Assembly: GCF_004331345.1 (NCBI RefSeq)
Contig: NZ_SJJZ01000004.1
Coordinates: forward strand, 496,001 to 560,000
Origin: Kribbella soli
GTDB lineage: Bacteria; Actinomycetota; Actinomycetes; Propionibacteriales; Kribbellaceae
Reading direction: 5' to 3'
Length of the DNA stretch: 64,000 nt
In this document: piece by piece, positions 1 through 64,000 of the stretch
Numbering within the stretch: the first letter of the stretch is position 1
Layout: each line of letters begins with the position of its first letter
The notes under the pieces: generated by a model
The model's input: only the letters and a program-made list of their open reading frames with translations
Databases searched by the model: none
Told to the model about the DNA's origin: nothing
Made by a program: the position numbers and the translations under genes

Positions 1-812
1 ACGCCCCGCGCCGGCTCCTGTCGTACCTGCTCGTCGCCGGCATCGCCGTGACCGCGCTCTTTCCACTCGCGTGGATGGCGATCTCCGGCTTCAAGGGTCA
101 GAACGAAGTACTGCGCACCCCGTTCCAGTTCTTCCCCGACGTATGGCGGCTCGACAACTACCGCCTGATCCTCGAGGACCCGCCGTTCGTCCGTGCCATG
201 GTCATCACGTTCGTCGGCGCCGTCATCTTCACCGTCGCGAGCCTGGTGGTGAACTCCATGGCGGCGTACGCGTTCGCCCGCCTCGAGTTCGCCGGAAAGC
301 GGTGGTGGTGGCTGGTCTGCATCACGCCGATGTTCGTCCCGGCGATGGCGATCCTGCTGACGTCGTTCGTCGTCGTGAGCAAACTCGGCATGCTCGACAC
401 CCTGGCGGTGCTCATCATCCCCGGCGTCGCGTCGAGCGCCCAGATGTTCTTCCTGCGCCAGTTCTACCTCAACATGCCGGCGGCGGTGGAGGAGGCCGCA
501 CTCATCGACGGCGCGACCCGCTGGCAGATCTTCCTGCAGATCTTCGTACCGCAGTCGCTCGGGCCCTTCGTCGTCGTCGGCATCGCCTCGTTCCTCGGCT
601 ACTGGAACTCGTACGTGTGGCCGGTACTCGTCATCTCGAACCCCGACCTGACCCAGATCATGCAGTACCTCGCCACGTTCCGCTCGGCCCGCGGCAACGA
701 GTGGGGCATGCTGATGGCCGGCTCGACCCTGGCAGCACTACCAACAATCCTGCTCGTCCTCATCTTCCAGCGCTACATAGTCAACGGCGTCCGCCTCGCC
801 GGCATCAAGTAA
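1..812 (+). CDS. Carbohydrate ABC transporter permease, MalG type (5' partial)
   Basis: Inner-membrane permease of a binding-protein-dependent sugar importer. The frame is open from base 3 to the TAA at 810-812, and the first GTG (base 48) is internal to a hydrophobic helix, so the gene starts before the window. Five to six hydrophobic segments are visible. The cytoplasmic EAA loop that docks the ATPase is clear near bases 485-550 (EEAALIDGA followed by an I-x-VP pattern). The C-terminus ends in VNGVRLAGIK, typical of MalG-like subunits. The partner MalF-type permease and binding protein should lie to the left. Substrate cannot be told from the sequence. The family call is secure. Confidence 0.93.
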   Translation, partial: APRRLLSYLLVAGIAVTALFPLAWMAISGFKGQNEVLRTPFQFFPDVWRLDNYRLILEDPPFVRAMVITFVGAVIFTVASLVVNSMAAYAFARLEFAGKRWWWLVCITPMFVPAMAILLTSFVVVSKLGMLDTLAVLIIPGVASSAQMFFLRQFYLNMPAAVEEAALIDGATRWQIFLQIFVPQSLGPFVVVGIASFLGYWNSYVWPVLVISNPDLTQIMQYLATFRSARGNEWGMLMAGSTLAALPTILLVLIFQRYIVNGVRLAGIK

Positions 813-957
813 CCTCCCCCACCGCCCCCTAAGACCGAGCACGGCACAACACCGCGCCGAGGGTGCGCACGCCGCGCACCGGCGACCGGAGCTGTCGAGG
901 TGAGCGCCTCGCCTGCGGCAAGGCCGCGACATCGGTGTGGGAGCAGCGGTGCGCGGG

Positions 958-1095
958 TCAGTTGTCAGGTTGTTGGGGGTGTGCTCGGGTCGCGGTGACG
1001 GCGGCGTCGATGTTCCGGTAGATCACGAGTCCTGATCCGTTGTCGGTGTGGTGGAGGACGTCGCGGACTTGGCCGTTGACCTGCTCACTCTCCGG
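958..1095 (-). pseudogene. Small ORF fragment, start region shared with the island end
   Basis: About 45 codons with natural amino-acid composition and high third-position GC, ending in TGA at 958-960. It begins with ESEQVNG directly after the hairpin at 1086-1104. The same arrangement (arm motif, hairpin, then an ESKQVSS start) occurs at 3483-3402, where the reading frame runs straight into the tRNA fragment. The codon before GAG is CCG here and TTG at the other site, so no start is intact here. Function unknown. It may be the first gene or leader of the integrative elements. Confidence 0.35.
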
Positions 1096-1104
1096 TGGAG
1101 AGTG
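1086..1104. repeat. Hairpin CACTCTCC-GGT-GGAGAGTG, copy 1
   Basis: Perfect 8-bp arms with a 3-nt loop, preceded by GACCTGCT. The same unit, with two loop and one stem-pair changes, lies at 3402-3422. Both are followed 44-46 bp later by the arm motif. Confidence 0.6.
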
Positions 1105-1147
1105 CACGCGGTGTAGCTGCGTTTTGCAACCCTTCGCGCTCATTCCG

Positions 1148-1165
1148 GTGAGTAAACGGTGAGTT
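1148..1165 (+). repeat. Integrase-arm-like motif, copy 1
   Basis: GTGAGTAAACGGTGAGTT, an internal direct repeat of GTGAGT. Related copies are at 3244-3261, 3465-3483 and 23638-23655, always next to an att site or an element-end ORF. A role as an integrase or excisionase arm site is inferred from position only. Confidence 0.45.
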
Positions 1166-1167
1166 CT

Positions 1168-1326
1168 CGACAGATCTGGTGCGGCCCCGGCAACGACGGC
1201 ATCTACGATGCCAACACCAGCATCCGCGTCGGCTACGACACGATCTACGGCGACAGGTACTACTTGTACGGCAAGTTCGGCGACGCCGGCGAGGACGTAC
1301 TGCTCGGAGGCAGCTACGGCACCCCT
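1168..1326 (+). pseudogene. Fragment of RTX / hemolysin-type calcium-binding repeats
   Basis: The plus frame reads three degenerate nonapeptide-type units: CGPGNDGIYD, GYDTIYGD and GDAGEDVLLGG. This is the GGxGxDxLx pattern of RTX calcium-binding repeats. The frame opens abruptly at the arm motif and loses sense after GGSYGTP near 1326. It is about 53 residues with no start, no secretion signal and no flanking repeats, so it is a remnant carried by rearrangement rather than a working gene. Confidence 0.45.
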
Positions 1327-1557
1327 TGCCAACACGAGCACGCCTGCTTCACTGAACTTGTCAATCGTCGCCGCGGTGCCCATCTAGCGGCCGGTTGTGC
1401 GGAGCCACCAAGCGCCAGGAGCTCGGCAAGAGCTGCGGCCAGAGGGAAACTGAATGTCCAGGTGGTCCGAACACCACCCTTCTTAGGCTCGGGGGCCAAC
1501 TGCGCAGCACACTGTGGGAGGGCAATCGCGGTCAGCGCCCTCTGTTAGCCTCGAAAC

Positions 1558-2199
1558 ATGCCTGCTAATCCCAGTCTGGTCGTCGGATTCTTGCTGCTAT
1601 CAGCCCTGTTGTCCGCAATCCCGGGACCGTCGGTCCTGTTGGGGACCAGTCGCGCGATCACTCGTGGCCGCCGGTCAGCGATGTTGATCGTGCTCGGGAA
1701 CTTCGCGGGCGGCATGGCGCTCCTGGCGCTCGTACTGGCCGGTCTGGGCGTGATCGTGGCCACTTCGGCGAAGCTCTTCATGGTGGTCAAGCTCGCCGGC
1801 GCCGGTTACCTCCTATGGCTCGGAATTCGCTCAATTCTTTCGGCGCGATCTGGCGGATCCGGCCACCTTGCCCAGCCTGTTGCCGACCGCCCCGCCCATC
1901 CGGTAGCCGCGGTGCGTCAGGGATTCCTCGTCGGAGTGGCGAACCCCAAGAGCATTGTGTCGCTGATGGCGATCCTGCCCCAGTTCGTCGACCACAACCT
2001 CGGGCACCCGACCCTTCAGATGCTGGTCATCGGAGTCACCGGCGGAATAGCTCAACTTCTGATTGAGACGCTCTGGGTCATCGCCGCCGGGTCCCTGCGA
2101 ACCTGGTTCCAACATCGCCCGTCCCGCATGCAGGCCCTCAAAGCAACAGGCGGAGTCGCGATGATCGGGCTGGCCGGCAAGCTCGCAATCCGAAGTTGA
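1558..2199 (+). CDS. LysE/RhtB-family amino-acid exporter
   Basis: A 213-aa membrane protein of normal family length. The N-terminal helix carries the family signature SAIPGPSVLLGTSRAITRGRR (residues about 18-38), where the P-G-P turn and following basic loop are characteristic. Six hydrophobic segments follow, including a conserved NPKSIVSLMAILPQF stretch near residue 130. Members export amino acids, homoserine lactones or similar small solutes across the inner membrane. ATG start at 1558. It stands alone between two stretches of gene debris, so it may be cargo of an old element. Substrate unknown. Confidence 0.9.
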   Translation: MPANPSLVVGFLLLSALLSAIPGPSVLLGTSRAITRGRRSAMLIVLGNFAGGMALLALVLAGLGVIVATSAKLFMVVKLAGAGYLLWLGIRSILSARSGGSGHLAQPVADRPAHPVAAVRQGFLVGVANPKSIVSLMAILPQFVDHNLGHPTLQMLVIGVTGGIAQLLIETLWVIAAGSLRTWFQHRPSRMQALKATGGVAMIGLAGKLAIRS

Positions 2200-2318
2200 C
2201 CCAGGGGCGTCGAGTGCCTGGACCGAACCGGCGGATCCACGTCGGCCGCGACATCGAGACACAAAGTGACCGACGTCATCAACCCGACCACGATGGTCCT
2301 GACGACAGCCGAGGTCTA

Positions 2319-2497
2319 TCAACTGAGCCGATCGACAGTGGCGGTCAGTTGAGTTTCGGCCTCAGCACGCCGCTGCCGCAGGTGCTTCAGCGACTCCTCC
2401 AAAGCCGCAACCTCGCCGAGCCAAGCCCGATCTTGCGCCTCCGCTAAACGAGCCTCCGCGTTGCAGGTCATCTCGATGCGTGGCAGCTGGGCGGGAT
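2319..2497 (-). pseudogene. C-terminal coiled-coil fragment, cut by a junction near 2.49 kb
   Basis: On the minus strand a frame ending in TGA at 2319-2321 reads a charged helical tail (RLAEAQDRAWLGEVAALEE, then KHLRQRRAEAETQL). The AEAxxxxWLGEVxxLExSL pattern resembles helical tails I associate with some actinobacterial recombinase or mobile-element proteins, but I cannot name the family with confidence. The frame loses sense at about 2.49 kb, exactly where the MazG-C gene of the opposite strand begins. The two pieces therefore appear joined by a recombination event. Confidence 0.35.
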
Positions 2498-3130
2498 GTG
2501 GCGGTCGCCAACATCGAGAAGATCAAGGACCGATGGCGCCCCACGCCCGCCGAGGACCGCTCGTACTTCGACGAGTACTTCCCAACGGAAGAGCAACTCC
2601 CTCGAAAGGTCGTCATCGCTTTCGAGACGGCCCTTCGTGAGGACGGCCGGGAGGTCGTCGTGGTGACGAGACCCGACGGTACGCAGGCCGGTGACCCTCT
2701 GACCAACGCCTCGCGGATCGACGACGACTACCGCTTCCACGACGCTTTCCACCTCGCGTACGCCGCAGTACTCGGCTGGTCGCCCGTTACCCGATTCCTC
2801 CTCGGTCGCAAGCGCAGGAGCCGCCCCGAATTCGACGAGGCCGAGGACGGCGGCCGCGCCATCGCGATCGAGGAAGGCATCTCCGCGATGGTCTTCTCCT
2901 ACGCCGCGAGGCACGGGTACCTGGAGAACGTCACGCGGATCGACCACGAGTTCCTGACCACGATCGGCCACATGACCGCACATCTCGAGGTGGGCGCGGC
3001 ACGCGCCGCGGACTGGGAGGTCGCCATCCTGTCCGGCTACAAGGTCTGGTGGCAGCTGCGCAGGCAAGGCGGCGGTCGCGTCGAACTCAACCTCGATGCC
3101 CAGACTCTGACCGTTCTGGCGACTAGTTAA
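2480..3130 (+). CDS. MazG C-terminal domain protein, lacking the pyrophosphohydrolase half
   Basis: 216 aa. The whole length matches the C-terminal domain found after the NTP-pyrophosphohydrolase domain in long MazG-like proteins. Visible markers are FPTEEQLPRK, GDPLTNASRIDDDYRFHDAFHLAYAAVLGWSP in two segments, RKRRSRP, DGGRAIAIEEGISAMVF, and a C-terminal VELNLDAQTL. The first residues (VANIEKIKDRW) look like the linker that normally follows MazG, but upstream sequence is unrelated debris. The N-terminal enzyme domain therefore seems to have been lost at a breakpoint near 2.48 kb. GTG start. It may be a relic or a stand-alone domain. Long MazG proteins are often seen near defence genes. Confidence 0.7.
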   Translation: MAAGRDVAVANIEKIKDRWRPTPAEDRSYFDEYFPTEEQLPRKVVIAFETALREDGREVVVVTRPDGTQAGDPLTNASRIDDDYRFHDAFHLAYAAVLGWSPVTRFLLGRKRRSRPEFDEAEDGGRAIAIEEGISAMVFSYAARHGYLENVTRIDHEFLTTIGHMTAHLEVGAARAADWEVAILSGYKVWWQLRRQGGGRVELNLDAQTLTVLATS

Positions 3131-3243
3131 CGACGAGTCGCAACGCCTCAAGGGTGCCCGGGGGGAGCAACGTGAGCACGATCGCGATGCGTCGGCGGAG
3201 CCTACGATCTCGCAGCAGACCTCGGTCGCGCTGCTGCAAAGTA

Positions 3244-3261
3244 GTGAGTAAATCGTGAGTT
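3244..3261 (+). repeat. Integrase-arm-like motif, copy 2
   Basis: GTGAGTAAATCGTGAGTT, 15 bp left of the left att repeat. The surrounding 45 bp align with the integrase-side flank of the right att site at 23630-23670 at roughly three matches in four. The left att site therefore also looks like the integrase end of a second, outer element. Confidence 0.5.
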
Positions 3262-3276
3262 GGGACCCGGACGTTG

Positions 3277-3345
3277 ATCACTTCCGGGTTATATGGCCAG
3301 GTCAGAGAGCCGGTGAGGGGACTCGAACCCCTAACCCCCGCTTTA
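3277..3345. repeat. Left attachment repeat of the tRNA-Thr island (69 bp)
   Basis: Identical over 69 bp to 23671-23739. It starts at ATCACTTCCGGG, 31 bp beyond the tRNA 3' end, and stops at CCCCGCTTTA within the anticodon arm. To the right of 3345 the sequence diverges. A perfect tRNA-3'-end duplication 20.4 kb from the intact tRNA with an integrase remnant beside one copy is the standard signature of a site-specifically integrated element. Confidence 0.9.
3308..3345 (-). pseudogene. tRNA-Thr 3'-half fragment
   Basis: Minus-strand copy of the discriminator base, acceptor 3' strand, T arm, variable loop and 3' side of the anticodon stem of the tRNA-Thr at 23702-23774. The anticodon and the whole 5' half are missing, so it cannot make a tRNA. 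It is the att-site footprint. Confidence 0.88.
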
Positions 3346-3401
3346 GCGTGCCAGGCCTCTCGTCGTACCGCACCACTACCCGAAAGTTGCTGCTGACCTG
3401 C

Positions 3402-3422
3402 TTACTCTCCAATGGAGAGTAA
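3402..3422. repeat. Hairpin TTACTCTCC-AAT-GGAGAGTAA, copy 2
   Basis: Perfect 9-bp arms, 3-nt loop. On the minus strand TTG-GAG-AGT-AAG opens a frame (ESKQVSSNFRVVVRYDERPG) that runs left into the tRNA fragment. Homologous to the unit at 1086-1104. The stem would fold around the possible start codon. Confidence 0.6.
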
Positions 3423-3464
3423 GCAGTTGTTGGCGACTGTGCTCGGTATGTTTCGTTTAATCCG

Positions 3465-3483
3465 GTGAGTAAAACGGTGAGTT
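3465..3483 (+). repeat. Integrase-arm-like motif, copy 3
   Basis: GTGAGTAAAACGGTGAGTT, 120 bp inside the left att repeat. Together with copy 2 it places an arm on each side of the core, as in a circular attP. Confidence 0.5.
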
Positions 3484-3847
3484 GCCATAGGCACGAAACG
3501 GCAGGGCCGAGGCGATCAGGGAACTCTGGTGACGCCCGAGACGCTCGCTCCCACCGGGCTGATCCGACGCATCTTCCCACCGCCGTTGTGACGCTCTCCC
3601 TCAACTCCCTCGCCGCTCGGTGAGGACCGGGCACCAGTCTCTGCGGTCTGAAGGCTCGCTGAGCTCGTCTACTCCCAGACTGTCCACACCTGATCAGATT
3701 ATTCCCAGGCGATATAGATTCTCTCTACGAGATCCATTATCAAGTCCGCCGGATCCTCGCCCCTTCTTCAATGAACAACATCTCCTCAAGCTGCTTTCGG
3801 TCGACCGCAGGGATAGCCGCCCAGAACGCGATCCGGCGCATGTTTCA
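3484..3847. other. Non-coding left end of the island
   Basis: About 360 bp in which I see no supported gene. It is slightly more AT-rich around 3690-3790 than the neighbourhood. It ends at the stop of the phosphotransferase gene. Confidence 0.4.
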
Positions 3848-4705
3848 TCACCGCAGAGCGTCCAGCAGTTTGTCGATCGATGCAGCCAGGCCGCGGAGGC
3901 GATCGCGCGCGGCCGCCACCTCGTCACGCCCGAGCTCGGTGTCGATGCGGTGGTCAGCGTTGTAGTCGAGCCACTCTCCCTGACCGGCCACCCAACCCCC
4001 GAACACCCATGGCTCGGCAGGCAGCTCGATGCCAACAGTCGACCGATAAGCATCGACCGCAGCCCGGAAGGCGACCGCGTCAAAGCCAGCCCAGTCCAGG
4101 GCAACGGCCACTACCTCTTGAACCGCCGGAATGGGCCCCGCGGCGTCCCAATCCACGGCGAGCACACCGTGTTCGGAGCGGAGCACGTTCTTACGATCCA
4201 AGTCGCGATGGCTGTCCACGGCCAGCAGCCGCGCGGGCGCCCCTGCAGTGACAAGCTCGGCAAGCACCGTGATGTCCCGGCCCCAGCGCTGTGACTCCCA
4301 CACGCCACCACGCCGCTCATCGAGTCGCGTTCCACCGACAGCGTGGATTCGCCCCAGCAGACCCATCACCTCGAGCACAGATACATCACCTGGGGTCGAA
4401 TCCGCCCACTCATGCACACGCACCAACGACGTGCCAATCAGAGCAAGCGCGCCACCACTCACCGGCTCAACCACCGGCCTCGGCATCGGCACGCCGCCTG
4501 CATACGCGCGTCGTTCGATCTCGAACGACGCCTCGATATTGGCGACGAAGTCCGGTCGATCAACACTGGCCACCATCCGCTTGACCGCATAGCTGCCGGA
4601 CTCGGTCACCACTCGCCACATCTCGTTCGACAGTCCGCCCGGCACACGGGCGGCCGGGGCAAGACGCCGACCAAGCCGAAAATGTTCAACCACCGCATCG
4701 ATCAC
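3848..4705 (-). CDS. Aminoglycoside/choline-kinase-like phosphotransferase (APH family)
   Basis: 285 aa, of normal length for APH-fold small-molecule kinases. The catalytic loop SHRDLDRKNVL (H166, D168, N173) and the metal-binding segment AVDWDAAGP (D185) are both present, and SYAVKRM (about 39-44) supplies the ATP lysine. Such enzymes phosphorylate aminoglycosides, other antibiotics or metabolites. The substrate cannot be read from the sequence, and many actinobacterial members are not resistance genes. ATG start at 4705. It is the first apparently intact gene inside the island and is transcribed toward the left att site. Confidence 0.88.
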   Translation of the reverse strand: MIDAVVEHFRLGRRLAPAARVPGGLSNEMWRVVTESGSYAVKRMVASVDRPDFVANIEASFEIERRAYAGGVPMPRPVVEPVSGGALALIGTSLVRVHEWADSTPGDVSVLEVMGLLGRIHAVGGTRLDERRGGVWESQRWGRDITVLAELVTAGAPARLLAVDSHRDLDRKNVLRSEHGVLAVDWDAAGPIPAVQEVVAVALDWAGFDAVAFRAAVDAYRSTVGIELPAEPWVFGGWVAGQGEWLDYNADHRIDTELGRDEVAAARDRLRGLAASIDKLLDALR

Positions 4706-4879
4706 ACGCGCATGCTCCCACCACCAGCGCGTGGCCGACCATCCATTTCCCTATCGTCGATAGGCACCAGAGACATCGCATCGACGGCAGACCGGCAAAG
4801 ACGCGTCCGCAACCGCTCTGAGCACGGCCAGGGGAACCAACACCTGCCGCGCGCTACAGATAAGCGGACATCAGCGCCC

Positions 4880-5193
4880 GCTGAAACTTTGAATGCTCGC
4901 CGGTACGCCGGCTTCTCGTGGACGGTCTCCGCCGGGCGTTGATCATCTTCGCGCCGGTCGTGACGTCTTTCGCCCAGAACGGAAGCAGCCCTAGCGGAAC
5001 GCGCGGAGCTCGCGCGTCGGGTCGGTGTCCTCGCCGGCGTCCTGCGGGACGCGGGCGATCACTACCGGGCTGTTCTTTTGTCGGTGTCACGTTGAAAATC
5101 ACGGCCGCGCAACTCGTCGGCATTGCTCTCGTCCACGACGAAGCGCTCGAGGAATTCGGCGCGGCTGGCCACCGAGGCGTATCGACCACACAT
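4880..5193 (-). pseudogene. SOS-response-associated peptidase (SRAP/YedK) pseudogene, multiply frameshifted
   Basis: ATG at 5193 opens MCGRYASVASRAEFLERF, the SRAP N-terminus with the catalytic Cys2. After GRDF the sense moves to another frame (NVTPTKEQP), then back (VVIARVPQDAGEDTDPT), then to RWGLLPFWAKD with a TAG in place of the Trp codon. KMINAR follows, and one base later AETVHEKPAYRRAFK in a further frame. At least four small indels are needed. The sequence then stops matching, losing the rest of the domain (DGFYEW region). SRAP proteins form DNA-protein crosslinks at abasic sites. This copy cannot function. Confidence 0.75.
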
Positions 5194-5509
5194 GCCAGCC
5201 ACCCTGCCACGTCACACGGACAACAGCAGCGATGCCAGCGGAGCTACCGGCCTCGAATGGTATGCACCGCGAACGCCTGGCCAGCAAGGAAGCCGCGCAC
5301 CCTACCGTGATCGGGTGGTCGCCTGGCCCCGGCGGCCAGGAGGGTGCCGCCGGGGTCTGAGGCGAACGTCAACAGCCTGGGTCCGTGCGTGGGGATCACG
5401 GTAGGTCCGGGGTCGGATCAGGCTCTTCCGCACCAGCGGGGTCGATCAACGTGGACGTCTGCAGCGCTGCCGAGAGAGCCGTGCTGCCCTCGGCGAAGTG
5501 GCATCGCTG
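5194..5509. other. Unassigned sequence
   Basis: About 315 bp between the SRAP relic and the LuxR fragment. Reading frames on both strands lack recognisable motifs and natural composition. I see nothing to annotate. Confidence 0.4.
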
Positions 5510-5698
5510 TTAGCGGGTTCGTTCGACGATGCGGGCGAGTTCGACGCGGGACTGTACGCCGAGTGTGCGGAAGATCTGTCGCAGGTGGTAGTCGACCGTG
5601 TGTGGCGAGAGGAAGAGCATGGCGGCGGTCTCTCGGTTGGTGAGTCCGCGGGCGACTTGTTCGGCGATGGTCCGTTCGGAGTCGGTCAGGAGCCACAA
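5510..5698 (-). pseudogene. LuxR-type HTH fragment joined in frame to RHS debris
   Basis: 62 codons reading LTDSERTIAEQVARGLTNRE then LSPHTVDYHLRQIFRTLGV, a complete LuxR-family helix-turn-helix (DNA-recognition helix around TVDYHLRQIF) with the usual short tail. It normally closes a regulator of 200 to 900 aa, but the preceding in-frame sequence is YD-repeat RHS code, not a receiver or ATPase. The only possible start is a TTG at 5698 without a good ribosome site. Best read as the 3' end of a LuxR regulator fused to an RHS fragment by recombination. Confidence 0.65.
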
Positions 5699-5898
5699 AC
5701 GCGCTGCAGTGTCAGCGGTGTCGAAAGCGCGAGTAACGGTCGTGGCACAGGAGCCGTCGGAGGCTGCGGGTGCTGTGGCCTTGGTGAGCCGGTTGTCGTT
5801 GGCATCGAAGCCGTAGGTGCGGGTGACGCAAGCCGGTGTTTGGGTCGGGTCGGTGATATCAACGCCGGAGGACGCTGGGGTGCGGTCGTTGACCTGGG
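5699..5898 (-). pseudogene. RHS/YD-repeat fragment B
   Basis: The minus frame continuous with the LuxR fragment reads VDLDLTQVNDRTPASSGVD, then ACVTRTYGFDANDNRLTK and ATTVTRAFDTADTAAR. These are YD-repeat-like strings (YGFDANDNRLTK) of an RHS protein different from the large one at 11.4-20 kb. No start codon was found in this frame. It abuts fragment A, whose frame stops at 5899, so two different RHS genes are spliced here. Confidence 0.6.
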
Positions 5899-6238
5899 TC
5901 AGGTCGAGGTCGACGCCGCGGCACCGATCTTCTCGGACTGGTTGGTGACGCGGTCGAACGGGTCGTAGGTCTGGTTGCGGGTGAACGCCGGGGTGCCGGC
6001 GGCGTCGAACTTCTGCTGGCGGACCAGGCGGTCGTAGCCGCCGTAGGCGTTCTGTTCCACCACCTGGGTCCCGACATCGGCCGTGGTGGAGCGACCGAAC
6101 GGGTCGTACCGCTGGTTCAGCGTCGTCGCACCGGTGACTGTTTTAGTCAGCCGGTTTCGGTCATAGGTCATCGTCGACGTCGTGGCGCCGATCGGTCTGC
6201 GCGTTGCCGGCCGCGTCGTACTCGTAGGACTCGCTGTG
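5899..6238 (-). pseudogene. RHS core fragment A, near-copy of part of the large RHS gene
   Basis: Reads TYDRNRLTKTVTGATTLNQR, YDPFGRSTTADVGTQVVEQN and TYDPFDRVTNQSEKIGAAAS. This is almost residue-for-residue the segment of the large RHS protein encoded at about 12.61-12.87 kb. Upstream, ESYEYDAAGNAQ (about 6200-6235) also matches, but a one-base shift separates it from the rest. The copy is cut at both ends. It is either a donor/recipient of recombination with the intact gene or the remains of a displaced RHS gene. Confidence 0.8.
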
Positions 6239-6719
6239 TCGGTGCCAGCGCCATGGAGGCGATCGATACGCCGGTCTCGGCATCCACGAACGCTTCGAGC
6301 TCCTCGATCAACTGCGCGCGCATGCCCACTGGACCATTCTCATGTCAACTTCGTGTCACGACATGAGCATGGCCCTCCGCTGATCATGGGCGAACAGCGA
6401 ATGGGAGGTGACGGATGGCGAAACACCTGGCTCGGCGACCCGGCATCCGATCAATGTGATCGGTAGTCGACAACGCAGTCAGCGGAGTCTGGGGGACAAT
6501 CCTTCGCCTCTGCGTTCTCCTGCTCACTCTGGCCGTGTGCACGGCTGGCGCCGGTCAGGCCGTCGCACACATCACCAAGGCGCTCTGCGGAATCGCGTCA
6601 TGAACTGCGGTCCGGAGCGATGAGTGCCCGACATCGCGAGTCCATCCCTTGCTCACAAGCTGAGATCCGGCTCGAATATGTCAACGCGTTGGGATCGATC
6701 GGCCTCGTCCCAGTGACAG
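6239..6719. other. Unassigned sequence between RHS fragments
   Basis: 480 bp without a supported gene. Two coding-like scraps are visible. A minus frame near 6245-6330 reads MRAQLIEELEAFVDAETGVS. A plus frame at about 6470-6603 encodes a hydrophobic stretch (TILRLCVLLLTLAVCTAGAG) ending in TGA but has no start codon. Neither can be assigned. Confidence 0.35.
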
Positions 6720-6721
6720 GT

Positions 6722-6806
6722 CTTGGAGGGCGCCGTTGAACATGTCGCGGGTGAGGAACCGGTTCAGGCTCAGGTTGTACTCGCGGAAGCCCATGCCTTA
6801 CGGGCC
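6722..6806 (-). pseudogene. RHS hyperconserved C-terminal motif, remnant
   Basis: The minus frame reads GMGFREYNLSLNRFLTRDMF then NGALQDL, matching the DMGFREYNPGLNRYLS core of the intact RHS protein, with a stop just upstream in the same frame. In intact genes this motif sits some 70 residues before the variable toxin tip, so this marks where a former toxin tip joined the core. The immunity-like genes that follow from 6960 on would have served that or a neighbouring tip. Confidence 0.75.
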
Positions 6807-6959
6807 AGGCGACCCGTCATAGCAGCTGCAGCTGCAGCTGAACCGGCTGATGCTCTGGCACAAGGGCCCCACCGCCGCCGTCTTCGCAACTTACCTAGCG
6901 TGATGAGGTGCGCCCGCAGTCACAGCGCACCTCATCGTCATGCAGCGGCCAGCTCCCAG

Positions 6960-7277
6960 CTATCCTCGGCGCTCGACAATTGCTTCGATCAGTGCCACCG
7001 CAAGCCAGTGTCCTCTGAGCTGCGCCATGTGAAGAGCAGAGCCTGCACCACTAGCGACAGGTGAGACAAGCGGATCCGCGCCTCGTGCGAGCAGGTATGC
7101 CGTGACATCAACGTGCAGCGGCTCACCCGTCTGCGTGTGTCCATCGATTTCGGCGTCTACCGCGTGCTGAAGCAGCGTCAGTCCACCGTCGACCTCTTCA
7201 ACGTCGACGCCGCCGTCTAGCAGCTCACGCAGCCGCGCCAGATCTTCGCTCTCAACAGCAGCATGAGCGGGTGTCAT
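6960..7277 (-). CDS. Small ankyrin-repeat-like protein, probable immunity protein (copy 1)
   Basis: 105 aa. The sequence AAVESEDLARLRELLDGGVD followed by TLLQHAVD and VTAYLLARGADPL, ALHMAQLRGHW is the helix-turn-helix pattern of two to three ankyrin units. About 75% identical to the protein at 8948-9262. The ATG overlaps the stop of the 7274-7624 gene (ATGA), so the two are translationally coupled. Ankyrin-type small proteins are frequent immunity partners in RHS/polymorphic toxin loci, and position downstream of RHS pieces fits that. The cognate toxin is not known. Confidence 0.7.
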   Translation of the reverse strand: MTPAHAAVESEDLARLRELLDGGVDVEEVDGGLTLLQHAVDAEIDGHTQTGEPLHVDVTAYLLARGADPLVSPVASGAGSALHMAQLRGHWLAVALIEAIVERRG

Positions 7278-7624
7278 CTCGGCCTCTCACCCTCGGCGGC
7301 ATCACGCCGATTCGACGCTATCCGAGAAAGTTCCTCGAGGTGTGTAAGCGCCGCCGCGCGATCTACCGTGAGATCGAGCGGGAGCCTCGCACGCGCGTCG
7401 GCCGCCAAGTCATCAGCAAGCCAATCGCGAATCGCCGAGCGATGTGCGGGGTCCAGGTCGTCGACCGACAGCCAGCCGAGATCTTCGTCGAGGATCTCAC
7501 GCAGCATTGTCCTACCAGACTGACCAATTTTGGCATTCCTTACGGCGCTGTTAAGCACCCAGCGGAATAGCCACGATGCAGCTGTCCAGAGCTCGCCGTC
7601 AACCTCAATCGATCCTGCCATCAT
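7274..7624 (-). CDS. Hypothetical small acidic protein coupled to the ankyrin gene
   Basis: 116 aa, family not recognised. Features seen are IEVDGELWTAASWLFRWVLN at the N-terminus, an acidic middle (REILDEDLGWLSVDDLDP), and a predicted helical remainder. No signal peptide or membrane helix. The start overlaps the stop of an upstream coding-like scrap (VQGFVDGLGDRIFTVG, about 7626-7690), and its stop overlaps the ankyrin gene start. Such overlapping chains are typical of immunity-gene clusters, so an immunity or accessory role is inferred from position only. Confidence 0.6.
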   Translation of the reverse strand: MMAGSIEVDGELWTAASWLFRWVLNSAVRNAKIGQSGRTMLREILDEDLGWLSVDDLDPAHRSAIRDWLADDLAADARARLPLDLTVDRAAALTHLEELSRIASNRRDAAEGERPR

Positions 7625-7835
7625 CCCACCGTGAATATTCGGTCGCCGAGCCCGTCAACGAACCCCTGCACCTTTGCCGCCTGCGATGGCGTGAACCTCG
7701 ATTATTCTCCGGATCCTCGGCAGGCCGTCCTCGTGCTGAGCCCGCATCATCACGCCGCACCGCCCCCGAACGCCCTTGGCGCCAACTGACGTCGACAAGG
7801 TGATCAATTGGTTGCAGGGAGGGGATCTGCCCTGG
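7625..7835 (-). other. Immunity/RHS debris
   Basis: A minus frame near 7700-7735 reads HEDGLPRI, an exact match to eight residues of the large RHS protein (YHEDGLPRIQTEKH) with about 30 bp of nucleotide similarity. Another frame reads FTPSQAAKVQGFVDGLGDRI, ending at the start of the 7274-7624 gene. It is preceded by an in-frame TAA, so it is a C-terminal fragment only. Confidence 0.45.
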
Positions 7836-8816
7836 CTACTGGCGTGGAGCCTCGTAGATCAACTTGAACCGGTTGAAGGCATCCGGCCACGGCGCGTCCG
7901 CGGGCAGCACCGGCGCCAGAGCCTCGAACACCCGACGGACCGCGTCACCCTCGTACTCCGACAACCGCGGCGTCGCCTGCAACACAGCCCCACCCCACGG
8001 CAACTCGATCACACTCGCAAACGCTCCACTTGTGCGAACCGCCTCGACACCGCCCAACCGCTCCAGAACACCCGCCGACGTGACCGTAACCCACGAATAA
8101 CCCCGGAGCTCGGAGTCGGACAATGGCAGGGTATCGGTCGCGAAAGTCCCTCTCCCAGCCTCGAGCGGTGTGCGGTTCCCGGCCCCGCTCGTGTCGTCGG
8201 CGAGGAACCCGGACGCAGCCGGCAATCGCTCGGCCTGTGTAACCAGGAACTTCCGCCACGCCTCGGGCACCTCGTCCGCGATCGGCGCGGTCTCGCCCAG
8301 CGTACCCACAGCGTAAGTCGCGTCCAGCCGCAGCCACTGCCGCGCTTCCGGAGGACGGTCCCGATAAGCCGAAATCGTCAAACTCGGAGTCCCCGCATGA
8401 CCAAACCTGTTCAGCGTCGAGAACTTCGCAGCCATCTGAACAGACACATCCGCCGCCTGCAACAAGAACCGCTCCCAGTTCTTCGGCGACCACGCCCGCA
8501 GCGACTTCGACAACCGCCGCTCACCCTGCCCGATCACCAACAACGACCACCACCGCGAACCCACCGGCCCAAACGGCCCGCCCTCCGGGTCGCGCAGGCC
8601 TTTCGACGGCAAGCCCAGCGCCGGAAGTTCGGCCATGAACTCCCCCGCGAGCTCCTCCACCGCCGTCTTGAACCAGTCCACCACCCGAGGCCCAACCTCC
8701 GCAGAACCCTCCGGCAGCAAATAGTCCAACTCCACACAAAACCCACGCGCCGACTTCAACCGAGTCGCCTCATCGGCCGCCGACATCCCGCCGCTCAGTT
8801 CTGCACTATTCCCCAC
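7836..8816 (-). CDS. Probable immunity protein, large family, copy 1
   Basis: 326 aa, cytoplasmic, no signal peptide. GTG start at 8816 with a GGAAGGG ribosome site. The C-terminal third contains SELRGYSWVTVTSAGVLERL, GGAVLQATPRLSEYEGD and RRVFEALAPVLP, a block strongly shared with the protein at 10388-11329. Paralogous pairs of this kind around one RHS toxin suggest an immunity family. I suspect a type VI/RHS immunity family such as DUF3396 but cannot confirm the name. The N-terminal half is much less conserved between the two, which would fit specialisation for different toxin tips. Confidence 0.7.
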   Translation of the reverse strand: MGNSAELSGGMSAADEATRLKSARGFCVELDYLLPEGSAEVGPRVVDWFKTAVEELAGEFMAELPALGLPSKGLRDPEGGPFGPVGSRWWSLLVIGQGERRLSKSLRAWSPKNWERFLLQAADVSVQMAAKFSTLNRFGHAGTPSLTISAYRDRPPEARQWLRLDATYAVGTLGETAPIADEVPEAWRKFLVTQAERLPAASGFLADDTSGAGNRTPLEAGRGTFATDTLPLSDSELRGYSWVTVTSAGVLERLGGVEAVRTSGAFASVIELPWGGAVLQATPRLSEYEGDAVRRVFEALAPVLPADAPWPDAFNRFKLIYEAPRQ

Positions 8817-8947
8817 GGTGTTCCCTTCCAGATCCCGCGGCCCGCCACACCCTGAGCCGTCAGCAAGCCGCGACGGTCCACAGGCCTAGCAGACCCCCCG
8901 GTGGCGCGAGCGCAACGGAGTGGCACGCAATGCCCGCCCAGCACCAA

Positions 8948-9262
8948 CTATCGCCGTCGCTCCAGAAAGGCCCCGATCAGCGACACCGGAAGCCAGCGCC
9001 CTCCAACCCGCGCCATATGAAGTGCAGATGCCCCGCCGTCGACATGTGACTTGAGGGGATCCGCTCCGCGCGCAAGCAGGTACGCCGTGACATCCACGTG
9101 AACCGGCTCCCCTGTCTGAACGTGCCCATCGGGCTCAACATCGACAGCATGCTGAAGCAACGTCAGACCACCATCGACCTCTTCAATGTCGACGCCGCTG
9201 TCGAGCAGTTCACGCAGACGCGGCAGATCTTCGCTCTCCACAGCGGCATGAGCACGTGCCAT
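8948..9262 (-). CDS. Small ankyrin-repeat-like protein, probable immunity protein (copy 2)
   Basis: 104 aa. Reads AAVESEDLPRLRELLDSGVD, TLLQHAVD, VTAYLLARGADPL and ALHMARVGGRW, colinear with the protein at 6960-7277 over the full length with about three residues in four identical. ATG start at 9262. It follows the DUF4241 gene and precedes the 7836-8816 gene on the same strand. It is a duplicated cassette member, and which copy is the ancestor cannot be told. Confidence 0.7.
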   Translation of the reverse strand: MARAHAAVESEDLPRLRELLDSGVDIEEVDGGLTLLQHAVDVEPDGHVQTGEPVHVDVTAYLLARGADPLKSHVDGGASALHMARVGGRWLPVSLIGAFLERRR

Positions 9263-9295
9263 CTGACCATCAGAACTAGATCGGTATATCCAGGC

Positions 9296-10009
9296 TTAAT
9301 CTAGGGTAACGAGCCCCAGACTGTGCGACAACATCTCCAGATCGACCAACAGCGAAACCGGAACACCTTCGGAATCGCGACCGATCCAAGTGGGATAGAC
9401 CCCATCACCCATTCCACAAGCAAAAACCAGAATGTCTCCGACCGCCTCCGCATCGCGGACTACCGCCGCTTCGTCGACCTCATCCAGGATCGTAAGCAAC
9501 TTCGGCAGATCATTGCGCTGCATCTCTCGCAGAAATCCAAGATCGGAGACGTCCAGCAGGCACCCCATTCCACCGTCCGCACCAAACCCAGCCAAGTCAT
9601 CACCATCGTCAACTGGCGCCTTGTCTCCAGGGCGCAGGCCAAGTTCCCAACTGCGGATGTCAGCGTCACCTAGCTCGACCTTGATCGCCGCCGGCGCCCG
9701 CAATGGGGGCGGGACCAGGGGATCGGGCGACACATCCCAGTGCACCACCGATACCGAAACCCGCCACCTCCCCACCGGGACGATCAGCGTGAACGGCTCG
9801 ACCTCCTCCGCGTCATCGGTGACCCAAGCTGCCGGGTCACGAACGACAACCCACCCAGTCGGAATAGAGATGTCACCGACCTGAATTACATCGAGGCGCG
9901 ATATCCTGCCATCGCTCCACCGATGCCGCGCGCCGTTGCTGAACAGCGACACCGCTTCCCTCTCAAAGAATCCCAAAACCGGCACCACCTCCAGGATCAG
10001 ACACGACAC
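9296..10009 (-). CDS. DUF4241 domain protein
   Basis: 237 aa. The central part fits the DUF4241 pattern: GWVVVRDPAAW, EPFTLIVPVGRWRVSVSVVH, a WELGL segment and GADGGMGCLLD near residue 150. No signal peptide or transmembrane helix. DUF4241 proteins of unknown biochemical function are common next to contact-dependent toxins and SMI1/KNR4-type genes, and its place in this cluster suggests immunity. GTG start at 10009. An ATG four bases upstream is in another frame. The N-terminal 40 residues are unlike typical members and may be divergent. Confidence 0.72.
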   Translation of the reverse strand: MSCLILEVVPVLGFFEREAVSLFSNGARHRWSDGRISRLDVIQVGDISIPTGWVVVRDPAAWVTDDAEEVEPFTLIVPVGRWRVSVSVVHWDVSPDPLVPPPLRAPAAIKVELGDADIRSWELGLRPGDKAPVDDGDDLAGFGADGGMGCLLDVSDLGFLREMQRNDLPKLLTILDEVDEAAVVRDAEAVGDILVFACGMGDGVYPTWIGRDSEGVPVSLLVDLEMLSHSLGLVTLD

Positions 10010-10072
10010 TCATGGAACATTCGGAATATACGCAACGTTTGACTGGCCAATTCGCAACCAGCGAGACACTCA

Positions 10073-10378
10073 CTACAGGTCCTCACCGCACAACACGTCA
10101 ATTCCGACCTCAACGAGGCTCGACAAAGGTGCCGATTTGAGATCCTGGGCGATATAGCAGAGCGTCGCATAGTCACGAAAGTCTGCTTCCGCAAGGTACC
10201 CCTCGTCGTACCCGAAGTTGGCTTGCACAGTGACCACTTCTGCTCGCCGCCACGGCCTCGAAGATATGCCGCATCTGAGTTGGCGTCGCGTTCGCCGTGC
10301 TCTCACCGTACGGAATGGCCTGACGCCACGCGTTCGTGACCAATTGGCGTTCAGCGTTAGTAACTGAGTGTTCGGCAC
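10073..10378 (-). pseudogene. Frameshifted small immunity-like gene
   Basis: The open frame from GTG 10378 to 10073 contains an arginine-rich, unnatural middle. In that middle (about 10225-10335) the neighbouring frame reads sensibly: QLVTNAWRQAIPYGESTANA then TPTQMRHIFEAVAA. The C-terminal part returns to the first frame as VVTVQANFGYDEGYLAEADF and ends CGEDL. Two compensating indels, or one plus a lost start, best explain this. Family unknown. The starting GTG lies 10 bp after the stop of the 10388-11329 gene, so it once belonged to the same transcript. Confidence 0.55.
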
Positions 10379-10387
10379 AATGGCCCT

Positions 10388-11329
10388 TCAGATCAGCTTA
10401 TCCTGCTTCCCCTCAGTCGCGCGGTACTGCGAGGCATCAGCATGGACGAGGTTCGGCCAGTCGTTCCCCCAGGTCGATTCGATCGGCCCCTCGGGCAGGA
10501 CCGGAGCAAACGATCTGAAAACTCGCCTGATCACGTCGACCCCGTATTCCTCGAGATGCTCGGTAGCCTGCATCCATGTGGCACCAGACGTCAGCGGCCG
10601 GATCCGCCAAAAGGCCTCAGACTCTTCGAGCTTCGCAGCTCCGCCAAGGCGTTCGACAATCTGCTGCGGGCAAATGGTTACCCAGGAATAGCCCCGCAAG
10701 ACGGACCGACTGACTCGAACTGACTCGAACTGACTGCGCCCCAAGGCCATGTCCAGCGCGGTCTCACCGACCCCATCGTCACTAGACACGGCGCCAAATG
10801 TAATCGGCACTTCCTCACAGAAACGTGCACATGCATTCAACCAGCGCTCTTGCACTGAACCGGGAATACGGCCATCCAACGCCCAATATGTAGCGGCCGC
10901 GTGGAACGACACAACCCCCGGAAGTGCGATTGAGGTACTCACGCGCAGAGATGCGGCGAAAGACTCGCCGGGCGAGCCTGGAACTCGAAATCCGTTATCC
11001 GACTCTTCCTCGGCCGTAACAAGGATCGAGGTCGGCCTCCCCCGATCAACGCACTGATCCAGCACCTGCGCAATCCTGGCCGGACTGTAAGGGGTTTGGT
11101 CGACGTTGTCACCTGCCTCCCAACCCACGTAGGTATTGGCCGTAACGGCCTCATCCCCGACGGCGTGCCGGGCAAACAAGTCGCCAGCTAACAGGTCAGC
11201 AGCGCCCTCGAGCCAGTACCGAGCGGCCGTTCGGTACTGGACATCATCCAGTCCATCCGTGTCGACGATCGTCGTTAGGGACGCACACGGCCAGTCTTCC
11301 GGCGCGACGGCCTCCATGCTGAACTCCAT
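10388..11329 (-). CDS. Probable immunity protein next to the RHS toxin, large family, copy 2
   Basis: 313 aa, cytoplasmic. It is the first gene downstream of the RHS toxin, 46 bp after its stop, and is the best candidate for cognate immunity. The C-terminal block RSVLRGYSWVTICPQQIVER, GATWMQATEHLEEYGVD and RRVFRSFAPVLPEG is shared with the 7836-8816 protein. The N-terminal two thirds are divergent. ATG at 11329 has its GGA only one base away; ATG at 11317 (MEAVAPEDW) has GGAG at better spacing and may be the true start. Confidence 0.75.
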   Translation of the reverse strand: MEFSMEAVAPEDWPCASLTTIVDTDGLDDVQYRTAARYWLEGAADLLAGDLFARHAVGDEAVTANTYVGWEAGDNVDQTPYSPARIAQVLDQCVDRGRPTSILVTAEEESDNGFRVPGSPGESFAASLRVSTSIALPGVVSFHAAATYWALDGRIPGSVQERWLNACARFCEEVPITFGAVSSDDGVGETALDMALGRSQFESVRVSRSVLRGYSWVTICPQQIVERLGGAAKLEESEAFWRIRPLTSGATWMQATEHLEEYGVDVIRRVFRSFAPVLPEGPIESTWGNDWPNLVHADASQYRATEGKQDKLI

Positions 11330-11375
11330 TCCTGCTGTGCATTGCTCTCAACCCACTCTACCGAGAGGGTTGCGA

Positions 11376-14300
11376 CTATCCGAAGATCGGCCCGAACACA
11401 ACTGCCGCCCCGCCCGCGGCAGCACCTGCGGCGGCGGCTCCAGCTACGACTCCCACACCTATCAGCCCATCGACCGCCCAGTCCGGCAGTGACCACCTGC
11501 TTTCGGGTTCCATCACCAACTTGGGAACCGTGACTGGTCGGACAGCCGTCACCGGAGCAGGCTTACGCGACGCGTCAGGCTTACTCGGGGCCCAGAACTC
11601 GATTCCACGCGCATTCGGATTCTTTGGCTCTGACCACTTGTCGACCGACCCGATGCTGGACGGGATGCGAGGGATTCGCGGCAGTGGCGGTCCGTACGTG
11701 ACGGTCTTACCTTTCGCGCGCGGATCGAGACGCAACTGCTCGATGTACCGTTGTATTTGGCCAGGCGCCATATCGCGCTCCTTCTTATTCGTGCGAGATC
11801 CGGTAAATTTCACCTCCCACACGTAGATGTTCTTTTCTCCCCAGAAGATGACGTCCGCGCGTCCATCCCTTCCACTGCCGTCACGCGCCGCACCGGCGAT
11901 GGTATTCGCGCGCCCGCCACCCTCCCCCAGGTCCATCGTGACGGTCCCTTCTTGACCACTGGCTTTGGCGAGCGTCTGCGCTTGAACCGCCACCGCGCTG
12001 ACAACTGCGTCGTGAGGTGTCAGAGGCTTGACCGGGTTTCCGTCATCGTCGATGGCGTAGTGGCCGTCGAGTTCGATGCCGGTGATGGGGTTGCCGCCGG
12101 CGAAGGCATAGCGGTTGGTGTTCCACGGGTCGGTGCCGAGGGCGAGGTCTTGGAGGGCGCCGTTGTAGTAGTCGCGGGACAGGTACCGGTTGAGGCCGGG
12201 GTTGTATTCGCGGAAGCCCATGTCGTAGGTGCCGGTCGCTCCGTCGAAGCGTTTGCTGTTGAACCGGTAGGGGTTGACGATGTCGGCGTTCTTGGCGGGG
12301 TCGTTGTCGAAGATCGCGTCGTCGCCGGTCGTGCCGGTCTTGTCGGCTTGGCCGTAGGCGGTGTAGCGGTACGTCGACGTCGTGGCGCCGGTTGACGCGT
12401 CGGTCAGGGTTTCTACGTCGCCGTGGGGGTTGGTGCCGTAGAACGACTTCTTCGATGTGGTGCCGTTGACTGGGGAGTCGACCAGGGAGAGGTTCTCGCC
12501 CTTGGCGCCGTAGGCGTAGGACTTGGAGACCTTCCAGGTCCCGGCGGTGTCTTTCTGTTCTTCGATCGCGACCTGGTTCGCGAGACCGACGAAGGTGTAG
12601 CGGGTGGAGATCGAGGCCGCGGCGCCGACCTTCTCGGACTGGTTCGTGACCCGGTCGAACGGGTCGTAGGTCTGGTTGCGAGTGAACGTCGGGTTGCCCG
12701 CGGTGTCGAACTTTTGCTGGCGGACCAGGCGGTCGTAGCCGTCGTAGGCGTTCTGTTCCACCACCTGCGCACCAACGTCCGACGTCGTCGAGCGGCCGAA
12801 TGGGTCGTACCGCTGGTTCAGCGTCGTCGTACCGGTGATTGTTTTGGTCAGGCGGTTGCGGTCGTAGGTCATGGTCGACGTCGTCGCGCCGATCGTCTGC
12901 TTGATCGTGTTGCCGGCCGCGTCGTACTCGTACGCCTCGCTGTCGCCCTTCTCCACACCGGTCTTCACCACCGCCTCGAGCTGGCGAGCAGGGGTGTAGG
13001 AGTAGTTCGAGGCTTGATCCAGATAGTCCGAGCTGTTCGCCTTCAGGAGTTTCTCGACGTCCTGCGAGCGGTCACCGTCGGGGTTGAAGCGCAGCGAATG
13101 CGACGAGACGAGCTGCTGGCCGTGCTTCTCGGTCTGGATCCGGGGCAGGCCGTCCTCGTGATATGTGAACGTGGCCAGGTTGCCGTTTGGTTTGGTGATG
13201 GTGGAGCGCAGGCCGCGTCCGTCGTAGGTGTAGCTCCACGTGTCCAGGGTGCCGGTCGGCGAGGGACCGGCCTTGACGGTGTCGACCAGGTTGCGGACAT
13301 CCCACGTGTAACCGGTGTAACGCCCCACCGCAGGACTGCCGGCACCAGGGTCTGCTGGGCGTTGCGCGTTCGTGGACAGGACGTTGGAGTCGAGGTCGTA
13401 GGTGTAGTCGGTGGTCACCTTGTTCGTGGCGCCCTTGAGCTCCTGGACCTGGGTGGTGCGGGCCAGGCCGTCGGTGGTGATCTTGAAGGTGTCGGTTGCG
13501 GCGTTGGGGTTGTTGTCCTTGACCTCGGTCTGCTGGCCGTTCAGGTCGTAGGTGTAGGTGAACGATCGGGACTCGACTGGGCTGGTCGAGACCAGCTTGA
13601 TCGCATCCGCACTCACCACACCAGTCGCCGACGGCTTCAACGTGATCGTCTTCGCGACACCGTTCGGGAACGAATAGTTGCCGAGGTTCACCCATGGGGT
13701 GGCCGCGGTGCAGGCCGCCTGGTCGACCGTCTTCGTGGCAGCACCTGTCGAGTGGTTGATCGTGTACGTCGCCGCAGTGGAGGCACCGGTCACGACCGGG
13801 CACGAGGCGTAGACATCGAACGAGCCCGCAACATCAGGCAGCACCCGCCAGTTGAACGTGTCGTTGGCTTCCGGCGTACCCACAGCCGCCGCAGCATGCG
13901 TGCGGTAGTTCGCACCCTGGGTGTTGGTGCCGCCCGTGACCGTGTTCCACGCGCCCGTCGAGGTGGTCTGCCAGGTGTCGGCGTTGTCGATGATGTCGAC
14001 CGGCTGCTGGGCGGCGGTGTCGGAACGGGACTGCTGCGCCCCGTCGGTGTAGTAGCCCCACGCCTGGGTTCGCTTCGCGTCATCGCCCGGCACCGTCAGC
14101 GTCCGGTCGGTTTGCTGGCCGAGCTGGTTGTAGCCGTACGTCGCGGTGATCTGCCACGGGTCTGTGGATGTCTTGATGTCACCGGAGCCGAAGTAGGTGA
14201 AGTTCGTCCACTGCGCAGCCGGCGGCGCCGTAGCGGCGAACGTGGGCTCGGATTGCGCCTTGATCTCGCCGGTCGGGTAGTACTGGATGAACGTGCTCGA

Positions 14301-17300
14301 CGGCGTCTTGTACAAGGTCGTTGCCGTGTCGAAGGCGGACTTGTTCTGCACCGGCCGGTTGTTCTTGTCGTACACCGTCTCGGAGTACCGGCCACTGGGC
14401 CGCGTCTGACGGGTGACGTTGCCGGCCTGGTCGTAGGCCAGCGTCGTGACCCGGTCCTCCTGATGAGCACCGATCGGGGTGTGCGGAACGTGGATCGCGA
14501 TCGGCTGACCGGCCTCGTCGTAGTCGGTCTTCTTCGTGTTCCCGGCCTGGTTGACCTCGGACGTGACCAGGCCGTCGGCGTCGTAGACCGTCTTGCTGGT
14601 GTAGCCGGCCGCGTCGGTGACTGCGGTAGGCCGGTGGTTCAGGTCGTAGACCGTCTTGGACGTGTAGTCCGTCGCCGGAGAAGCGTTCCGCAGCGGATCA
14701 ATCGCTGTCACCTGGTTACCGACCAGGTCGTACTCGTACGTCGTCGTCGGCGTCTTCGTCGACCCGCCGTCAACGAACGGGGTCTCGACCTTCAGCACCT
14801 GACCGATCCGGTCGTAGGTGTACTTGGCGACGAAATCGTTCGGGTCCGTCGTGGTCGCGACACCCTTCGGCGCAGTCTCGGTGACCTTGCGGCCCAGCAC
14901 GTCGTAGGTGTAGGCGAGCTGCCGGCCGGTGGTGTTGTTATCCGGCAGCGTCTTGGTCAACAAGTTGTCGCCGGCATCGAACGCCGACACCGACTGCGCA
15001 CCGTTCGGCGCGGTCTCCTTCGTGACGTTGTCGTTCAGGTCGTAGTCGGTCGCCGTGGTCCGCACCACCGCCCCGTCGTACGGCTTGGTGATCTTCGTCG
15101 GCCGACCGAACGCGTCGTATTCCGCCGTCGTCAACCGCAACAGCGCGTCCTTGACCTGCAGCACATTGCCGCGGTCGTCGTAGGTGAAATCGGTCTTCGC
15201 AAGTTCGGGATCGGTGATCGACAACGGATAGCCACTCGCGTGATAGTTCGAATCCGCGCCGTACTGCGTCGCGTTACCCCGAGCATCGGTGACTGTGGCC
15301 AGCGTCCCGTTCGCGTTATAGCTGTACGTCGGCCCGAAACCGAGACCGTTCTTGACGGTCTTGATGTTGCCGTTCGCGTCATAGGTGAACGTGTCGGTCC
15401 GGCCGGCGGCGCTCTTCTTCGACAACAGCACCGTCGGCTTCGCGCCCGTGGTCAGCGTCTGGTAGGTCAGCACCACACCAGGCAGCCCGTTCTTGACCGC
15501 CATCGCATCCTTCACGACGACCGGATAGCCGGTTTTCGGGTCGTACTCCCACGTCGACACCGCGTCGTTCGGTTCCTGCAGCCGGATGACGTTGTGATCC
15601 CGATCCCAGGCCAGCAAGGTCGCCTTGTCACCGCCGATGGCGTTCTGGTTGGCGTCCACGATGCTCGTGGTGCGGCCGAACGCGTCCATCTTGTATGTCG
15701 TGACCGACGGCGTACTGCCGTTGACGTCGGTGACCGTGGCCAGCCTGTCCTCCGCGGACGGGTCCGGCTGGGCGTAGGAGAACGTCGTGTTGCTGCCTCG
15801 GCGGTCGGTGTAATTCTTCGGCCACAACGCGTACGTCGAAGTCTCGTTCGACGTGTAGTACTGGACCTTGGTTTCGGCGTTGCGCGGATCCTTGACCGAG
15901 ATGAGCTTCGTGTTGCCGTTGTTCGAGGTGTCGGTGTAGGCGAACTGGAAGGCCTTCACCGCCGCCCCAGGATCGAACGTCTGCGTCAAGGCGTTGAACG
16001 GGCCACCATCCTCGAGCTTGATCAACTGCGAGGAGGTGTTGTAGTTGAACTTCAGCGCCCGCCCCGAGATGTCACGGATCCACACAAGCTTCCCGGCGCC
16101 GCCGGACTCGTACCCCAACGTCAGGACCTGCCGGTTCCGGGCATCGGTAACCGTGGTCAGCCGGCCGCTGGTGTCATAGCTGAACGACATCGTGTTGCCG
16201 TTGCGGTCCACCACCGACGTCTGCCGAAGCGTGGTGGAGTCAAAGTAGAACCGGGTGCCGTCCGGCCGGGTGAACACCCACCGATGCGCGGTGTCGGCAG
16301 CCAGGTCCTGCTTCAGTTCGAGCGCGACACCTGCCGGGCGCGTGTACGGGACCTCGTTCGGTTTCTGCGGGTCCGGCGTGTCGGCCTTGTAGGTTTGCGT
16401 CGTGCCATCGCCGTCCACAAAGGACACCACGTTGGGGTCGACCGACAGTTCGTCGCCGAGCCTGGTCAGCGTCGCCGGCTGCACTGAGAATCCATAACCC
16501 GGCGCCGACGCCGGCGTGTCGTCCTGGCTGTTGTATGCCAATCTGACGAAAGCCGACGGACCGATCGACGGGTTCGACAGTGCGTCGTACGACCACACGA
16601 CGTTGCCGTTGTACAGGTTCGTCAGCAACTGCGAGCCGCCACCGGTCTCTTCACCGGTGTAGGACATGAACTTCTCCAGCCCCAACGGGCCCGATGTCAG
16701 GTCCTCCACGTAGCGGTCGATACACAACAATCCGGCTGTCTCCATCACGCAGCCTTGACCCGGTCTGGGTGGCGGGGACGTTGCGTTGTCACCGTCGAAC
16801 CAGGTCTTCTTGTCCGGATTCAGCAGATCCAAATGCAAGTCGTACGACTGCCGCTTCGTACCCGTGTCCGAGTTGATCGGCGCCTTGACCGGCAGGTTCA
16901 CCGTTTTCGACTCGCCGGGTGCCAAAGCACGCCCGAGCGGGACGCTGAGGCGCTCGCCTTCGGTCGTCAGATCGACAGTGCTGCCCGGGTCCGTCCATCG
17001 GTACGACACCAGCAAATCGCCAGGCCAGTCGAGCTTCGAGGTGTTGGTCACCGTGACAGGCGTAGTAATAGTGGTGTTCGGCTTGAACCGCTCAGGAATC
17101 TGGTCGGCCTGGTAGGTCTCGGCCTCGTTCTTGGCTAGGTGTTCGATCCACAGGCGTGGGCGGAACAACGTGTCCGGCGACTCGCCGTTCGTGATGCTGA
17201 ACAACTGCTGCTGCACGGTCTCGTCGTGCGTCTTCAGCAGCAAGCCATGGTTGTTGCCGGGGTTGTCCACCCACGACTGGATCTTCGGGAGCAGCACGCT

Positions 17301-20030
17301 GCCTTGCGCCGACGACGTGAACGTCAGCCGCTTCGGGTTGTTGTCCGAGGTCAGACTGGTCAGCACCGTCGGGTCGTAGTCACCGCCCGGCCCGGTCCAG
17401 TTGATCGTCGACGCCGCCTGATTCCACGTCGCCTCGGTCTCGACGAAGTCCCGCGTCAGCCCGTGCAGGTCAAGCGTTGCGCTGCCGGCGCCGGAGCCGT
17501 AGTTCGAGAACAGATCGACCCGGGCGTCGGTGACCTTCGTGCCCTGCTTGATCGTCGACGTGTCGAACTTGAACACCCCACGCTCGACACCGTACGTCGG
17601 ATGGTTGTTGCCGACCTGCACCCAGTACCGCGTATTCCCGGTGCCGCCATCCGGACGCGACACGTTCTCCGTCGCCTTCGTCTTGCTCAACGTGGTGTCG
17701 GAGATGTCGCCGCCGAACGACTGCAGGATGCGGCCCTCGCGCGGCATCGTCACCGTCTGAACATTCGATGCAGCCTTGCCGTTCGACGTGCCGTCGCCGA
17801 CTGTCCGCGCCACAACCCAATAGCTGTACGTCGCCGGGTCGGGAAGAGTCCCGTCCAGCGTGGACGGCTTCGCAGTCGCGTCGGTGAACGACGTCACGTC
17901 CGGCGCGACGGTCCCGACCAGCTCGAGCGCGCCCGGGGACGTGGTCGAGAAGTAGTCACCCACCGGCGTGGTGCACCCGTCCGCCGGCAGCGTGCGGCAG
18001 CCGCGGAAGATCTGGTACTCGACCAGGTCGTCGTCATCGGCCGGCGTCGGGTCGATGTACTTGTTCCACGACAGCTCCGCACCCGAGGCGTTGATCGTCG
18101 ACGGCGGGTTCAGCGTGACGCCGGGCTCGTCGTACGTGATAACCAGATTCGGCCGAGCCGCCGTCTCCCCGCCGTACGTCCCCTCACTCGCGCTGTAGTA
18201 CAGACCGCCGGCCGGCGCCGTCGCCGGCGCCTCGTCCACAGCTTTCAGCATCACACCGAAGTTCGACGCAGGACTGTTCACCCATGACTGCACATAGCTG
18301 CCCAGCCCGTACGAGTGCCACCCGTCCCGATCGCCGGCCTGCTTCGTCGCCGTCGAGTACTTCGTCCACGACATCGCGTCCGCGACCGGGATGGTGGCCG
18401 CCCCGGACTGGTCGCGCGTGATCCTGACCTGCGTCGTGTTTCCTGGGCGCGAATGAATGGTGCCCAGGGTGTACCACTGCGCACCCCCCGCGACACCGGC
18501 CGTCTGATCCCAGGTCGTGGACTGCGTCGTCACTTGGCCGTCGGGCGTCGCTCCGACAAGTGTGGTCGGCAACTTTCCGCGCACCGACGACTGGAAGTAG
18601 AACCCCCGTACCTGATAATCGCCCTCGCTCGGTACCCGGGCATTCCACGTGAACGTGTCCGGCGTGTTTCCTGTCGGCGCGTACGAGAACGAACCGTTGA
18701 CCGCGCTCGCGTTGCTCTGGTACTTCCACGGCCCTTCGTACGTCGCCGACAACGTGTCCTGGTCGTCGACCGTCACCGTGTTCGTCGCATACGTCCCGTT
18801 CCACGCCGCGTTCATCGACGCCCACGTCGCCGTGGCCTCGGACCAGTCCGAAGTGACCTTGACTGCCGCGAACGGTAGCTTCACGTCCGCACCGAAGCCC
18901 GCCCCGTAGTGCATGTTCAGATCGGCCGAGCGGATCGTCGTAGTCGTCGGGATCATGGACGTGTCGAACTTCAGCAGACCCCGCCACGTGTTGTGGCTCG
19001 CGTCGTCGCCGACCAGCACCGTCGGGTTCGTGCCGTAGCTGGTGCCTGAGCTCGCCTCGGAGATGGACGTGTCCTGCGCGGCCGCCGGATCCGGTACGAC
19101 GACGATCGTCGGGTCGATGACGATCGGGAACACGCGCTCCTTCGCCGCCAGCCAACCCTGATCCGGCTTCAAGGTGAGCAGCGTCTTGCCGCCCTGCTGG
19201 GTGACCGTCTGGGTGATCTTGTCCGAGTACCCCGGCTGGCCGAGCTGGTTCGTCGCCGACGAGTCGTACATGTTCGGCGCGGGAATCACGTACTTCGGCC
19301 GCTCGTCGTCGTTCTTCTTGAAGAAGCCGATCGACCCGTCCGGCTGCGCCTTCGCGGTCAGCCCGCTGGTGTGCAGGTCGAACGTGTACTCACCCGCCAC
19401 GTCAGCGGCAGCCGTCAGTACGACCGTCTCCTTCACGCCGGTGCGCGACACGTAGTACCGCACGTCCGCCGTACCGAACACGTCCGGGAACGCGACCGAC
19501 GAGTCCTTCACCACCGGCGTTACCGCGCGCTTGTCACCCGCCGCACCGAGACCGATCGACTCCCCGCCATCAACACCAGACTCGAACGTCAGCAAGCGAT
19601 CGCTTGACTTACCGAACCGCGTCCGGAAGGAGTTCTTCGCGTTCTCGAACGAGTCCTCACCGGTGCCGGCGGTGACCTTGGTGTCGATGTCCTGCCACTT
19701 GCCCTTGGAGTCCTTGTAGTGCACCGGTTCCGTCGACAACTCCACCTGCGTCGTCCCGTCCGACATCCGGTAACTCGTCGAGGACGCCGTACGCCGCTCC
19801 TCGAGCTCCCGCACCCGCGCCGGCTTCCCGCCCGCAGCCGCGACCGTCGACGCGTTCTTCACCCGCGCAGGCAACGGTGCCGCCAACGGACCAGCAGCCG
19901 CACGAGCCACCTGCGGTACGGCGACCTGCGCAACCTGCTGCGGATGCGCGAGCGCGGTGGCGGGAACTCCCAGAGATGCCGGGAGGGACAGAACGAGGGC
20001 ATACGTCAGCAACCTGCGGGTGCGGCGCAT
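11376..20030 (-). CDS. Giant secreted RHS-repeat polymorphic toxin with PD-(D/E)XK-like C-terminal nuclease
   Basis: 2884 aa. Start ATG 20030 chosen for its GGAG site and the signal peptide MRRTRRLLTYALVLSLPASL cleaved near ALA-HP; the frame is open 29 codons further up without a signal. Order: DNRLRE/CBM96-like domain (about 315-425), golvesin-type domain (430-550), second DNRLRE (775-875), Ig-like (about 990-1060), YD repeats (about 1200-2600) interrupted by a second golvesin domain (2020-2150), then the RHS core DMGFREYNPGLNRYLS (about 2604). The variable tip (2655-2884, bases 11376-12068) has GRADVIFWGEKNIYVWEVKF: D2726, E2739 and K2741 fit the D...ExK nuclease triad. It ends in a Gly/Ala-rich hydrophobic helix. 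Likely a contact-dependent antibacterial toxin. Immunity candidates follow downstream. Confidence 0.9.
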   Translation of the reverse strand: MRRTRRLLTYALVLSLPASLGVPATALAHPQQVAQVAVPQVARAAAGPLAAPLPARVKNASTVAAAGGKPARVRELEERRTASSTSYRMSDGTTQVELSTEPVHYKDSKGKWQDIDTKVTAGTGEDSFENAKNSFRTRFGKSSDRLLTFESGVDGGESIGLGAAGDKRAVTPVVKDSSVAFPDVFGTADVRYYVSRTGVKETVVLTAAADVAGEYTFDLHTSGLTAKAQPDGSIGFFKKNDDERPKYVIPAPNMYDSSATNQLGQPGYSDKITQTVTQQGGKTLLTLKPDQGWLAAKERVFPIVIDPTIVVVPDPAAAQDTSISEASSGTSYGTNPTVLVGDDASHNTWRGLLKFDTSMIPTTTTIRSADLNMHYGAGFGADVKLPFAAVKVTSDWSEATATWASMNAAWNGTYATNTVTVDDQDTLSATYEGPWKYQSNASAVNGSFSYAPTGNTPDTFTWNARVPSEGDYQVRGFYFQSSVRGKLPTTLVGATPDGQVTTQSTTWDQTAGVAGGAQWYTLGTIHSRPGNTTQVRITRDQSGAATIPVADAMSWTKYSTATKQAGDRDGWHSYGLGSYVQSWVNSPASNFGVMLKAVDEAPATAPAGGLYYSASEGTYGGETAARPNLVITYDEPGVTLNPPSTINASGAELSWNKYIDPTPADDDDLVEYQIFRGCRTLPADGCTTPVGDYFSTTSPGALELVGTVAPDVTSFTDATAKPSTLDGTLPDPATYSYWVVARTVGDGTSNGKAASNVQTVTMPREGRILQSFGGDISDTTLSKTKATENVSRPDGGTGNTRYWVQVGNNHPTYGVERGVFKFDTSTIKQGTKVTDARVDLFSNYGSGAGSATLDLHGLTRDFVETEATWNQAASTINWTGPGGDYDPTVLTSLTSDNNPKRLTFTSSAQGSVLLPKIQSWVDNPGNNHGLLLKTHDETVQQQLFSITNGESPDTLFRPRLWIEHLAKNEAETYQADQIPERFKPNTTITTPVTVTNTSKLDWPGDLLVSYRWTDPGSTVDLTTEGERLSVPLGRALAPGESKTVNLPVKAPINSDTGTKRQSYDLHLDLLNPDKKTWFDGDNATSPPPRPGQGCVMETAGLLCIDRYVEDLTSGPLGLEKFMSYTGEETGGGSQLLTNLYNGNVVWSYDALSNPSIGPSAFVRLAYNSQDDTPASAPGYGFSVQPATLTRLGDELSVDPNVVSFVDGDGTTQTYKADTPDPQKPNEVPYTRPAGVALELKQDLAADTAHRWVFTRPDGTRFYFDSTTLRQTSVVDRNGNTMSFSYDTSGRLTTVTDARNRQVLTLGYESGGAGKLVWIRDISGRALKFNYNTSSQLIKLEDGGPFNALTQTFDPGAAVKAFQFAYTDTSNNGNTKLISVKDPRNAETKVQYYTSNETSTYALWPKNYTDRRGSNTTFSYAQPDPSAEDRLATVTDVNGSTPSVTTYKMDAFGRTTSIVDANQNAIGGDKATLLAWDRDHNVIRLQEPNDAVSTWEYDPKTGYPVVVKDAMAVKNGLPGVVLTYQTLTTGAKPTVLLSKKSAAGRTDTFTYDANGNIKTVKNGLGFGPTYSYNANGTLATVTDARGNATQYGADSNYHASGYPLSITDPELAKTDFTYDDRGNVLQVKDALLRLTTAEYDAFGRPTKITKPYDGAVVRTTATDYDLNDNVTKETAPNGAQSVSAFDAGDNLLTKTLPDNNTTGRQLAYTYDVLGRKVTETAPKGVATTTDPNDFVAKYTYDRIGQVLKVETPFVDGGSTKTPTTTYEYDLVGNQVTAIDPLRNASPATDYTSKTVYDLNHRPTAVTDAAGYTSKTVYDADGLVTSEVNQAGNTKKTDYDEAGQPIAIHVPHTPIGAHQEDRVTTLAYDQAGNVTRQTRPSGRYSETVYDKNNRPVQNKSAFDTATTLYKTPSSTFIQYYPTGEIKAQSEPTFAATAPPAAQWTNFTYFGSGDIKTSTDPWQITATYGYNQLGQQTDRTLTVPGDDAKRTQAWGYYTDGAQQSRSDTAAQQPVDIIDNADTWQTTSTGAWNTVTGGTNTQGANYRTHAAAAVGTPEANDTFNWRVLPDVAGSFDVYASCPVVTGASTAATYTINHSTGAATKTVDQAACTAATPWVNLGNYSFPNGVAKTITLKPSATGVVSADAIKLVSTSPVESRSFTYTYDLNGQQTEVKDNNPNAATDTFKITTDGLARTTQVQELKGATNKVTTDYTYDLDSNVLSTNAQRPADPGAGSPAVGRYTGYTWDVRNLVDTVKAGPSPTGTLDTWSYTYDGRGLRSTITKPNGNLATFTYHEDGLPRIQTEKHGQQLVSSHSLRFNPDGDRSQDVEKLLKANSSDYLDQASNYSYTPARQLEAVVKTGVEKGDSEAYEYDAAGNTIKQTIGATTSTMTYDRNRLTKTITGTTTLNQRYDPFGRSTTSDVGAQVVEQNAYDGYDRLVRQQKFDTAGNPTFTRNQTYDPFDRVTNQSEKVGAAASISTRYTFVGLANQVAIEEQKDTAGTWKVSKSYAYGAKGENLSLVDSPVNGTTSKKSFYGTNPHGDVETLTDASTGATTSTYRYTAYGQADKTGTTGDDAIFDNDPAKNADIVNPYRFNSKRFDGATGTYDMGFREYNPGLNRYLSRDYYNGALQDLALGTDPWNTNRYAFAGGNPITGIELDGHYAIDDDGNPVKPLTPHDAVVSAVAVQAQTLAKASGQEGTVTMDLGEGGGRANTIAGAARDGSGRDGRADVIFWGEKNIYVWEVKFTGSRTNKKERDMAPGQIQRYIEQLRLDPRAKGKTVTYGPPLPRIPRIPSSIGSVDKWSEPKNPNARGIEFWAPSKPDASRKPAPVTAVRPVTVPKLVMEPESRWSLPDWAVDGLIGVGVVAGAAAAGAAAGGAAVVFGPIFG

Positions 20031-20400
20031 CGACACTCCAAGATCGGGCGGAATCCGGCGCACCCCGAGCGACACCGGCGAAGAAAGGCAGGAGAGTTTT
20101 ATCCTTCCAACACGCACCGACGCAACCCCATTGCAGCTTGTTGCAAAGTTAGGAAATCCTTAGCAACAAGGGCGAACCAGGCAACTCGTTGGAGAGTCCT
20201 ACATGACCCCTGAGTAGCGTGTAAGGTCCCGGCTTGTGACTCTGCCGTTCACTCCCCGTGATGCGCTCTCAGCGACCGGGCGACCACTCAAAGTTGTGAT
20301 CTAGGCCAATTCATCACTGATCGGCAACATTTTCACTGCAACGGCATTTGATCTCGTACTCTCCCTCCGGGGATGCATTGGAACGACCTGGGGGGAACCC
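20031..20400. promoter_or_regulatory. Divergent intergenic region between the RHS toxin and the DMFase-like gene
   Basis: 370 bp serving two divergently transcribed secreted-protein genes. AT content rises around 20120-20180 and 20300-20360, as expected for promoters. TTGCAGCTTGTTGCAA (20131-20146) is a direct TTGCA repeat. GGGGGGAA precedes the ATG at 20401. I cannot define -35/-10 boxes with confidence. Confidence 0.4.
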
Positions 20401-22665
20401 ATGTTTCGGAGGCTTCTGGCCTCGGCTGCCGCATTGGTTGTCGCAGCCGCGGCGATCGTGTTCATCGACCGGGCGGCCGACGCGGCCGCGGCCAGTGTCA
20501 GCATCACCGCGACGCAGGCGTCGAACGGCACGACCACGCTGACGTACCGTGCGACCGTCCTCAAGGCGGGCGCGATCCGCGAGGTCACCATGGCGATCCC
20601 GGCCGGGACCACCGGCCGGGTCACGTCGATCAACGGCACGGTCAGCTCGGTCACGCGCACCGTGCTGCGCTGGCGACCCACCCGCGTCACGAACGTTGCC
20701 GTCGGCGCACGCCTCGCGATCCCGCTGTACGGCCTGAAGCTGCCCGCGGGCGGCCCGTGGACCTTGGGATTCAAGTCGATCGGCACGGCGGGCCAGGTGA
20801 TCACGTCCGGTGCCGGCGTACTGCAGCCGTTGAAGACCTACACCGCCGCCGTCGCGGTCAAGGCGACGAACCCGATTCCCGCCCAGACAACGAATCTGAC
20901 GTACCAGGCGACAGTCACCAAGGCGGGCACCCTGGCCGCCGTGCGCATGCAACTGCCGACCGGCGCCACCGGCACCTACAGCACCATCAACGGCACGCTC
21001 ACTGTCGACGCCGGCTACGCGACCTGGAAACCGAAGTCACCACTCAACGTCGCAACCGGTGCACGCCTCGCGATCCCGGTCAACGGCGTCCAGCTTTCCC
21101 GGTACGGCGGAACGATGAGCCTCACCGTCTCCGCGACCACCCCAACCGGCACCGTCCTGAGCACCGGCGCCGCCACCATCGCGTTCATCGCACCACCCGC
21201 CGAGATGCCCGTCCTCGCGGCCGCGGGCTTCGCCTCGCCACCTGCCGGATGCCCCGACACCTGGCCGACAACAAGCGCCGAGAACGCCAAGCCGGGCACC
21301 GGCGACTGGGTCATCCCAACCAGCATGAACGGCACTCTCGCGGCCTACCTGACGCAGGTCTCGGCCAGCTGCGGCGACTCCGTCGACCTCAAGGTCACCT
21401 CCGGCAACCCGGTCAGCGTCGTCGCCTACCGGATGGGGTACTACGCCGGACTCGGCGCGCGAGAGATCTGGCGGCAGGACGACGTACCGACTGTGCTTCA
21501 GGAAGCACCGACAACCGGCGGAGCGTCAGCCGACGGCAAACCGCTGCGGATGACATCTGCGGCGACCTGGTCCAAGACGCTCAGCATCCCCGTGGACAAG
21601 AACTGGGTCCCGGGAACCTATCTGATCAAGATCAGCGACGGCACCTCCGCGACGTACGCGCCACTGACGGTCCGCGACGACACCGGCACCAAGCACGCCC
21701 TGATGATCCAGCAGGCGACCGCGACCTGGCAGGCGTACAACAGCTACGGCGGCGTGAGCTTCTACACCGGTCTCGACACCGGGTCCGGCCGGCTGACGTT
21801 CGACCGGCCGTACAACGAGGGCCAGGGCTCCGGGCAGTACCTCACACTCGAACAGGGACTGGTGTTCTGGGCCGAGTCGAAGGGACTCGACGTCACCTAC
21901 TGGACCGACAACGACCTCGACCAGTACGGCGGTCAACTGCCGACCCGAGCCGGGACGCTCTTCCTGCCCGGACACGACGAGTACTACTCGCTGCGGATGC
22001 GGGCCGCGCTCAGCCAGGCGATCGCCCACGGTGTGAACGTCGCCAACCTCGGCGCGAACACGGCCTACCGCGTGATCACCTTCACCGACGAGACCCGTCG
22101 CGCCTGGGACATCGACCGGTACACCGACGGCTACAACTCCACGACGTGGCGCTACCAGGGCGATGCCTATGCGTCGCAACCGCTCCTCGGCGCGGACTAC
22201 ATCTGCCCGGTGCTGGGCAACACACTGACAACCGGCAGCGGATGGATCTTCGATGGTGTCCCCAACGGTACGGCGCTTCCCGGATTCATCGCCGGCGAGG
22301 TCGACTACGTCTGGCCCGACCTCTACAAGCAACCGGGCCTGACAACCCTCGCCGCCGGCACCGGAGCATGCCGCTCGAACGGCCGCGCCGCACCCATGCA
22401 CGTCACGGCCTACACCGCCCCCTCAGGCGCCCGCGTCCTGAACGGCTCCACCTTCGCCTACGGCTGCTTCCTCGTCGGCCGCTGCCCCTCGAACTGGACA
22501 GTCCCCTCCCCCGACGCCGCCTCACAGAAAGCAGTCGCCACGATCGTCGCCAACATCACCCAATGGGTCTCCCGCGGCACCATCGCCGTACCGGCCGACA
22601 CCACAGCCGCCAAGATCCGCGTCACCGTACCCAAACACCCACTACAAACCAACACTCAACCCTAG
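20401..22665 (+). CDS. Secreted N,N-dimethylformamidase-beta-like protein
   Basis: 754 aa. Signal peptide/anchor LLASAAALVVAAAAIVF, followed by two related beta-rich repeats (about 35-260). From about residue 290 comes the domain family of the dimethylformamidase large subunit: VVAYRMGYYAGLGAREIW, MIQQATATWQAYNSYGG, LFLPGHDEYYSLRMR and WIFDGVPNGTALPGFI. True DMFase uses a Tyr-Tyr-Glu mononuclear iron centre; I cannot map those residues reliably. Substrate unknown; most members are secreted hypothetical proteins. Strong GGGGGGAA site before the ATG. It lies at the right end of the island, divergent from the toxin. Confidence 0.82.
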   Translation: MFRRLLASAAALVVAAAAIVFIDRAADAAAASVSITATQASNGTTTLTYRATVLKAGAIREVTMAIPAGTTGRVTSINGTVSSVTRTVLRWRPTRVTNVAVGARLAIPLYGLKLPAGGPWTLGFKSIGTAGQVITSGAGVLQPLKTYTAAVAVKATNPIPAQTTNLTYQATVTKAGTLAAVRMQLPTGATGTYSTINGTLTVDAGYATWKPKSPLNVATGARLAIPVNGVQLSRYGGTMSLTVSATTPTGTVLSTGAATIAFIAPPAEMPVLAAAGFASPPAGCPDTWPTTSAENAKPGTGDWVIPTSMNGTLAAYLTQVSASCGDSVDLKVTSGNPVSVVAYRMGYYAGLGAREIWRQDDVPTVLQEAPTTGGASADGKPLRMTSAATWSKTLSIPVDKNWVPGTYLIKISDGTSATYAPLTVRDDTGTKHALMIQQATATWQAYNSYGGVSFYTGLDTGSGRLTFDRPYNEGQGSGQYLTLEQGLVFWAESKGLDVTYWTDNDLDQYGGQLPTRAGTLFLPGHDEYYSLRMRAALSQAIAHGVNVANLGANTAYRVITFTDETRRAWDIDRYTDGYNSTTWRYQGDAYASQPLLGADYICPVLGNTLTTGSGWIFDGVPNGTALPGFIAGEVDYVWPDLYKQPGLTTLAAGTGACRSNGRAAPMHVTAYTAPSGARVLNGSTFAYGCFLVGRCPSNWTVPSPDAASQKAVATIVANITQWVSRGTIAVPADTTAAKIRVTVPKHPLQTNTQP

Positions 22666-22902
22666 GCCGCCAAAGCGCATGAACCGCTGCGCGAACCTAG
22701 GCCGCGACAGATCTGACGCGCCTTCCTTCAAGAAGCCCGCTAACGAGCGGTCTGCTGGCCTTGGAGGGTGAGGCTGAAGATTGCTATTGCACCGAGGACA
22801 ACGCCGAGTGACGATGAGCCCGGTGCACACGCCGGTTATGAACAAGGCTGAATCTCCGTCGAGCTGTGCTGCCCGGTCGAGTTCGACTCAGCCACACTCA
22901 CA

Positions 22903-23217
22903 TTGCCGCAGGAGTACACCAACGAGATGTTCGCCGGCTTCGGTCTCGGGCCGGACGATCCGGATCGCTGGGAGTGCAGCCCGACGTTCGACTTCCCGGC
23001 CACCGCGGCCGGCACCACCGTCAGGTGCGGTCTATGGGTCTTCCAGGCCAGCGAAGTCGTCGGGCGCCCGATCCGGCTGCCGTGCGAGATCCGGTCCAAC
23101 GGCCGGCCGTGGAACGACACCGTCGACCACACCTTCCCCGACTACGGGTCGGAGTTCGCGAGGGCGATCATGCGCCAGCCGGAGCTCTCGAAGCGCCCAA
23201 CCGGGATTGGGCCTTGA
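22903..23217 (+). CDS. Hypothetical protein, possibly 5'-truncated
   Basis: About 104 codons from a TTG. The frame is sensible from about 22848 (VELCCPVEFDSATLTLPQEY) but no better start is seen. Reads YTNEMFAGFGLGPDDPDRWE, TVRCGLWVFQASEVVGRPIR and a charged end. Family not recognised. No signal or membrane segment. It lies between the DMFase-like gene and the integrase remnant, a usual place for truncated cargo. Real coding is likely from composition, but functionality is doubtful. Confidence 0.4.
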   Translation: MPQEYTNEMFAGFGLGPDDPDRWECSPTFDFPATAAGTTVRCGLWVFQASEVVGRPIRLPCEIRSNGRPWNDTVDHTFPDYGSEFARAIMRQPELSKRPTGIGP

Positions 23218-23349
23218 ACATCGACTGGCCCCGCCGGCGCAACGTCCACACCGGACTCTGATCTTCTTCGGCGCTCAGCTCTGGCTGACCTCTACAGGCT
23301 GTCCCGGGCCGACCGGACCTCGCTTCTGGAACTGACCGAGCTCGCCGGC

Positions 23350-23604
23350 ATGCGCTCGCTGGCGGACGAACTCGGCTGGGTCACGGCACACGTCTTCCGG
23401 AAGACCACGGCGACCATTCTGGAGGAGTCCGGCCAGTCGCCGCGACAGATCGCAGACCAGCTGGGTCACGCGCAGATGACAACGACGATGGATGACTACG
23501 TCGGTCGACGGGCCCGAAACCCTGAGGCGGCTAGCCATCTCGAACAGGCTCTCCGCGACATCCACGAGCAGGGGCGGCAAACGCCGGAAGGACCTGCGAT
23601 CTAG
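23350..23604 (+). pseudogene. int: Tyrosine integrase, C-terminal catalytic remnant
   Basis: 84 codons hold the end of a phage-type tyrosine recombinase: TAHVFRKTTATILEESGQSP (H14xxR17), IADQLGHA (H40) and MDDYVGRR with the nucleophile Tyr50. The arm-binding domain, core-binding domain and first catalytic Arg are absent. The sensible frame upstream (ADRTSLLELTELAG) does not look like an integrase. The gene reads toward the att site 67 bp away, the normal geometry for an element inserted in this tRNA. Without the N-terminal two thirds it cannot excise the island. Confidence 0.85.
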
Positions 23605-23637
23605 TGGCACCGCGCGGCGGCCGAGAGTCGCAAAGCG

Positions 23638-23655
23638 GTGGGTAACCGGTGGGTT
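23638..23655 (+). repeat. Integrase-arm-like motif, copy 4
   Basis: GTGGGTAACCGGTGGGTT, the most divergent copy, 33 bp after the integrase stop and 15 bp left of the right att repeat. Same spacing to the att repeat as copy 2 at 3244. Confidence 0.5.
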
Positions 23656-23670
23656 GAGGCCCGGAGGTTC

Positions 23671-23739
23671 ATCACTTCCGGGTTATATGGCCAGGTCAGA
23701 GAGCCGGTGAGGGGACTCGAACCCCTAACCCCCGCTTTA
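23671..23739. repeat. Right attachment repeat of the tRNA-Thr island (69 bp)
   Basis: Exact copy of 3277-3345. It includes 31 bp beyond the tRNA 3' end and the 3' half of the tRNA to the anticodon arm. Because the tRNA is complete here, this is the junction where the insertion rebuilt the gene. Confidence 0.9.
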
Positions 23740-23774
23740 CAAGAGCGGTGCGCTGCCAGTTGCGCCACACCGGC
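23702..23774 (-). tRNA. tRNA-Thr (anticodon TGT)
   Basis: Minus strand, 73 nt. Acceptor stem GCCGGTG pairs with CACCGGC, discriminator T, CCA not encoded. The anticodon arm CCGCT-CTTGTAA-AGCGG shows the TGT anticodon with U33. T loop GTTCGAGTC is canonical. It is the integration target. The tRNA 5' end faces the chromosome to the right and the 3' end faces the island. Confidence 0.95.
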
Positions 23775-23801
23775 CGGTGTGCGGATACATACTAGAGGAT
23801 T

Positions 23802-25010
23802 GTGTGGGGGGTGCTGCGGGGGTCGGGGGCGTTTGGGGCGCTTTGGGGGGCTCGGGCGGTGTCCTTCTTGGGGGACTCGCTGGGGTTGGTGGCGTTGCTG
23901 CTGTATGTGCAGGCGTCGACCGGGGCCGCGTTCGCGGTAGCCCTCCTCCTGTTGGCGGGGGATTTTGTGCCGGGCTTGTTCGGGGCGTTCGCGGGGGTGG
24001 TGGGCGATCGGTTCGATCTCAGGCGGGTGATGGTGGCGTGCGACCTCGTCCAGGGCGTGCTGACGGTCGCCATGGCCCTCATCCTTCCGCCGCTCACAGT
24101 GCTCTTGGTCATGGTGGCGGTCAGGAGCGTCACGGCGCAGGTGTTTCAGGCAGCTTCGCGGAGTGCGATGCCGGCGTTGGTGCGGGACGATCAGCTCGAG
24201 GCGGCCAACTCGGCGCTCGGGGCGGGGACGAACGGGCTGGAGGCGGTCGGTCCGATCGTCGCGGCGGCGTTGTTCCTGGTCACCGACGTACGCGGGATCC
24301 TGCTGATCGACGCGGCGACGTTCTTCATCTCCGCGGGCCTGCTCGCCAGGCTGCCCAAGATCCCGCCGTCCGAGCCGACCAAGAACAGTGTGCTCAAGGA
24401 CGCGCGTGACGGGCTGGGCTACATCCTCAGAACACCTCAGATCCGGGTCATCGGGATCGGGTTCTTCGCCACGGTCGCGTTCAACGGGGTGGACGACGTC
24501 GCGATGGTGTTCCTCGCGAAGGACGAGCTGCACGGGAGCGATTCGGCGTCGGCGACGTTGTACGCCGGGGTGGGCATCGGGCTGCTCGTCGGGTTCGCGA
24601 TCCTCGCACGGTACGCCGGCCGCCTGAAGATGCCGGTCCTCATCCTTCTTGGGTTCGCCGTGAGCAGCGTCGGCAATCTGGTCACAGGTCTCGCGTGGGC
24701 GATCTGGGCGGCGCTGGCGCTGCAGGTGATCCGCGGGCTCGGGATCGCGGGCGTCGACGTCGGCGTCAACACCCACCTGCAACGCGTCGTACCGCCGCAG
24801 CTGCGCAGCCGCGTCTTCGGCAATCTGTACGGCGCGATCGGTCTCGCGGCCGGGATCTCGTACGTGTGCGGCGGGCTGCTCCTGCAGCACACAGACGCCC
24901 GTGCGACGTTTGTCGTCGCAGGCGCCGGTGGGTTGATCGCTACGGTTGCGGCTGCGATCGGAGTTCGGCGATCGGGCCACGAAGAGCGCGAGCCCCCGGT
25001 ACGGCGATGA
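23802..25010 (+). CDS. MFS transporter, macrolide-efflux-like
   Basis: 402 aa, twelve hydrophobic segments. The loop 2-3 motif is GVVGDRFDLRRVMVACD (about 66-82), and the second half carries VPPQLRSRVFGNLYGAIGLA, typical of the MFS_3 group that includes macrolide exporters. Likely proton-driven export of an unknown compound. Start is a GTG just after the tRNA; no strong ribosome site is seen, so the exact start is uncertain. The last 71 bp overlap the convergent MFS gene at 24940-26121. It is the first chromosomal gene right of the island. Confidence 0.88.
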   Translation: MWGVLRGSGAFGALWGARAVSFLGDSLGLVALLLYVQASTGAAFAVALLLLAGDFVPGLFGAFAGVVGDRFDLRRVMVACDLVQGVLTVAMALILPPLTVLLVMVAVRSVTAQVFQAASRSAMPALVRDDQLEAANSALGAGTNGLEAVGPIVAAALFLVTDVRGILLIDAATFFISAGLLARLPKIPPSEPTKNSVLKDARDGLGYILRTPQIRVIGIGFFATVAFNGVDDVAMVFLAKDELHGSDSASATLYAGVGIGLLVGFAILARYAGRLKMPVLILLGFAVSSVGNLVTGLAWAIWAALALQVIRGLGIAGVDVGVNTHLQRVVPPQLRSRVFGNLYGAIGLAAGISYVCGGLLLQHTDARATFVVAGAGGLIATVAAAIGVRRSGHEEREPPVRR

Positions 25011-26121
25011 GCGCGATCACGGCCATCACGAGGAACGCCGCCGTCGGGTGATCGACGAGCAGGCCGACGACGACCGCGACGACCAGGCCGCCGAGGTTGC
25101 CGGCCATCCAGATCAGGCCGGCCGCGGTGCCTTCGGCTTCTCCGGTACGGCGCTCGACGAGCTCGAGCACGATCGGCAGCGCCGGGAGGAGGAGCAGGCC
25201 GATCACGGTGATCGAAACGAAGCCAGTGATCGCGCCTGGGGCGAGGGCGAGTAGTACGCAGGCTGCCGCGGTGATGGTGAGGCTGACGACGAGGAGGCGG
25301 GATTCGGCACGTCGGCGTACGACGAGGATCGGGATGGTCGCGCTGCCGACGACGCCGGCGATGACCTGCAGCAGGAGGATCGTGCTCGCGGTGCCGCCGC
25401 TGACTCCGGCCGGTTCGAGGAGCGCTTGGGCGAAGGTGCTCATGGCAACGAAGACGCCGAACGGGAAGATCGCGAGAACGCACAGCCGGCGGATCAACGG
25501 GTCGCCCCACGCGGCCGCCAACGCACCACGGTCCGGACGTGGAGCTGCGGTGGTGTGGGATTCGACGGGGCCGCGGATGGCAGCGGCCAGGACGATTGCT
25601 GCCAGGACGCAGAAGATGGCGCTGACGGTGAGCATGGCGGGAATGGACGAGGACGTCGTGAAGACGGCGGAGAGCAGGAAGGCGATCACCATGCCGGCGA
25701 AGATGCTGGCGGTGCCGATGGCGATGCCGGTGGGTCGGTCCTTCTCCTCCAGGTACCGGCCGGTGATGCCCGTGACGGCGTTCAGGACCAGCGGCTGCGC
25801 GATCGACGCGAGGATCTGCCCCGCGAGCAGCCATCCGAAGTCGTCGCCGATCAGCCGCACCGCGGCGCCGACAGCAGTCAGTACGGCGCCCGCGATCAGC
25901 CCGCCCCGGAACCAGCGGTCCAGCACGAGGCCGCACGGGATCGCGAGTACGACGTACAGCAGCGGGAAGACCTGGGCGAGCCACCCGATCGCGCTCTCGG
26001 ACACGCCGTACCGGGTGGCGGCGACGGTGGTGACGCCCGCGAAGTTCAGCCAGACCAGCTGGGTCGCTGCACCCACCAGGGAGTAGCCGACGATCGCCGA
26101 CCATCGGCTCCGGATCTGCAT
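24940..26121 (-). CDS. MFS transporter
   Basis: 393 aa, twelve hydrophobic segments. Loop 2-3 reads GLVLDRWFRGGLIAGA, followed by GDDFGWLLAGQILASIAQPL and GRYLEEKDRPTGIAIGTASI. This looks like the group of nutrient or nitrate/heme-type MFS carriers rather than a drug antiporter. Substrate unknown. Convergent with 23802-25010, sharing a 71-bp 3' overlap, and divergent from the decarboxylase at 26159 with only 37 bp between the starts. Confidence 0.86.
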   Translation of the reverse strand: MQIRSRWSAIVGYSLVGAATQLVWLNFAGVTTVAATRYGVSESAIGWLAQVFPLLYVVLAIPCGLVLDRWFRGGLIAGAVLTAVGAAVRLIGDDFGWLLAGQILASIAQPLVLNAVTGITGRYLEEKDRPTGIAIGTASIFAGMVIAFLLSAVFTTSSSIPAMLTVSAIFCVLAAIVLAAAIRGPVESHTTAAPRPDRGALAAAWGDPLIRRLCVLAIFPFGVFVAMSTFAQALLEPAGVSGGTASTILLLQVIAGVVGSATIPILVVRRRAESRLLVVSLTITAAACVLLALAPGAITGFVSITVIGLLLLPALPIVLELVERRTGEAEGTAAGLIWMAGNLGGLVVAVVVGLLVDHPTAAFLVMAVIALIAVPGARALRGPIAELRSQPQP

Positions 26122-26158
26122 GGGCGCACTTTACGGCCCCTAGGCGTAGAAATGAGGA

Positions 26159-27535
26159 ATGGTTGATTGGGAGGGGCCGCTCAAAGAGGCGTATGAGCGG
26201 GCGACGGCGTACCTGGACGGTCTTCCGGAGCGGCGGGTTGGGCCGCGGGCGAGCTCCAAAGAGCTTCACGAGACGCTCGGGGGACCGCTGCCGGGCGGGC
26301 CGACGGATCCGCGGGACGTGATCGCGCGGCTCGCGGAGGGGGTTGAGGACGGGCTGCTGCCGAGCGGGAGCGGCCGGTTCTTCGGGTTCGTGTTCGGCGG
26401 CGCGACGCCGGCGTCGCTGGCGGCTGACTGGCTCACGACCACGTGGGACCAGAATGCCGGTCTGTACGCCGCCTCACCGGCAGCCGCTGTGATCGAGGAC
26501 ATCACCGCGGGCTGGCTGGTCGAGCTCTTCGGGCTCCCGCGCAGTACGTCGGTGGGCTTCGTGACCGGTGCGCAGATGGCGAACTTCACCGGGCTGGCGG
26601 CCGCGCGGCACGAGGTACTGCGGCGAGCCGGGTGGGACGTCGAACGAGACGGCCTGATCGGTGCGCCGCCGATCCGCGTGCTGGCCGGGGCGGAGCGGCA
26701 CGACACGATCGACCGGGCACTGCGGTTCCTGGGGCTCGGGACGAACTGCATCGTGCCGATCGCGGTCGACGACCAGGGCCGGATGCGCGCCGACGCGCTC
26801 GCTGAGGCCCTCGAGGACGACGGCCCGCAAATCGTCTGTGCGCAGTCCGGAAACGTGAACACAGGGGCATTCGACCCAATAACCGAGATCTGCGACCTCG
26901 CGCACGCACATCAGGCCTGGGTACACGTCGACGGCGCCTTCGGCCTCTGGGCAGCGGTCAGCTCGCAACTGAGCGCACTCGTCGACGGGATCGAGCTGGC
27001 CGACTCGTGGGCGACCGACGCGCACAAGTGGCTCAACGTGCCGTACGACTCCGGCCTCGTCCTGTGCGCGCACCCCGAGGCCCACCGCGCCGCGATGTCG
27101 ATCCGCGCCGCCTACCTGATCCAGGACGAGAACGGCGAACGGGACCCGCTCGACTTCAACCCGGAGTTCTCGCGACGAGCCCGCGGCATCCCGGTGTACG
27201 CCGCGATTCGCGCACTCGGCCGCACCGGTATCGCCGAGATCGTCGACCGTTGCCACGCGATGGCGCAGCGGTTCGCGGGCATCCTCGCTGCCAACGACGT
27301 GGAGGTGCTGAACGACGTGGTCCTCAACCAGGTTCTGGTTCGCTTCGGGGACGACGACACTGTCACCCGGCGCGTGGTCGCCGGTGTCCAGGACGAGGGC
27401 ACCTGCTGGATGTCGGGCACCACCTGGCAGGGCCGGGCGGCGATGCGCATCTCGGTCTCCAACTGGACCACCGGGCCGGCCGACATCGACCGCTCCGCGG
27501 AAACTGTGCTCGCGGTGTTGCGGAAACTTTCCTGA
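26159..27535 (+). CDS. Pyridoxal-phosphate-dependent group II decarboxylase
   Basis: 458 aa, close to the family norm. The PLP Schiff-base lysine is K290 in TDAHKWLN. HVDGAFGLWA (about 257-266) provides the Asp that binds the pyridine nitrogen. TTTWDQNAGLYAASPAAAV and VTGAQMANFTGL are further hallmarks of the aromatic-L-amino-acid/tyrosine/glutamate decarboxylase superfamily. It makes an amine plus CO2 from an amino acid in the cytoplasm. Substrate cannot be fixed; the conserved His of aromatic decarboxylases is not obvious. The start lies 37 bp from the divergent MFS gene, a candidate partner for amine or amino-acid transport. Confidence 0.92.
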   Translation: MVDWEGPLKEAYERATAYLDGLPERRVGPRASSKELHETLGGPLPGGPTDPRDVIARLAEGVEDGLLPSGSGRFFGFVFGGATPASLAADWLTTTWDQNAGLYAASPAAAVIEDITAGWLVELFGLPRSTSVGFVTGAQMANFTGLAAARHEVLRRAGWDVERDGLIGAPPIRVLAGAERHDTIDRALRFLGLGTNCIVPIAVDDQGRMRADALAEALEDDGPQIVCAQSGNVNTGAFDPITEICDLAHAHQAWVHVDGAFGLWAAVSSQLSALVDGIELADSWATDAHKWLNVPYDSGLVLCAHPEAHRAAMSIRAAYLIQDENGERDPLDFNPEFSRRARGIPVYAAIRALGRTGIAEIVDRCHAMAQRFAGILAANDVEVLNDVVLNQVLVRFGDDDTVTRRVVAGVQDEGTCWMSGTTWQGRAAMRISVSNWTTGPADIDRSAETVLAVLRKLS

Positions 27536-27604
27536 TCGTCGGTGTCGATTTCCGCGGTGGTCGCCCGACGCAGTGGTGTACGACGACCACCCAGGAGGAA
27601 AACG

Positions 27605-27901
27605 ATGTCGTTCCAGGCGTACTTGGACAAGATCGAGGAAAAGACCGGAAAGACCCCGCGCGAGCTGGTCGACGAGGCAAAGGGCCGGGGGTACGACGCC
27701 GCACAGGTGAAGGCCGGCACGATCCTCGACTGGCTGAAGGCGGACTACGACCTCGGCCGCGGCCACGGGATGGCGCTGGTGCAGGTGATCAAGAACGGCC
27801 CGCAGATCAGCGACAAGCACGTCGGCCGCCCGGGGCCGCACGGAGACCCGAGCAACATGCTCTGGCTGGACGGTAAGGCGACGAACCCGGCGCTACGGTA
27901 G
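27605..27901 (+). CDS. DUF4287 domain protein
   Basis: 98 aa. ATG at 27605 is preceded by AGGAGG at ideal spacing; the 21 codons upstream are arginine-rich and not coding. Reads SFQAYLDKIEEKTGKTPREL, then a WLKADYDLGRGHGMALVQVI segment that matches DUF4287. The family is small, cytoplasmic and often described as having an HTH-like fold, with no established function. Only 4 bp separate it from the methyltransferase gene, so the two are likely co-transcribed. Confidence 0.85.
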   Translation: MSFQAYLDKIEEKTGKTPRELVDEAKGRGYDAAQVKAGTILDWLKADYDLGRGHGMALVQVIKNGPQISDKHVGRPGPHGDPSNMLWLDGKATNPALR

Positions 27902-27905
27902 GCGG

Positions 27906-28646
27906 GTGGATTCGAAGAAATCGCCGCGCGACAAGTGGATCACCGTCTACGGGCGCAAGCCCGTGCTGGAGGCGCTGCACGACCCGAGCCTGTCGGTGGC
28001 GAAGGTCGTGCTCGCCGACAACGCGACCGGCCACTCGATGCAGGAGATCCTGCGGGCCGCGGAGCGGTACGGGACGCCGGTCGAGCGGGCGACCGCCAGC
28101 CGGGTGAAGTGGCTGGCCGGGAACGGCAAGCACGACCAGGGCGTGGTCGCGGACGTGGACGCGCCGCGGATGACGCCGCTGGAGGAGTTCGTGCGGGCCC
28201 GCGGAAAACGGCCGACCAACGTTTTCCTGCTCGACGGCGTGACCAATCCCGGCAATGTCGGAATGATTCTGCGGACCGCGACCGGCGCCGGGTTCGACGG
28301 TGTGATCCTCCCCCGGGCCGGCACGCCGCACGTCGGGCCGCTCGTGATCAAGGCGTCGGCCGGTGTCGCGTTCCAGGCGCCGATCGTGAACACTTCGACG
28401 GCGAAGGCGGCGGTCGACGTACTGCGGACCGCCGGGTATCACGTGTACGGGCTGTCGGCGCGTTCGCAGGACTCGCTGTTCAAGACCGAGCTCGCGCCGC
28501 GCGCGGTGTATGTGCTCGGCGGCGAGACCAACGGGATCACGGTGGCCACCGACACCGACCTGCAGATCCCGCTGCACTCCGGCGTCGAGTCCCTGAACGT
28601 CGCCGTCGCCGCGGCGGTCGTCGCCTTCGAGGTCACTAACCGCTGA
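27906..28646 (+). CDS. TrmH/SpoU-family RNA 2'-O-methyltransferase
   Basis: 246 aa. N-terminal substrate-binding domain with VYGRKPVLEAL, then the SPOUT methyltransferase domain with its three knot motifs: FLLDGVTNPGNVGMILRTA (N, R), YVLGGETNGI and IPLHSGVESLNVAVAAAVV. It uses S-adenosylmethionine to methylate the 2'-OH of rRNA or tRNA. The overall layout is like RlmB/TrmH or a thiostrepton-resistance-type enzyme, and the exact target is unknown. GTG start at 27906, 4 bp after the DUF4287 stop. It ends two bases before the convergent SecD-head gene. Confidence 0.92.
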   Translation: MDSKKSPRDKWITVYGRKPVLEALHDPSLSVAKVVLADNATGHSMQEILRAAERYGTPVERATASRVKWLAGNGKHDQGVVADVDAPRMTPLEEFVRARGKRPTNVFLLDGVTNPGNVGMILRTATGAGFDGVILPRAGTPHVGPLVIKASAGVAFQAPIVNTSTAKAAVDVLRTAGYHVYGLSARSQDSLFKTELAPRAVYVLGGETNGITVATDTDLQIPLHSGVESLNVAVAAAVVAFEVTNR

Positions 28647-28648
28647 GG

Positions 28649-29338
28649 CTAGCCAGTGATCTTCTTGGCGAGTGCCTCGGCGGTGTCGCGGGTGTAGCCG
28701 CCGGAGATCTGGACCTGGCCGCCGGTGATCGCGGACTGCACAGCTGGTGCCGCGGCCACCTCGCCGTGGACGACGATCGCCAGCAGATTCGCCGGCGGCT
28801 CCTGCTTCGCGATGCTGGCGGTCAGCTGGCCGAACAGCTTGGTGCCTTCCGCGTCGAGGTTGAGGTTCACGTACCACGAGGTACCCCTGGCCGGGTCGAA
28901 ACCTGCCTTCACCTCGGACACGTTGCTGCCGTCGAGCTCGACCTTGCCCAGCGTGTAGACGTTGCCCTGGTCGTCACACGCCGTACCGGCCGGCGATGGA
29001 GTCGCGCAGTGGCCGGGCTTCGAGGTGAGCACGCGACGGAACTCGACTGCCTTGGGGTCGGACGGCTTGGTTCGGGCCGGCGGTGTGGATTCGTGCGCGG
29101 TTGGTTTGCCGTCGCCGTCGCCGCGGTTCAAGAACAGGACGAGGCCGGTGACGATCACTACGACGAGCAGCAGGACGAGACCGCCGACGATGAGCAGCGG
29201 CCCCTTCGATCGCTTGGGAGGAACCGGCGCGTACGGCGGGAACGGTGGTTGTCCCGGCGGGACAGGCGGCTGGTTCTGGGGATAAGGCTGGCCCTGCGGA
29301 CCGGGCGGCTGGTTCGGCGGGACCGGGGGCTGCGTCAT
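28649..29338 (-). CDS. Membrane-anchored orphan SecD P1-head-domain protein
   Basis: 229 aa. A Pro/Gln-rich cytoplasmic N-terminus (1-45) is followed by one transmembrane helix (GPLLIVGGLVLLLVVVIVTG, about 46-65) and an extracytoplasmic domain. The last 75 residues (SWYVNLNLDAEGTKLFGQLT, NLLAIVVHGEVAAAPAVQSA, QVQISGGYT, AEALAKKI) match the head of the SecD P1 domain, which assists late translocation. The other five SecD membrane helices are absent. A role in secretion or envelope assembly is possible but unproven. ATG start at 29338. Confidence 0.78.
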   Translation of the reverse strand: MTQPPVPPNQPPGPQGQPYPQNQPPVPPGQPPFPPYAPVPPKRSKGPLLIVGGLVLLLVVVIVTGLVLFLNRGDGDGKPTAHESTPPARTKPSDPKAVEFRRVLTSKPGHCATPSPAGTACDDQGNVYTLGKVELDGSNVSEVKAGFDPARGTSWYVNLNLDAEGTKLFGQLTASIAKQEPPANLLAIVVHGEVAAAPAVQSAITGGQVQISGGYTRDTAEALAKKITG

Positions 29339-29357
29339 GAAAGAACATGCTAGGTAA

Positions 29358-30269
29358 TCAGGAAGTCACCTTGAGCAGGCGTGCGGCGAGTTCGGCGTTG
29401 CGAAGGGCGAACGGCCGCCACAGCGCAGGCGTCGCCGCCACCCGCTCCCGCGCCGACGCCTCGCCCACCGCGCGCTGCGTCCACGTGCTCATCCGCCCGC
29501 CCCGCAGTTCGAATCGCACGAGTACGCCGTCCGCCCACCCGTACACGTCCGCGTCCCGCGGCTCCATCCACGCAACCTTCTGCTCAGAACAGATCCACTC
29601 GAGCGCCTCGATCTCGCCCTGCACCTTCGCCGCGAACTCGTACCGCAACTCGCCCGCAGCCCGGTCGCGTCGTCGTACCAGCTCGTCGCGCAACGCCCCG
29701 AGCGCGGCCGGATCCCGTTGCAGTACGGCGATCGCGGTCCGCGCCAGCGCGTCCCGATCCGCCGGCCCGATCCCGAACAGCCGACCGAACTCCTCCGCCG
29801 AACCGTCACCCTCCACTGTGTACTGCAGCGGCAGCACCCGATGCAGCCCTGAGATCGCCTGCCGGATCCGCAACCCACCGAGGTACGGCCCGAAATGCGG
29901 CCCGCCACCGCTGACCGTGTGCTCGAAACGCAGGCCGGGCTTGGATCCGTCGGCGAGCCGGATGTAGCCGACGACCTCCGCGCCGCCCTCGGTACGGTTC
30001 CAGCGCGGCTTGGACTGTTCGAGCAGATTGCGTTCGAGCCATGCCGCTTCGTGTTCGGAATCGCACCAAACACCTTCCACCCGGGCGATCCGCCGTACCA
30101 TCCGCTGCAGATGCGGCCGGTCGCCGAGATTCACCCAGTACGACTGCACACGCCGCCGCAGATTGCGAGCCCGGCCGATGTACAGCACCTTCCCGGCGTC
30201 GTCGCGGAAGCGGTAAACCCCCGGCGCGGCCGGCAGTTCGCGCAGGCTCGCTCGCACTGGGTATGCCAC
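29358..30269 (-). CDS. GIY-YIG nuclease, UvrC-like N-terminal protein
   Basis: 303 aa. Begins with the GIY-YIG domain: APGVYRFRDDAGKVLYIGRA then RNLRRRVQSYW, with the usual G-V-Y/Y-I-G variant of UvrC and catalytic Arg. Around 210-235 AAGELRYEFAAKVQGEIEAL resembles the UVR helix. The RNase-H-like 5' nuclease domain and HhH of full UvrC are missing. Such short homologues (Cho-like) can make only the 3' incision in UvrABC repair, or may act elsewhere. A true uvrC is expected elsewhere in the genome. GTG or ATG start close to 30269. Confidence 0.85.
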   Translation of the reverse strand: MAYPVRASLRELPAAPGVYRFRDDAGKVLYIGRARNLRRRVQSYWVNLGDRPHLQRMVRRIARVEGVWCDSEHEAAWLERNLLEQSKPRWNRTEGGAEVVGYIRLADGSKPGLRFEHTVSGGGPHFGPYLGGLRIRQAISGLHRVLPLQYTVEGDGSAEEFGRLFGIGPADRDALARTAIAVLQRDPAALGALRDELVRRRDRAAGELRYEFAAKVQGEIEALEWICSEQKVAWMEPRDADVYGWADGVLVRFELRGGRMSTWTQRAVGEASARERVAATPALWRPFALRNAELAARLLKVTS

Positions 30270-30654
30270 CCGCTCACGTTACGCTGCCGGCGGCTGCTGG
30301 CCCAAGATGGAGCGTGCTCCTGGGAGTTGGACGCCGAGCGGTTCGAGACGCTGGTCACCGACGGAAAGAATGCCGTCGGCAACGATCTGGAACGTGCCGC
30401 GACACTGCTCCGGGACGACCTGCTGGACCCTCGATTCCGCGCGTGGTTCTCCTCGCTCGTCTGCGCCTCTGGCCGACGTTCGTCGCACAGAGAGCGAGGG
30501 TGATCTGACTGCGGGTAGAGGTGCGGTGGATAGTTTGAAACGAATGCCGGCCGGGGCTTGCGCCTGATCCGCGTGGCGGTCATCCTGGCGCGGTCTGAGT
30601 ACCCGCAGGGGGTTGTGAGGTGACGGGTGCCGGGCTTCTGGCCTGGGGGGCTTT
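30270..30654. other. Intergenic region with a possible fragment
   Basis: 385 bp. On the plus strand about 30322-30500 reads ELDAERFETLVTDGKNAVGN and LLRDDLLDPRFRAWFSSLV with natural composition but no start or family match. It may be a degraded gene. The last 60 bp form the leader of the dehydrogenase gene. Confidence 0.35.
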
Positions 30655-33600
30655 GTGAGGATTTCTTCCCAGTGGCTGCGCTACGCGCTGTCCACGATGT
30701 GCGTCGTACTGCTACTGCCGTTGATCGCGATCACGCCAGCACGCGCTGCTGTCACGCCCACCGGTTTCAGTGAGCAAGTGGCGTTCACCGGACTCAACAG
30801 TCCGACGAACGTCGCGTTCTCGCCGGACGGCCGGGTGTTCGTCGCCGAGAAGAGCGGGCTGATCAAGGTCTTCGACTCGCTCGACGATCCGACGCCCAGC
30901 GTGTTCGCGGACTTACGCACCGAGGTCTACAACTACTGGGACCGCGGCCTGCTCGGGCTGGCGCTGCATCCCGATTTCCCTGCAGATCCAAGGATCTACG
31001 TGCTGTACACGCACGACGGCCTGATCGGCGGGCCGACGCCGAAGTGGGGTACGCCGAACACCGACGCCGACCCGTGCCCGTCGCCGCCCGGTCCGACCGG
31101 TGACGGATGCCAGGCCAGTGCGAGACTCTCAGTGCTCAACGCGAACGGCGCCGAGCAGGTGCTCGTCGAAGACTGGTGCCAGGTGTACCCGAGCCACTCG
31201 ATCGGCTCGATCGAGTTCGGCCCGGACGGATTCCTGTACGCCGGCGGCGGTGACGGCGGGAGCTTCAACTACGTCGACTACGGGCAGGACAGCTTCCCCA
31301 CTTCCGATCTGACGCCCGACAACCCTTGTGGTGACGGGACGGCTCCGGTTGGCGCGACGCTCACTCCGCCGACCGCCGAAGGTGGCGCGCTGCGTGCGCA
31401 GGATCTACGCACAGCAAGCGATCCGACCGGTCTGGACGGCTCGATCATCCGCATCAACCCCGACACCGGGCAGGCCGCGCCGAACAACCCGTTGATCAGC
31501 AGCCCCGACCTGAACGCCCGCCGGATCGTCGCACAAGGTCTGCGCAACCCGATGCGGTTCACGTTCCGGCCCGGGACGAACGAACTGTGGATCGGTGACG
31601 TCGGGTACTCGAGCTGGGAAGAGATCGACCGCGTCGTCGCGCCCACCAGCGGCGTCACCAACTTCGGCTGGCCGTGCTACGAAGGGGCGGGCCGCCAGCC
31701 CGGGTACGACAGCGCGAACGTCAACATCTGCGAGAACCTCTACGCGGCCGGCCCGTCCGCGGTCGCGGCGCCGTACTACACCTACAAACACAGCGATCAG
31801 GTCGCCGGGACCTGCTCCACCGGCAGTTCTTCCATCTCCGGGCTCACCTTCTACAAGGGCGGCAACTACCCGTCGTCGTACGACGGCTCGTTGTTCTTCA
31901 GCGACTACAGCCGCAGGTGCGTGTGGGCGATGCTGCCGGGTAGCAACGGCCTTCCGGATCCCGCGAACATCCAACTCTTCGCCTCGGGGTACGGCGCCAC
32001 TCGCCTGCAGACGGGTCCCGGTGGCGACCTGTTCACGGTCGACTACGACAACGGCCGGATCCTCCGCTACGTCTACAACGGCACGAACAATCCGCCGACG
32101 GCCGTGATCCAGGCCGACCCGTCGAGCGGTCCGACGCCGTTGACGGTGACGTTCGACGGGACCGCGTCCGACGACGCCGATGGCGATGCGCTCACGTACG
32201 CGTGGGACCTCGACGGCGACGGGGCGTACGACGACTCGACTGCCGCGGTGGTGCAGCACACGTACACGACCACCGGCACGGTGACCGCGCGATTGCGGGT
32301 GTCCGACGGGACGGCGAGCAGTACGACGACCACGCAGATCAATGTCGCGAACACGGCACCGACCGCGACGATCACGTCCCCCGGTCCGGCGACGACGTGG
32401 AAGGTTGGGGACACCATCAACTTCTCGGGTTCGGCGACCGACCCCGAACAGGGGACGTTGCCGGGGTCCGCGTTGACGTGGTCGCTGATCATGCATCACT
32501 GCCCGAGTGACTGCCACACGCATACGATCACGACGCTGACCGGGGCGAGCGGCTCGTTCACGGCACCGGATCACGAGTATCCGTCGTACCTCGAGCTGAA
32601 GCTGACGGCGCGGGATGCTCAAGGGCTGACGGACTCGAAGAGAGTGCGGCTCGATCCGAAGACGGTCGGGATGACGTTTGCGACCACGCCAACCGGGTTG
32701 CCGGTCACGGTGCTCGACAAGAGCGGGAAGGGTCCGCTCGGGGTCACGACGATCGTCGGGTCGAGCGTTTCGGTGTCGACGGATCCGGTAGCGAATGTGG
32801 CGAACCAGCTCTACCGGTTCGGGTTGTGGTCGGACCGTGGGGCGCGTGACCACAACCTGGTTGCGCCGGCGACGCCGGCGACGTACACGGCCGCCTTCGG
32901 CACGAAACGGAACCTCGCCCGGAGTCGGCCCGCTGTTGCCTCCAGCACCTATCTGGCCGGGCGCGAGGCGACGAAGGCCGTGGACGGTTCGATGAGCACT
33001 GCATGGTCGAGTGCGCGCACGGATCCGCAGTGGTTCCAGGTCGATCTGGGGTCCGTCCAGGTGGTCAATCGGGTGATGATGAACTGGCTGTCGACGGCGT
33101 ACGCGAAGTCGTACCAGCTCCAGGTGTCCGGGAGCGGACGTACATGGAAGACCGTGTCGTCGACGGTGAGCGGGGACGGCGGGACGGATCTCGTCACGTT
33201 CACACCGAACTATGCGCGGTACGTGCGGATGGTCGCGACGAAGCGAGCCGTTGCCGGGAGCTACTACTCGTTCTGGGAGTTCGGGGTGTACCAGGACACC
33301 GGGCCGGCCACCGGAATCGGAGGCAAGTGCGTCGACGTCTACCAGGCGTCCACCGCCGACGGTACGCCGACAACGCTCTACACCTGCAAGGGCGCGGTCA
33401 ATCAGCAGTGGACGCCGTCCACCGAAGACGGCACCATCCGCACGATGGGCAAGTGCCTGTCCGCGCGCAGCACCGCCCTCAACACCCCCGCGGTCCTGTG
33501 GACTTGCGACAACTCCCCCGGCCAACGGTGGATACCTCAAGCAAACGGAGCCTTCGTCAACGCCGCCGCCGGACTCTGTCTCGACGCCACCGGCGGATCC

Positions 33601-33672
33601 ACCGCCAACGGCACAAAACTGATCCTCAACACCTGCAACAGCGCCCTCAACCAGAAGTGGGTCCTTCCGTAA
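30655..33672 (+). CDS. Secreted glucose/sorbosone dehydrogenase with PKD, F5/8C and ricin-type domains
   Basis: 1005 aa. GTG start; signal peptide ALSTMCVVLLLPLIAITPAR ending ARA-AV. Residues about 35-475 are the PQQ-type six-bladed beta-propeller dehydrogenase domain (FSPDGRVFVAEKSGLIKVF, LLGLALHPDFP, QGLRNPMRFTF, LWIGDVGYSSWEEI). Then come a PKD domain (480-568, DGDALTYAWDLDGDG), a second Ig-like region (570-660), a discoidin/F5-8C domain (757-882) and a ricin-like beta-trefoil with QW repeats (885-1005). The tails should bind plant or cell-wall polysaccharides and keep the oxidase at its substrate. Substrate unknown. Confidence 0.9.
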   Translation: MRISSQWLRYALSTMCVVLLLPLIAITPARAAVTPTGFSEQVAFTGLNSPTNVAFSPDGRVFVAEKSGLIKVFDSLDDPTPSVFADLRTEVYNYWDRGLLGLALHPDFPADPRIYVLYTHDGLIGGPTPKWGTPNTDADPCPSPPGPTGDGCQASARLSVLNANGAEQVLVEDWCQVYPSHSIGSIEFGPDGFLYAGGGDGGSFNYVDYGQDSFPTSDLTPDNPCGDGTAPVGATLTPPTAEGGALRAQDLRTASDPTGLDGSIIRINPDTGQAAPNNPLISSPDLNARRIVAQGLRNPMRFTFRPGTNELWIGDVGYSSWEEIDRVVAPTSGVTNFGWPCYEGAGRQPGYDSANVNICENLYAAGPSAVAAPYYTYKHSDQVAGTCSTGSSSISGLTFYKGGNYPSSYDGSLFFSDYSRRCVWAMLPGSNGLPDPANIQLFASGYGATRLQTGPGGDLFTVDYDNGRILRYVYNGTNNPPTAVIQADPSSGPTPLTVTFDGTASDDADGDALTYAWDLDGDGAYDDSTAAVVQHTYTTTGTVTARLRVSDGTASSTTTTQINVANTAPTATITSPGPATTWKVGDTINFSGSATDPEQGTLPGSALTWSLIMHHCPSDCHTHTITTLTGASGSFTAPDHEYPSYLELKLTARDAQGLTDSKRVRLDPKTVGMTFATTPTGLPVTVLDKSGKGPLGVTTIVGSSVSVSTDPVANVANQLYRFGLWSDRGARDHNLVAPATPATYTAAFGTKRNLARSRPAVASSTYLAGREATKAVDGSMSTAWSSARTDPQWFQVDLGSVQVVNRVMMNWLSTAYAKSYQLQVSGSGRTWKTVSSTVSGDGGTDLVTFTPNYARYVRMVATKRAVAGSYYSFWEFGVYQDTGPATGIGGKCVDVYQASTADGTPTTLYTCKGAVNQQWTPSTEDGTIRTMGKCLSARSTALNTPAVLWTCDNSPGQRWIPQANGAFVNAAAGLCLDATGGSTANGTKLILNTCNSALNQKWVLP

Positions 33673-33714
33673 TTCGATCGTCGGGGCAGCTGCCTCGGAT
33701 CTATCGTCGTGCCC

Positions 33715-34842
33715 ATGAGTCAGGGTTGGGTGGACGAGGGGTTCGGGGCGGTCGCGGATGCCTTCGCGGAGAACTTCTCGTTGTTTCCGGAGTTGGGCGC
33801 CGCGGTCAGCCTGTACGCCGGTGGGCGGCAGGTGGTCGAGCTCTGGGACGGGGAGGCGGCGCCGGGGCGGCCGTGGACGCGGGAGACCGTCGTACCGGTG
33901 TTCTCCTGTGCGAAGGGGCTGGTGAGTGTCGTCGTACACCTGCTGGCGCAGGAAGGGCGGCTCGACCTGGACGCGCCGATCGGTGCGTACTGGCCGGAGT
34001 TTGTTGCTGCGGGCAAGGACGCGATCACGTGCCGGATGGTGCTCGGGCACCGGGCCGGGATCCCGGTGCTGGACAAGACGTTGACGTTCGACGAGATCGC
34101 GGCGTGGACACCGGTGATCACAGCCCTGGAAGAGCAGGCGCCGATGTGGGAGCCGGGGACGACGTACGAGTATCACGGGCACGTGTTCGGGTTCGTACTC
34201 GGTGAAGTGGTACGGCGGATCACGGGGCAACTGCCCGGCGCGTACTTCCGTACCGTCATCGGCGATCCGCTCGGACTGCGGGCATGGATCGGACTGCCGG
34301 CCGCGGAGTTGCCGACGCTCGCGCGGTTGGAGGAGGCCGAGGGGCGGCCGCCGGCGCTGGACCCCGAGCATCTGCTGATGCGCATCGTGACGATGAACGG
34401 GGCGCTCGAGTTCCCCGGCCTCGACGTACCTCACGGTTGGAACGACCCCGACCTGCTCGCGATGGAACTGCCTGGGGCGGGCGCGGTCGCGTCCGCGAGC
34501 GGTCTGGCCGGGGTGTACGCCGCCGCGATCACGGGCATCGACGGCTCGACACGATTGCTGACTCCGGACACGGTCGGCGATGCGGTGCGCGAGGTCTCCT
34601 CCGGTGCGGGGTTCCTGGGGTTTGACGCCGGCGCTCGCTGGGGGTCCGGATTCCTGCTGGACTCCCCCTTCCGGCCGACACTCGGCCCACGCAGCTTCGG
34701 CAACGACGGCGCCGGCGGCCAGTTCGCGTTCGGCGACGACGAGTACGGCGTCGCCTTCGCCTACACCGCCAACCGCATGCTCGGCCACGGCGACCCCCGA
34801 GCCGCCCACCTGATAACCGCCCTCCGCACCTGCCTCCACTAA
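33715..34842 (+). CDS. Serine beta-lactamase-like hydrolase / EstB-type esterase
   Basis: 375 aa from ATG 33715 (a GTG two codons upstream is also possible). The beta-lactamase fold is marked by FSCAKG (S-x-x-K), LDAPIGAYWPEF, MVLGHRAGIP, and YEYHG in place of Y-x-N. The C-terminal box is GNDGAGGQF rather than K-T-G. The pattern fits cytoplasmic class C-like esterases or peptidases, not a resistance beta-lactamase; there is no signal peptide. It is followed by the first of two hairpin repeats. Confidence 0.88.
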   Translation: MSQGWVDEGFGAVADAFAENFSLFPELGAAVSLYAGGRQVVELWDGEAAPGRPWTRETVVPVFSCAKGLVSVVVHLLAQEGRLDLDAPIGAYWPEFVAAGKDAITCRMVLGHRAGIPVLDKTLTFDEIAAWTPVITALEEQAPMWEPGTTYEYHGHVFGFVLGEVVRRITGQLPGAYFRTVIGDPLGLRAWIGLPAAELPTLARLEEAEGRPPALDPEHLLMRIVTMNGALEFPGLDVPHGWNDPDLLAMELPGAGAVASASGLAGVYAAAITGIDGSTRLLTPDTVGDAVREVSSGAGFLGFDAGARWGSGFLLDSPFRPTLGPRSFGNDGAGGQFAFGDDEYGVAFAYTANRMLGHGDPRAAHLITALRTCLH

Positions 34843-34908
34843 CCCACTGCCGGGTTGTTTCACCCCTCGCTGCTCGGCTCGGCCGACGCCCACCCCGTCA
34901 ACTCGGGT

Positions 34909-34978
34909 GGATATCCCCTGGTGTTGTGGGTTCTCCTCTCTAATACCAGGGGAGAACCCACAACCGCAGGGGATATCC
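34909..34978. repeat. Long hairpin repeat, copy 1
   Basis: Arms 34909-34936 and 34951-34978 (28 bp, two mismatches) around a 14-nt loop; the stem runs GGATATCCCCTG to GTGGGTTCTCC. A related copy lies at 36182-36251, and the two bracket the MBL gene. It sits between two convergent genes, so it could act as a bidirectional terminator. The shared flanks (AACTCG-G/A-GTGGATATCC, ATCCCGTCG) look more like a small mobile or REP-type repeat. Confidence 0.7.
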
Positions 34979-35131
34979 CGTCGCGTGCCGACGGGTGCGG
35001 GGTGTGCTGTGGGCGCGGTGCGGTAGCCGCGGAGAGTGGGCGAGAGGCGTACCGAAGAACGGGTAGTGGTGCAGCTTCCGGGACACCCGCCAGTCGGCAG
35101 GACGGCGGGCGGGGGCGTCCGCGGTGGAGCA

Positions 35132-36001
35132 CTACCCGTTGTTCGGTACGCCGAGAGGGTGCCAGGTGTAGGTGGGGCCGTTGCGTTGGACGTGGCCGAG
35201 GCCTGGGAACGGGAGGTGGTAGGCGTGGATCAGGAGGTGTTCGTCGGCGGCGCGGGACAGGAGTTGGCGGCGGGTGGTGATGGAGGCCGGCGCGTCCAGG
35301 TCCCACGGGGTGGCCCAGGCCGGGTTGATGAGTTGGAGCGGGTCGTAGAACGTGTCGCCCACGCAGAGCAGGCGTTCGCCTTGGGACTGCAGGAGGATGG
35401 CGGAGTGGCCGGGGGTGTGACCGGGGGCGGACAGTGTGTGTACGCCGGGCAGGATCTCGGCGTCGTACTCGAACGGCTGCAGCTTCTCGCCGAAGAGTCG
35501 GATGGTTTCTCGAGCAGCCTCGAGGTGCGGCTGCGCCGACGGAAGGTCGACGGAGCCGGACCAGAACGCGACCTCCGACGCATGTGCGAACGCGGTCGCC
35601 GCGGGGAACGTGAGCTCGCCCGACCAGATCGCGCCGCGCGCATGATCCTGATGAAGATGCGTGAACACGACCGCAGCCAAGTTCGACCGTGACAGTCCGG
35701 CGCTGGTCATGCCGCCGTCCAACTGTCCGACGAGCGGCTCGATGTACTCGCCGTACCCGAGGAAGCTCGCCCCCAGCCCCGTGTCGATCACCGCCGTCCC
35801 GTCCGGCGTACTCACGAACAGACAGTTGTACCCACAGGTCAGCGTCGACCGCCCCTCGCACCCATCCCGCAGTACGTCGTCAGGCACACCCGACTCAGGC
35901 GTGAAGAACTCCCCCAGCTGCGGCTCGAACGGCGGCCCCGGCTGGCCGTCGCTCACCACCACACACTCCAACCGCCCAACCGAGAACCGATAGATCATCA
36001 C
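35132..36001 (-). CDS. MBL-fold metallo-hydrolase
   Basis: 289 aa. Zinc motif THLHQDH at 114-120 (H-x-H-x-D-H), later APGHTPGHS, LCVGDTFYDP (bridging Asp) and a C-terminal HAYHLPFPGLGHV. This gives the full set for a binuclear site. The layout resembles AHL-lactonase/glyoxalase-II-like cytoplasmic hydrolases. An acyl-lactone or thioester substrate is plausible but unproven. ATG at 36001 (a second ATG follows directly). It is flanked on both sides by hairpin repeats, and its upstream strand is strongly C-rich. Confidence 0.9.
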   Translation of the reverse strand: MMIYRFSVGRLECVVVSDGQPGPPFEPQLGEFFTPESGVPDDVLRDGCEGRSTLTCGYNCLFVSTPDGTAVIDTGLGASFLGYGEYIEPLVGQLDGGMTSAGLSRSNLAAVVFTHLHQDHARGAIWSGELTFPAATAFAHASEVAFWSGSVDLPSAQPHLEAARETIRLFGEKLQPFEYDAEILPGVHTLSAPGHTPGHSAILLQSQGERLLCVGDTFYDPLQLINPAWATPWDLDAPASITTRRQLLSRAADEHLLIHAYHLPFPGLGHVQRNGPTYTWHPLGVPNNG

Positions 36002-36130
36002 CCCACCCTCCCACCACCCTCACCTGTACGCCGCCCTCCCACACCCCCGCCCTCCCACACACCAACTCGCCTCCCCCCAGTCACCCATCGCCCGCGCCTC
36101 CCGTCACCCCACGCCTCCCACGTTCCTTCG
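36002..36130. other. C-tract-rich leader of the MBL gene
   Basis: Repeated CCCTCCCAC-type runs on the plus strand (G-tracts on the transcribed minus-strand leader). This could fold into G-quadruplex/i-motif structures. No gene is seen. Confidence 0.4.
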
Positions 36131-36181
36131 CGACCTACCCCTCGCGTTCACCTCGGCTGCAGGCCCCCGTCCAACTCGAGT

Positions 36182-36251
36182 GGATATCCCTTGGTGTTAA
36201 GGGTTCTCCCCTCGCATGCCAGGGGAGAACCCACCACGGCAGGGGATATCC
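36182..36251. repeat. Long hairpin repeat, copy 2
   Basis: Arms 36182-36211 and 36222-36251, 30 bp with several mismatches, 10-nt loop. About 80% identical to copy 1 over 75 bp including flanks. Arm mismatches differ from copy 1, so the two copies have diverged independently. Confidence 0.65.
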
Positions 36252-36422
36252 CGTCGTGTGCTCGGCGGCGCGGTCGGTGGCAGAGCGGTGGGTGCGGGGC
36301 GGTGGGTGCGGGGCGGTGGGGTGGGGGTAGGCGGGGACGTTTTCCGGGGGTTCATGGGATGGGGTGGTGGTGTTCATTTCGTCGGGTGAGGGTCGCGGGG
36401 ACCGGTTTGAGGGGAGTTGGGA

Positions 36423-37718
36423 ATGTCTCGGCGTGCGTTGGTGGTGGCGGCTTCTCTTGTGGGGGTTGCTGCGTTGGTGGGGAGTACGGTGCAGGCGGCG
36501 ACCGCGGATGAGCGGGGCGCGCGGGTCGTTGGTACGGCGACGTTGCCGGACATCTCGTTGAAGGGGTTCTCGAACGGGCTGATCCGCGGGTCGGTGGACG
36601 ACGATCGGAAGGTCGATCTCGGCGGGATCGGGAGCGACATCTTCCCGGCCGGGAAGAGCCGCGAGTTCTGGACTGTCACGGACCGCGGGCCGAACGGGCA
36701 GATCAAGGTCGACGGCACGAACCGCCGGACGTTCCCGGTGCCGGGGTTCAACCCGGCGATCGTGAAGGTCAAGGTAGCCGGCAAGAAGCTGAAGGTGATC
36801 GACGCGATCCCGATCACGACCCGGCACGGCAAGCCGGTGACCGGGCTCTCGAACCAGGAAAGCCGCGACGAACTCCCCTACACGTACGACGCCTCGACGC
36901 GCCTCCCCGTCAACCCGAACGGTCTCGACACCGAGGGCATCGTCCGGGCGGACGACGGAACGTTCTGGCTCGTCGACGAGTACAGCCCCTCGTTGGTGCA
37001 CGTCTCGAGCCGCGGCCAGGTGCTCGCGCGGTACGTGCCGAAGGGGCTGAACCTGCAGGGGGCCGACTACCCGGTGATCGAGTCGCTGCCGGCGATCTTC
37101 CTGACCCGCAAGATCAACCGCGGCTTCGAGGGACTCGCGCAGCTGCCCGGCGGCGACCTGGTGCTCGCGCTGCAGAGCCCGCTGTCGAACCCGAGCAAGA
37201 AGGTCGGCGAAGCCTCGCTCAACACGCGACTCCTCAGGTTCTCGCCGCGGGCCGGGAAGGTGACGGCGGAGTACGCGTACCGTTTCGACCCGGTCGGCGT
37301 GGTCGACCCGGGCGAGGACGACACCAGTGAGCTGAAGATCTCGTCGATCGTTGCCGCAGGCCCTGAAACGCTGCTGGTCGAGGAACGGACCGACAACGCC
37401 GCCCGGTTGCAGCGCGTCGTACTGCGGCCGTCCGCCAACATCCTCGGCTCCAAGTGGGACGACGTCGCGACCACACCGTCGTACGAAGCGGATGCGACCG
37501 GCGTACCGGTGCTCGCCAAGAAACTGTTCCTCGACCTGAACACGGTCAAGGGCGCACCGAAGAAGATCGAGGGTGTCGCGCTGTTGCCGCACAACACCCT
37601 CGTCGTGATCAACGACAACGACTTCGGAATGACCGACGGACCGGAAGCGTTCGATGCCGACGGCAACCTGGTCGACAGCGACATCGAGACCACGCTGGTG
37701 ACGATCCGTCTGCCCTAG
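36423..37718 (+). CDS. Secreted phytase-like esterase (esterase-like activity of phytase family)
   Basis: 431 aa from ATG 36423 (GGGGAG upstream). Signal peptide [20 protein letters not shown] ending VQA-AT. The beta-propeller phytase-like domain covers the rest: [67 protein letters not shown], and [20 protein letters not shown]. Members are extracellular phosphoesterases, often induced with alkaline phosphatase. No Pho box is obvious. A G-rich tract (about 36285-36330) lies in the leader. The stop overlaps the convergent MFS stop by 4 bp. Confidence 0.88.
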
Positions 37719-39100
37719 TGGCAACTCGCGGTCACGGGTCTACGCAGCCGTAAAGCGAACAGCAACGTCAAGAGGATCCCCGCACCGATAACGAAAACGG
37801 TGGTACGGATCCCCTCGGCGGCCGCCGCGCGCAGCTCCTCGCCAACGAGCCCAGACGTGTGGGCGTTGGCTACCAGCACCAGTACGGCGAGCCCCACCGA
37901 CGCACCGATGCCCGAACTGGTCGACACCACGCCCGACGCGACCCCCTGCATCCGATCGGACACCCCAGTGGCCGCGGCGATGAACATCATCGTGAACACC
38001 GCGCCGTCGCCGACGCTCACCAGCACCAGGCCCGGTACAAGCGCGACGTACGACCCACCGGCCGACATGCCCAGCCCCAGAGTCACCGCTCCGACAGCTC
38101 CGATCACCAGCGCCGCAAGCAACGTACGACGCAACCCGAATCGAGTCACCGCCCGCCCCGCAACCGTCGATCCGGTCACCACCACCGCAGTGGGGACCAG
38201 AAAGCCGAGACCGGTCTGCAACGGGTCGTACCCACGCACGTCCTGGAAGTAGAGGGACAGGAAGTAGAGCAGCGACCCGAACGTTGCCATGAACAGGAAC
38301 GCGATCACCATCGCCACCACGAGCACCCGGTTCTTCAGCAGGTTCGGGGGGACCAGTGGATCCGGACTGCGCCGTTCGATCCCGATGAAGGACACGAGCA
38401 GGACAACCGCAACAGCGGAGGTCCCGACGATGGTGCTCCAGTGGAGCGCCGGACCTTGCACCAGCGTGAACACCAGCAAGGTGATCCCACCAGTCGCCGT
38501 CAGGGCCCCTGGCAGGTCGAACGACCGACGTACCTCCGGACGCCCCCGATCGAGCAGCGGTACGGCGAGAACCAGCGCCGTGGCGACCAAGGGCACGTTG
38601 ACGAAGAACACCGCCTCCCAGCCGAACACCCGAGTCAGCGCGCCACCGAGCAGCACGCCGATGACCAGGCCCGCCGCCCCGGATCCACCCCAGATGCCCA
38701 GTGCACGATTCCGGTCCCGGCCCTCCGAGAACATGGTGTTGATGATCGCCAGCGTGCTCGGGAACACCAGTGCGCCGCCAAGTCCCTGGACCGCCCGAGC
38801 AGTCAGCTGCCAGGCCGGTCCGGTCGCCAGGCCGCCGGCCAGCGACGCAACGCCGTACAGGACAAGGCCGGTCATCAGCATTCGCCGCCGTCCGAGCACA
38901 TCGGCGGCGCGACCACCGAACAGCAGGAAGCCACTCGACGCAATCGCGTAGGCGCTGATCACCGACTGCAGGGTGTGCGCGGAGTAGCCGAGCTCGCGCC
39001 CGATCTCCGGGAGAGCGACGACGACGATGTACTGGTCCAGCGACACGATCAGCATCGCGAACGACAGCATCGCAAGGGCCGCGGACTTCCTCCGATCCAT
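37715..39100 (-). CDS. MFS drug transporter, DHA2 (EmrB/QacA) type
   Basis: 461 aa, about 14 hydrophobic segments. ATG 39100 is preceded by AGGAGGAATC; the 17 codons above it lie inside the operator region. Motif C-like [15 protein letters not shown] in TM1, [17 protein letters not shown] in loop 2-3, and [12 protein letters not shown] are typical of drug:H+ antiporters. Divergent from a TetR gene 86 bp away with inverted repeats between them, so probably repressed by it. The intergenic arrangement fits inducible efflux. The drug is unknown. Confidence 0.92.
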
Positions 39101-39121
39101 GATTCCTCCTCGATTGAACCG

Positions 39122-39158
39122 AACTGTACAGAACAGTTCAGATGAACTCAACCGTTCA
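39122..39158. promoter_or_regulatory. Probable TetR operator between efflux gene and regulator
   Basis: AACTGT-ACAGA-ACAGTT (39122-39138) is a perfect inverted repeat, and TGAAC-TCAACC-GTTCA (39143-39158) a second one sharing the TGAAC/GTTCA half-site. TAGACT at 39173-39178 could be the -10 of the regulator gene. Confidence 0.6.
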
Positions 39159-39186
39159 GTTCAGATTCTTGCTAGACTCCTGGACC

Positions 39187-39849
39187 ATGACGAAGGCAGC
39201 TCCGCGCGAGCTCACCGGCGACCGGGCGGCGCGCAAGAGGGAAGCGATCATCCCGGCGGCGCGCGCTGCGTTCATCCGGGACGGGTTCGACGCCGCGGTG
39301 GACTCGATCGCGGCCGAGGCCGGCGTGTCGAAGGTGACCGTCTACAACCACTACGGCAACAAGGAAACCTTGTTCATGGCCGTCGTCGGCGAGGCGCTCG
39401 AGGGCGCACTGGCCGAGGTCATCGCCGGCACGGCGCACCGTCTGGCAGAGTCCGACGACCTGCGCGCCGCGCTCAAGTGGACCGCGTCCGCCTGGGTCAC
39501 CAGCATGACCCAGCCCGACATGCTGGCGCTGCGCCAGCTCGTCACCAGCGAGGTGCGGCGCTTTCCGGAGCTCGGCACCGCCTGGCGCCGGCACGGGCCG
39601 GATCGGGCGCGTCCTGCCCTTGCCGCCGCGTTCGAGCGCCTGATCGCGGCCGGCCGCCTGACCATGCCCGACGTGGACACGGCGATTCTCCAGTTGTACG
39701 CCCTGGTCCTCTACCCGCACCTGGTCCACAGCACGTACGGCGCCACCCTCGATGCGAGCACTACCGACCAGCTCATCGACACCGGCGTCGACATGTTCCT
39801 GCAGTACTACGCATACCGCGACCAGTCCGCAGCAAGGACGGACGGATGA
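39187..39849 (+). CDS. TetR-family repressor
   Basis: 220 aa from ATG 39187. N-terminal HTH: FIRDGFDAAVDSIAAEAGVS then KVTVYNHYGNKETLF (recognition helix VSKVTVYNHYG). The C-terminal ligand domain (AefR/TetR_C_33-like, with LRQLVTSEVRRFPELG) is helical. No ribosome site lies before the ATG, and the possible -10 ends 8 bp upstream, so the transcript may be leaderless. It likely represses the divergent DHA2 exporter and itself. The stop overlaps the next start (ATGA), coupling it to the SnoaL-like gene. Confidence 0.9.
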   Translation: MTKAAPRELTGDRAARKREAIIPAARAAFIRDGFDAAVDSIAAEAGVSKVTVYNHYGNKETLFMAVVGEALEGALAEVIAGTAHRLAESDDLRAALKWTASAWVTSMTQPDMLALRQLVTSEVRRFPELGTAWRRHGPDRARPALAAAFERLIAAGRLTMPDVDTAILQLYALVLYPHLVHSTYGATLDASTTDQLIDTGVDMFLQYYAYRDQSAARTDG

Positions 39850-40220
39850 CGATCGAAGAGCAGGTACGCGCGGCGGCGGCCGAGTGGGACCGGATCGTCG
39901 TCGGCAACGACGCCGACGAGGTCGGATCCTTCATGACCGACGACTGGGTGTACGTCGACTCGACCGGCCCGGTCGCCAGGGCCGACATCCTCGGCTGGAT
40001 CTCGAATGGACGGCTTGCCCACCACAGCATGCAGGTGGTCGGCGAGCAGCGCGTGGCGCGCGCCGGTGACGCCGTCGTGCTCACGGCGCGCAAGACCAGC
40101 ACAGGCTCCTGGGACGGTACGTCGTACTTCGCGGACGAGTGGATCAGCCAGGTCTGGGTGCAGACGGCGGACGGTTGGCGGTGCGCGTTCAGCCACAAGA
40201 CCAACGCACAGACGAAATAG
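39846..40220 (+). CDS. SnoaL/NTF2-like domain protein
   Basis: 124 aa, single cone-shaped alpha/beta-barrel domain of the DUF4440/SnoaL type (AAAAEWDRIVVGNDADEVGS, DDWVYVDSTGPVARADIL, WVQTADGWRCAFSHKT). Such proteins are either small isomerases/cyclases or ligand-binding proteins. Here co-translation with the TetR gene suggests a role in handling the same compound that the efflux pump removes. No catalytic residues can be assigned. ATG at 39846 overlaps the tetR stop. Confidence 0.85.
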   Translation: MTIEEQVRAAAAEWDRIVVGNDADEVGSFMTDDWVYVDSTGPVARADILGWISNGRLAHHSMQVVGEQRVARAGDAVVLTARKTSTGSWDGTSYFADEWISQVWVQTADGWRCAFSHKTNAQTK

Positions 40221-40314
40221 CCCCGGGTTTTGTGATGTGGCGTTGTTCACGTCACACGGGCCGCTCGGCAGGCGTCAGGTGTTTGTTGGATGAGGGCAAA
40301 CGCAAAGGAACGTC

Positions 40315-41643
40315 ATGAGCGCAGTAGTCGAAGGATTCGCTGGAGAGATCGTCGGACCGGAGGACCCGGGGTACGACGCCGCGAGCCGGACCGTGCTGGT
40401 CGGGGGCAGCCCGGCGTACGTCCTCAGGCCGGCGAGTGTCGAGGACGTCCGCAAGGCCGTCGGGTACGCCGCCGGCAGCGGACTGCCGCTCGCGGTGCGC
40501 GGCGGTGGACACGCGTTCCCGGGATTCGGGACGAACGACGGCGGGGTGGTGATCGATCTCGTCAACCTGGCGGGCATCGAGATCGTGGACAAGGACAAGC
40601 ACGTCGTCCGGATCGGCGGCGGCGCCACCTGGGGGCAGGTCGCGGCCGCGCTGGCGCCGCACGGGCTGGCGATCTCGTCGGGTGACACCAGGAGCGTCGG
40701 GGTCGGCGGGTTGACGCTGACCGGCGGCATCGGGTGGAAGGTGCGCAAGTACGGTCTCGCACTGGACAGCCTGGTCGCCGTGGAGGTCGTGACGGCGAAC
40801 GCCGACGTCGTACGGGCGTCCGCCGACGAGAACCAGGAGCTGTTCTGGGCGATCCGTGGTGGCGGCGGGAACTTCGGGATCGTGACCGCGTTCGAGTTCG
40901 CGGCGCACCCGACGACCGACATCCACTTCGGCAAGGTGGTCTTCGCAGCGAACGAGATCGCCGAGGTGCTGCCGCGCTGGGCGGAGTACCTGCGGACCGC
41001 GCCCGCGGAGCTGACCTCGATCGCGTCGTTCGCGAATCCGTTCCTGGGCGGTCCCGAGGCGCCGCTGGAGATCCAGGTCGCGTACGACGGTGACGACGCG
41101 GAACTCGCGGCGCAGGCGATCGACCCGATCCGCGCACTCGGCACCGTGCTCGCCGACGACGTCACGCTGACGCCGTACGCCGAGGTGCTCGTGGACGGCG
41201 CCGTACCGCCGCCCGGCATCCAGTTCGTCACCCGGAGTGCCTTTGTCGACAAGGATTCCGTGCCCGAGGTACTGCGGATCCTCGCCGCGGCCGGCACCTC
41301 CCAAGGCGCTCCGATCATCGCTGTCCGCAGCGTCGGCGGGGCCGTGGCACAGGTCGCCGACGACGCGACGGCGTACGCGCACCGCCAGGCGGAGCTGATG
41401 TTCGTCACCATGACGGTCGGGCCGCCGCCGGTGATCGAGGCGACGCGTCCGGCGCGGGAACAACTGTGGGACACCCTGAGCCCGCACGTGAGCGGCGCGT
41501 ACGCGAACTTCCTGTCCGAGGCCGGAGACGCCGATGTCGCCGCGGTCTACCCCGCCACGACCTACGAGCGGCTCGCGGCAGTGAAGCGCGAGTACGATCC
41601 GGAAAACGTTTTCGCCGGCAACCACAACGTGCGGCCGGCATGA
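40315..41643 (+). CDS. FAD-linked oxidase, berberine-bridge-enzyme type
   Basis: 442 aa. PCMH-type FAD domain with AVRGGGHAFPGFGTNDGG (about 60-77), whose His is the usual 8-alpha flavinylation site. The second covalent Cys of bicovalent BBE enzymes is replaced (YGLALDSLV), so attachment is probably by His only. WAIRGGGGNFGIVTAFEF and the C-terminal BBE motif YDPENVFAGNHNV complete the family. It oxidises an alcohol, sugar or alkaloid-like ring. Substrate unknown. ATG at 40315. The stop overlaps the SDR start (ATGA), so the two enzymes are co-expressed. Confidence 0.92.
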   Translation: MSAVVEGFAGEIVGPEDPGYDAASRTVLVGGSPAYVLRPASVEDVRKAVGYAAGSGLPLAVRGGGHAFPGFGTNDGGVVIDLVNLAGIEIVDKDKHVVRIGGGATWGQVAAALAPHGLAISSGDTRSVGVGGLTLTGGIGWKVRKYGLALDSLVAVEVVTANADVVRASADENQELFWAIRGGGGNFGIVTAFEFAAHPTTDIHFGKVVFAANEIAEVLPRWAEYLRTAPAELTSIASFANPFLGGPEAPLEIQVAYDGDDAELAAQAIDPIRALGTVLADDVTLTPYAEVLVDGAVPPPGIQFVTRSAFVDKDSVPEVLRILAAAGTSQGAPIIAVRSVGGAVAQVADDATAYAHRQAELMFVTMTVGPPPVIEATRPAREQLWDTLSPHVSGAYANFLSEAGDADVAAVYPATTYERLAAVKREYDPENVFAGNHNVRPA

Positions 41644-42443
41644 ACAAGGTCTGGTTCGTCACCGGCTCGTCCCGCGGCCTCGGCCGCAGCTTCGTCGAGG
41701 CCGCCCTGTCCCGCGGGGACCGGGTGGCCGCGACGGCGCGCACGAGCCTCACAGAGTTGACCGCGACGTACGGCGACGCAGTACTGCCACTCACCCTCGA
41801 CGTCACCGACAAGACAGCTGTCTTCGAGGCCGTCGAACAAGCGCACGCGTACTTCGGCCGCCTGGACGTGATCGTCAACAACGCCGGGTACGGCCTGTCC
41901 GGAGCGGTCGAGGAACTCGACGAGACGCAGTTGCGCGATCAGTTCGAGACGAACTTCTTCGGTCCGCTCTGGGTCGCCCAGGCCGCGCTCCCCTACCTGC
42001 GCAAGCAGGGCGACGGCCGCATCATCCAGATCTCCTCGGTGGCCGGCCTGACGGGGCTCCCGATGGGTGGCGCCTACTGCGCGTCGAAGTGGGCCCTCGA
42101 AGGGCTGAGCGAAGTGCTCGCCCAAGAGGTCGCCGGCTTCGGCATCAAGGTCACGGTGGTCGCCCCCGGCGGCTATGCGACCGAAGGCGTCACCGGCGGA
42201 GTCCGCTCCGATCCGAACCCGCTGTACGACGACCTGCGCGACGCCCTGTCGGCGTACGTGGCGTCGGCCGACTTCGGTGACCCCGCCGCGGCCGGCCGCG
42301 CGATCCTCGAACTCGCCGACACCCCCAACCCACCACTCCGGATCTTCTTCGGGACCCAGGGTTACCCGATGCTGCAACAGGTCTACGCCGACCGCCTGAA
42401 GACCTGGGAAGCCTGGCAGGACCTGGCAACCGAAGCTATGTGA
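41640..42443 (+). CDS. Short-chain dehydrogenase/reductase
   Basis: 267 aa. Rossmann glycine motif VTGSSRGLGRSF (8-19), NNAGYG (about 80), catalytic Ser in IQISSVAGLTG, and the Y-x-x-x-K pair in YCASKWALEGL. The R at the end of beta-2 (ATARTSL) suggests NADP(H). The C-terminal region resembles the SDR group acting on retinol-like, sterol or polyketide ketones. Overlaps the FAD oxidase stop by 4 bp and the convergent GNAT gene by 8 bp. It probably works with the oxidase on one pathway. Confidence 0.93.
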   Translation: MNKVWFVTGSSRGLGRSFVEAALSRGDRVAATARTSLTELTATYGDAVLPLTLDVTDKTAVFEAVEQAHAYFGRLDVIVNNAGYGLSGAVEELDETQLRDQFETNFFGPLWVAQAALPYLRKQGDGRIIQISSVAGLTGLPMGGAYCASKWALEGLSEVLAQEVAGFGIKVTVVAPGGYATEGVTGGVRSDPNPLYDDLRDALSAYVASADFGDPAAAGRAILELADTPNPPLRIFFGTQGYPMLQQVYADRLKTWEAWQDLATEAM

Positions 42444-42912
42444 CCTCGTCGGTCAGCTGGGCCTCGTACGCCTCGGGAGCCCAGCCGGCCGCGGTCTTGG
42501 TGACCAGCTTTGCGCCGAGGCGTTCGTAGAAGCGGTAGCCGGCCGTGTTCTCCAGGCGCAGGCCCCAGCCGATCGGCAGCCGGTCCGGCAACGCGTGCCG
42601 GGCCAGCTCCAGCATGAGTTTCCGTCCGACGCCTGCATCGCGGAAATGCTCTCGGACATAGAGGTCGTCCAACGCCAGTTGATCCCCGCCGACCCACAGG
42701 TACGGTCGCCGCAGCGCGGAAACGTACCCCGCCGCGTCGCCGCCGGCCTCCGCGATCAGCACGATCACATCCTCGCGCCCGAGAAATCCTTGCCAGTCCT
42801 CGATGCTCGCCGTCATGTACGCGCCCTGGTCCTGGTAGTCGGCCAGCTCACGCAACATGGTCAGCACGATCTCCGCATCCGCGACCACCGCGCGGCGAAT
42901 CTCAATGGGCAT
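42436..42912 (-). CDS. GNAT-family N-acetyltransferase
   Basis: 158 aa from ATG 42912. The GNAT fold is complete: MPIEIRRAVVADAEIVLTML start, LALDDLYVREHFRDAGVGRK (V-D-L-Y-V, then the R/Q-x-x-G-x-G acetyl-CoA loop as RDAGVG), ENTAGYRFYERLGAK end. It transfers acetyl from acetyl-CoA to an amine. The target is unknown. Its first 11 bp overlap the end of the upstream MFS gene, so it is co-transcribed with the exporter. The longer frame upstream is arginine-rich and rejected. Confidence 0.9.
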   Translation of the reverse strand: MPIEIRRAVVADAEIVLTMLRELADYQDQGAYMTASIEDWQGFLGREDVIVLIAEAGGDAAGYVSALRRPYLWVGGDQLALDDLYVREHFRDAGVGRKLMLELARHALPDRLPIGWGLRLENTAGYRFYERLGAKLVTKTAAGWAPEAYEAQLTDEVT

Positions 42913-44281
42913 GTACTTCTCCAGTCGAAGGCTTGAACGCCGGTACGACGACCAGCGCGAGGGCGGCCGCCACCGCGGCAGTGACCGCGGCGAACGTGAA
43001 CCCACGAGTGAATCCCGTCGACACGGTCCCCGCAAGACTCGCCGCCGCGACGCTCGACACCACAGCGACCCCGAGCGACGCGCCGAACTCGTGGAACGTG
43101 CTGAGCAGCCCGGACGCCAGACCAGCTTCCCGGTGGTCGATCTGCGCGAACGTCGTGGTCGACGACGCCACGAAGGCGGCGCCCAGCCCGACCGTCCCCA
43201 CAGTCATCCCGATCACGACCACGGCAGCACCCTCCCAGATCGCGGGGACAGCCACGCCCGCCGCGGTGATCAGGAACCCGGCGATCGCGATCGGCCGCGC
43301 GCCGACCCGGCCGACGACATGCCCGGCGATCTGGGCGCCGACGATCGCCGCGATCGCCACCGGCAGGAACAGCAGCCCGGTGCGCAGAGCGCCGTACTGC
43401 TTGAAGTGCTGCAGGTAGAACGAGCCCAGGAAGAACATCGAGATCATCAGTGCGGTCGCGATCAGGATCATGAAGATGCCGGCGGTGACGGGCCGGCGGG
43501 TGAAGATCCGCAGGTCCATCAGCGGTGACCGTACGGTGCGCTGGAGCCAGGCGAAGACGCCATACAGAACCAGGGCCCCGGCGAGCGTTCCGAGAGTCGC
43601 GAGCGAGAGCCAGCCGCGATCGCCGGCGTTGATCAGCGCGTAGATCGCCGTACCCGTGCCGGCCGTGACCAGCAGCGCACCCGGTACGTCGAGACGCCCC
43701 GGCTGCTCGCTCGGCTTGTCGGCGGGAAGCATCCGGATCAGAATCGCGAACACGACCAGGCCGATCGGCAGGTTGATGTAGAACACCCACTGCCAGCCGG
43801 GGCCTGCGGTGAGCAGACCACCGAGCAGTACGCCGATCGCGGAACCGCCACCGCCCATCGCGGACCAGATGCCGAGCGCCTTGTTCCGCTCCTCGCCAGA
43901 AAACGTTTTCGTGACGACGGACAGCGCCGCCGGCGAGAGCATCGCGGCACCGATGCCTTGCGCGACACGGCCGCCCAGCAGGACCTCAGGCCCATTGGCG
44001 AGACCGGTGACGAGCGAGGCCAGCGTGAACACCAGCAGGCCGGTCAGTACGACGCGGCGGGAGCCGAACAGGTCGGCAGCGCGACCGCCGAGCAGCATCA
44101 GACCGCCGAACATCAGCGTGTACGCGCTGACCACCCAGGTCAGCGTCTCGCGCTGCAGGTGGAGGTCGGTCTCGATGTTCGGCAGCGCGATCGCCACCAC
44201 GGTGACGTCGAGGATCAGCATGAACTGCGCGACGGCGAGCAGCCCCAGCAGCCGCCACCGCCGGGGGTCGGGTTGAGTCAT
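42902..44281 (-). CDS. MFS drug transporter, DHA2 (EmrB/QacA) type
   Basis: 459 aa, 14 hydrophobic segments. ATG at 44281; the frame above is an unrelated read-through of the regulator. TM1 motif LILDVTVVAIALPNIETDLH, loop 2-3 LLLGGRAADLFGSRRVVLTG, and MLSPAALSVVTKTFSGEERN are hallmarks of the multidrug DHA2 group. Divergent from a TetR gene with a duplicated 18-bp operator-like sequence in between. The second such MFS/TetR pair in 7 kb; the two exporters share only family-level similarity. Confidence 0.92.
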   Translation of the reverse strand: MTQPDPRRWRLLGLLAVAQFMLILDVTVVAIALPNIETDLHLQRETLTWVVSAYTLMFGGLMLLGGRAADLFGSRRVVLTGLLVFTLASLVTGLANGPEVLLGGRVAQGIGAAMLSPAALSVVTKTFSGEERNKALGIWSAMGGGGSAIGVLLGGLLTAGPGWQWVFYINLPIGLVVFAILIRMLPADKPSEQPGRLDVPGALLVTAGTGTAIYALINAGDRGWLSLATLGTLAGALVLYGVFAWLQRTVRSPLMDLRIFTRRPVTAGIFMILIATALMISMFFLGSFYLQHFKQYGALRTGLLFLPVAIAAIVGAQIAGHVVGRVGARPIAIAGFLITAAGVAVPAIWEGAAVVVIGMTVGTVGLGAAFVASSTTTFAQIDHREAGLASGLLSTFHEFGASLGVAVVSSVAAASLAGTVSTGFTRGFTFAAVTAAVAAALALVVVPAFKPSTGEVHAH

Positions 44282-44334
44282 GGTCTCGTCCTTAAGTTGA
44301 ACAGCCGTGTACGGGTTATCTTCGGTACGGTAAC

Positions 44335-44380
44335 TCGTACACTGGTGTTCGACAAGAGGAATTCGTACAGTGGTGTTCGA
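44335..44380. promoter_or_regulatory. Duplicated operator-like 18-mer between MFS and TetR genes
   Basis: TCGTACACTGGTGTTCGA (44335-44352) and TCGTACAGTGGTGTTCGA (44363-44380) differ at one base and are 28 bp apart, close to three helical turns. Each begins TCG and ends CGA with imperfect dyad symmetry, as expected for tandem TetR dimers. The second lies 15 bp before the tetR ATG. Confidence 0.65.
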
Positions 44381-44395
44381 GATCATGGAGGGCCG

Positions 44396-44974
44396 ATGGC
44401 TGTCACCACCCGGCGCGCGGACGCGCAACGGAACATCGCGGCGATCCTGACCGCCGCGGCCGAGTGCCTGGGCCGTGATCCGGCGGTGAGTACGTCGGAG
44501 ATCGCGAAGGCGGCCGGGGTCGGGCGAGTCACCCTGTACGGCCATTTCCCGTCCCGGGCCGAGCTGGTCGACGCTGTCTTCGTCCAGGCGATCGCGACCG
44601 GTGAGGAGACGCTGGGACAGGTCGATCTGACCGGTGATCCGCGCGACGCGCTGACCCGGTTGATCGAGTCGAGCTGGCACCTGGTCGACCAGTATCGGGC
44701 GCTGCTGCTCGCGGCTCAGGACGCGCTGCCACCCGGACGGGTGCGCGAGCTGCACGCCGATCCGATGGCGCGCGTGGAGCGCCTTCTCGAACGCGGCCGT
44801 ACCGAAAACGTTTTCCGTACCGACCTGCCGACGTCATGGCTGGTCAGCGTCATGCACAACGTGATGCACGGTGCCGCGAGCGAAATCCAGGCCGGCCGCA
44901 TCACGTCCGAGCAAGCAGCGCCGTACATCACCGCGACCCTGCTGGCCGCGTTCACTCCCCCGAAGCCTGAGTAG
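44396..44974 (+). CDS. TetR-family repressor
   Basis: 192 aa. ATG 44396 with GGAGGG at good spacing. HTH: AAECLGRDPAVSTSEIAKAA then GVGRVTLYGHFPSRAELVD. The ligand-binding part (RALLLAAQDALPPGRVRELH) resembles the group with short C-terminal domains controlling DHA2 pumps. Probably represses the divergent exporter through the 18-mers just upstream. The TAG stop at 44972-44974 abuts directly, with no spacer, the stop of the convergent cupin gene at 44975. Confidence 0.9.
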   Translation: MAVTTRRADAQRNIAAILTAAAECLGRDPAVSTSEIAKAAGVGRVTLYGHFPSRAELVDAVFVQAIATGEETLGQVDLTGDPRDALTRLIESSWHLVDQYRALLLAAQDALPPGRVRELHADPMARVERLLERGRTENVFRTDLPTSWLVSVMHNVMHGAASEIQAGRITSEQAAPYITATLLAAFTPPKPE

Positions 44975-45337
44975 TTACTCCAGCCAGGTGGTTTCGAAGG
45001 TCGCGTTGGCGTGGATGTGCACTGCCTCGTAGCCACCCGGGCCGGTGCGGAACTTGTGCGGGGTCTCGGCCGGGACGACCAGGATCTGGCCGGCCTTGCC
45101 GACGATCTCCTCGGTGTCCACGGTGAACGTCGCCGAACCACGCCGGATGATGAACGTCTCGGCGTACGGATGCAGGTGCAGCCGCGGCCCGACGCCTTCC
45201 TGCGTGGTCGACTCGAGAATCAACGAGACACCGGCGCCACCCGGCAGCTCGGTGTAGTTCTCGGTCCACTCCTCGCCGTCGTCCCGCCCATCGGCCCGGT
45301 TGATCACCGCAGCCCCAGATTTCGCGATCTCCGCCAT
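44975..45337 (-). CDS. Small cupin-domain protein
   Basis: 120 aa from ATG 45337 (GAGGAGGG upstream). Single cupin: motif 1 RLHLHPYAETFIIRRGSATF (H-x-H, E) and motif 2 ILVVPAETPHKF (H) supply a 3-His/1-Glu metal site. These are commonly dioxygenases, isomerases or sugar/ligand sensors. Substrate unknown. N-terminal residues 1-30 are acidic and unstructured. It lies between the TetR gene and an MFS gene on its own strand (85 bp away), possibly in the same transcript as that MFS. Confidence 0.88.
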   Translation of the reverse strand: MAEIAKSGAAVINRADGRDDGEEWTENYTELPGGAGVSLILESTTQEGVGPRLHLHPYAETFIIRRGSATFTVDTEEIVGKAGQILVVPAETPHKFRTGPGGYEAVHIHANATFETTWLE

Positions 45338-45422
45338 GCCACCCTCCTCGATCGACCTTGACACCGTAACGGTTGCACCAGGGCCTTTCACATCCCTTTC
45401 GACGTACGTCGACGGGCCGCAC

Positions 45423-46571
45423 TCAGCCCAGTTGGCGGCTGACTCGGGGCCTGGCGACACGGCCGGCGACCGGTGCGAGGCCGGCGACGACGACCGCGAT
45501 GACGGCGACAGCGCCCAGGGCGACCGGCAGCGACCAGGCGGACGAGACCGCGCCGACCGCTGCCGGGCCGATCAGGAAACCGACGTACGCGATCGTGGTC
45601 ACCGTGGAGATCGCGCCCGCGCGCCGCTCGGGACCTGCCCAGGCGCCCGCCATCCCGATGATGGTCGGCGCGCAGACCGACGTACCGAGGCCGGCGACAC
45701 CGATCCCGATCAGTGCCGTCCAGGGATTGTTCGCGGTGGCCGCGACGAGCGAGCCGACAGCGGCGACGGCGCCGCCGACGACCAGGAGCTGCACCGGGCG
45801 GACCCGCGCCAGCAGAGCGTTGCCCGCGAAGCGGCCGGTCGCGGCCGCTGCGGCGAAGACTGCGGGAGCACTGGACGCGAGGCCGGCCGCGGCGTTCAGC
45901 GAGGTGTCGAGATGTACTGCGCTCCAGCTCTGCCACGCATTCTCGACCAGGTAGGCCAGCGCACACAGCACGCCGAACACGAGGAGCACCGGTTCGAGCC
46001 TGGTTCTCGGCTTTCCGGTGGGCGTCCTGGGGGTCCCGGTGACCTTGGTTGCTCCCGGCGCGAGGGCGGCAGCCGCCGTGATCACGATCAGCGCCGCCAC
46101 GCCGGCCAGCACCGGCAGTGCTCCCACACCGGCCGCCCGGAGCCCCGCCGTACCGAGGCTCGCCACCACGACCGCGACCGAGAACATGCCGTGCGCAAGG
46201 TTCATCACCGGCCGTCCGGTGTCATGTTCGGCCTGGGATCCGGTCGCGTTGATCGCCACGTCCGTCGCGCCAGAAGTTGCTCCGAGCAACAACAGCGCCG
46301 CACTCAGCGTGCCGACCGAACCGGCCAGGGCAGGCAGTACGCCGCAGAGCGCGAAGAGCACCGTCACCACGGGAAGTACGACGCCGCCGTACCGGTCGAT
46401 CAGGTAACCGGTGAACCGCATCGACACCAGCGCTCCGAGCCCGATCATCAGCAACGCCACACCGAGCTCACCGTCGTTCACACCGGCACCGGCCCGGATC
46501 GCGGGCAGGATCGCTCCCCACGCGCCCCAGAACAGACCGAACGCTGCGAACCCGGCGACTGGTTTGAGCAT
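45423..46571 (-). CDS. MFS transporter, sugar/drug-type with 12 helices
   Basis: 382 aa, twelve hydrophobic segments. Motifs FWGAWGAILPAIRAGAGVND at the N-terminus, RFTGYLIDRYGG in loop 2-3, and SGATDVAINATGSQAEHDTG then GRPVMNLAHGMFSVAVV, which recall the YbjJ/inner-membrane MFS group. Substrate unknown. ATG at 46571. It diverges from the DUF1851 gene with 55 bp in between. Confidence 0.87.
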   Translation of the reverse strand: MLKPVAGFAAFGLFWGAWGAILPAIRAGAGVNDGELGVALLMIGLGALVSMRFTGYLIDRYGGVVLPVVTVLFALCGVLPALAGSVGTLSAALLLLGATSGATDVAINATGSQAEHDTGRPVMNLAHGMFSVAVVVASLGTAGLRAAGVGALPVLAGVAALIVITAAAALAPGATKVTGTPRTPTGKPRTRLEPVLLVFGVLCALAYLVENAWQSWSAVHLDTSLNAAAGLASSAPAVFAAAAATGRFAGNALLARVRPVQLLVVGGAVAAVGSLVAATANNPWTALIGIGVAGLGTSVCAPTIIGMAGAWAGPERRAGAISTVTTIAYVGFLIGPAAVGAVSSAWSLPVALGAVAVIAVVVAGLAPVAGRVARPRVSRQLG

Positions 46572-46626
46572 CCGCTCACCCTAGTTGGATCCGTGGGTGG
46601 CCCTCGTTCGCGCCTAGGCTCATGAC

Positions 46627-47085
46627 ATGGAGCTGACCCGGTCGTTCTCGGACGAGCAGTACGCGCGTGCGCTCGAGTCCTGGACCTTCCTCGAACTCGA
46701 CGGGTTGGTGCCGATCTTCACGTCGCCGTTCGGGGACGTGTTCTTCCAGGCGGCGGACGGGTTCTGGTGGCTGGACACGCTCGAGGGGACGCTGGAGCTC
46801 ACCTGGGCGAGCGCCGACGAGTTGCGTGAAGAGCTGAACACGGAGGACGGCCAGGATCAGTACCTGCTGGCCGGCCTGGTATTCGGCGCCGCGAACCAGG
46901 GCGTCGTACCGGGTCCTGATCAGGTCTACTCGTTCACCCATCCGCCGCAGCTCGGCGGCGAGCTCACGCTCGACAACGTCGAGGTCCTGGACTTCGTGGT
47001 GTCGCTCAACATCCTCGGGCAGATCCACAGCCAGATCCGCGACCTGCCGCCCGGTACGCCGATCTCGGGGATCACGATCAGCTGA
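46627..47085 (+). CDS. DUF1851 / Tdi1-type immunity-like protein, orphan
   Basis: 152 aa. FTSPFGDVFFQAADGFWWLD and TLEGTLELTWASADELREEL match the DUF1851 C-terminal domain found in the T6SS immunity protein Tdi1; the N-terminal GAD-like part is shortened. YSFTHPPQLGGELTLDNVEV near the end also fits. Cytoplasmic. No toxin gene is adjacent; the following gene is a carbonic-anhydrase-like protein. It may therefore be an orphan immunity gene protecting against other strains' ADP-ribosylating or related toxins, or have lost that role. Confidence 0.75.
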   Translation: MELTRSFSDEQYARALESWTFLELDGLVPIFTSPFGDVFFQAADGFWWLDTLEGTLELTWASADELREELNTEDGQDQYLLAGLVFGAANQGVVPGPDQVYSFTHPPQLGGELTLDNVEVLDFVVSLNILGQIHSQIRDLPPGTPISGITIS

Positions 47086-47102
47086 GCATTAGGGTGTGGC
47101 GC

Positions 47103-47627
47103 ATGCCGCTGTACTCGTTCGAAGGTAAGCGTCCGACCGTCCACCCCGACGCGTGGATCGCGCCGACCGCCACGCTGGTCGGCGACGTGGTCGTCGAGGC
47201 CGGGGTGTCGATCTGGTACGGCGCGGTGATCCGGGCCGACCTGGGCACGATCACGATCCGCGCCGGGGCGAACATCCAGGACAACACGGTCATCCACGTC
47301 GGCCACAACGGCTGCGAGATCGGCCCGAACGCGACGATCGGCCACCAGTGCCTGGTCCACGACTGCACGATCGGCGAGCAGGCGCTGGTCGGAAACGGCG
47401 CGATCGTGCTGGACGGCGCCGTCGTCGGCAAACGCTCGTTGGTCGCCGCCGGCTCCACGGTCACGCCGGGCGCGGTCATCCCGCCGGAGTCGGTCGCGAT
47501 GGGCAGTCCTGCGAAGAAGATCATCCCGCTGGACGGCACCGCAAAACTCTTCGTCGACCACAACGCCGCCGTCTACCACGCCCTGGCCGAACGCCACGCC
47601 GCAACCGTCGAACTCATCGAGGACTGA
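47103..47627 (+). CDS. Gamma-carbonic-anhydrase-like hexapeptide-repeat protein
   Basis: 174 aa from ATG 47103; a GTG three codons upstream is less likely. The left-handed beta-helix repeats (ATLVGDVVVEAGVSIWYGAV, IRADLGTITIRAGANIQDNT, IGHQCLVHDCTIG, LVGNGAIVLDGAVVG) and the metal histidines in VIHVGHNG and GHQCLVH are all present. Trimeric zinc/iron enzymes of this type hydrate CO2 or have lost activity. It is 17 bp downstream of DUF1851 and 5 bp upstream of DinB, a likely operon. Confidence 0.92.
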   Translation: MPLYSFEGKRPTVHPDAWIAPTATLVGDVVVEAGVSIWYGAVIRADLGTITIRAGANIQDNTVIHVGHNGCEIGPNATIGHQCLVHDCTIGEQALVGNGAIVLDGAVVGKRSLVAAGSTVTPGAVIPPESVAMGSPAKKIIPLDGTAKLFVDHNAAVYHALAERHAATVELIED

Positions 47628-47632
47628 CGTTC

Positions 47633-48193
47633 ATGATCGACGAGTTCGCCAAGGGTTACCTGCACGACAGCCTGCGGTGGGTGCGCGAATCGCTCCTGAC
47701 GAAGGTCGATGGCCTGTCCGAGTACGACGTACGCCGCCCTCTCACCCATACCGGAACCAACCTCCTCGGCCTGATCAAGCACCTCACCATCACCGAGGCC
47801 CGCTACCTCGGAGAGATCTTCGACCGCCCGTACGCCGACCCGCTCCCGAGCTTCACCGACCCCGGCTACGCGAACCGCGACCACCTGTGGGTCACCGAAC
47901 ACGAATCACGCGCGCAGATCCTCACCAGCTACCGCCGCGCCTGCGAACACGCCGACGCCACCATCGACGCACTCCCGATCGACGCCCGCGCCACCGTCCC
48001 GTGGTGGCCACGACCCGACGTGATGCTGTTCAACGTCATGGTCCACGTCCTCACCGAATCCAACCGCCACGCAGGCCACGCCGACATCCTCCGCGAACAA
48101 CTGGACAACACCACCAACAACGATCCAGACACCGACTGGACCACCCACCGCGCGCGAATAGAACGCGCCGCCCGAGCCGCCGACCCCCACTGA
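47633..48193 (+). CDS. DinB-family (DUF664) protein
   Basis: 186 aa four-helix-bundle protein. Metal-binding histidines are suggested by LLGLIKHLTITEARYLGEIF (helix 2) and SNRHAGHADILREQLD (H-x-x-H). In actinobacteria these DUF664 proteins are often mycothiol-dependent S-transferase-like enzymes, but function is unproven for this one. ATG at 47633, 5 bp after the hexapeptide gene stop. Downstream is a 95-bp hairpin. Confidence 0.9.
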   Translation: MIDEFAKGYLHDSLRWVRESLLTKVDGLSEYDVRRPLTHTGTNLLGLIKHLTITEARYLGEIFDRPYADPLPSFTDPGYANRDHLWVTEHESRAQILTSYRRACEHADATIDALPIDARATVPWWPRPDVMLFNVMVHVLTESNRHAGHADILREQLDNTTNNDPDTDWTTHRARIERAARAADPH

Positions 48194-48281
48194 TCCCGCT
48201 GATCCCGCCCCCGCTGATCCCACCCGGCCCGCCCGAACCCACCAACCCGACGGCCGCTCCCCGCATTTGCTGGGTAGGCCA

Positions 48282-48376
48282 CCGAATTTGCTGGGTCAGC
48301 CAGTCAAGTGCGGGGTTCCACACCCTGGTTCAGGGTGTGGAACCCGGCATTTGACTGGCCCACCCAGCAAATTCGG
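48282..48376. repeat. 95-bp near-perfect hairpin
   Basis: Arms 48282-48327 and 48331-48376, 46 bp with four mismatches, 3-nt loop (GTT). The stem starts CCGAATTTGCTGGGT and ends GGGTTCCACACCCTG. Another ATTTGCTGGGT lies at 48265-48275. It sits between two convergent genes. It may be a bidirectional terminator, but the length and extra end-repeat look like a MITE or REP-type element. Confidence 0.8.
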
Positions 48377-48471
48377 ATCGGCCGAGGGCGGGTGGGTTGG
48401 CCGGGTGGGTTGGGCTGGCGAGTGGGGTGGCCGAGGGCGGGTGGGGTGAGGCTTGAGGTGGGGGTGGGGGC
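48377..48471 (+). other. G-rich tract downstream of the hairpin
   Basis: Repeated GGGTGGG, GGTTGG and GGGGTGG runs over about 90 bp up to the end of the response-regulator gene. Potential G-quadruplex on the plus strand. No gene seen. Confidence 0.4.
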
Positions 48472-49137
48472 TCAGCTTCGCCAGGTGTAGCGGCGTTCGG
48501 GGCGGCCGGTGGTGCCGTAGCGGAGGGTTACTTCGGCTTGGCCTTGGGCGGCCAAGAACTCGAGGTAGCGGCGGGCGCTGACGCGGGAGATGCCGACTTT
48601 CTCGGCGCACTCGGCGGCGGAGAGGTTGTCCGGGGTGGCACGGAGGGCGGCAGTGACGAGGTCGGCGGTTTCCTGGCTGAGGCCTTTGGGGAGCCGGTTG
48701 ACCAACTGCCGCGCAGGGGCCAGGACCCGGTCGACGTCGGCTTGCGAGGTGACCTGGTCGGGCACGCTGGCGCGGCGGCGGGCGTACTCGCGGAGCCGCG
48801 CCCGGAGGTCCTCAAAACCGAAGGGTTTCAGCAGGTAGTTCACGACGCCCTGCCGGACGGCGCCGCGGACCGCGTCGGCCTCGCGGGCAGCCGTGATGAC
48901 GAGGATGTCGACGTCGGGCTGGACGGCGCGCAGGCGGGCGATGAGGTCGAGGCCGAAGACGTCGGGGAGGTAGAGGTCCAGCAGAACCAGGTCAGGAGAA
49001 AGGTCACCGAGCGCCGCCACGGCCTGGTCGCCGGAGTTCGCCGTACCGACGACCTCGAAGCCGTCCACGCGGTCGACGAACCCGCGGTGGATGCGGGCGA
49101 CCATGAAGTCGTCGTCGACGACCAGGACCGTGATCAT
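48472..49137 (-). CDS. Response regulator, CitB/DcuR type
   Basis: 221 aa. Receiver domain with VLVVDDDFMVARIHRGFVDR (acidic pocket D8-D10), phospho-acceptor D54 in LVLLDLYLPDVFG, and K in YLLKPFGFEDL. The C-terminal winged HTH (about 160-215, GISRVSARRYLEFLAAQG) is the CitB-type output. It acts as the transcription activator of carboxylate uptake genes. The ATG overlaps the stop of the sensor kinase (ATGA), so the pair is coupled. The likely target is the tctCBA operon that diverges from the kinase. Confidence 0.94.
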   Translation of the reverse strand: MITVLVVDDDFMVARIHRGFVDRVDGFEVVGTANSGDQAVAALGDLSPDLVLLDLYLPDVFGLDLIARLRAVQPDVDILVITAAREADAVRGAVRQGVVNYLLKPFGFEDLRARLREYARRRASVPDQVTSQADVDRVLAPARQLVNRLPKGLSQETADLVTAALRATPDNLSAAECAEKVGISRVSARRYLEFLAAQGQAEVTLRYGTTGRPERRYTWRS

Positions 49138-50786
49138 CGGGCTCCTTCCGGCGTGCGTTGGGTGGACATCCGGGCGACGAACGCGGCCCCGCCCTCGGTC
49201 AGGTTGGTGACCGCCACCTCGCCGCCGCGGCGCCGGCAGATCAGGCGGGTCATCGCGAGGCCGATGCCGCGCTCCCCCTCGGCCGCGGCCTTGGTGGTGA
49301 AGCCGTGCGCGAACACCTCCTGCGCCAACTCGGGTGCGACGCCCGGTCCGGAGTCACGGACCACGATCTCCACGCTCGTCGCGTCCTGCCGGAGCTCGAC
49401 CTCGACCCACGCGGGCGACAGCGGCGTACCGGACTGCGCCGCCGCGTCGACGGCGTTGTCGACCAGGTTGCCGAGGACGGTCGCGATGTCGGCGGACAGC
49501 GCCGGATCGAGGCGCAGCAACGTGGTCCGCTCGGACACCCGGAGCTCGACGCGGCGTTCGGCCGCGAGCGAGGACTTCGCCATCAACAGGGCGGCGACCG
49601 TGGTGTCGTGGACCCGACGGGTCACGGTCAGGTCGAGCGATTCACGATAGCGGTTGAGCGCGCCGACGTAGGTAACCACTTCGTCGTACTCACCAATCTG
49701 GATGAGCCCCGAGATCGTGTGCAGCTGGTTCGCGAACTCGTGCGTCTGCGCTCGCAGCAGCTCGGCGGACGAACGGAACGATCCGAGTTCACGCTCCAGC
49801 TGCGCCAGCTCGGTCCGGTCCCGGAGCGTGGTGACGGATCCGAGCGACCGCCCGTCCTTGGTGACACTCATCCGGTTCATCACGAGCACCCGCCCACGCC
49901 GTACGACGACCGCGTCGCGCGCCTCGTCCTCGCCGGCCAGCACGTCCCGCAGCCGTCCTTCGACGCCCAGCTCCCGCAAGGACTTCCCCACCGCGTTCGA
50001 AGGGAGATCGAGCAGTCGCCGGCCGACGTCGTTCACCAGCGTCACGCGCAAATGCGGGTCCAAGGCAACAACTCCCTCGGCAAGCCCGTACAGCATGGCT
50101 TCCCGGTGCTCCGCCAGCCCCGCGATCTCCCGCGGTTCGAGCCCGAGCGTCTGCCGTTTGATCCGCCGGGCGAGCAACCACGACCCGAGCAGCCCTAGTA
50201 CACAGGCGATTCCGAGATAGATCGCCAGGTACGACGACGCGCCGCGCAACCGCTGCAGTACGGACGGAGCGCGCTCACCGACCATCACGGTCCCGATGTG
50301 GTCGCCGAGGCTCCCGTCCGGGGTGCCGTTCGCGTTCCGGCCCTCGCTGAGCACCGGGACCTGGGCAACAAGCTCCGTCCCGCCGTCGCCGCGCAGCTCA
50401 CCGGACCAGCCGCGACGCTTGTCGCCCGCCTGATCACCGTAGGTGAGATCGCTTCCGATCAGGGTCGGATTGGTTGCCGCGATCACCTTTCCTTCGGAGT
50501 TGGCGACGGTGATCGAGGTGACGCCGGACTGCGCGAGGCTGGTCTGCAGCGCGGGCGCCAGCATCTCCGCGGGCGCCGGGTTCCGGATCCCGAACCGTAG
50601 CGCCGGGCTCGACGACAACTGCTCGGCCAGCAAGGTGACCCGGCGGCCTTCGACCCGGTTGAACGTGGCGGCCGACTGCGCGAGCGAGACCGCGGCGACA
50701 GCGACAAGCACGATCACCACAATCGCCAGCTGCAGCACCAGCAGCTGGCCGGCCAGCGTCGGCCTACGTCCTAGTCGTACCGCCAT
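49134..50786 (-). CDS. Sensor histidine kinase, CitA/DcuS type
   Basis: 550 aa from ATG 50786; the GTG two codons up lies inside the GGAGGT ribosome site. TM1 (about 12-35), extracytoplasmic Cache/PAS sensor (40-170, with ITVANSEGKVIAATNPTLIG), TM2 (about 185-207), PAS domain (225-325), then the SPOB-type phospho-acceptor helix AQTHEFANQLHTISGLIQIG (His) and the HATPase domain (NLVDNAVDAA, DSGPGVAPELAQEVF, GIGLAMTRLICRRRGG). This family senses citrate, malate or fumarate outside the cell. Neighbouring tct genes fit tricarboxylates. Confidence 0.94.
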   Translation of the reverse strand: MAVRLGRRPTLAGQLLVLQLAIVVIVLVAVAAVSLAQSAATFNRVEGRRVTLLAEQLSSSPALRFGIRNPAPAEMLAPALQTSLAQSGVTSITVANSEGKVIAATNPTLIGSDLTYGDQAGDKRRGWSGELRGDGGTELVAQVPVLSEGRNANGTPDGSLGDHIGTVMVGERAPSVLQRLRGASSYLAIYLGIACVLGLLGSWLLARRIKRQTLGLEPREIAGLAEHREAMLYGLAEGVVALDPHLRVTLVNDVGRRLLDLPSNAVGKSLRELGVEGRLRDVLAGEDEARDAVVVRRGRVLVMNRMSVTKDGRSLGSVTTLRDRTELAQLERELGSFRSSAELLRAQTHEFANQLHTISGLIQIGEYDEVVTYVGALNRYRESLDLTVTRRVHDTTVAALLMAKSSLAAERRVELRVSERTTLLRLDPALSADIATVLGNLVDNAVDAAAQSGTPLSPAWVEVELRQDATSVEIVVRDSGPGVAPELAQEVFAHGFTTKAAAEGERGIGLAMTRLICRRRGGEVAVTNLTEGGAAFVARMSTQRTPEGAR

Positions 50787-50968
50787 GTTCACCTCCTCGC
50801 ACGTCCTGCCGCATGATCACCGCTCCAGCGGCCAAGTGCCACACTTCAACCAGGTTCCGCCCGTGACCACAATGAACTCAACCACCGCTGCGGCCACAAC
50901 GCAGACGTCCCCACCACCGGAGGTCCACGATCACTGCCACGTGAACCACTCCCGAAAGGACTCCGCCG

Positions 50969-51976
50969 ATGAGGTCTAGGCCGATGCTCTGGGTCACCAC
51001 GGCGCTGGTGGCGCTGGTGACCGCGACCGCCTGTGGTGCGACCGCGGAAAAATCCGACACATCGAACGCCGACAGCGGAAAGCCGGCCACCGGCCTGCGG
51101 CTGATGGTGCCGAACACCGCGGGCGGCGGGTACGACACCACCGCCCGGACCGCCGCGAAGGTGATGGAGGACGCGAAGATCGCGACCGGTGTGCAGGTGT
51201 TCAACCTGCCCGGCGCCGGCGGCACGGTCGGCCTGCAGCGGATCGTGAACGAGAAGGGCAACGGCAAGCTCGCCATGCAGATGGGGCTCGGCGTGGTCGG
51301 CGCGACGTACACGTCGAAGTCGAAGGCGACGCTCACCCAGACCACCCCGATCGCCAAGATGATCGAGGAGGCCGGCGCGATCGTGGTGCCGAAGAACTCG
51401 CCGTACAAGACGATCCAGGACCTCGTCACCGCCTGGAAGGCGAACCCGAAGGGGCTGGCGGTCGGCGGCGGCTCGTCGCCGGGTGGACCGGACCACCTGC
51501 TGCCGATGCAGCTCGCACAGGCCGTGGGCATCAACCCGAAGGATGTCAACTTCGTCTCGTACGACGGTGGCGGCGAGCTCCTGCCCGCGCTGCTCGGGAG
51601 CAAGATCGCGTTCGGGGCCAGCGGATTCGGCGAGTTCCTGGACCAGGTGGAGAGCGGTCAGGTCCGCGTACTCGCGGTGACCAGCGAGAAGCCGATCGAC
51701 GCACTCAAGGACGTGCCGACGCTGAAGGGTTCCGGGATCGACCTGGTGTTCACCAACTGGCGCGGCATCGTGGCGCCGCCGGAGATCGGCGACGCGGACA
51801 AGAAGGTCTGGATCGACGCGCTGACCAAGATGCACGACTCGCCGCAGTGGAAGGCCGAACTGCAGAAGCACGGCTGGACCGACGCGTTCGTGACCGGTGA
51901 CGAGTTCGGCACGTTCCTCACCGAACAGGACAAGGCCGTCGCCGAGATCCTGACGAAACTGGGTCTGGCGGCATGA
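50969..51976 (+). CDS. tctC: Tripartite tricarboxylate transporter, substrate-binding lipoprotein
   Basis: 335 aa. Signal sequence ending in a lipobox-like TATAC-G (Cys22), then the TctC fold: VPNTAGGGYDTTARTAAKVM, NLPGAGGTVGLQRIVNEK, KGLAVGGGSSPGGPDHLLPM, VSYDGGGELLPALLGSKIAF. It captures a di- or tricarboxylate outside the membrane and delivers it to TctAB. ATG at 50969, 182 bp from the divergent sensor kinase. Its TGA overlaps the tctB start. Confidence 0.94.
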   Translation: MRSRPMLWVTTALVALVTATACGATAEKSDTSNADSGKPATGLRLMVPNTAGGGYDTTARTAAKVMEDAKIATGVQVFNLPGAGGTVGLQRIVNEKGNGKLAMQMGLGVVGATYTSKSKATLTQTTPIAKMIEEAGAIVVPKNSPYKTIQDLVTAWKANPKGLAVGGGSSPGGPDHLLPMQLAQAVGINPKDVNFVSYDGGGELLPALLGSKIAFGASGFGEFLDQVESGQVRVLAVTSEKPIDALKDVPTLKGSGIDLVFTNWRGIVAPPEIGDADKKVWIDALTKMHDSPQWKAELQKHGWTDAFVTGDEFGTFLTEQDKAVAEILTKLGLAA

Positions 51977-52485
51977 GTACCGCCGAGGCTCCCCAAGAGG
52001 CTCGGCGGGACACAGCGCAGTACGGAGTGTGCGGGTTCCTGGCGGTGGTCGGCGTCCTGGTGATCGTCGACGCCGCCCGGATCCAGCACATTGCCAACAG
52101 CAACGATCCGATCGGCCCGAAGCCGGTCCCGATCGTGCTCGGCGTACTGCTGCTCGTGGTCGCCGTGCTGTACGCCGTCGACGTCGCCCGCGGGGGCACC
52201 GGTGCGGCCGAGGAAGGTGAGGACGTCGACGTCACGTCGGCCGTCGACTGGCGCACCGTACTGCTGCTGATCGCCGCGTTCGTGGTGAACCTGGTGCTGA
52301 TCGAGCCGCTGGGCTGGGTGATCAGCGGGACCCTGCTGTTCTGGGGTTCGGCGTTCGCGCTCGGCAGCCGGCACCACATCCGGAACGTGTTCATCGCCGT
52401 CGCGCTGTCGCTGATCACGTTCTACGCGTTCGCGATCGGGCTCGGGGTCAACCTGCCGGCCGGCGTACTGCAAGGGATTCTCTGA
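51973..52485 (+). CDS. tctB: Tripartite tricarboxylate transporter, small membrane subunit
   Basis: 170 aa, four hydrophobic segments ([78 protein letters not shown]). The [12 protein letters not shown] segment and length are typical of TctB, the poorly conserved small subunit. ATG overlaps the tctC stop (ATGA), and its TGA shares one base with the tctA ATG (TGATG), so translation of all three is coupled. Confidence 0.92.
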
Positions 52486-53993
52486 TGGACAACCTGACGA
52501 ACCTGCTGAACGGGTTCGGCGACGTCTTGACGCCGATCAACCTGTTGCTAGCACTGCTAGGAGTCACGGTCGGTACGGCGGTCGGCGTACTGCCCGGGAT
52601 CGGGCCGGCGATGACGGTGGCGCTGCTGCTGCCGATCACGTACGGACTCGAGCCGGTGCAGGCGTTCATCATGTTCGCCGGCATCTTCTACGGCGGCATG
52701 TACGGCGGCTCGACCACCTCGATCCTGCTGAACACGCCCGGCGAGTCGTCATCGGTGGTGACGGCGATCGAGGGCAACAAGATGGCACGAGCCGGACGGG
52801 CTGCGCAGGCGCTGGCGACGGCCGCGATCGGGTCGTTCGTGGCCGGGACGATCGGGACGCTGCTGCTGGTGCTGGTCGCGCCGCAGGTGGTGAAGTTCGC
52901 GATCAGTCTGGGTGCGCCGGACTACCTGGCGATCATGCTGCTCGCGTTCGCCGGTGCCACCTCGGTGCTCGGGTCGTCGCGGATCCGCGGGTTCGCGGCG
53001 CTGCTGCTCGGGCTGGTGATCGGGCTGGTCGGGATCGACAAGGTCACCGGCCAGCAGCGGCTGACGCTCGGGATCCCACAGCTTGCCGACGGCATCGATG
53101 TCGTAGTGGTTGCCGTTGGCATCTTTGCGGTCGGCGAGGCGCTCTGGGTCGCGGCGCATCTGCGGCGGAACCCGGGCACGGTCATCCCGGTCGGGCGTCC
53201 GTGGATGGGCAAATCGGACTGGCGTCGCTCGTGGAAGCCGTGGCTGCGCGGTACGGCGTACGGCTTCCCGATCGGTGCGCTGCCGGCCGGTGGTGCGGAA
53301 ATCCCGACTTTCCTCTCGTACGCGACCGAGAAGAAGCTGTCCAAGCACCCGGAGGAGTTCGGGCACGGCGCGATCGAGGGCGTGGCCGGACCGGAGGCCG
53401 CGAACAACGCGTCGGCCGCCGGCACGCTCGTCCCGATGCTCGCACTCGGTCTGCCCACGAATGCGACCGCAGCGGTGATGCTGGCCGCGTTCACGTCGTA
53501 CGGCATCCAGCCCGGACCGCTGCTGTTCCAGCGCGAGCCGAAGCTGGTGTGGGCGCTGATCGCGAGCCTGTTCATCGGCAACCTGTTCCTGCTGCTGCTC
53601 AACCTGCCGCTCGCGCCGGCCTGGGCGAAGCTGCTGCAGATCCCCCGCCCGTACCTGTACGCCGGGATCATCTTCTTCGCCTCGATGGGCGCGTACGCCG
53701 TGAACGCGCAGCCGCTCGACCTACTGCTGCTCCTGGTGCTCGGTCTGCTCGGGTTCGCGATGCGCCGCTTCGGGCTGCCCGTGCTGCCGCTGATCATCGG
53801 CGTGATCCTCGGACCGATCGCCGAGCGGCAGGCCCGGATGGCGCTGCAGCTGTCCAACGGCGACGTCTCGGGGCTGATCGGCGGTCCGGTCGCGTACGTG
53901 ATCTACGCCGTGATCCTGCTGATGATCGCCTGGCCGCTGATCGCCAGACTCCGCCGGAAAATTATGACGAAAGATGTCGTATATACCGGCTGA
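52485..53993 (+). CDS. tctA: Tripartite tricarboxylate transporter, large membrane subunit
   Basis: 502 aa, about 12 hydrophobic segments. TctA hallmarks: [40 protein letters not shown], the G-x-x-P-x-G-A-E-I-P-T pattern in [20 protein letters not shown], and [18 protein letters not shown]. It forms the sodium-dependent channel of the carboxylate importer with TctB. It is the last gene of tctCBA and ends 10 bp before the EVE-protein start. Confidence 0.95.
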
Positions 53994-54003
53994 CAGTAGA
54001 TCC

Positions 54004-54438
54004 ATGAACGATCTGCACAGAGCCTGGCTGGGTGTGGTCTCCGCGGACCACACCCAGCGGGCCGTCGAAGGCGGTTTCATCCAGCTCAACCACGGCAAGC
54101 GGTACGGCGTCGCGCGGCTGCGCCAGGGTGACGGGTTCGCGATCTACTCGCCGACCGAGAAGTATCGCGACAAGACACCGCTCCGGGCGTTCACAGCACT
54201 CGGAGTAGTCGCCGACGACGCGCCGTACCAGGCCGAGCCGATGTCGATGGGTGAACGCGGCACGATCCAGCCGTGGCGGCGGCGGATCGAGTTCCTGCCC
54301 GTCCACCGCGCGGCGCTCCGCGAGGTCGATCTGAAGCTGACCCGGGCGCCGAACTGGGGCTACCAGCTCCGCCGCGGCCTGGTCCCGCTCGAACCGGACG
54401 ATTTCGAGGCGCTTCGGGAGGTCATGTCAATTTCGTGA
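54004..54438 (+). CDS. EVE-domain (UPF0310) protein
   Basis: 144 aa. A single PUA-like EVE domain: AWLGVVSADHTQRAVEGGFI, FAIYSPTEKYRDKTPLRAFT, IQPWRRRIEFLP, NWGYQLRRGLVPLEPDDF. EVE domains bind modified bases in DNA or RNA and are frequent in restriction and defence settings, though stand-alone chromosomal copies like this are of unknown role. ATG 54004 chosen; a possible ATG at 53974 lies inside tctA. No strong ribosome site, so translation may follow from tctA. Confidence 0.88.
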   Translation: MNDLHRAWLGVVSADHTQRAVEGGFIQLNHGKRYGVARLRQGDGFAIYSPTEKYRDKTPLRAFTALGVVADDAPYQAEPMSMGERGTIQPWRRRIEFLPVHRAALREVDLKLTRAPNWGYQLRRGLVPLEPDDFEALREVMSIS

Positions 54439-54459
54439 GGTCGCGTCCGACGTAGGGGT

Positions 54460-55761
54460 ATGACGACGACATTCAGGCGGTTGCTGATCAACACGTTGGT
54501 GGCGAACGTGACGACCACGTTCCTGAGCTTCGGCTTCGCCTTCTGGGTCTACCTGGTGACGCATTCGGTACTCGCCGCGTCGCTCGTCTCCGGCGTCTCG
54601 ATGCTGATCGGCGCCGCCTCCGGCACCATCTTCGGCGCGGTCGTCGACTCGCACCGCAAGAAGACCGCGATGGCGCTGTCCACCTCGATCACCGGCGTCG
54701 CCTTCGCACTCGCCGGCATCCTGTACGTCGCCGTCGGCCGGCAGCTCACCAACTGGCACGGGCCGTGGTTCTGGGCGTTCACGCTGCTGGTCCTGATCGG
54801 CAGCACGGCCGGCCAACTCCGCAGCATCGCGCTCTCGACCGCCGTCACGTTGCTCGTCCCGGCCGACCGCCGCGACAAGGCGAACGGTCTCGTCGGCACG
54901 GTCAACGGCGTCGCGCACCTGATCACCAGCGTCCTCAGCGGCCTGTCGGTCGGTTTCGTCGGCATGGGCGGCACGGTCGCGATCGCGGTCGTGTTCACCG
55001 CCGCCGTACTCGTCCACCTGCTGCTCGCGATCCACCTCGACGAGCCGCGGCCCGAGCACCACGAGCGGACCCGGATCGACATCCGGAGCGCGTGGCAGAC
55101 GATGCGCGCCGTACCCGGACTGCTTCCGCTGGTCCTGTTCAGCACGTTCAACAACCTGATCATGGGCGTCTTCATGGCGCTGATGGACCCGTACGGCCTG
55201 AACCTGTTCTCGGTCCAGTCCTGGGGCCTTGTGCTCGGCATCACCAGCATCGGATTCATCGCCGGCGGTGCGCTCGTGGCCCGCTTCGGGCTCGGCCGTT
55301 CCCCGCTGCGGCTGCTGATGCTGGCGAACGTGGGGATCGCGGTGGTCGGTCTGGGTACGGCGGCGCGCGAGTGGCAGTCGCTGCTGGTACTGGGCATGTT
55401 CGGCTTCATGCTGGTGATCCCGATCGCCGAGGCGGCCGAGCAGACGATCCTGCAGCGGATGGTCCCGTTCGAGAAGCAGGGCCGCGTGTTCGGGTTCGCG
55501 CAGAGCATCGAGACCGCGTCCACACCGATCGCCGCCTTCGCCATCGGCCCGGCAGCGCAGTTCCTGCTCATCCCCTACATGGACTCCACGGCCGGCCGCA
55601 CCACCTTCGGCTGGCTGCTCGGCGACGGCCAGGCTCGCGGCATCGCCCTCGCCTTCGTCGCCGCAAGCCTCCTGATGCTGATCGTCGTACTCCTGGCCTT
55701 CCTGAGCGCCGCCTATCGCCGCCTAACCCTCAGCTACGAGTCCCAACTGGTGCCTGCCTAG
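54460..55761 (+). CDS. MFS transporter, macrolide-efflux (MFS_3) type
   Basis: 433 aa, about 12 hydrophobic segments. TFLSFGFAFWVYLVTHSVLA, loop 2-3 IFGAVVDSHRKKTAMALSTS, LVPADRRDKANGLVGTVNGV, and EQTILQRMVPFEKQGRVFGF (the VPxxxQGRVFG signature of MFS_3 macrolide exporters). Export of an unknown compound by proton exchange is likely. ATG at 54460, 21 bp after the EVE gene. The stop overlaps the convergent DUF6228 gene by 4 bp. Confidence 0.9.
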   Translation: MTTTFRRLLINTLVANVTTTFLSFGFAFWVYLVTHSVLAASLVSGVSMLIGAASGTIFGAVVDSHRKKTAMALSTSITGVAFALAGILYVAVGRQLTNWHGPWFWAFTLLVLIGSTAGQLRSIALSTAVTLLVPADRRDKANGLVGTVNGVAHLITSVLSGLSVGFVGMGGTVAIAVVFTAAVLVHLLLAIHLDEPRPEHHERTRIDIRSAWQTMRAVPGLLPLVLFSTFNNLIMGVFMALMDPYGLNLFSVQSWGLVLGITSIGFIAGGALVARFGLGRSPLRLLMLANVGIAVVGLGTAAREWQSLLVLGMFGFMLVIPIAEAAEQTILQRMVPFEKQGRVFGFAQSIETASTPIAAFAIGPAAQFLLIPYMDSTAGRTTFGWLLGDGQARGIALAFVAASLLMLIVVLLAFLSAAYRRLTLSYESQLVPA

Positions 55762-56201
55762 TCGGTGAGCGCATGCAGATCCCGAGCGAAGGCGTCGAGG
55801 TCCTCCGGCGAGAGGACCAACGTCGTCTCGACCGTCCAGGGCCGGTGCCGGAAACCACCACCGTCCTGCAGTTTGATCCAGAGGACGAAGTGGTCCGGGC
55901 CCAGCGCCGGTCGGGGGCCACGGACGAGTTCGAGCCGCATCCCGCTGGACAACCCCCAGACTGCGGAGGAGTTGTTCCAGTCACGCCAGGTCGCGACAGC
56001 CTGGTCGAAGAACTCAACCAAGCCGGCGTAGTCCTGGTGGAGGTCGAGCCTGCTGGTTGCGGTGAGTTGCCGGATCCGAAGCTCGGCCTGCAGGTACCGG
56101 CGCTTCTCTCGACGCAAGTGCTCCGGGGCTCTGTCCGACGGCCACCGAACGGCGGTCAGCCGGAGGTACTCGTCTGGCTTTCCGATCGTGATGGACTTCA
56201 T
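55758..56201 (-). CDS. DUF6228 protein
   Basis: 147 aa, cytoplasmic. MKSITIGKPDEYLRLTAVRW start, LHQDYAGLVEFFDQAVATWR then a W-G-L-x-S-G-M-R-L segment, and TVETTLVLSPEDLDAFARDL end. The pattern fits DUF6228, a small actinobacterial family of unknown function whose layout resembles immunity or ligand-binding proteins. Divergent from the AlkZ-like gene with 28 bp between the starts. Confidence 0.72.
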   Translation of the reverse strand: MKSITIGKPDEYLRLTAVRWPSDRAPEHLRREKRRYLQAELRIRQLTATSRLDLHQDYAGLVEFFDQAVATWRDWNNSSAVWGLSSGMRLELVRGPRPALGPDHFVLWIKLQDGGGFRHRPWTVETTLVLSPEDLDAFARDLHALTD

Positions 56202-56229
56202 AGGCCCAGTGTCGCGCTATGTTCGACGA

Positions 56230-57543
56230 ATGGCGGCCGTTGGAGATGAGGTCTCGCGGGCTGAGGCGCGGCGGATTGCGTTGGGTGCGCAGGGGTTTGG
56301 GGAGCCGCGCGGGCGTGGTGATGTGCGGCGGGCGATCGGGCGGGTCGGCGTACTGCAATTGGACTCGGTGAATGTGTTGTGCCGATCGCATTATCTGCCG
56401 GTGTTCTCGCGGGTGGGGAACTATTCGCGGGCGGCCCTGGACGAGATGAGTTGGGGCGCGGACCGGGAGTTGTTCGAGTACTTCTGGGGTCACAAGGCTG
56501 CGTTGCTCCCGTTGACGACGTACCCGTTGATGCGGTGGCGGATGCGGGCGGCTGAGCGGCAGGTGTGGGACGAGGAGCTGAGCCCGGACGTGACCGCGCC
56601 GTGGTCGGTCGTCGCGGGAATGCGCCGGCTGACGGCGGAGCGGCCCGGGTACGTCGACCAAGTCCTGCAGCTCGTGACGGAGCAGGGGCCGCTGACCGCG
56701 GGCGAGGCGAGTCCGGACGGCGTACGGCGCAAGCGCACCGATGCCGATCCGGATCCGACGACCGGCAAGATGTGGAACTGGCAGGACGCGAAGATCGCGA
56801 TCGAGTACCTGTTCTGCACGGGCCAGGTGACGATCGCGGGTCGTCGGCACTTCGAGCGGATCTACGATCTGACCGAACGCGTGCTGCCCGCCGACGTACT
56901 CAACGCTCCGGAGCCGACCGCCGCCGAGGCTCGCCGGGAGCTGGTCCGGATCGCGGCGCGCGGTCTGGGGGTCGCGACGCTGAAGGAACTTTGCGGCGGC
57001 AGCGGCCAGGCGCACTTTCCGTTGCCTGCAGCAACCGGTCGCGAGGTGATCGGTGAACTGGTCGAGGCGGGCGACCTGGTCCCGGTCCGCGTCGAGGGCG
57101 TGAAGCAGCAGGCGTACCGCTGGCACGAAGCGAAGGACCGCCCGATCGATGCGCAGGCGCTGCTCTCCCCGTTCGACCCACTGATCTGGAACCGCGACCG
57201 CACCGATCACCTGTTCGACTTCTTCTACCGGATCAGCATCTACACCCCCGCCCCACAACGCATCCACGGCTATTACGTCCTGCCGTTCCTCCTCGGCGAC
57301 CAACTGGTCGCCCGAGTAGACCTCAAAGCCGACCGCCAAACCTCAACGCTCGTCGTCCCCACCCTCACCCCCGAACCAGACGCCCCCGACTTCACCGAGC
57401 AACTAGCCACCGAACTCCACCTGATGGCGGACTGGCTCGACCTCGACCACATCCGGATCACCGCCACCGGCCCTGTCGGCCGCGCTTTGGGCCAGGCCCT
57501 CTCCGGCGCAACTCAGAACCGGTCACGCCCGCGGGCCAAGTAA
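56230..57543 (+). CDS. Winged-helix DNA glycosylase, YcaQ/AlkZ-like (HTH_42)
   Basis: 437 aa from ATG 56230; the upstream frame is the antisense of DUF6228 and not coding. Three winged-helix domains of the HTH_42 family: VSRAEARRIALGAQGFGEPR, IGRVGVLQLDSVNVLCRSHY, ELFEYFWGHKAALLPLTTYP, and LLSPFDPLIWNRDRTDHLFD. YcaQ-like members remove DNA interstrand crosslinks or bulky alkyl adducts, and AlkZ relatives give self-resistance to genotoxins. Subfamily length and LQLDSVN motif favour the YcaQ-like branch. The 3' end overlaps the convergent cyclase gene by 21 bp. Confidence 0.9.
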   Translation: MAAVGDEVSRAEARRIALGAQGFGEPRGRGDVRRAIGRVGVLQLDSVNVLCRSHYLPVFSRVGNYSRAALDEMSWGADRELFEYFWGHKAALLPLTTYPLMRWRMRAAERQVWDEELSPDVTAPWSVVAGMRRLTAERPGYVDQVLQLVTEQGPLTAGEASPDGVRRKRTDADPDPTTGKMWNWQDAKIAIEYLFCTGQVTIAGRRHFERIYDLTERVLPADVLNAPEPTAAEARRELVRIAARGLGVATLKELCGGSGQAHFPLPAATGREVIGELVEAGDLVPVRVEGVKQQAYRWHEAKDRPIDAQALLSPFDPLIWNRDRTDHLFDFFYRISIYTPAPQRIHGYYVLPFLLGDQLVARVDLKADRQTSTLVVPTLTPEPDAPDFTEQLATELHLMADWLDLDHIRITATGPVGRALGQALSGATQNRSRPRAK

Positions 57544-58734
57544 GAGCCAGGCGGGCGTCGGGCCCTTGCCCTTCAGGTCGATCACGCCGCGCTCCTCGAA
57601 GCGGTACCGATCACACAGGCGGTCGTAGACCCGTGACGAGACCTGGATCGAGCCGGGCACACCATGGCTCTCCAGCCGGCTCGCGGTGTTGACCGTGTCA
57701 CCCCACAGGTCGTAGCTGAACTTGCGCTGCCCTATGACGCCGGCGACGACCGGACCGGTGTCCATGCCGATCCGCAACTTCACGGTGTCGAGGCCGGTCA
57801 GCCTCTGGCTGACCTCCACCATGGCGAGCGCCATCTCGGCGACAGCCTCGCAATGATCGTCCCGCGGCGTCGGAACGCCACCCGCCACCATGTAGGCGTC
57901 GCCGATGGTCTTGATCTTCTCCAGGCGGTGATCATCGGCAAGCCGGTCGAAGGCGGTGAAGACCTGGTCGAGCAGCTTCACCACCTCCTCCGGCGGTAGC
58001 CGGACCGCCAGCGGCGTGAAGTCCACGATGTCGGCGAAGAGCACGGTCGCCTCGGAGAACCGGTCGGCGATGACCCCGTCGTGGCGCTTGAGACGGGTCG
58101 CGACAGCGGCGGGCAGGACGTTCAGAAGCAGGCGTTCCGACCGTTCGTGCTCTCGATCGCGCTCTCGGACGAAGTACCGCAGGAGCAAGTAGGCGACCAG
58201 CGACGGCCCCGTCACGTTCGCGACGAAGAACGCGGTCTGCACGCCATCGGGAATCGCGGTCGGCTCGAGCAGCGGATCGATGGCAGCAGATACGGCCAAC
58301 AGGGCGAGGTATCCGGCGAACCAGCCCACCGCTCCGCGGCCTCCAACGAACAGGACCGCGCCGAGCGACGGCCAGAGACCCCAGAGCGACACGGCGCTCG
58401 AGGCGGCGAACCCGCCGAGCGACCACTGGAGGGCGAAAGGGAGCAGAAGCATGAGCGTCAGCTGGAACGTCCGGAACGGGACGTAGCGCCGCGTCCGCGC
58501 GAACCAGACCAGCGAAGCGATCGTCACGACGAGATAGCCCGCGGGAATCAACGTCGGGATCGGCAGACCGAGAGCGAGGTACGTGACCACCCACAGTGGC
58601 GTGAGGACGCAGATGAGGGACGTCGACAACACGAGCGTCGATCGCCGGAGGCGTTCGTCCTCGGCGTCGCCGTCGACGGTGCCGAGCGCTGCGAGCCGCT
58701 GGATCAGCGGCGATCGCTCCCGGCGGTTCGTCAT
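57523..58734 (-). CDS. Class III adenylate/guanylate cyclase, membrane-bound
   Basis: 403 aa. Six hydrophobic segments (about 35-190) precede a cyclase homology domain (about 210-400). Catalytic features: ATVLFADIVDFTPLAVRLPP (first metal Asp), EKIKTIGDAYMVAGGVPTP (second metal Asp and the purine-binding K), LRIGMDTGPVVAGVIGQRKF, and DLWGDTVNTASRLESHGVPG (D-x-x-G-x-x-V-N-x-A-x-R, transition-state Asn/Arg). All required residues seem present. It makes cAMP or cGMP; the K/D pair favours adenylate cyclase. ATG at 58734. Signal unknown. Confidence 0.93.
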   Translation of the reverse strand: MTNRRERSPLIQRLAALGTVDGDAEDERLRRSTLVLSTSLICVLTPLWVVTYLALGLPIPTLIPAGYLVVTIASLVWFARTRRYVPFRTFQLTLMLLLPFALQWSLGGFAASSAVSLWGLWPSLGAVLFVGGRGAVGWFAGYLALLAVSAAIDPLLEPTAIPDGVQTAFFVANVTGPSLVAYLLLRYFVRERDREHERSERLLLNVLPAAVATRLKRHDGVIADRFSEATVLFADIVDFTPLAVRLPPEEVVKLLDQVFTAFDRLADDHRLEKIKTIGDAYMVAGGVPTPRDDHCEAVAEMALAMVEVSQRLTGLDTVKLRIGMDTGPVVAGVIGQRKFSYDLWGDTVNTASRLESHGVPGSIQVSSRVYDRLCDRYRFEERGVIDLKGKGPTPAWLLLGPRA

Positions 58735-58795
58735 GGTCCGGTCACGCCTCTCATCGTGACAGGAGCGCGCGGCCGCACGCCAGGGTCCGGTTGTC

Positions 58796-60040
58796 CTAGC
58801 TGACGGAGCGGATTCGGGTGACGAGTACGCCGGCCAGGAGGGTTACTGAGGAGGCCAGGAGGTAGAGGACCGGGTAGCCGCCCAGGTGTTTCACGATCGG
58901 GGCGGCGATGGCTGGGGCCAGGACCTGGGGCAGGGAGTTCGCGATGTTGATGACGCCGAGGTCCTTGCCGCGGTTGCGGGCGTTCGGGAGTACCTCGGTG
59001 AGCAGCGCGAAGTCGACGGACAGGTACACGCCGAAGCCTGCGCCGAGGATGATCGCCCCGAGGATCGCACCCGGCCAAGTCGGCCAGAAGGCGAGTACGA
59101 CGCCGGCCGCGGCCATCACCCACCCGGACGCGGTGACGAACACCTTGCGCCGTCCGGATCGGTCCGACCAACGGCCGAAGGTGATCGCGGTTACCAGCAC
59201 GCACACGCTGTAGATCGCCGTCAGGATCAGTACGCCGGTGTCCGCGTCGGCGATGCCGACCTCGTCCTGCAGGTAGTAGAAGAGGTACAGCGTCCCCAAC
59301 GCATTGCCCACGTTGAACAGGAACCGCGTCAGCCACGCCCACCCGAAGTCCGGGTAGCGCCGCGGGCTGATCCAGAAGCTCTTCACGAATTCGCCGAACA
59401 CAAAGGCCGGTCGCTCCGTCAACGTCGCATCGCCGCTCCGAAGCACGTACGGCACGACCGACAGCAACAGGAAGACGGCGCAGGCGACGTACCCGAGTGT
59501 GATGCTGTTGAAGGCCGCCGCGAGCGCCGTCCCGACCAATGCGCCCAGGACTTGGGAGATGGCGACCCATCCGCCGACGGAGCCGCGCTGCGCAACAGGG
59601 ACACGGTCGGGTACGACGGCTGTGGCCGCGGCGAGCAATGCGTTGCCGAAGAGCTGCATCAGGCACCAGCCGATCAGCATCAACGCGATCACGTGCGCGC
59701 CCGACAGGATGCCGAGGCCGATCGCGCCACCGACCGCACCGGCGACCACCCACGGCACCCGGCGCCCGTAGCGGGACGTGGTTCGGTCGGAGATCGCGCC
59801 GAAGGCCGGGTTCGCGACCACCGAAACCGCCGCGCCGACTCCGGTCACCAACCCGAAAACGAATTCCTTGTTGCCTGGAGCAACAGCCTCGGACTGCTTC
59901 GCGAGCAGCACCTGGATCGGCCCCAGCCAGGCCGCGAACACCCCGACGTTCGCCAGTACGACGGCCGCGGTCCAGCCACCCCGCACCCGGACAGTCGGTT
60001 CCGCCAACGCGGACGGCACCACGCCCGGCTCGGGAATCAT
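58796..60040 (-). CDS. MFS sugar transporter (GPH/SLC45-like), third gene of the glucosidase operon
   Basis: 414 aa, 12 hydrophobic segments. The first loop reads NPAFGAISDRTTSRYGRRVP with the D-R-x-x-x-R-x-G-R-R-x-P motif of glycoside/sucrose carriers; the second half has FGRWSDRSGRRKVFVTASGW and EVLPNARNRGKDLGVINIAN. It likely imports a beta-glucoside or disaccharide for the glucosidase encoded just upstream. ATG at 60040 overlaps the glucosidase stop (ATGA). Confidence 0.88.
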   Translation of the reverse strand: MIPEPGVVPSALAEPTVRVRGGWTAAVVLANVGVFAAWLGPIQVLLAKQSEAVAPGNKEFVFGLVTGVGAAVSVVANPAFGAISDRTTSRYGRRVPWVVAGAVGGAIGLGILSGAHVIALMLIGWCLMQLFGNALLAAATAVVPDRVPVAQRGSVGGWVAISQVLGALVGTALAAAFNSITLGYVACAVFLLLSVVPYVLRSGDATLTERPAFVFGEFVKSFWISPRRYPDFGWAWLTRFLFNVGNALGTLYLFYYLQDEVGIADADTGVLILTAIYSVCVLVTAITFGRWSDRSGRRKVFVTASGWVMAAAGVVLAFWPTWPGAILGAIILGAGFGVYLSVDFALLTEVLPNARNRGKDLGVINIANSLPQVLAPAIAAPIVKHLGGYPVLYLLASSVTLLAGVLVTRIRSVS

Positions 60041-61401
60041 GGCCGGCTCTGAGCGATCACATCACGCAACCAGTGGTACGACGCTTTCGGCGTCCGCTGC
60101 AGCGTCTCGAAGTCCACGTGCACCAGCCCGAACCGCTGCGAGTACCCGGCCGCCCACTCGAAGTTGTCCAGCAACGACCACTGGAAGTACCCGCGAACAT
60201 CGATCCCGTCGTCCATCGCGGCCTTCAACGACCGCAGATACCCGTCCAGGTAGTCGATCCGGCGCTGGTCGGACACCACTCCGTCGACGGGCTCGTCGTT
60301 GATCGCGCACCCGTTCTCGGTGATGTAGATCGGCGGCAGCTTGTCGCCGTACCGCTCCTTGAAGATCCGCAGGGTCTCGCCGAACGCGTCCGGCACGATC
60401 GGCCAGCCGAAGTCCGTGGTGGGGTACCCGGGCAACGTCCGCGGCTCGAACGGTAGGCCCGGCGGCAGCAGCACGCCGTCGGTGGCCGCGGTGTCGGCCT
60501 GCCCGGTGGCGACGCCGACCGAGACCGGCGCGTAGTGGTTGATGCCGAAGAAGTCGAGTGGTGTCGAGATGACCGCGAGATCATCGGCGACCGGGCCGGG
60601 CATCGCGTCGCCCATGCCGGACGGGTACTCCCCGAGCAGGATCGGATCGGCGAACAACCAGTTGATCAGGTTGTCGTACAGCACGGCCGCTTCCTTGTCC
60701 TCCGCGCTGTCGCTCGCGGGCCAGGTCGGCGCGTGGTTGGACGCGATGCCGATGGTCGTGGCGCCGGCCGCCCGCAGCGCCTGCACCGCGCGACCGTGGG
60801 CGAGCAGCTGATGATGCGCGACCGGGAGCGCGTCGAAGAGCAGCTCCTTGCCGGGGGCGTGCGCACCGAGCGAGTAGCCCATCAACGTCAGCACCATCGG
60901 CTCGTTGATGGTGATCCACATCGGCACCCGGTCCGCGAAGTGCGCGGCCAGAATCCCGGCGTACTCCGCGAACCGGTCGGTGATGTCGCGGGACAGCCAG
61001 CCGCCGGCGTCCTCGAGCGGTTGCGGGGTGTCCCAGTGGTACAGCGTCGGCGCCGGCTGGATCCCGGCGCCGAGCAGCGTGTCGATCAGCCGGTCGTAGA
61101 AGTCCAGGCCGGCCGCGTTCCCCGGCCCGCTCCCCGACGGCTGGATCCGCGGCCAGGAGAACGAGAACCGGTAGGTGTCCACCCCCAGCTCACGCATCAG
61201 CGCGACGTCCTCGGCGTACCGGTGATAGTGGTCGCACGCGACCGCGCCGGTGTCGCCGTCGAGGATCCGGCCGGGCTCGGCGCAGAACGTGTCCCAGGTG
61301 GAGGGACCGCGGCCGTCCTCGGCCACGGCACCCTCGATCTGGTACGCCGACGTCGACACCCCCCACCGGAATCCGGATGGGAACGTGAGGTCAGCTGTCA
61401 T
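60037..61401 (-). CDS. Beta-glucosidase, GH1 family
   Basis: 454 aa from ATG 61401 (GAGG 9 bases upstream); two other ATGs up to 61410 are possible. GH1 markers: FPSGFRWGVSTSAYQIEGAV at the N-terminus, acid/base E167 in WITINEP, nucleophile E362 in IYITENG, and the terminal WSLLDNFEWAAGYSQRFGLV. No signal peptide, so it cleaves imported beta-glucosides or cellobiose in the cytoplasm. Its start overlaps the YbjQ gene by 11 bp and its stop overlaps the MFS start, giving a tightly coupled three-gene operon. Confidence 0.95.
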   Translation of the reverse strand: MTADLTFPSGFRWGVSTSAYQIEGAVAEDGRGPSTWDTFCAEPGRILDGDTGAVACDHYHRYAEDVALMRELGVDTYRFSFSWPRIQPSGSGPGNAAGLDFYDRLIDTLLGAGIQPAPTLYHWDTPQPLEDAGGWLSRDITDRFAEYAGILAAHFADRVPMWITINEPMVLTLMGYSLGAHAPGKELLFDALPVAHHQLLAHGRAVQALRAAGATTIGIASNHAPTWPASDSAEDKEAAVLYDNLINWLFADPILLGEYPSGMGDAMPGPVADDLAVISTPLDFFGINHYAPVSVGVATGQADTAATDGVLLPPGLPFEPRTLPGYPTTDFGWPIVPDAFGETLRIFKERYGDKLPPIYITENGCAINDEPVDGVVSDQRRIDYLDGYLRSLKAAMDDGIDVRGYFQWSLLDNFEWAAGYSQRFGLVHVDFETLQRTPKASYHWLRDVIAQSRP

Positions 61402-61975
61402 TCGCATCATCCTCGTCGGGCTTCGTGTCGGTCGGCCGCGGCGGCTCGTTCTTCCGGACGACCACCGCCGTGCCGTAGGCGGCCACCTCGCTCATGGTCT
61501 GCGCGATCTCGTTGCAGTCGAACCGCATCGCGAGGATCGCGTTGGCGCCCATCTGCTGCGCCATCTGGCACATCCGCATCACGGCGACGTGCCGCGACTC
61601 GGCCAGCATCTGGGTGTACTCCGGCACCTCGCCACCGCCCAGCGACCGGAAGCTCGCGGTGAAGTTCGACCCGATGTTGCGGCTCCGCACGGTCAGCCCG
61701 AAGACCTCGCCGAACACCTGCTCCGCGGTGTACCCGGGCAGGTCGTTCATGGTCGAGACCAGCACCGGGTACGGCGACCCCTGCGGAGCGACATGCGGCG
61801 CCGTGGGCTGGGCCGGCTGCTGGTAGCCGCCCTGCTGTCCGTACCCCTGCTGCGGCGGCGGGCCCTGCTGGTACCCCTGCTGCTGCGGCGGACCTTGGTA
61901 TCCGGGCGGCGGGCCCTGCTGGTAACCGGGCTGCTGCGGCGGATACGGCTGGTTCGGGGGAAAGTTCTGGTTCAT
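61391..61975 (-). CDS. YbjQ-domain protein with a Pro/Gln/Tyr/Gly-rich tail
   Basis: 194 aa. Residues 1-65 are low-complexity (repeats of YQQGPPPQQGY type). Residues about 66-180 form the YbjQ/UPF0145 domain: VLVSTMNDLPGYTAEQVFGE, VFGLTVRSRNIGSNFTASFR, ESRHVAVMRMCQMAQQMGAN and AILAMRFDCNEI. The C-terminus is acidic. YbjQ folds as a pentameric beta-barrel of unknown role, sometimes described as heavy-metal-binding. It is the first gene of the operon with beta-glucosidase and MFS. The disordered tail suggests membrane or assembly recruitment, but this is inference. Confidence 0.88.
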   Translation of the reverse strand: MNQNFPPNQPYPPQQPGYQQGPPPGYQGPPQQQGYQQGPPPQQGYGQQGGYQQPAQPTAPHVAPQGSPYPVLVSTMNDLPGYTAEQVFGEVFGLTVRSRNIGSNFTASFRSLGGGEVPEYTQMLAESRHVAVMRMCQMAQQMGANAILAMRFDCNEIAQTMSEVAAYGTAVVVRKNEPPRPTDTKPDEDDANDS

Positions 61976-62002
61976 GCCCTAATCCTGACAGGCCCTGGGG
62001 TA

Positions 62003-64000
62003 TCACCATCTGAAGACTTGCAGCTCAAACAATGAATACCCGTACGACGTCGCGCGCTGCGTCCCCGTCACCCGCACATACCGGGCCGGCAGGGCGCCGA
62101 ACCGGACCACGTCCTCCCCGCCGTCCCCGGCCGTCGTCGCGTACACCTGCTGCCAGGTCGACCCGTCCCGCGACACCTCAACGCGGTAGCCCTTCGCGTA
62201 CGCCGCCTCCCACCGCAGCACCACCCGGCTGACGGTTTGCTCGTTGCCGAGGTCAACCTTCAGCCACTGCGGATCGGACCAGTCACTGGCCCACCGGGTG
62301 TCCAGCTTCCCGTCGACCGCCTGGGCCGGCGGAGAGTTGTACCAGCCCTTCTCGTAGCTGCTCGCGGTCGCCGTCTTCCCGGCCGCCAGGTTGCTGACGT
62401 CGTCACCCCGCTTCGCCGGGAACTCGACCACCTGCTGGTACGTCGGCCTGTTCACCCACGCGATCCGGTCCTGGGTGATGCCTCCCATCGGGTTGTGCGC
62501 GATCTGGTCGGCGCAGAACTGGTCGCCCGCCGCACAGTCCGCGGTCGCCGGGTACGTCGTCGAGGCCGGCACCTTGGTTGCCGCCAGCAAAGTCTCGGTG
62601 AGGACCGACCGGCACGCGGCCAGCGCTCCACCACCGCAGTACGTCACCGGCTGGGACGCCTGCACCGGGTCGCCGAGCACCTTCCGGAGATCCCGCTGGA
62701 CGAAGCCCCACCAGCCGCTCTGGAACGCGGATCCCTGCGCGCTCGGCCGCTCGTCGATCTTCAGGTTCGCGACCAGGGCGCCGTACAGGTCGGGGCCGAG
62801 GTCCTTGAACTCGGCTGGGACGAGCAGCGGCCACCAGGCGTCGAGGATCCGGATCGCGTCGGCGTTGCCGTACGTCTTCGAGGACGCGTTCGGAGTCTTC
62901 CGGTGCGCGCCGGCCTGTTCCCAGGCGGTCAGCTTCGCGACCGCATCGGCGACGGCCGGATCGGTGATCGGTGCTGACTTGAGGACTCTCAGGAGGTAGG
63001 GCAGGACCTGGTCGCCGCGGAGGTCGACCGTGGCCGCATCCTCCATCGCCTCGACCAGCTTGCCGCGGGTGAACTTCTGGCCGTTGTCGATGACCGCTTT
63101 GATCCGGTCGTCGAGCGGCTGACTCCGGTAGACCGCGTTGTAGCCCCACTGCCCGTCCGACGCGGAGAACCCGGGCGCCTGCTTGTTGTTCCAGCTGGTC
63201 AGGTAGTCCTGGTTCACCACCTGCGGATGCTGGGCCGGCGGTGTGTACGTCGCACGGTTCGTGACCGGGTTCCAGCCCTGCCACTCGTACGAGCTCCAGC
63301 TCGGCAGGTTCGGGTCGGCGCCGTCCGCACGGACCGGGTTGTCGCCGGAGTTGAAGTACGCGATCGAGTTCTTGTCGGTGTAGAACCAGTTGAACGTGTA
63401 CCCGATGTTCGCCGCGGCCTTCTGGAAGTCGGCGGGCGAGTGGATCTTGTCGGGATCGTTGAACTGCATGAACCCGAGCGCCGACCCCGCCTCGTTGCCG
63501 TACGTCGACCGGTTCTTCGTGAACAGCACCGGTTTTCCGCCGACCGTTCCGCGGTGCGTGACAATGCCGTACTTGGTGCGCAGGGCAACCAACGTGTACG
63601 ACCCGGCGGGCTCCGACGAGCCGAGGCTGGAGTACCACGCGTTGTGCCGTTCGAGCCGCTCGATCGGCACGCACTGGCCACGGAAAACGTAGTACTGCGA
63701 AGTCTTGGTCGGCGTCCCGCCGTTCGGCTCACACAGCGGTACGGCGAACGTGTCGGTGATGTCCTGCCCGGCGGACGTGGCGCTCCACGAGTAGTCGGGC
63801 CCGCGGCCGATCAGCGTGTAGAAGTTCAGGCCCGCGAACGCGATCCCGCGCGAGCTGACCCCAGGACCCTGCAGTTCCTGGCGGAGCAGCAGTTGCGGGG
63901 CGAAGTACCCGGTCTGCGGGCCGTAGACGGCGATCGGGTTGCCGGACTGGGTGTGCGCGCCGGAAACCAGGAGGGCGTTCGACATGCCCTTCTTTCCGAA
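62003..64000 (-). CDS. Penicillin-acylase-family hydrolase with C-terminal F5/8C domain (5' partial)
   Basis: At least 665 aa visible; the frame is still open at the window edge. The sequence reads FGKKGMSNALLVSGAHTQSG: the Ser after the Met is the expected N-terminal nucleophile of the mature beta subunit after autocleavage, so the signal peptide, alpha subunit and spacer lie beyond 64000. Asn-nucleophile-fold features include NPIAVYGPQTGYFAPQLLLR and NRSTYGNEAGSALGFMQFND. The last 130 residues (bases 62003-62400, NLAAGKTATASSYEKGWYNS) are a discoidin/F5-8C carbohydrate-binding domain. Secreted amidase; substrate may be an acyl-homoserine lactone, lipopeptide or beta-lactam. Confidence 0.9.
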   Translation of the reverse strand, partial: FGKKGMSNALLVSGAHTQSGNPIAVYGPQTGYFAPQLLLRQELQGPGVSSRGIAFAGLNFYTLIGRGPDYSWSATSAGQDITDTFAVPLCEPNGGTPTKTSQYYVFRGQCVPIERLERHNAWYSSLGSSEPAGSYTLVALRTKYGIVTHRGTVGGKPVLFTKNRSTYGNEAGSALGFMQFNDPDKIHSPADFQKAAANIGYTFNWFYTDKNSIAYFNSGDNPVRADGADPNLPSWSSYEWQGWNPVTNRATYTPPAQHPQVVNQDYLTSWNNKQAPGFSASDGQWGYNAVYRSQPLDDRIKAVIDNGQKFTRGKLVEAMEDAATVDLRGDQVLPYLLRVLKSAPITDPAVADAVAKLTAWEQAGAHRKTPNASSKTYGNADAIRILDAWWPLLVPAEFKDLGPDLYGALVANLKIDERPSAQGSAFQSGWWGFVQRDLRKVLGDPVQASQPVTYCGGGALAACRSVLTETLLAATKVPASTTYPATADCAAGDQFCADQIAHNPMGGITQDRIAWVNRPTYQQVVEFPAKRGDDVSNLAAGKTATASSYEKGWYNSPPAQAVDGKLDTRWASDWSDPQWLKVDLGNEQTVSRVVLRWEAAYAKGYRVEVSRDGSTWQQVYATTAGDGGEDVVRFGALPARYVRVTGTQRATSYGYSLFELQVFRW

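Follow-up and report, generated by a model that had tools for sequence, protein, structure and literature searches.

A dispersed palindromic repeat family in Kribbella and a hairpin-bracketed AbiEi_4-type gene as its possible partner

Introduction

Two long hairpins of related sequence flank a gene for a metallo-beta-lactamase (MBL)-fold hydrolase in the genome of Kribbella soli (G000, 8.785 Mb), which raises the question of what these hairpins are and whether they have anything to do with the gene between them. A sequence-only reading of this locus had considered them either as the composite, MITE-like ends of an element that moved the hydrolase gene or as REP-like terminators. The window analyzed here is a stretch of 64,000 nucleotides (C5:496001-560000 of G000), in which the following features are relevant.

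34900..34987, no strand: hairpin 1, solo copy of an 88-bp palindromic repeat in the gap of a converging gene pair (R1 model, 91.4 bits, plus strand)
35132..36001, minus strand: gene for a metallo-beta-lactamase-fold hydrolase of 289 aa (PF00753, E = 6.7e-18)
36173..36260, no strand: hairpin 2, a further solo copy of the hairpin 1 repeat in the gap of a diverging gene pair
48287..48376, no strand: copy of a second hairpin family (74-78% identity; 27 flank queries match, best E = 1.5e-15)

Results

Two copies of one hairpin-forming repeat in the window

An ungapped direct repeat of 90 nt with 88% identity (34899-34988 versus 36172-36261) covers both hairpins. When folded with DNA parameters on the plus strand, each copy formed a single long hairpin (-30.8 kcal/mol for hairpin 1 and -28.0 kcal/mol for hairpin 2), with z-scores against 200 shuffles of -8.4 and -6.4, respectively. 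The word GGATATCCC occurs six times in the window, where 0.24 occurrences would be expected, and all six are located within hairpins 1 and 2. The two long hairpins near the MBL gene are therefore real, and the repeat, the folding z-scores and the excess of GGATATCCC are beyond chance. The hairpin cores given by the sequence-only reading (34909-34978 and 36182-36251) were recovered, but the conserved unit defined by 40 genomic copies is wider (34900-34987 and 36173-36260). The same reading took the hairpins to enclose nothing but the MBL gene with its leader; gene and C-rich upstream stretch are indeed there, but a further inverted repeat is present at 35046-35152 (28-bp arms, 51-nt spacer), which lies between hairpins 1 and 2 and is unlike them. 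The 3' end of the hydrolase gene forms its right arm and recurs in inverted form as its left arm; the structure is found in the relative G017 too and, in an altered form, in G022. The arm motif ACGGGTAGTG is similar to a repeated segment 'A' near other repeat copies. When the window was searched with Rfam at gathering thresholds, the sole match was a tRNA and the hairpins were unmatched.

Sequence, structure and distribution of the 88-bp repeat

In G000, a covariance model of the repeat gave 94 matches on both strands at E ≤ 0.01, corresponding to 48 distinct places, the weakest of which (C2:2726546) had an E-value of 0.008; one of the 48, C2:1397334, matches the second hairpin family too. For alignment, 40 of the 48 places were used, the eight absent from an earlier BLAST list being omitted, and all 40 copies occupy 88 columns without a gap. 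The unit is an imperfect palindrome with two inverted arms of about 28 bp, each with two conserved dyad blocks, GGATATCC and GGTTCTCC, so that four near-fixed blocks (GGATATCC, GTTGTGGGTTCTCC, GGAGAACCCACAAC and GGATATCC) stand inside the 88 bp with spacings between dyad starts of 20, 22 and 20 bp. Stem positions are paired in 84.4% of cells in the 40 copies versus 80.6% in shuffles, 19 of the 36 stem pairs are changed on both sides (a number reached by 13 of 500 shuffles), and the covariation score of the stem exceeds that of all 500 shuffles. Conservation drops beyond 88 bp in this alignment. A continuation of the palindrome into the flanks was considered and rejected, as pairing outside the 88 bp (20-45%) is about what the skewed base composition lets one expect. 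In the 40 copies, the left flank is rich in C and the right flank in G, for example at 36017-36172 and 36261-36330 of the window, and both vary strongly in length and sequence among close relatives.

The covariance model was scanned over 38 genomes, all of them Kribbella, and matched 32 at E ≤ 0.001, where numbers of matches per genome refer to both strands and to the 116 candidates scored in each; at this threshold no match was obtained in G010, G011, G012, G020, G028 and G037. A search with an exact 28-base arm pattern, which may omit records very close to the window's own genome, hit three named records, each from Kribbella (K. rubisoli, K. pittospori and K. sindirgiensis). Matches in G001, G009 and G030 are mostly 89 bp long instead of 88 bp and those in G034 are mixed, which suggests that the version of the repeat tends to be specific to a species. 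In the plasmid collection, no copy of the 88-bp repeat was detected.

The hydrolase gene is a bystander

The hydrolase gene with the same neighborhood was found in several relatives. In G025 and G029 the gene and hairpin 1 are kept and 314-317 bp with hairpin 2 are absent, the flanking genes being 92-93% identical. The locus lacks hairpin 1 in G017 and either hairpin in G021, and it is present in G011, a genome without any detectable repeat copy. In G022 the locus is split over contigs, with only a half-like remnant close to the position of hairpin 2. Since relatives with a single hairpin or with none have the same neighborhood, the gene is a bystander of the hairpins and not their cargo. The orthologous loci of G025, G029, G017, G021 and G011 thus rule out a composite transposon with this gene as cargo, and the earlier suggestion of composite MITE ends that moved the MBL gene has to be given up. 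In G021, the gap that contains hairpin 1 in G000 is occupied by a different long palindrome around GACAGTACGTATACGTCCACT (L101, about 1450-1570).

Hairpins 1 and 2 differ at 11 positions and are mutual nearest neighbors among the 40 aligned copies of G000, the next copy having 15-16 differences. As hairpin 1 of G025 is equally close to the pair in the window (10 and 11 differences), hairpin 2 seems to have arisen locally as a copy of hairpin 1, at about the time when these species parted. Given the half-like remnant at the split place of G022, hairpin 2 may have been gained in G000/G022 or else lost in G025/G029.

Turnover of the repeat among close relatives

For 13 loci of G000, the corresponding place was compared in three to five of the relatives G025, G029, G017, G022 and G012. 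The repeat was present in 10 of these 60 comparisons and not found in 50, numbers that include nine comparisons with the element-free G012 and six negatives in which the right flank was unaligned in the fetched stretch. At eight of the 13 loci the repeat was found in no relative examined. This variable presence, together with the 48 places in G000, bears out the proposed REP-like or MITE-like dispersed palindrome and does not agree with fixed, conserved terminators that lack other copies.

The extra block of G000 with respect to its relatives ranges from about 86 to about 480 bp, no constant insertion ends were recognized among these blocks, and no fresh insertion in progress was caught among the compared loci. 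The sequence-only reading had pointed to target-site duplication as a diagnostic; over the 40 copies there is no excess of a shared one, and a 4-5-bp repeat was seen at a single locus only (L028 versus G017). Because neighboring repeated segments recur beside different copies in varying combinations (L012, L013, L021 and L026), the spread of the repeat looks like patchwork copying and not like a clean cut-and-paste process. Hairpin-like repeated segments, named A, B, D, E and F, adjoin copies at L006, L008, L013, L021, L026, L031, L039, L041, L043 and L045, and segment F is similar to hairpins next to AbiEi_4 genes in G001 and G030. Strict hairpins were not convincingly enriched in the surroundings of solo copies (1-3 seen versus 0.3-1.3 expected). 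All 47 matches to the repeat arm with up to three mismatches are located inside complete elements, and at this stringency no lone arms bounding a transposase or any other gene were found.

Gene context of solo copies

The 39 classed copies are located between genes, and the gene pairs around them are converging in 20 cases, co-directed in 16 and diverging in 3. In a background of 341 gene pairs from 400 kb of G000, the corresponding numbers are 73, 196 and 72; gene calls came from a crude ORF caller, and some called ORFs overlap repeat copies. Copies are thus more frequent than background at converging pairs (Fisher p = 1.3e-4) and fewer at diverging ones (p = 0.054). Four copies (L005, L017, L020 and L028) are situated at most 14 bp from both stop codons, and at L005 and L020 the same slot in relatives is occupied by a different, terminator-like hairpin. 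A terminator-like side effect of the hairpins is therefore possible.

A candidate partner gene between two copies of the repeat

A second close pair of repeats in G000 (C4:778290 and C4:779504) brackets a gene of 320 aa (C4:778425-779384), and the same 88-bp repeat also stands on either side of a homologous gene that G034 carries at an unrelated place. The G000 protein contains an AbiEi_4 winged helix (PF13338; 32.5 bits versus a cut-off of 25) and is similar to AbiEi of PADLOC over residues 8-185 (E = 1.5e-16). At E ≤ 0.1, AbiEi_4 was matched in all of 30 homologues, and their C-terminal parts gave weak matches to DUF559 in nine cases (best E = 5.9e-4) and to MTES_1575 in five (best E = 2.3e-3). 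The G000 protein itself matched no nuclease-domain profile at E ≤ 1, and a sequence search of solved structures (PDB) revealed no relative. The residues D248, E259, D261, K265, E277 and K278, for which a catalytic role is predicted, are invariant in the 30 homologues, as are the motifs RVD, EFDGxxKY and EKxREDRxR. On this basis, the C-terminal domain is weakly predicted to be a PD-(D/E)XK (DUF559-like) nuclease.

A homologue at E ≤ 1e-60 is encoded in 36 of the 38 Kribbella genomes, and none was found in phages or viral contigs. At the nadA site, the genes of G000 and G022 cluster in the protein tree with genes of G034 and G019 from another site (support 1.0), and the nadA-site genes of G025, G029 and G033 fall apart from them. 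Because the tree does not follow genomic place, the gene, or its sequence, has moved or been replaced. The orientation of the bracketed gene at the nadA site of G000 is opposite to that in G022, G025 and G029 (loci L038, L156, L153 and L154). The nadA site of G017 was rejected as an empty site since it holds an inverted gene remnant of 86 bp (L155, 568-653), which indicates loss.

Bracketing by matched hairpins

At the loci of the best homologues, one per genome, the repeat was found at E ≤ 0.1 on both sides of the gene in 21 of the 30 cases, on one side in 5 and on none in 4; a recount at E ≤ 0.001 gave 16, 8 and 6, respectively. Much of this bracketing count is due to shared descent, because the 30 loci form only five neighborhoods and 18 of them belong to one. 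Two of the four loci without the repeat (L238 and L246) have strong palindromes of other sequence on both sides. Similarly, nine homologue loci from G001, G008, G010, G011, G028 and G030 (L285, L286 and L305-L311) showed no R1 hairpin at E ≤ 0.05, and several of them have palindromes of their own sequence.

When palindromes were scored without any model, both-side palindromes with a score of at least 14 were present at 24 of 49 homologue loci versus 1 of 283 ordinary genes, and with a score of at least 10 at 37 of 49 versus 11 of 283. In a further set of 20 loci, these thresholds were reached at 9 and 13 loci, respectively. Similarity between left and right flanks was above the 99th percentile of controls at 61 of 68 loci, and the own partner flank was the best or tied best of the 68 at only 12 loci and among the top three at 30, since flanks of related loci match too. 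In these comparisons the two sides are genomic left and right, without turning loci to gene orientation, paralogue loci were chosen by the analyst from the homologue list and not at random, L244 (contig start) was left out of palindrome scoring and flank comparison, and L286 was left out of the latter.

Hairpin sequences differ between paralogues. The G000 paralogue at C2:2709205 is bracketed by the second hairpin family (C2:2709062 and C2:2710166), which occurs at no fewer than 31 places in G000, these two brackets included, with the window copy at 48287-48376 as a further one. A third hairpin with the motif GGTTGTTTCACCG flanks the AbiEi_4 gene of L253 left and right and recurs at five further places in the sequence examined. 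Ten places in G000 match AbiEi_4 above the Pfam cut-off, and clear matched hairpins on both sides were found at four of them (L253, L257, L258 and L260). At L253 (1382-2400), hairpin B stands both before and after the AbiEi_4 gene, whose reading frame diverges from the family just past the EK of EKxREDR, at the start of the downstream hairpin B; the gene looks cut short.

Proteins and hairpins diverge together

Protein identity and similarity of flank hairpins are correlated (Spearman 0.65, not reached in any of 2000 Mantel permutations) over 387 of 435 pairs, the pairs from the same neighborhood having been removed, where loci outside this grouping may still include orthologous sites. At the level of genomes, the repeat is present in 27 of 28 genomes in which a homologue scores 300 bits or more and in 5 of the 10 others (Fisher p = 0.0026), and the number of repeats correlates with the homologue score (Spearman 0.58, or 0.55 without G000). 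This genome-level correlation is weaker than it appears, because both measures fall with distance from G000. Exceptions are G001 and G030, which have many repeats and no homologue above 246 bits, and G020, which has a homologue of 344 bits and no repeat at E ≤ 0.001.

Homologues of the partner protein were detected in four records of the plasmid collection, three from Tsukamurella tyrosinosolvens and one from Collinsella. Of the three Tsukamurella loci, two are flanked on both sides by matching repeats (78 and 100 bp) and one has none; the flank score reached 60, whereas the 283 Kribbella control genes did not exceed 33, and one of the repeats occurs at three places in its record. The two loci with matching long repeats, L326 and L327, come from another order of Actinomycetes, and the downstream flank of L326 contains, besides the repeat, a run of related GGGGGA-type units. 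Given these two loci, the arrangement of a hairpin and its proposed spreader may extend beyond Kribbella.

Discussion

We propose that hairpins 1 and 2 represent solo copies of a non-autonomous repeat whose spreader would be the repeat-bracketed protein with AbiEi_4 and predicted nuclease domains, acting in a REPIN/RAYT-like manner without being a RAYT, and we assign a probability of roughly one half to this reading. The winged helix would bind the inverted arms of the repeat, the C-terminal domain would nick or cut at hairpins or target sites, and repair would then copy the repeat, sometimes with pieces of its flanks, into new intergenic gaps. Gaps between converging genes would be favored, as a long hairpin would be tolerated there and may end transcription too. 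Each paralogue would work with its own hairpin family, as RAYTs do with REPINs, by means of an unrelated protein. Recognition of two arms by a winged helix is plausible because AbiEi antitoxins bind inverted repeats and autoregulate through them, with Rv2827c binding two sets, as described in PMC7319586.

That property of AbiEi antitoxins also speaks for a regulatory role, in which the AbiEi-like protein would autoregulate via the bracketing repeats and control a regulon via the scattered copies, which recombination spreads and selection keeps. The gap-free 88-bp unit with its four evenly spaced dyads would suit an operator. However, repeats occur downstream of the gene as well, only 3 of the 39 solo copies are at diverging pairs and 20 are at converging ones, away from promoters, and few copies are common to close relatives (10 of 60 comparisons), so that operators seem an unlikely explanation. 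We are equally doubtful about ordinary MITE-like or REP-like repeats that an unrelated transposase would move, with the AbiEi-like gene as a chance passenger between two copies. Their patchy and fast-changing presence among close relatives would fit, and many bacterial MITEs have lost their parent element. However, such repeats would explain neither the bracketing on both sides of 21 of 30 loci, nor the different matched hairpins of different paralogues, nor the co-divergence of protein and hairpin; moreover, no lone arms bound another gene at up to three mismatches, no target-site duplication is shared, and PF01797, the transposase family searched, is absent from G000.

The idea that the hairpins are selected bidirectional transcription terminators, whose likeness is incidental to spread by gene conversion, draws on the excess at converging pairs (20 of 39 copies versus 73 of 341 in the background), on the four copies within 14 bp of both stops and on the different terminator-like hairpins in the L005 and L020 slots of relatives. 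However, 16 copies are co-directed and 3 diverging, with hairpin 2 among the latter, neither such sequence conservation nor the 20/22/20 spacing is needed for termination, and the bracketing of one gene family is left without explanation, which makes this account quite improbable. Finally, import of the hydrolase gene by a composite mobile element with the hairpins as its ends, to which the 1.27 kb between hairpins 1 and 2 might point by its closeness to the 1.21 kb of the pair around the AbiEi-like gene, has practically no probability left, as it is refuted by the unchanged hydrolase neighborhood in relatives with one or no hairpin.

The proposed repeat-plus-spreader system resembles several known ones. 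REPs and REPINs are described as dispersed intergenic inverted doublets at a fixed distance near gene 3' ends with a repeat-flanked partner gene (PMC3116915, PMC3733652), and the RAYT partner co-evolves with its repeat (PMC8266576). Likewise, the Kribbella repeat consists of dispersed intergenic inverted doublets at a fixed distance and near 3' ends, many per genome, and its candidate partner gene is flanked by its own repeat and co-diverges with it. In contrast, the unit of 88-89 bp with a stem of about 36 bp is far larger than the REP stems of 5-13 bp listed in Table 1 of PMC3733652. REP-type repeats are described in that article with a HuH transposase partner, some REP families being without a known one, whereas the candidate of Kribbella combines an AbiEi_4 winged helix with a predicted DUF559-like domain and is not a RAYT. 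The RAYT-type Y1 (HuH) family PF01797 had no match in G000 and was matched in 1 of the 38 genomes of the genus, using a search that found it in 5 of 14 control genomes. A RAYT as mover of the repeat was therefore rejected, and the Kribbella system is not filed as REPIN/RAYT because that family is absent.

Palindromic MITEs, such as Correia/NEMIS or RUP, are short, non-coding, dispersed, hairpin-forming and polymorphic among relatives. The Kribbella repeat shares these features, but it has no shared target-site duplication or constant ends, and it brackets a matched gene family. With AbiE type IV toxin-antitoxin systems the partner has the AbiEi_4 winged helix (PF13338) in common, although fused to a different C-terminal domain, and among the named neighbors of the genes examined no AbiEii-type toxin was noticed. 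Homing endonucleases and HEARO/IscB are free-standing nucleases tied to a non-coding element. A predicted nuclease gene is tied to a structured non-coding element in Kribbella as well, but the predicted nuclease is of another class, DNA palindromes stand on both sides, and there is no evidence for a guide RNA. In the open-licence literature we found no paper on such repeats in Kribbella and none joining DUF559 and AbiEi.

More generally, the large actinobacterial family of AbiEi-winged-helix/PD-(D/E)XK proteins might consist of dedicated spreaders of their own hairpins, each paralogue recognizing the pair around its gene and seeding intergenic solo copies by cutting and templated repair, a proposal that we make tentatively and with slightly more doubt than confidence. 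If true, the REPIN/RAYT life style would have been invented a second time with an unrelated enzyme, and an explanation would be at hand for many 'AbiEi antitoxin domain' genes found without a toxin. A repeat family with a different, hairpin-bracketed partner in Actinobacteria would show that the arrangement of repeat plus partner arose more than once, and it would offer a testable function for AbiEi_4/DUF559-type proteins that are annotated as antitoxin-domain or hypothetical. Dozens of matched protein-hairpin pairs are available for studies of recognition, and the bracketing of a gene for a DNA-binding, nuclease-like protein by the dispersed palindrome hints at an undescribed bacterial way of keeping and spreading small repeats.
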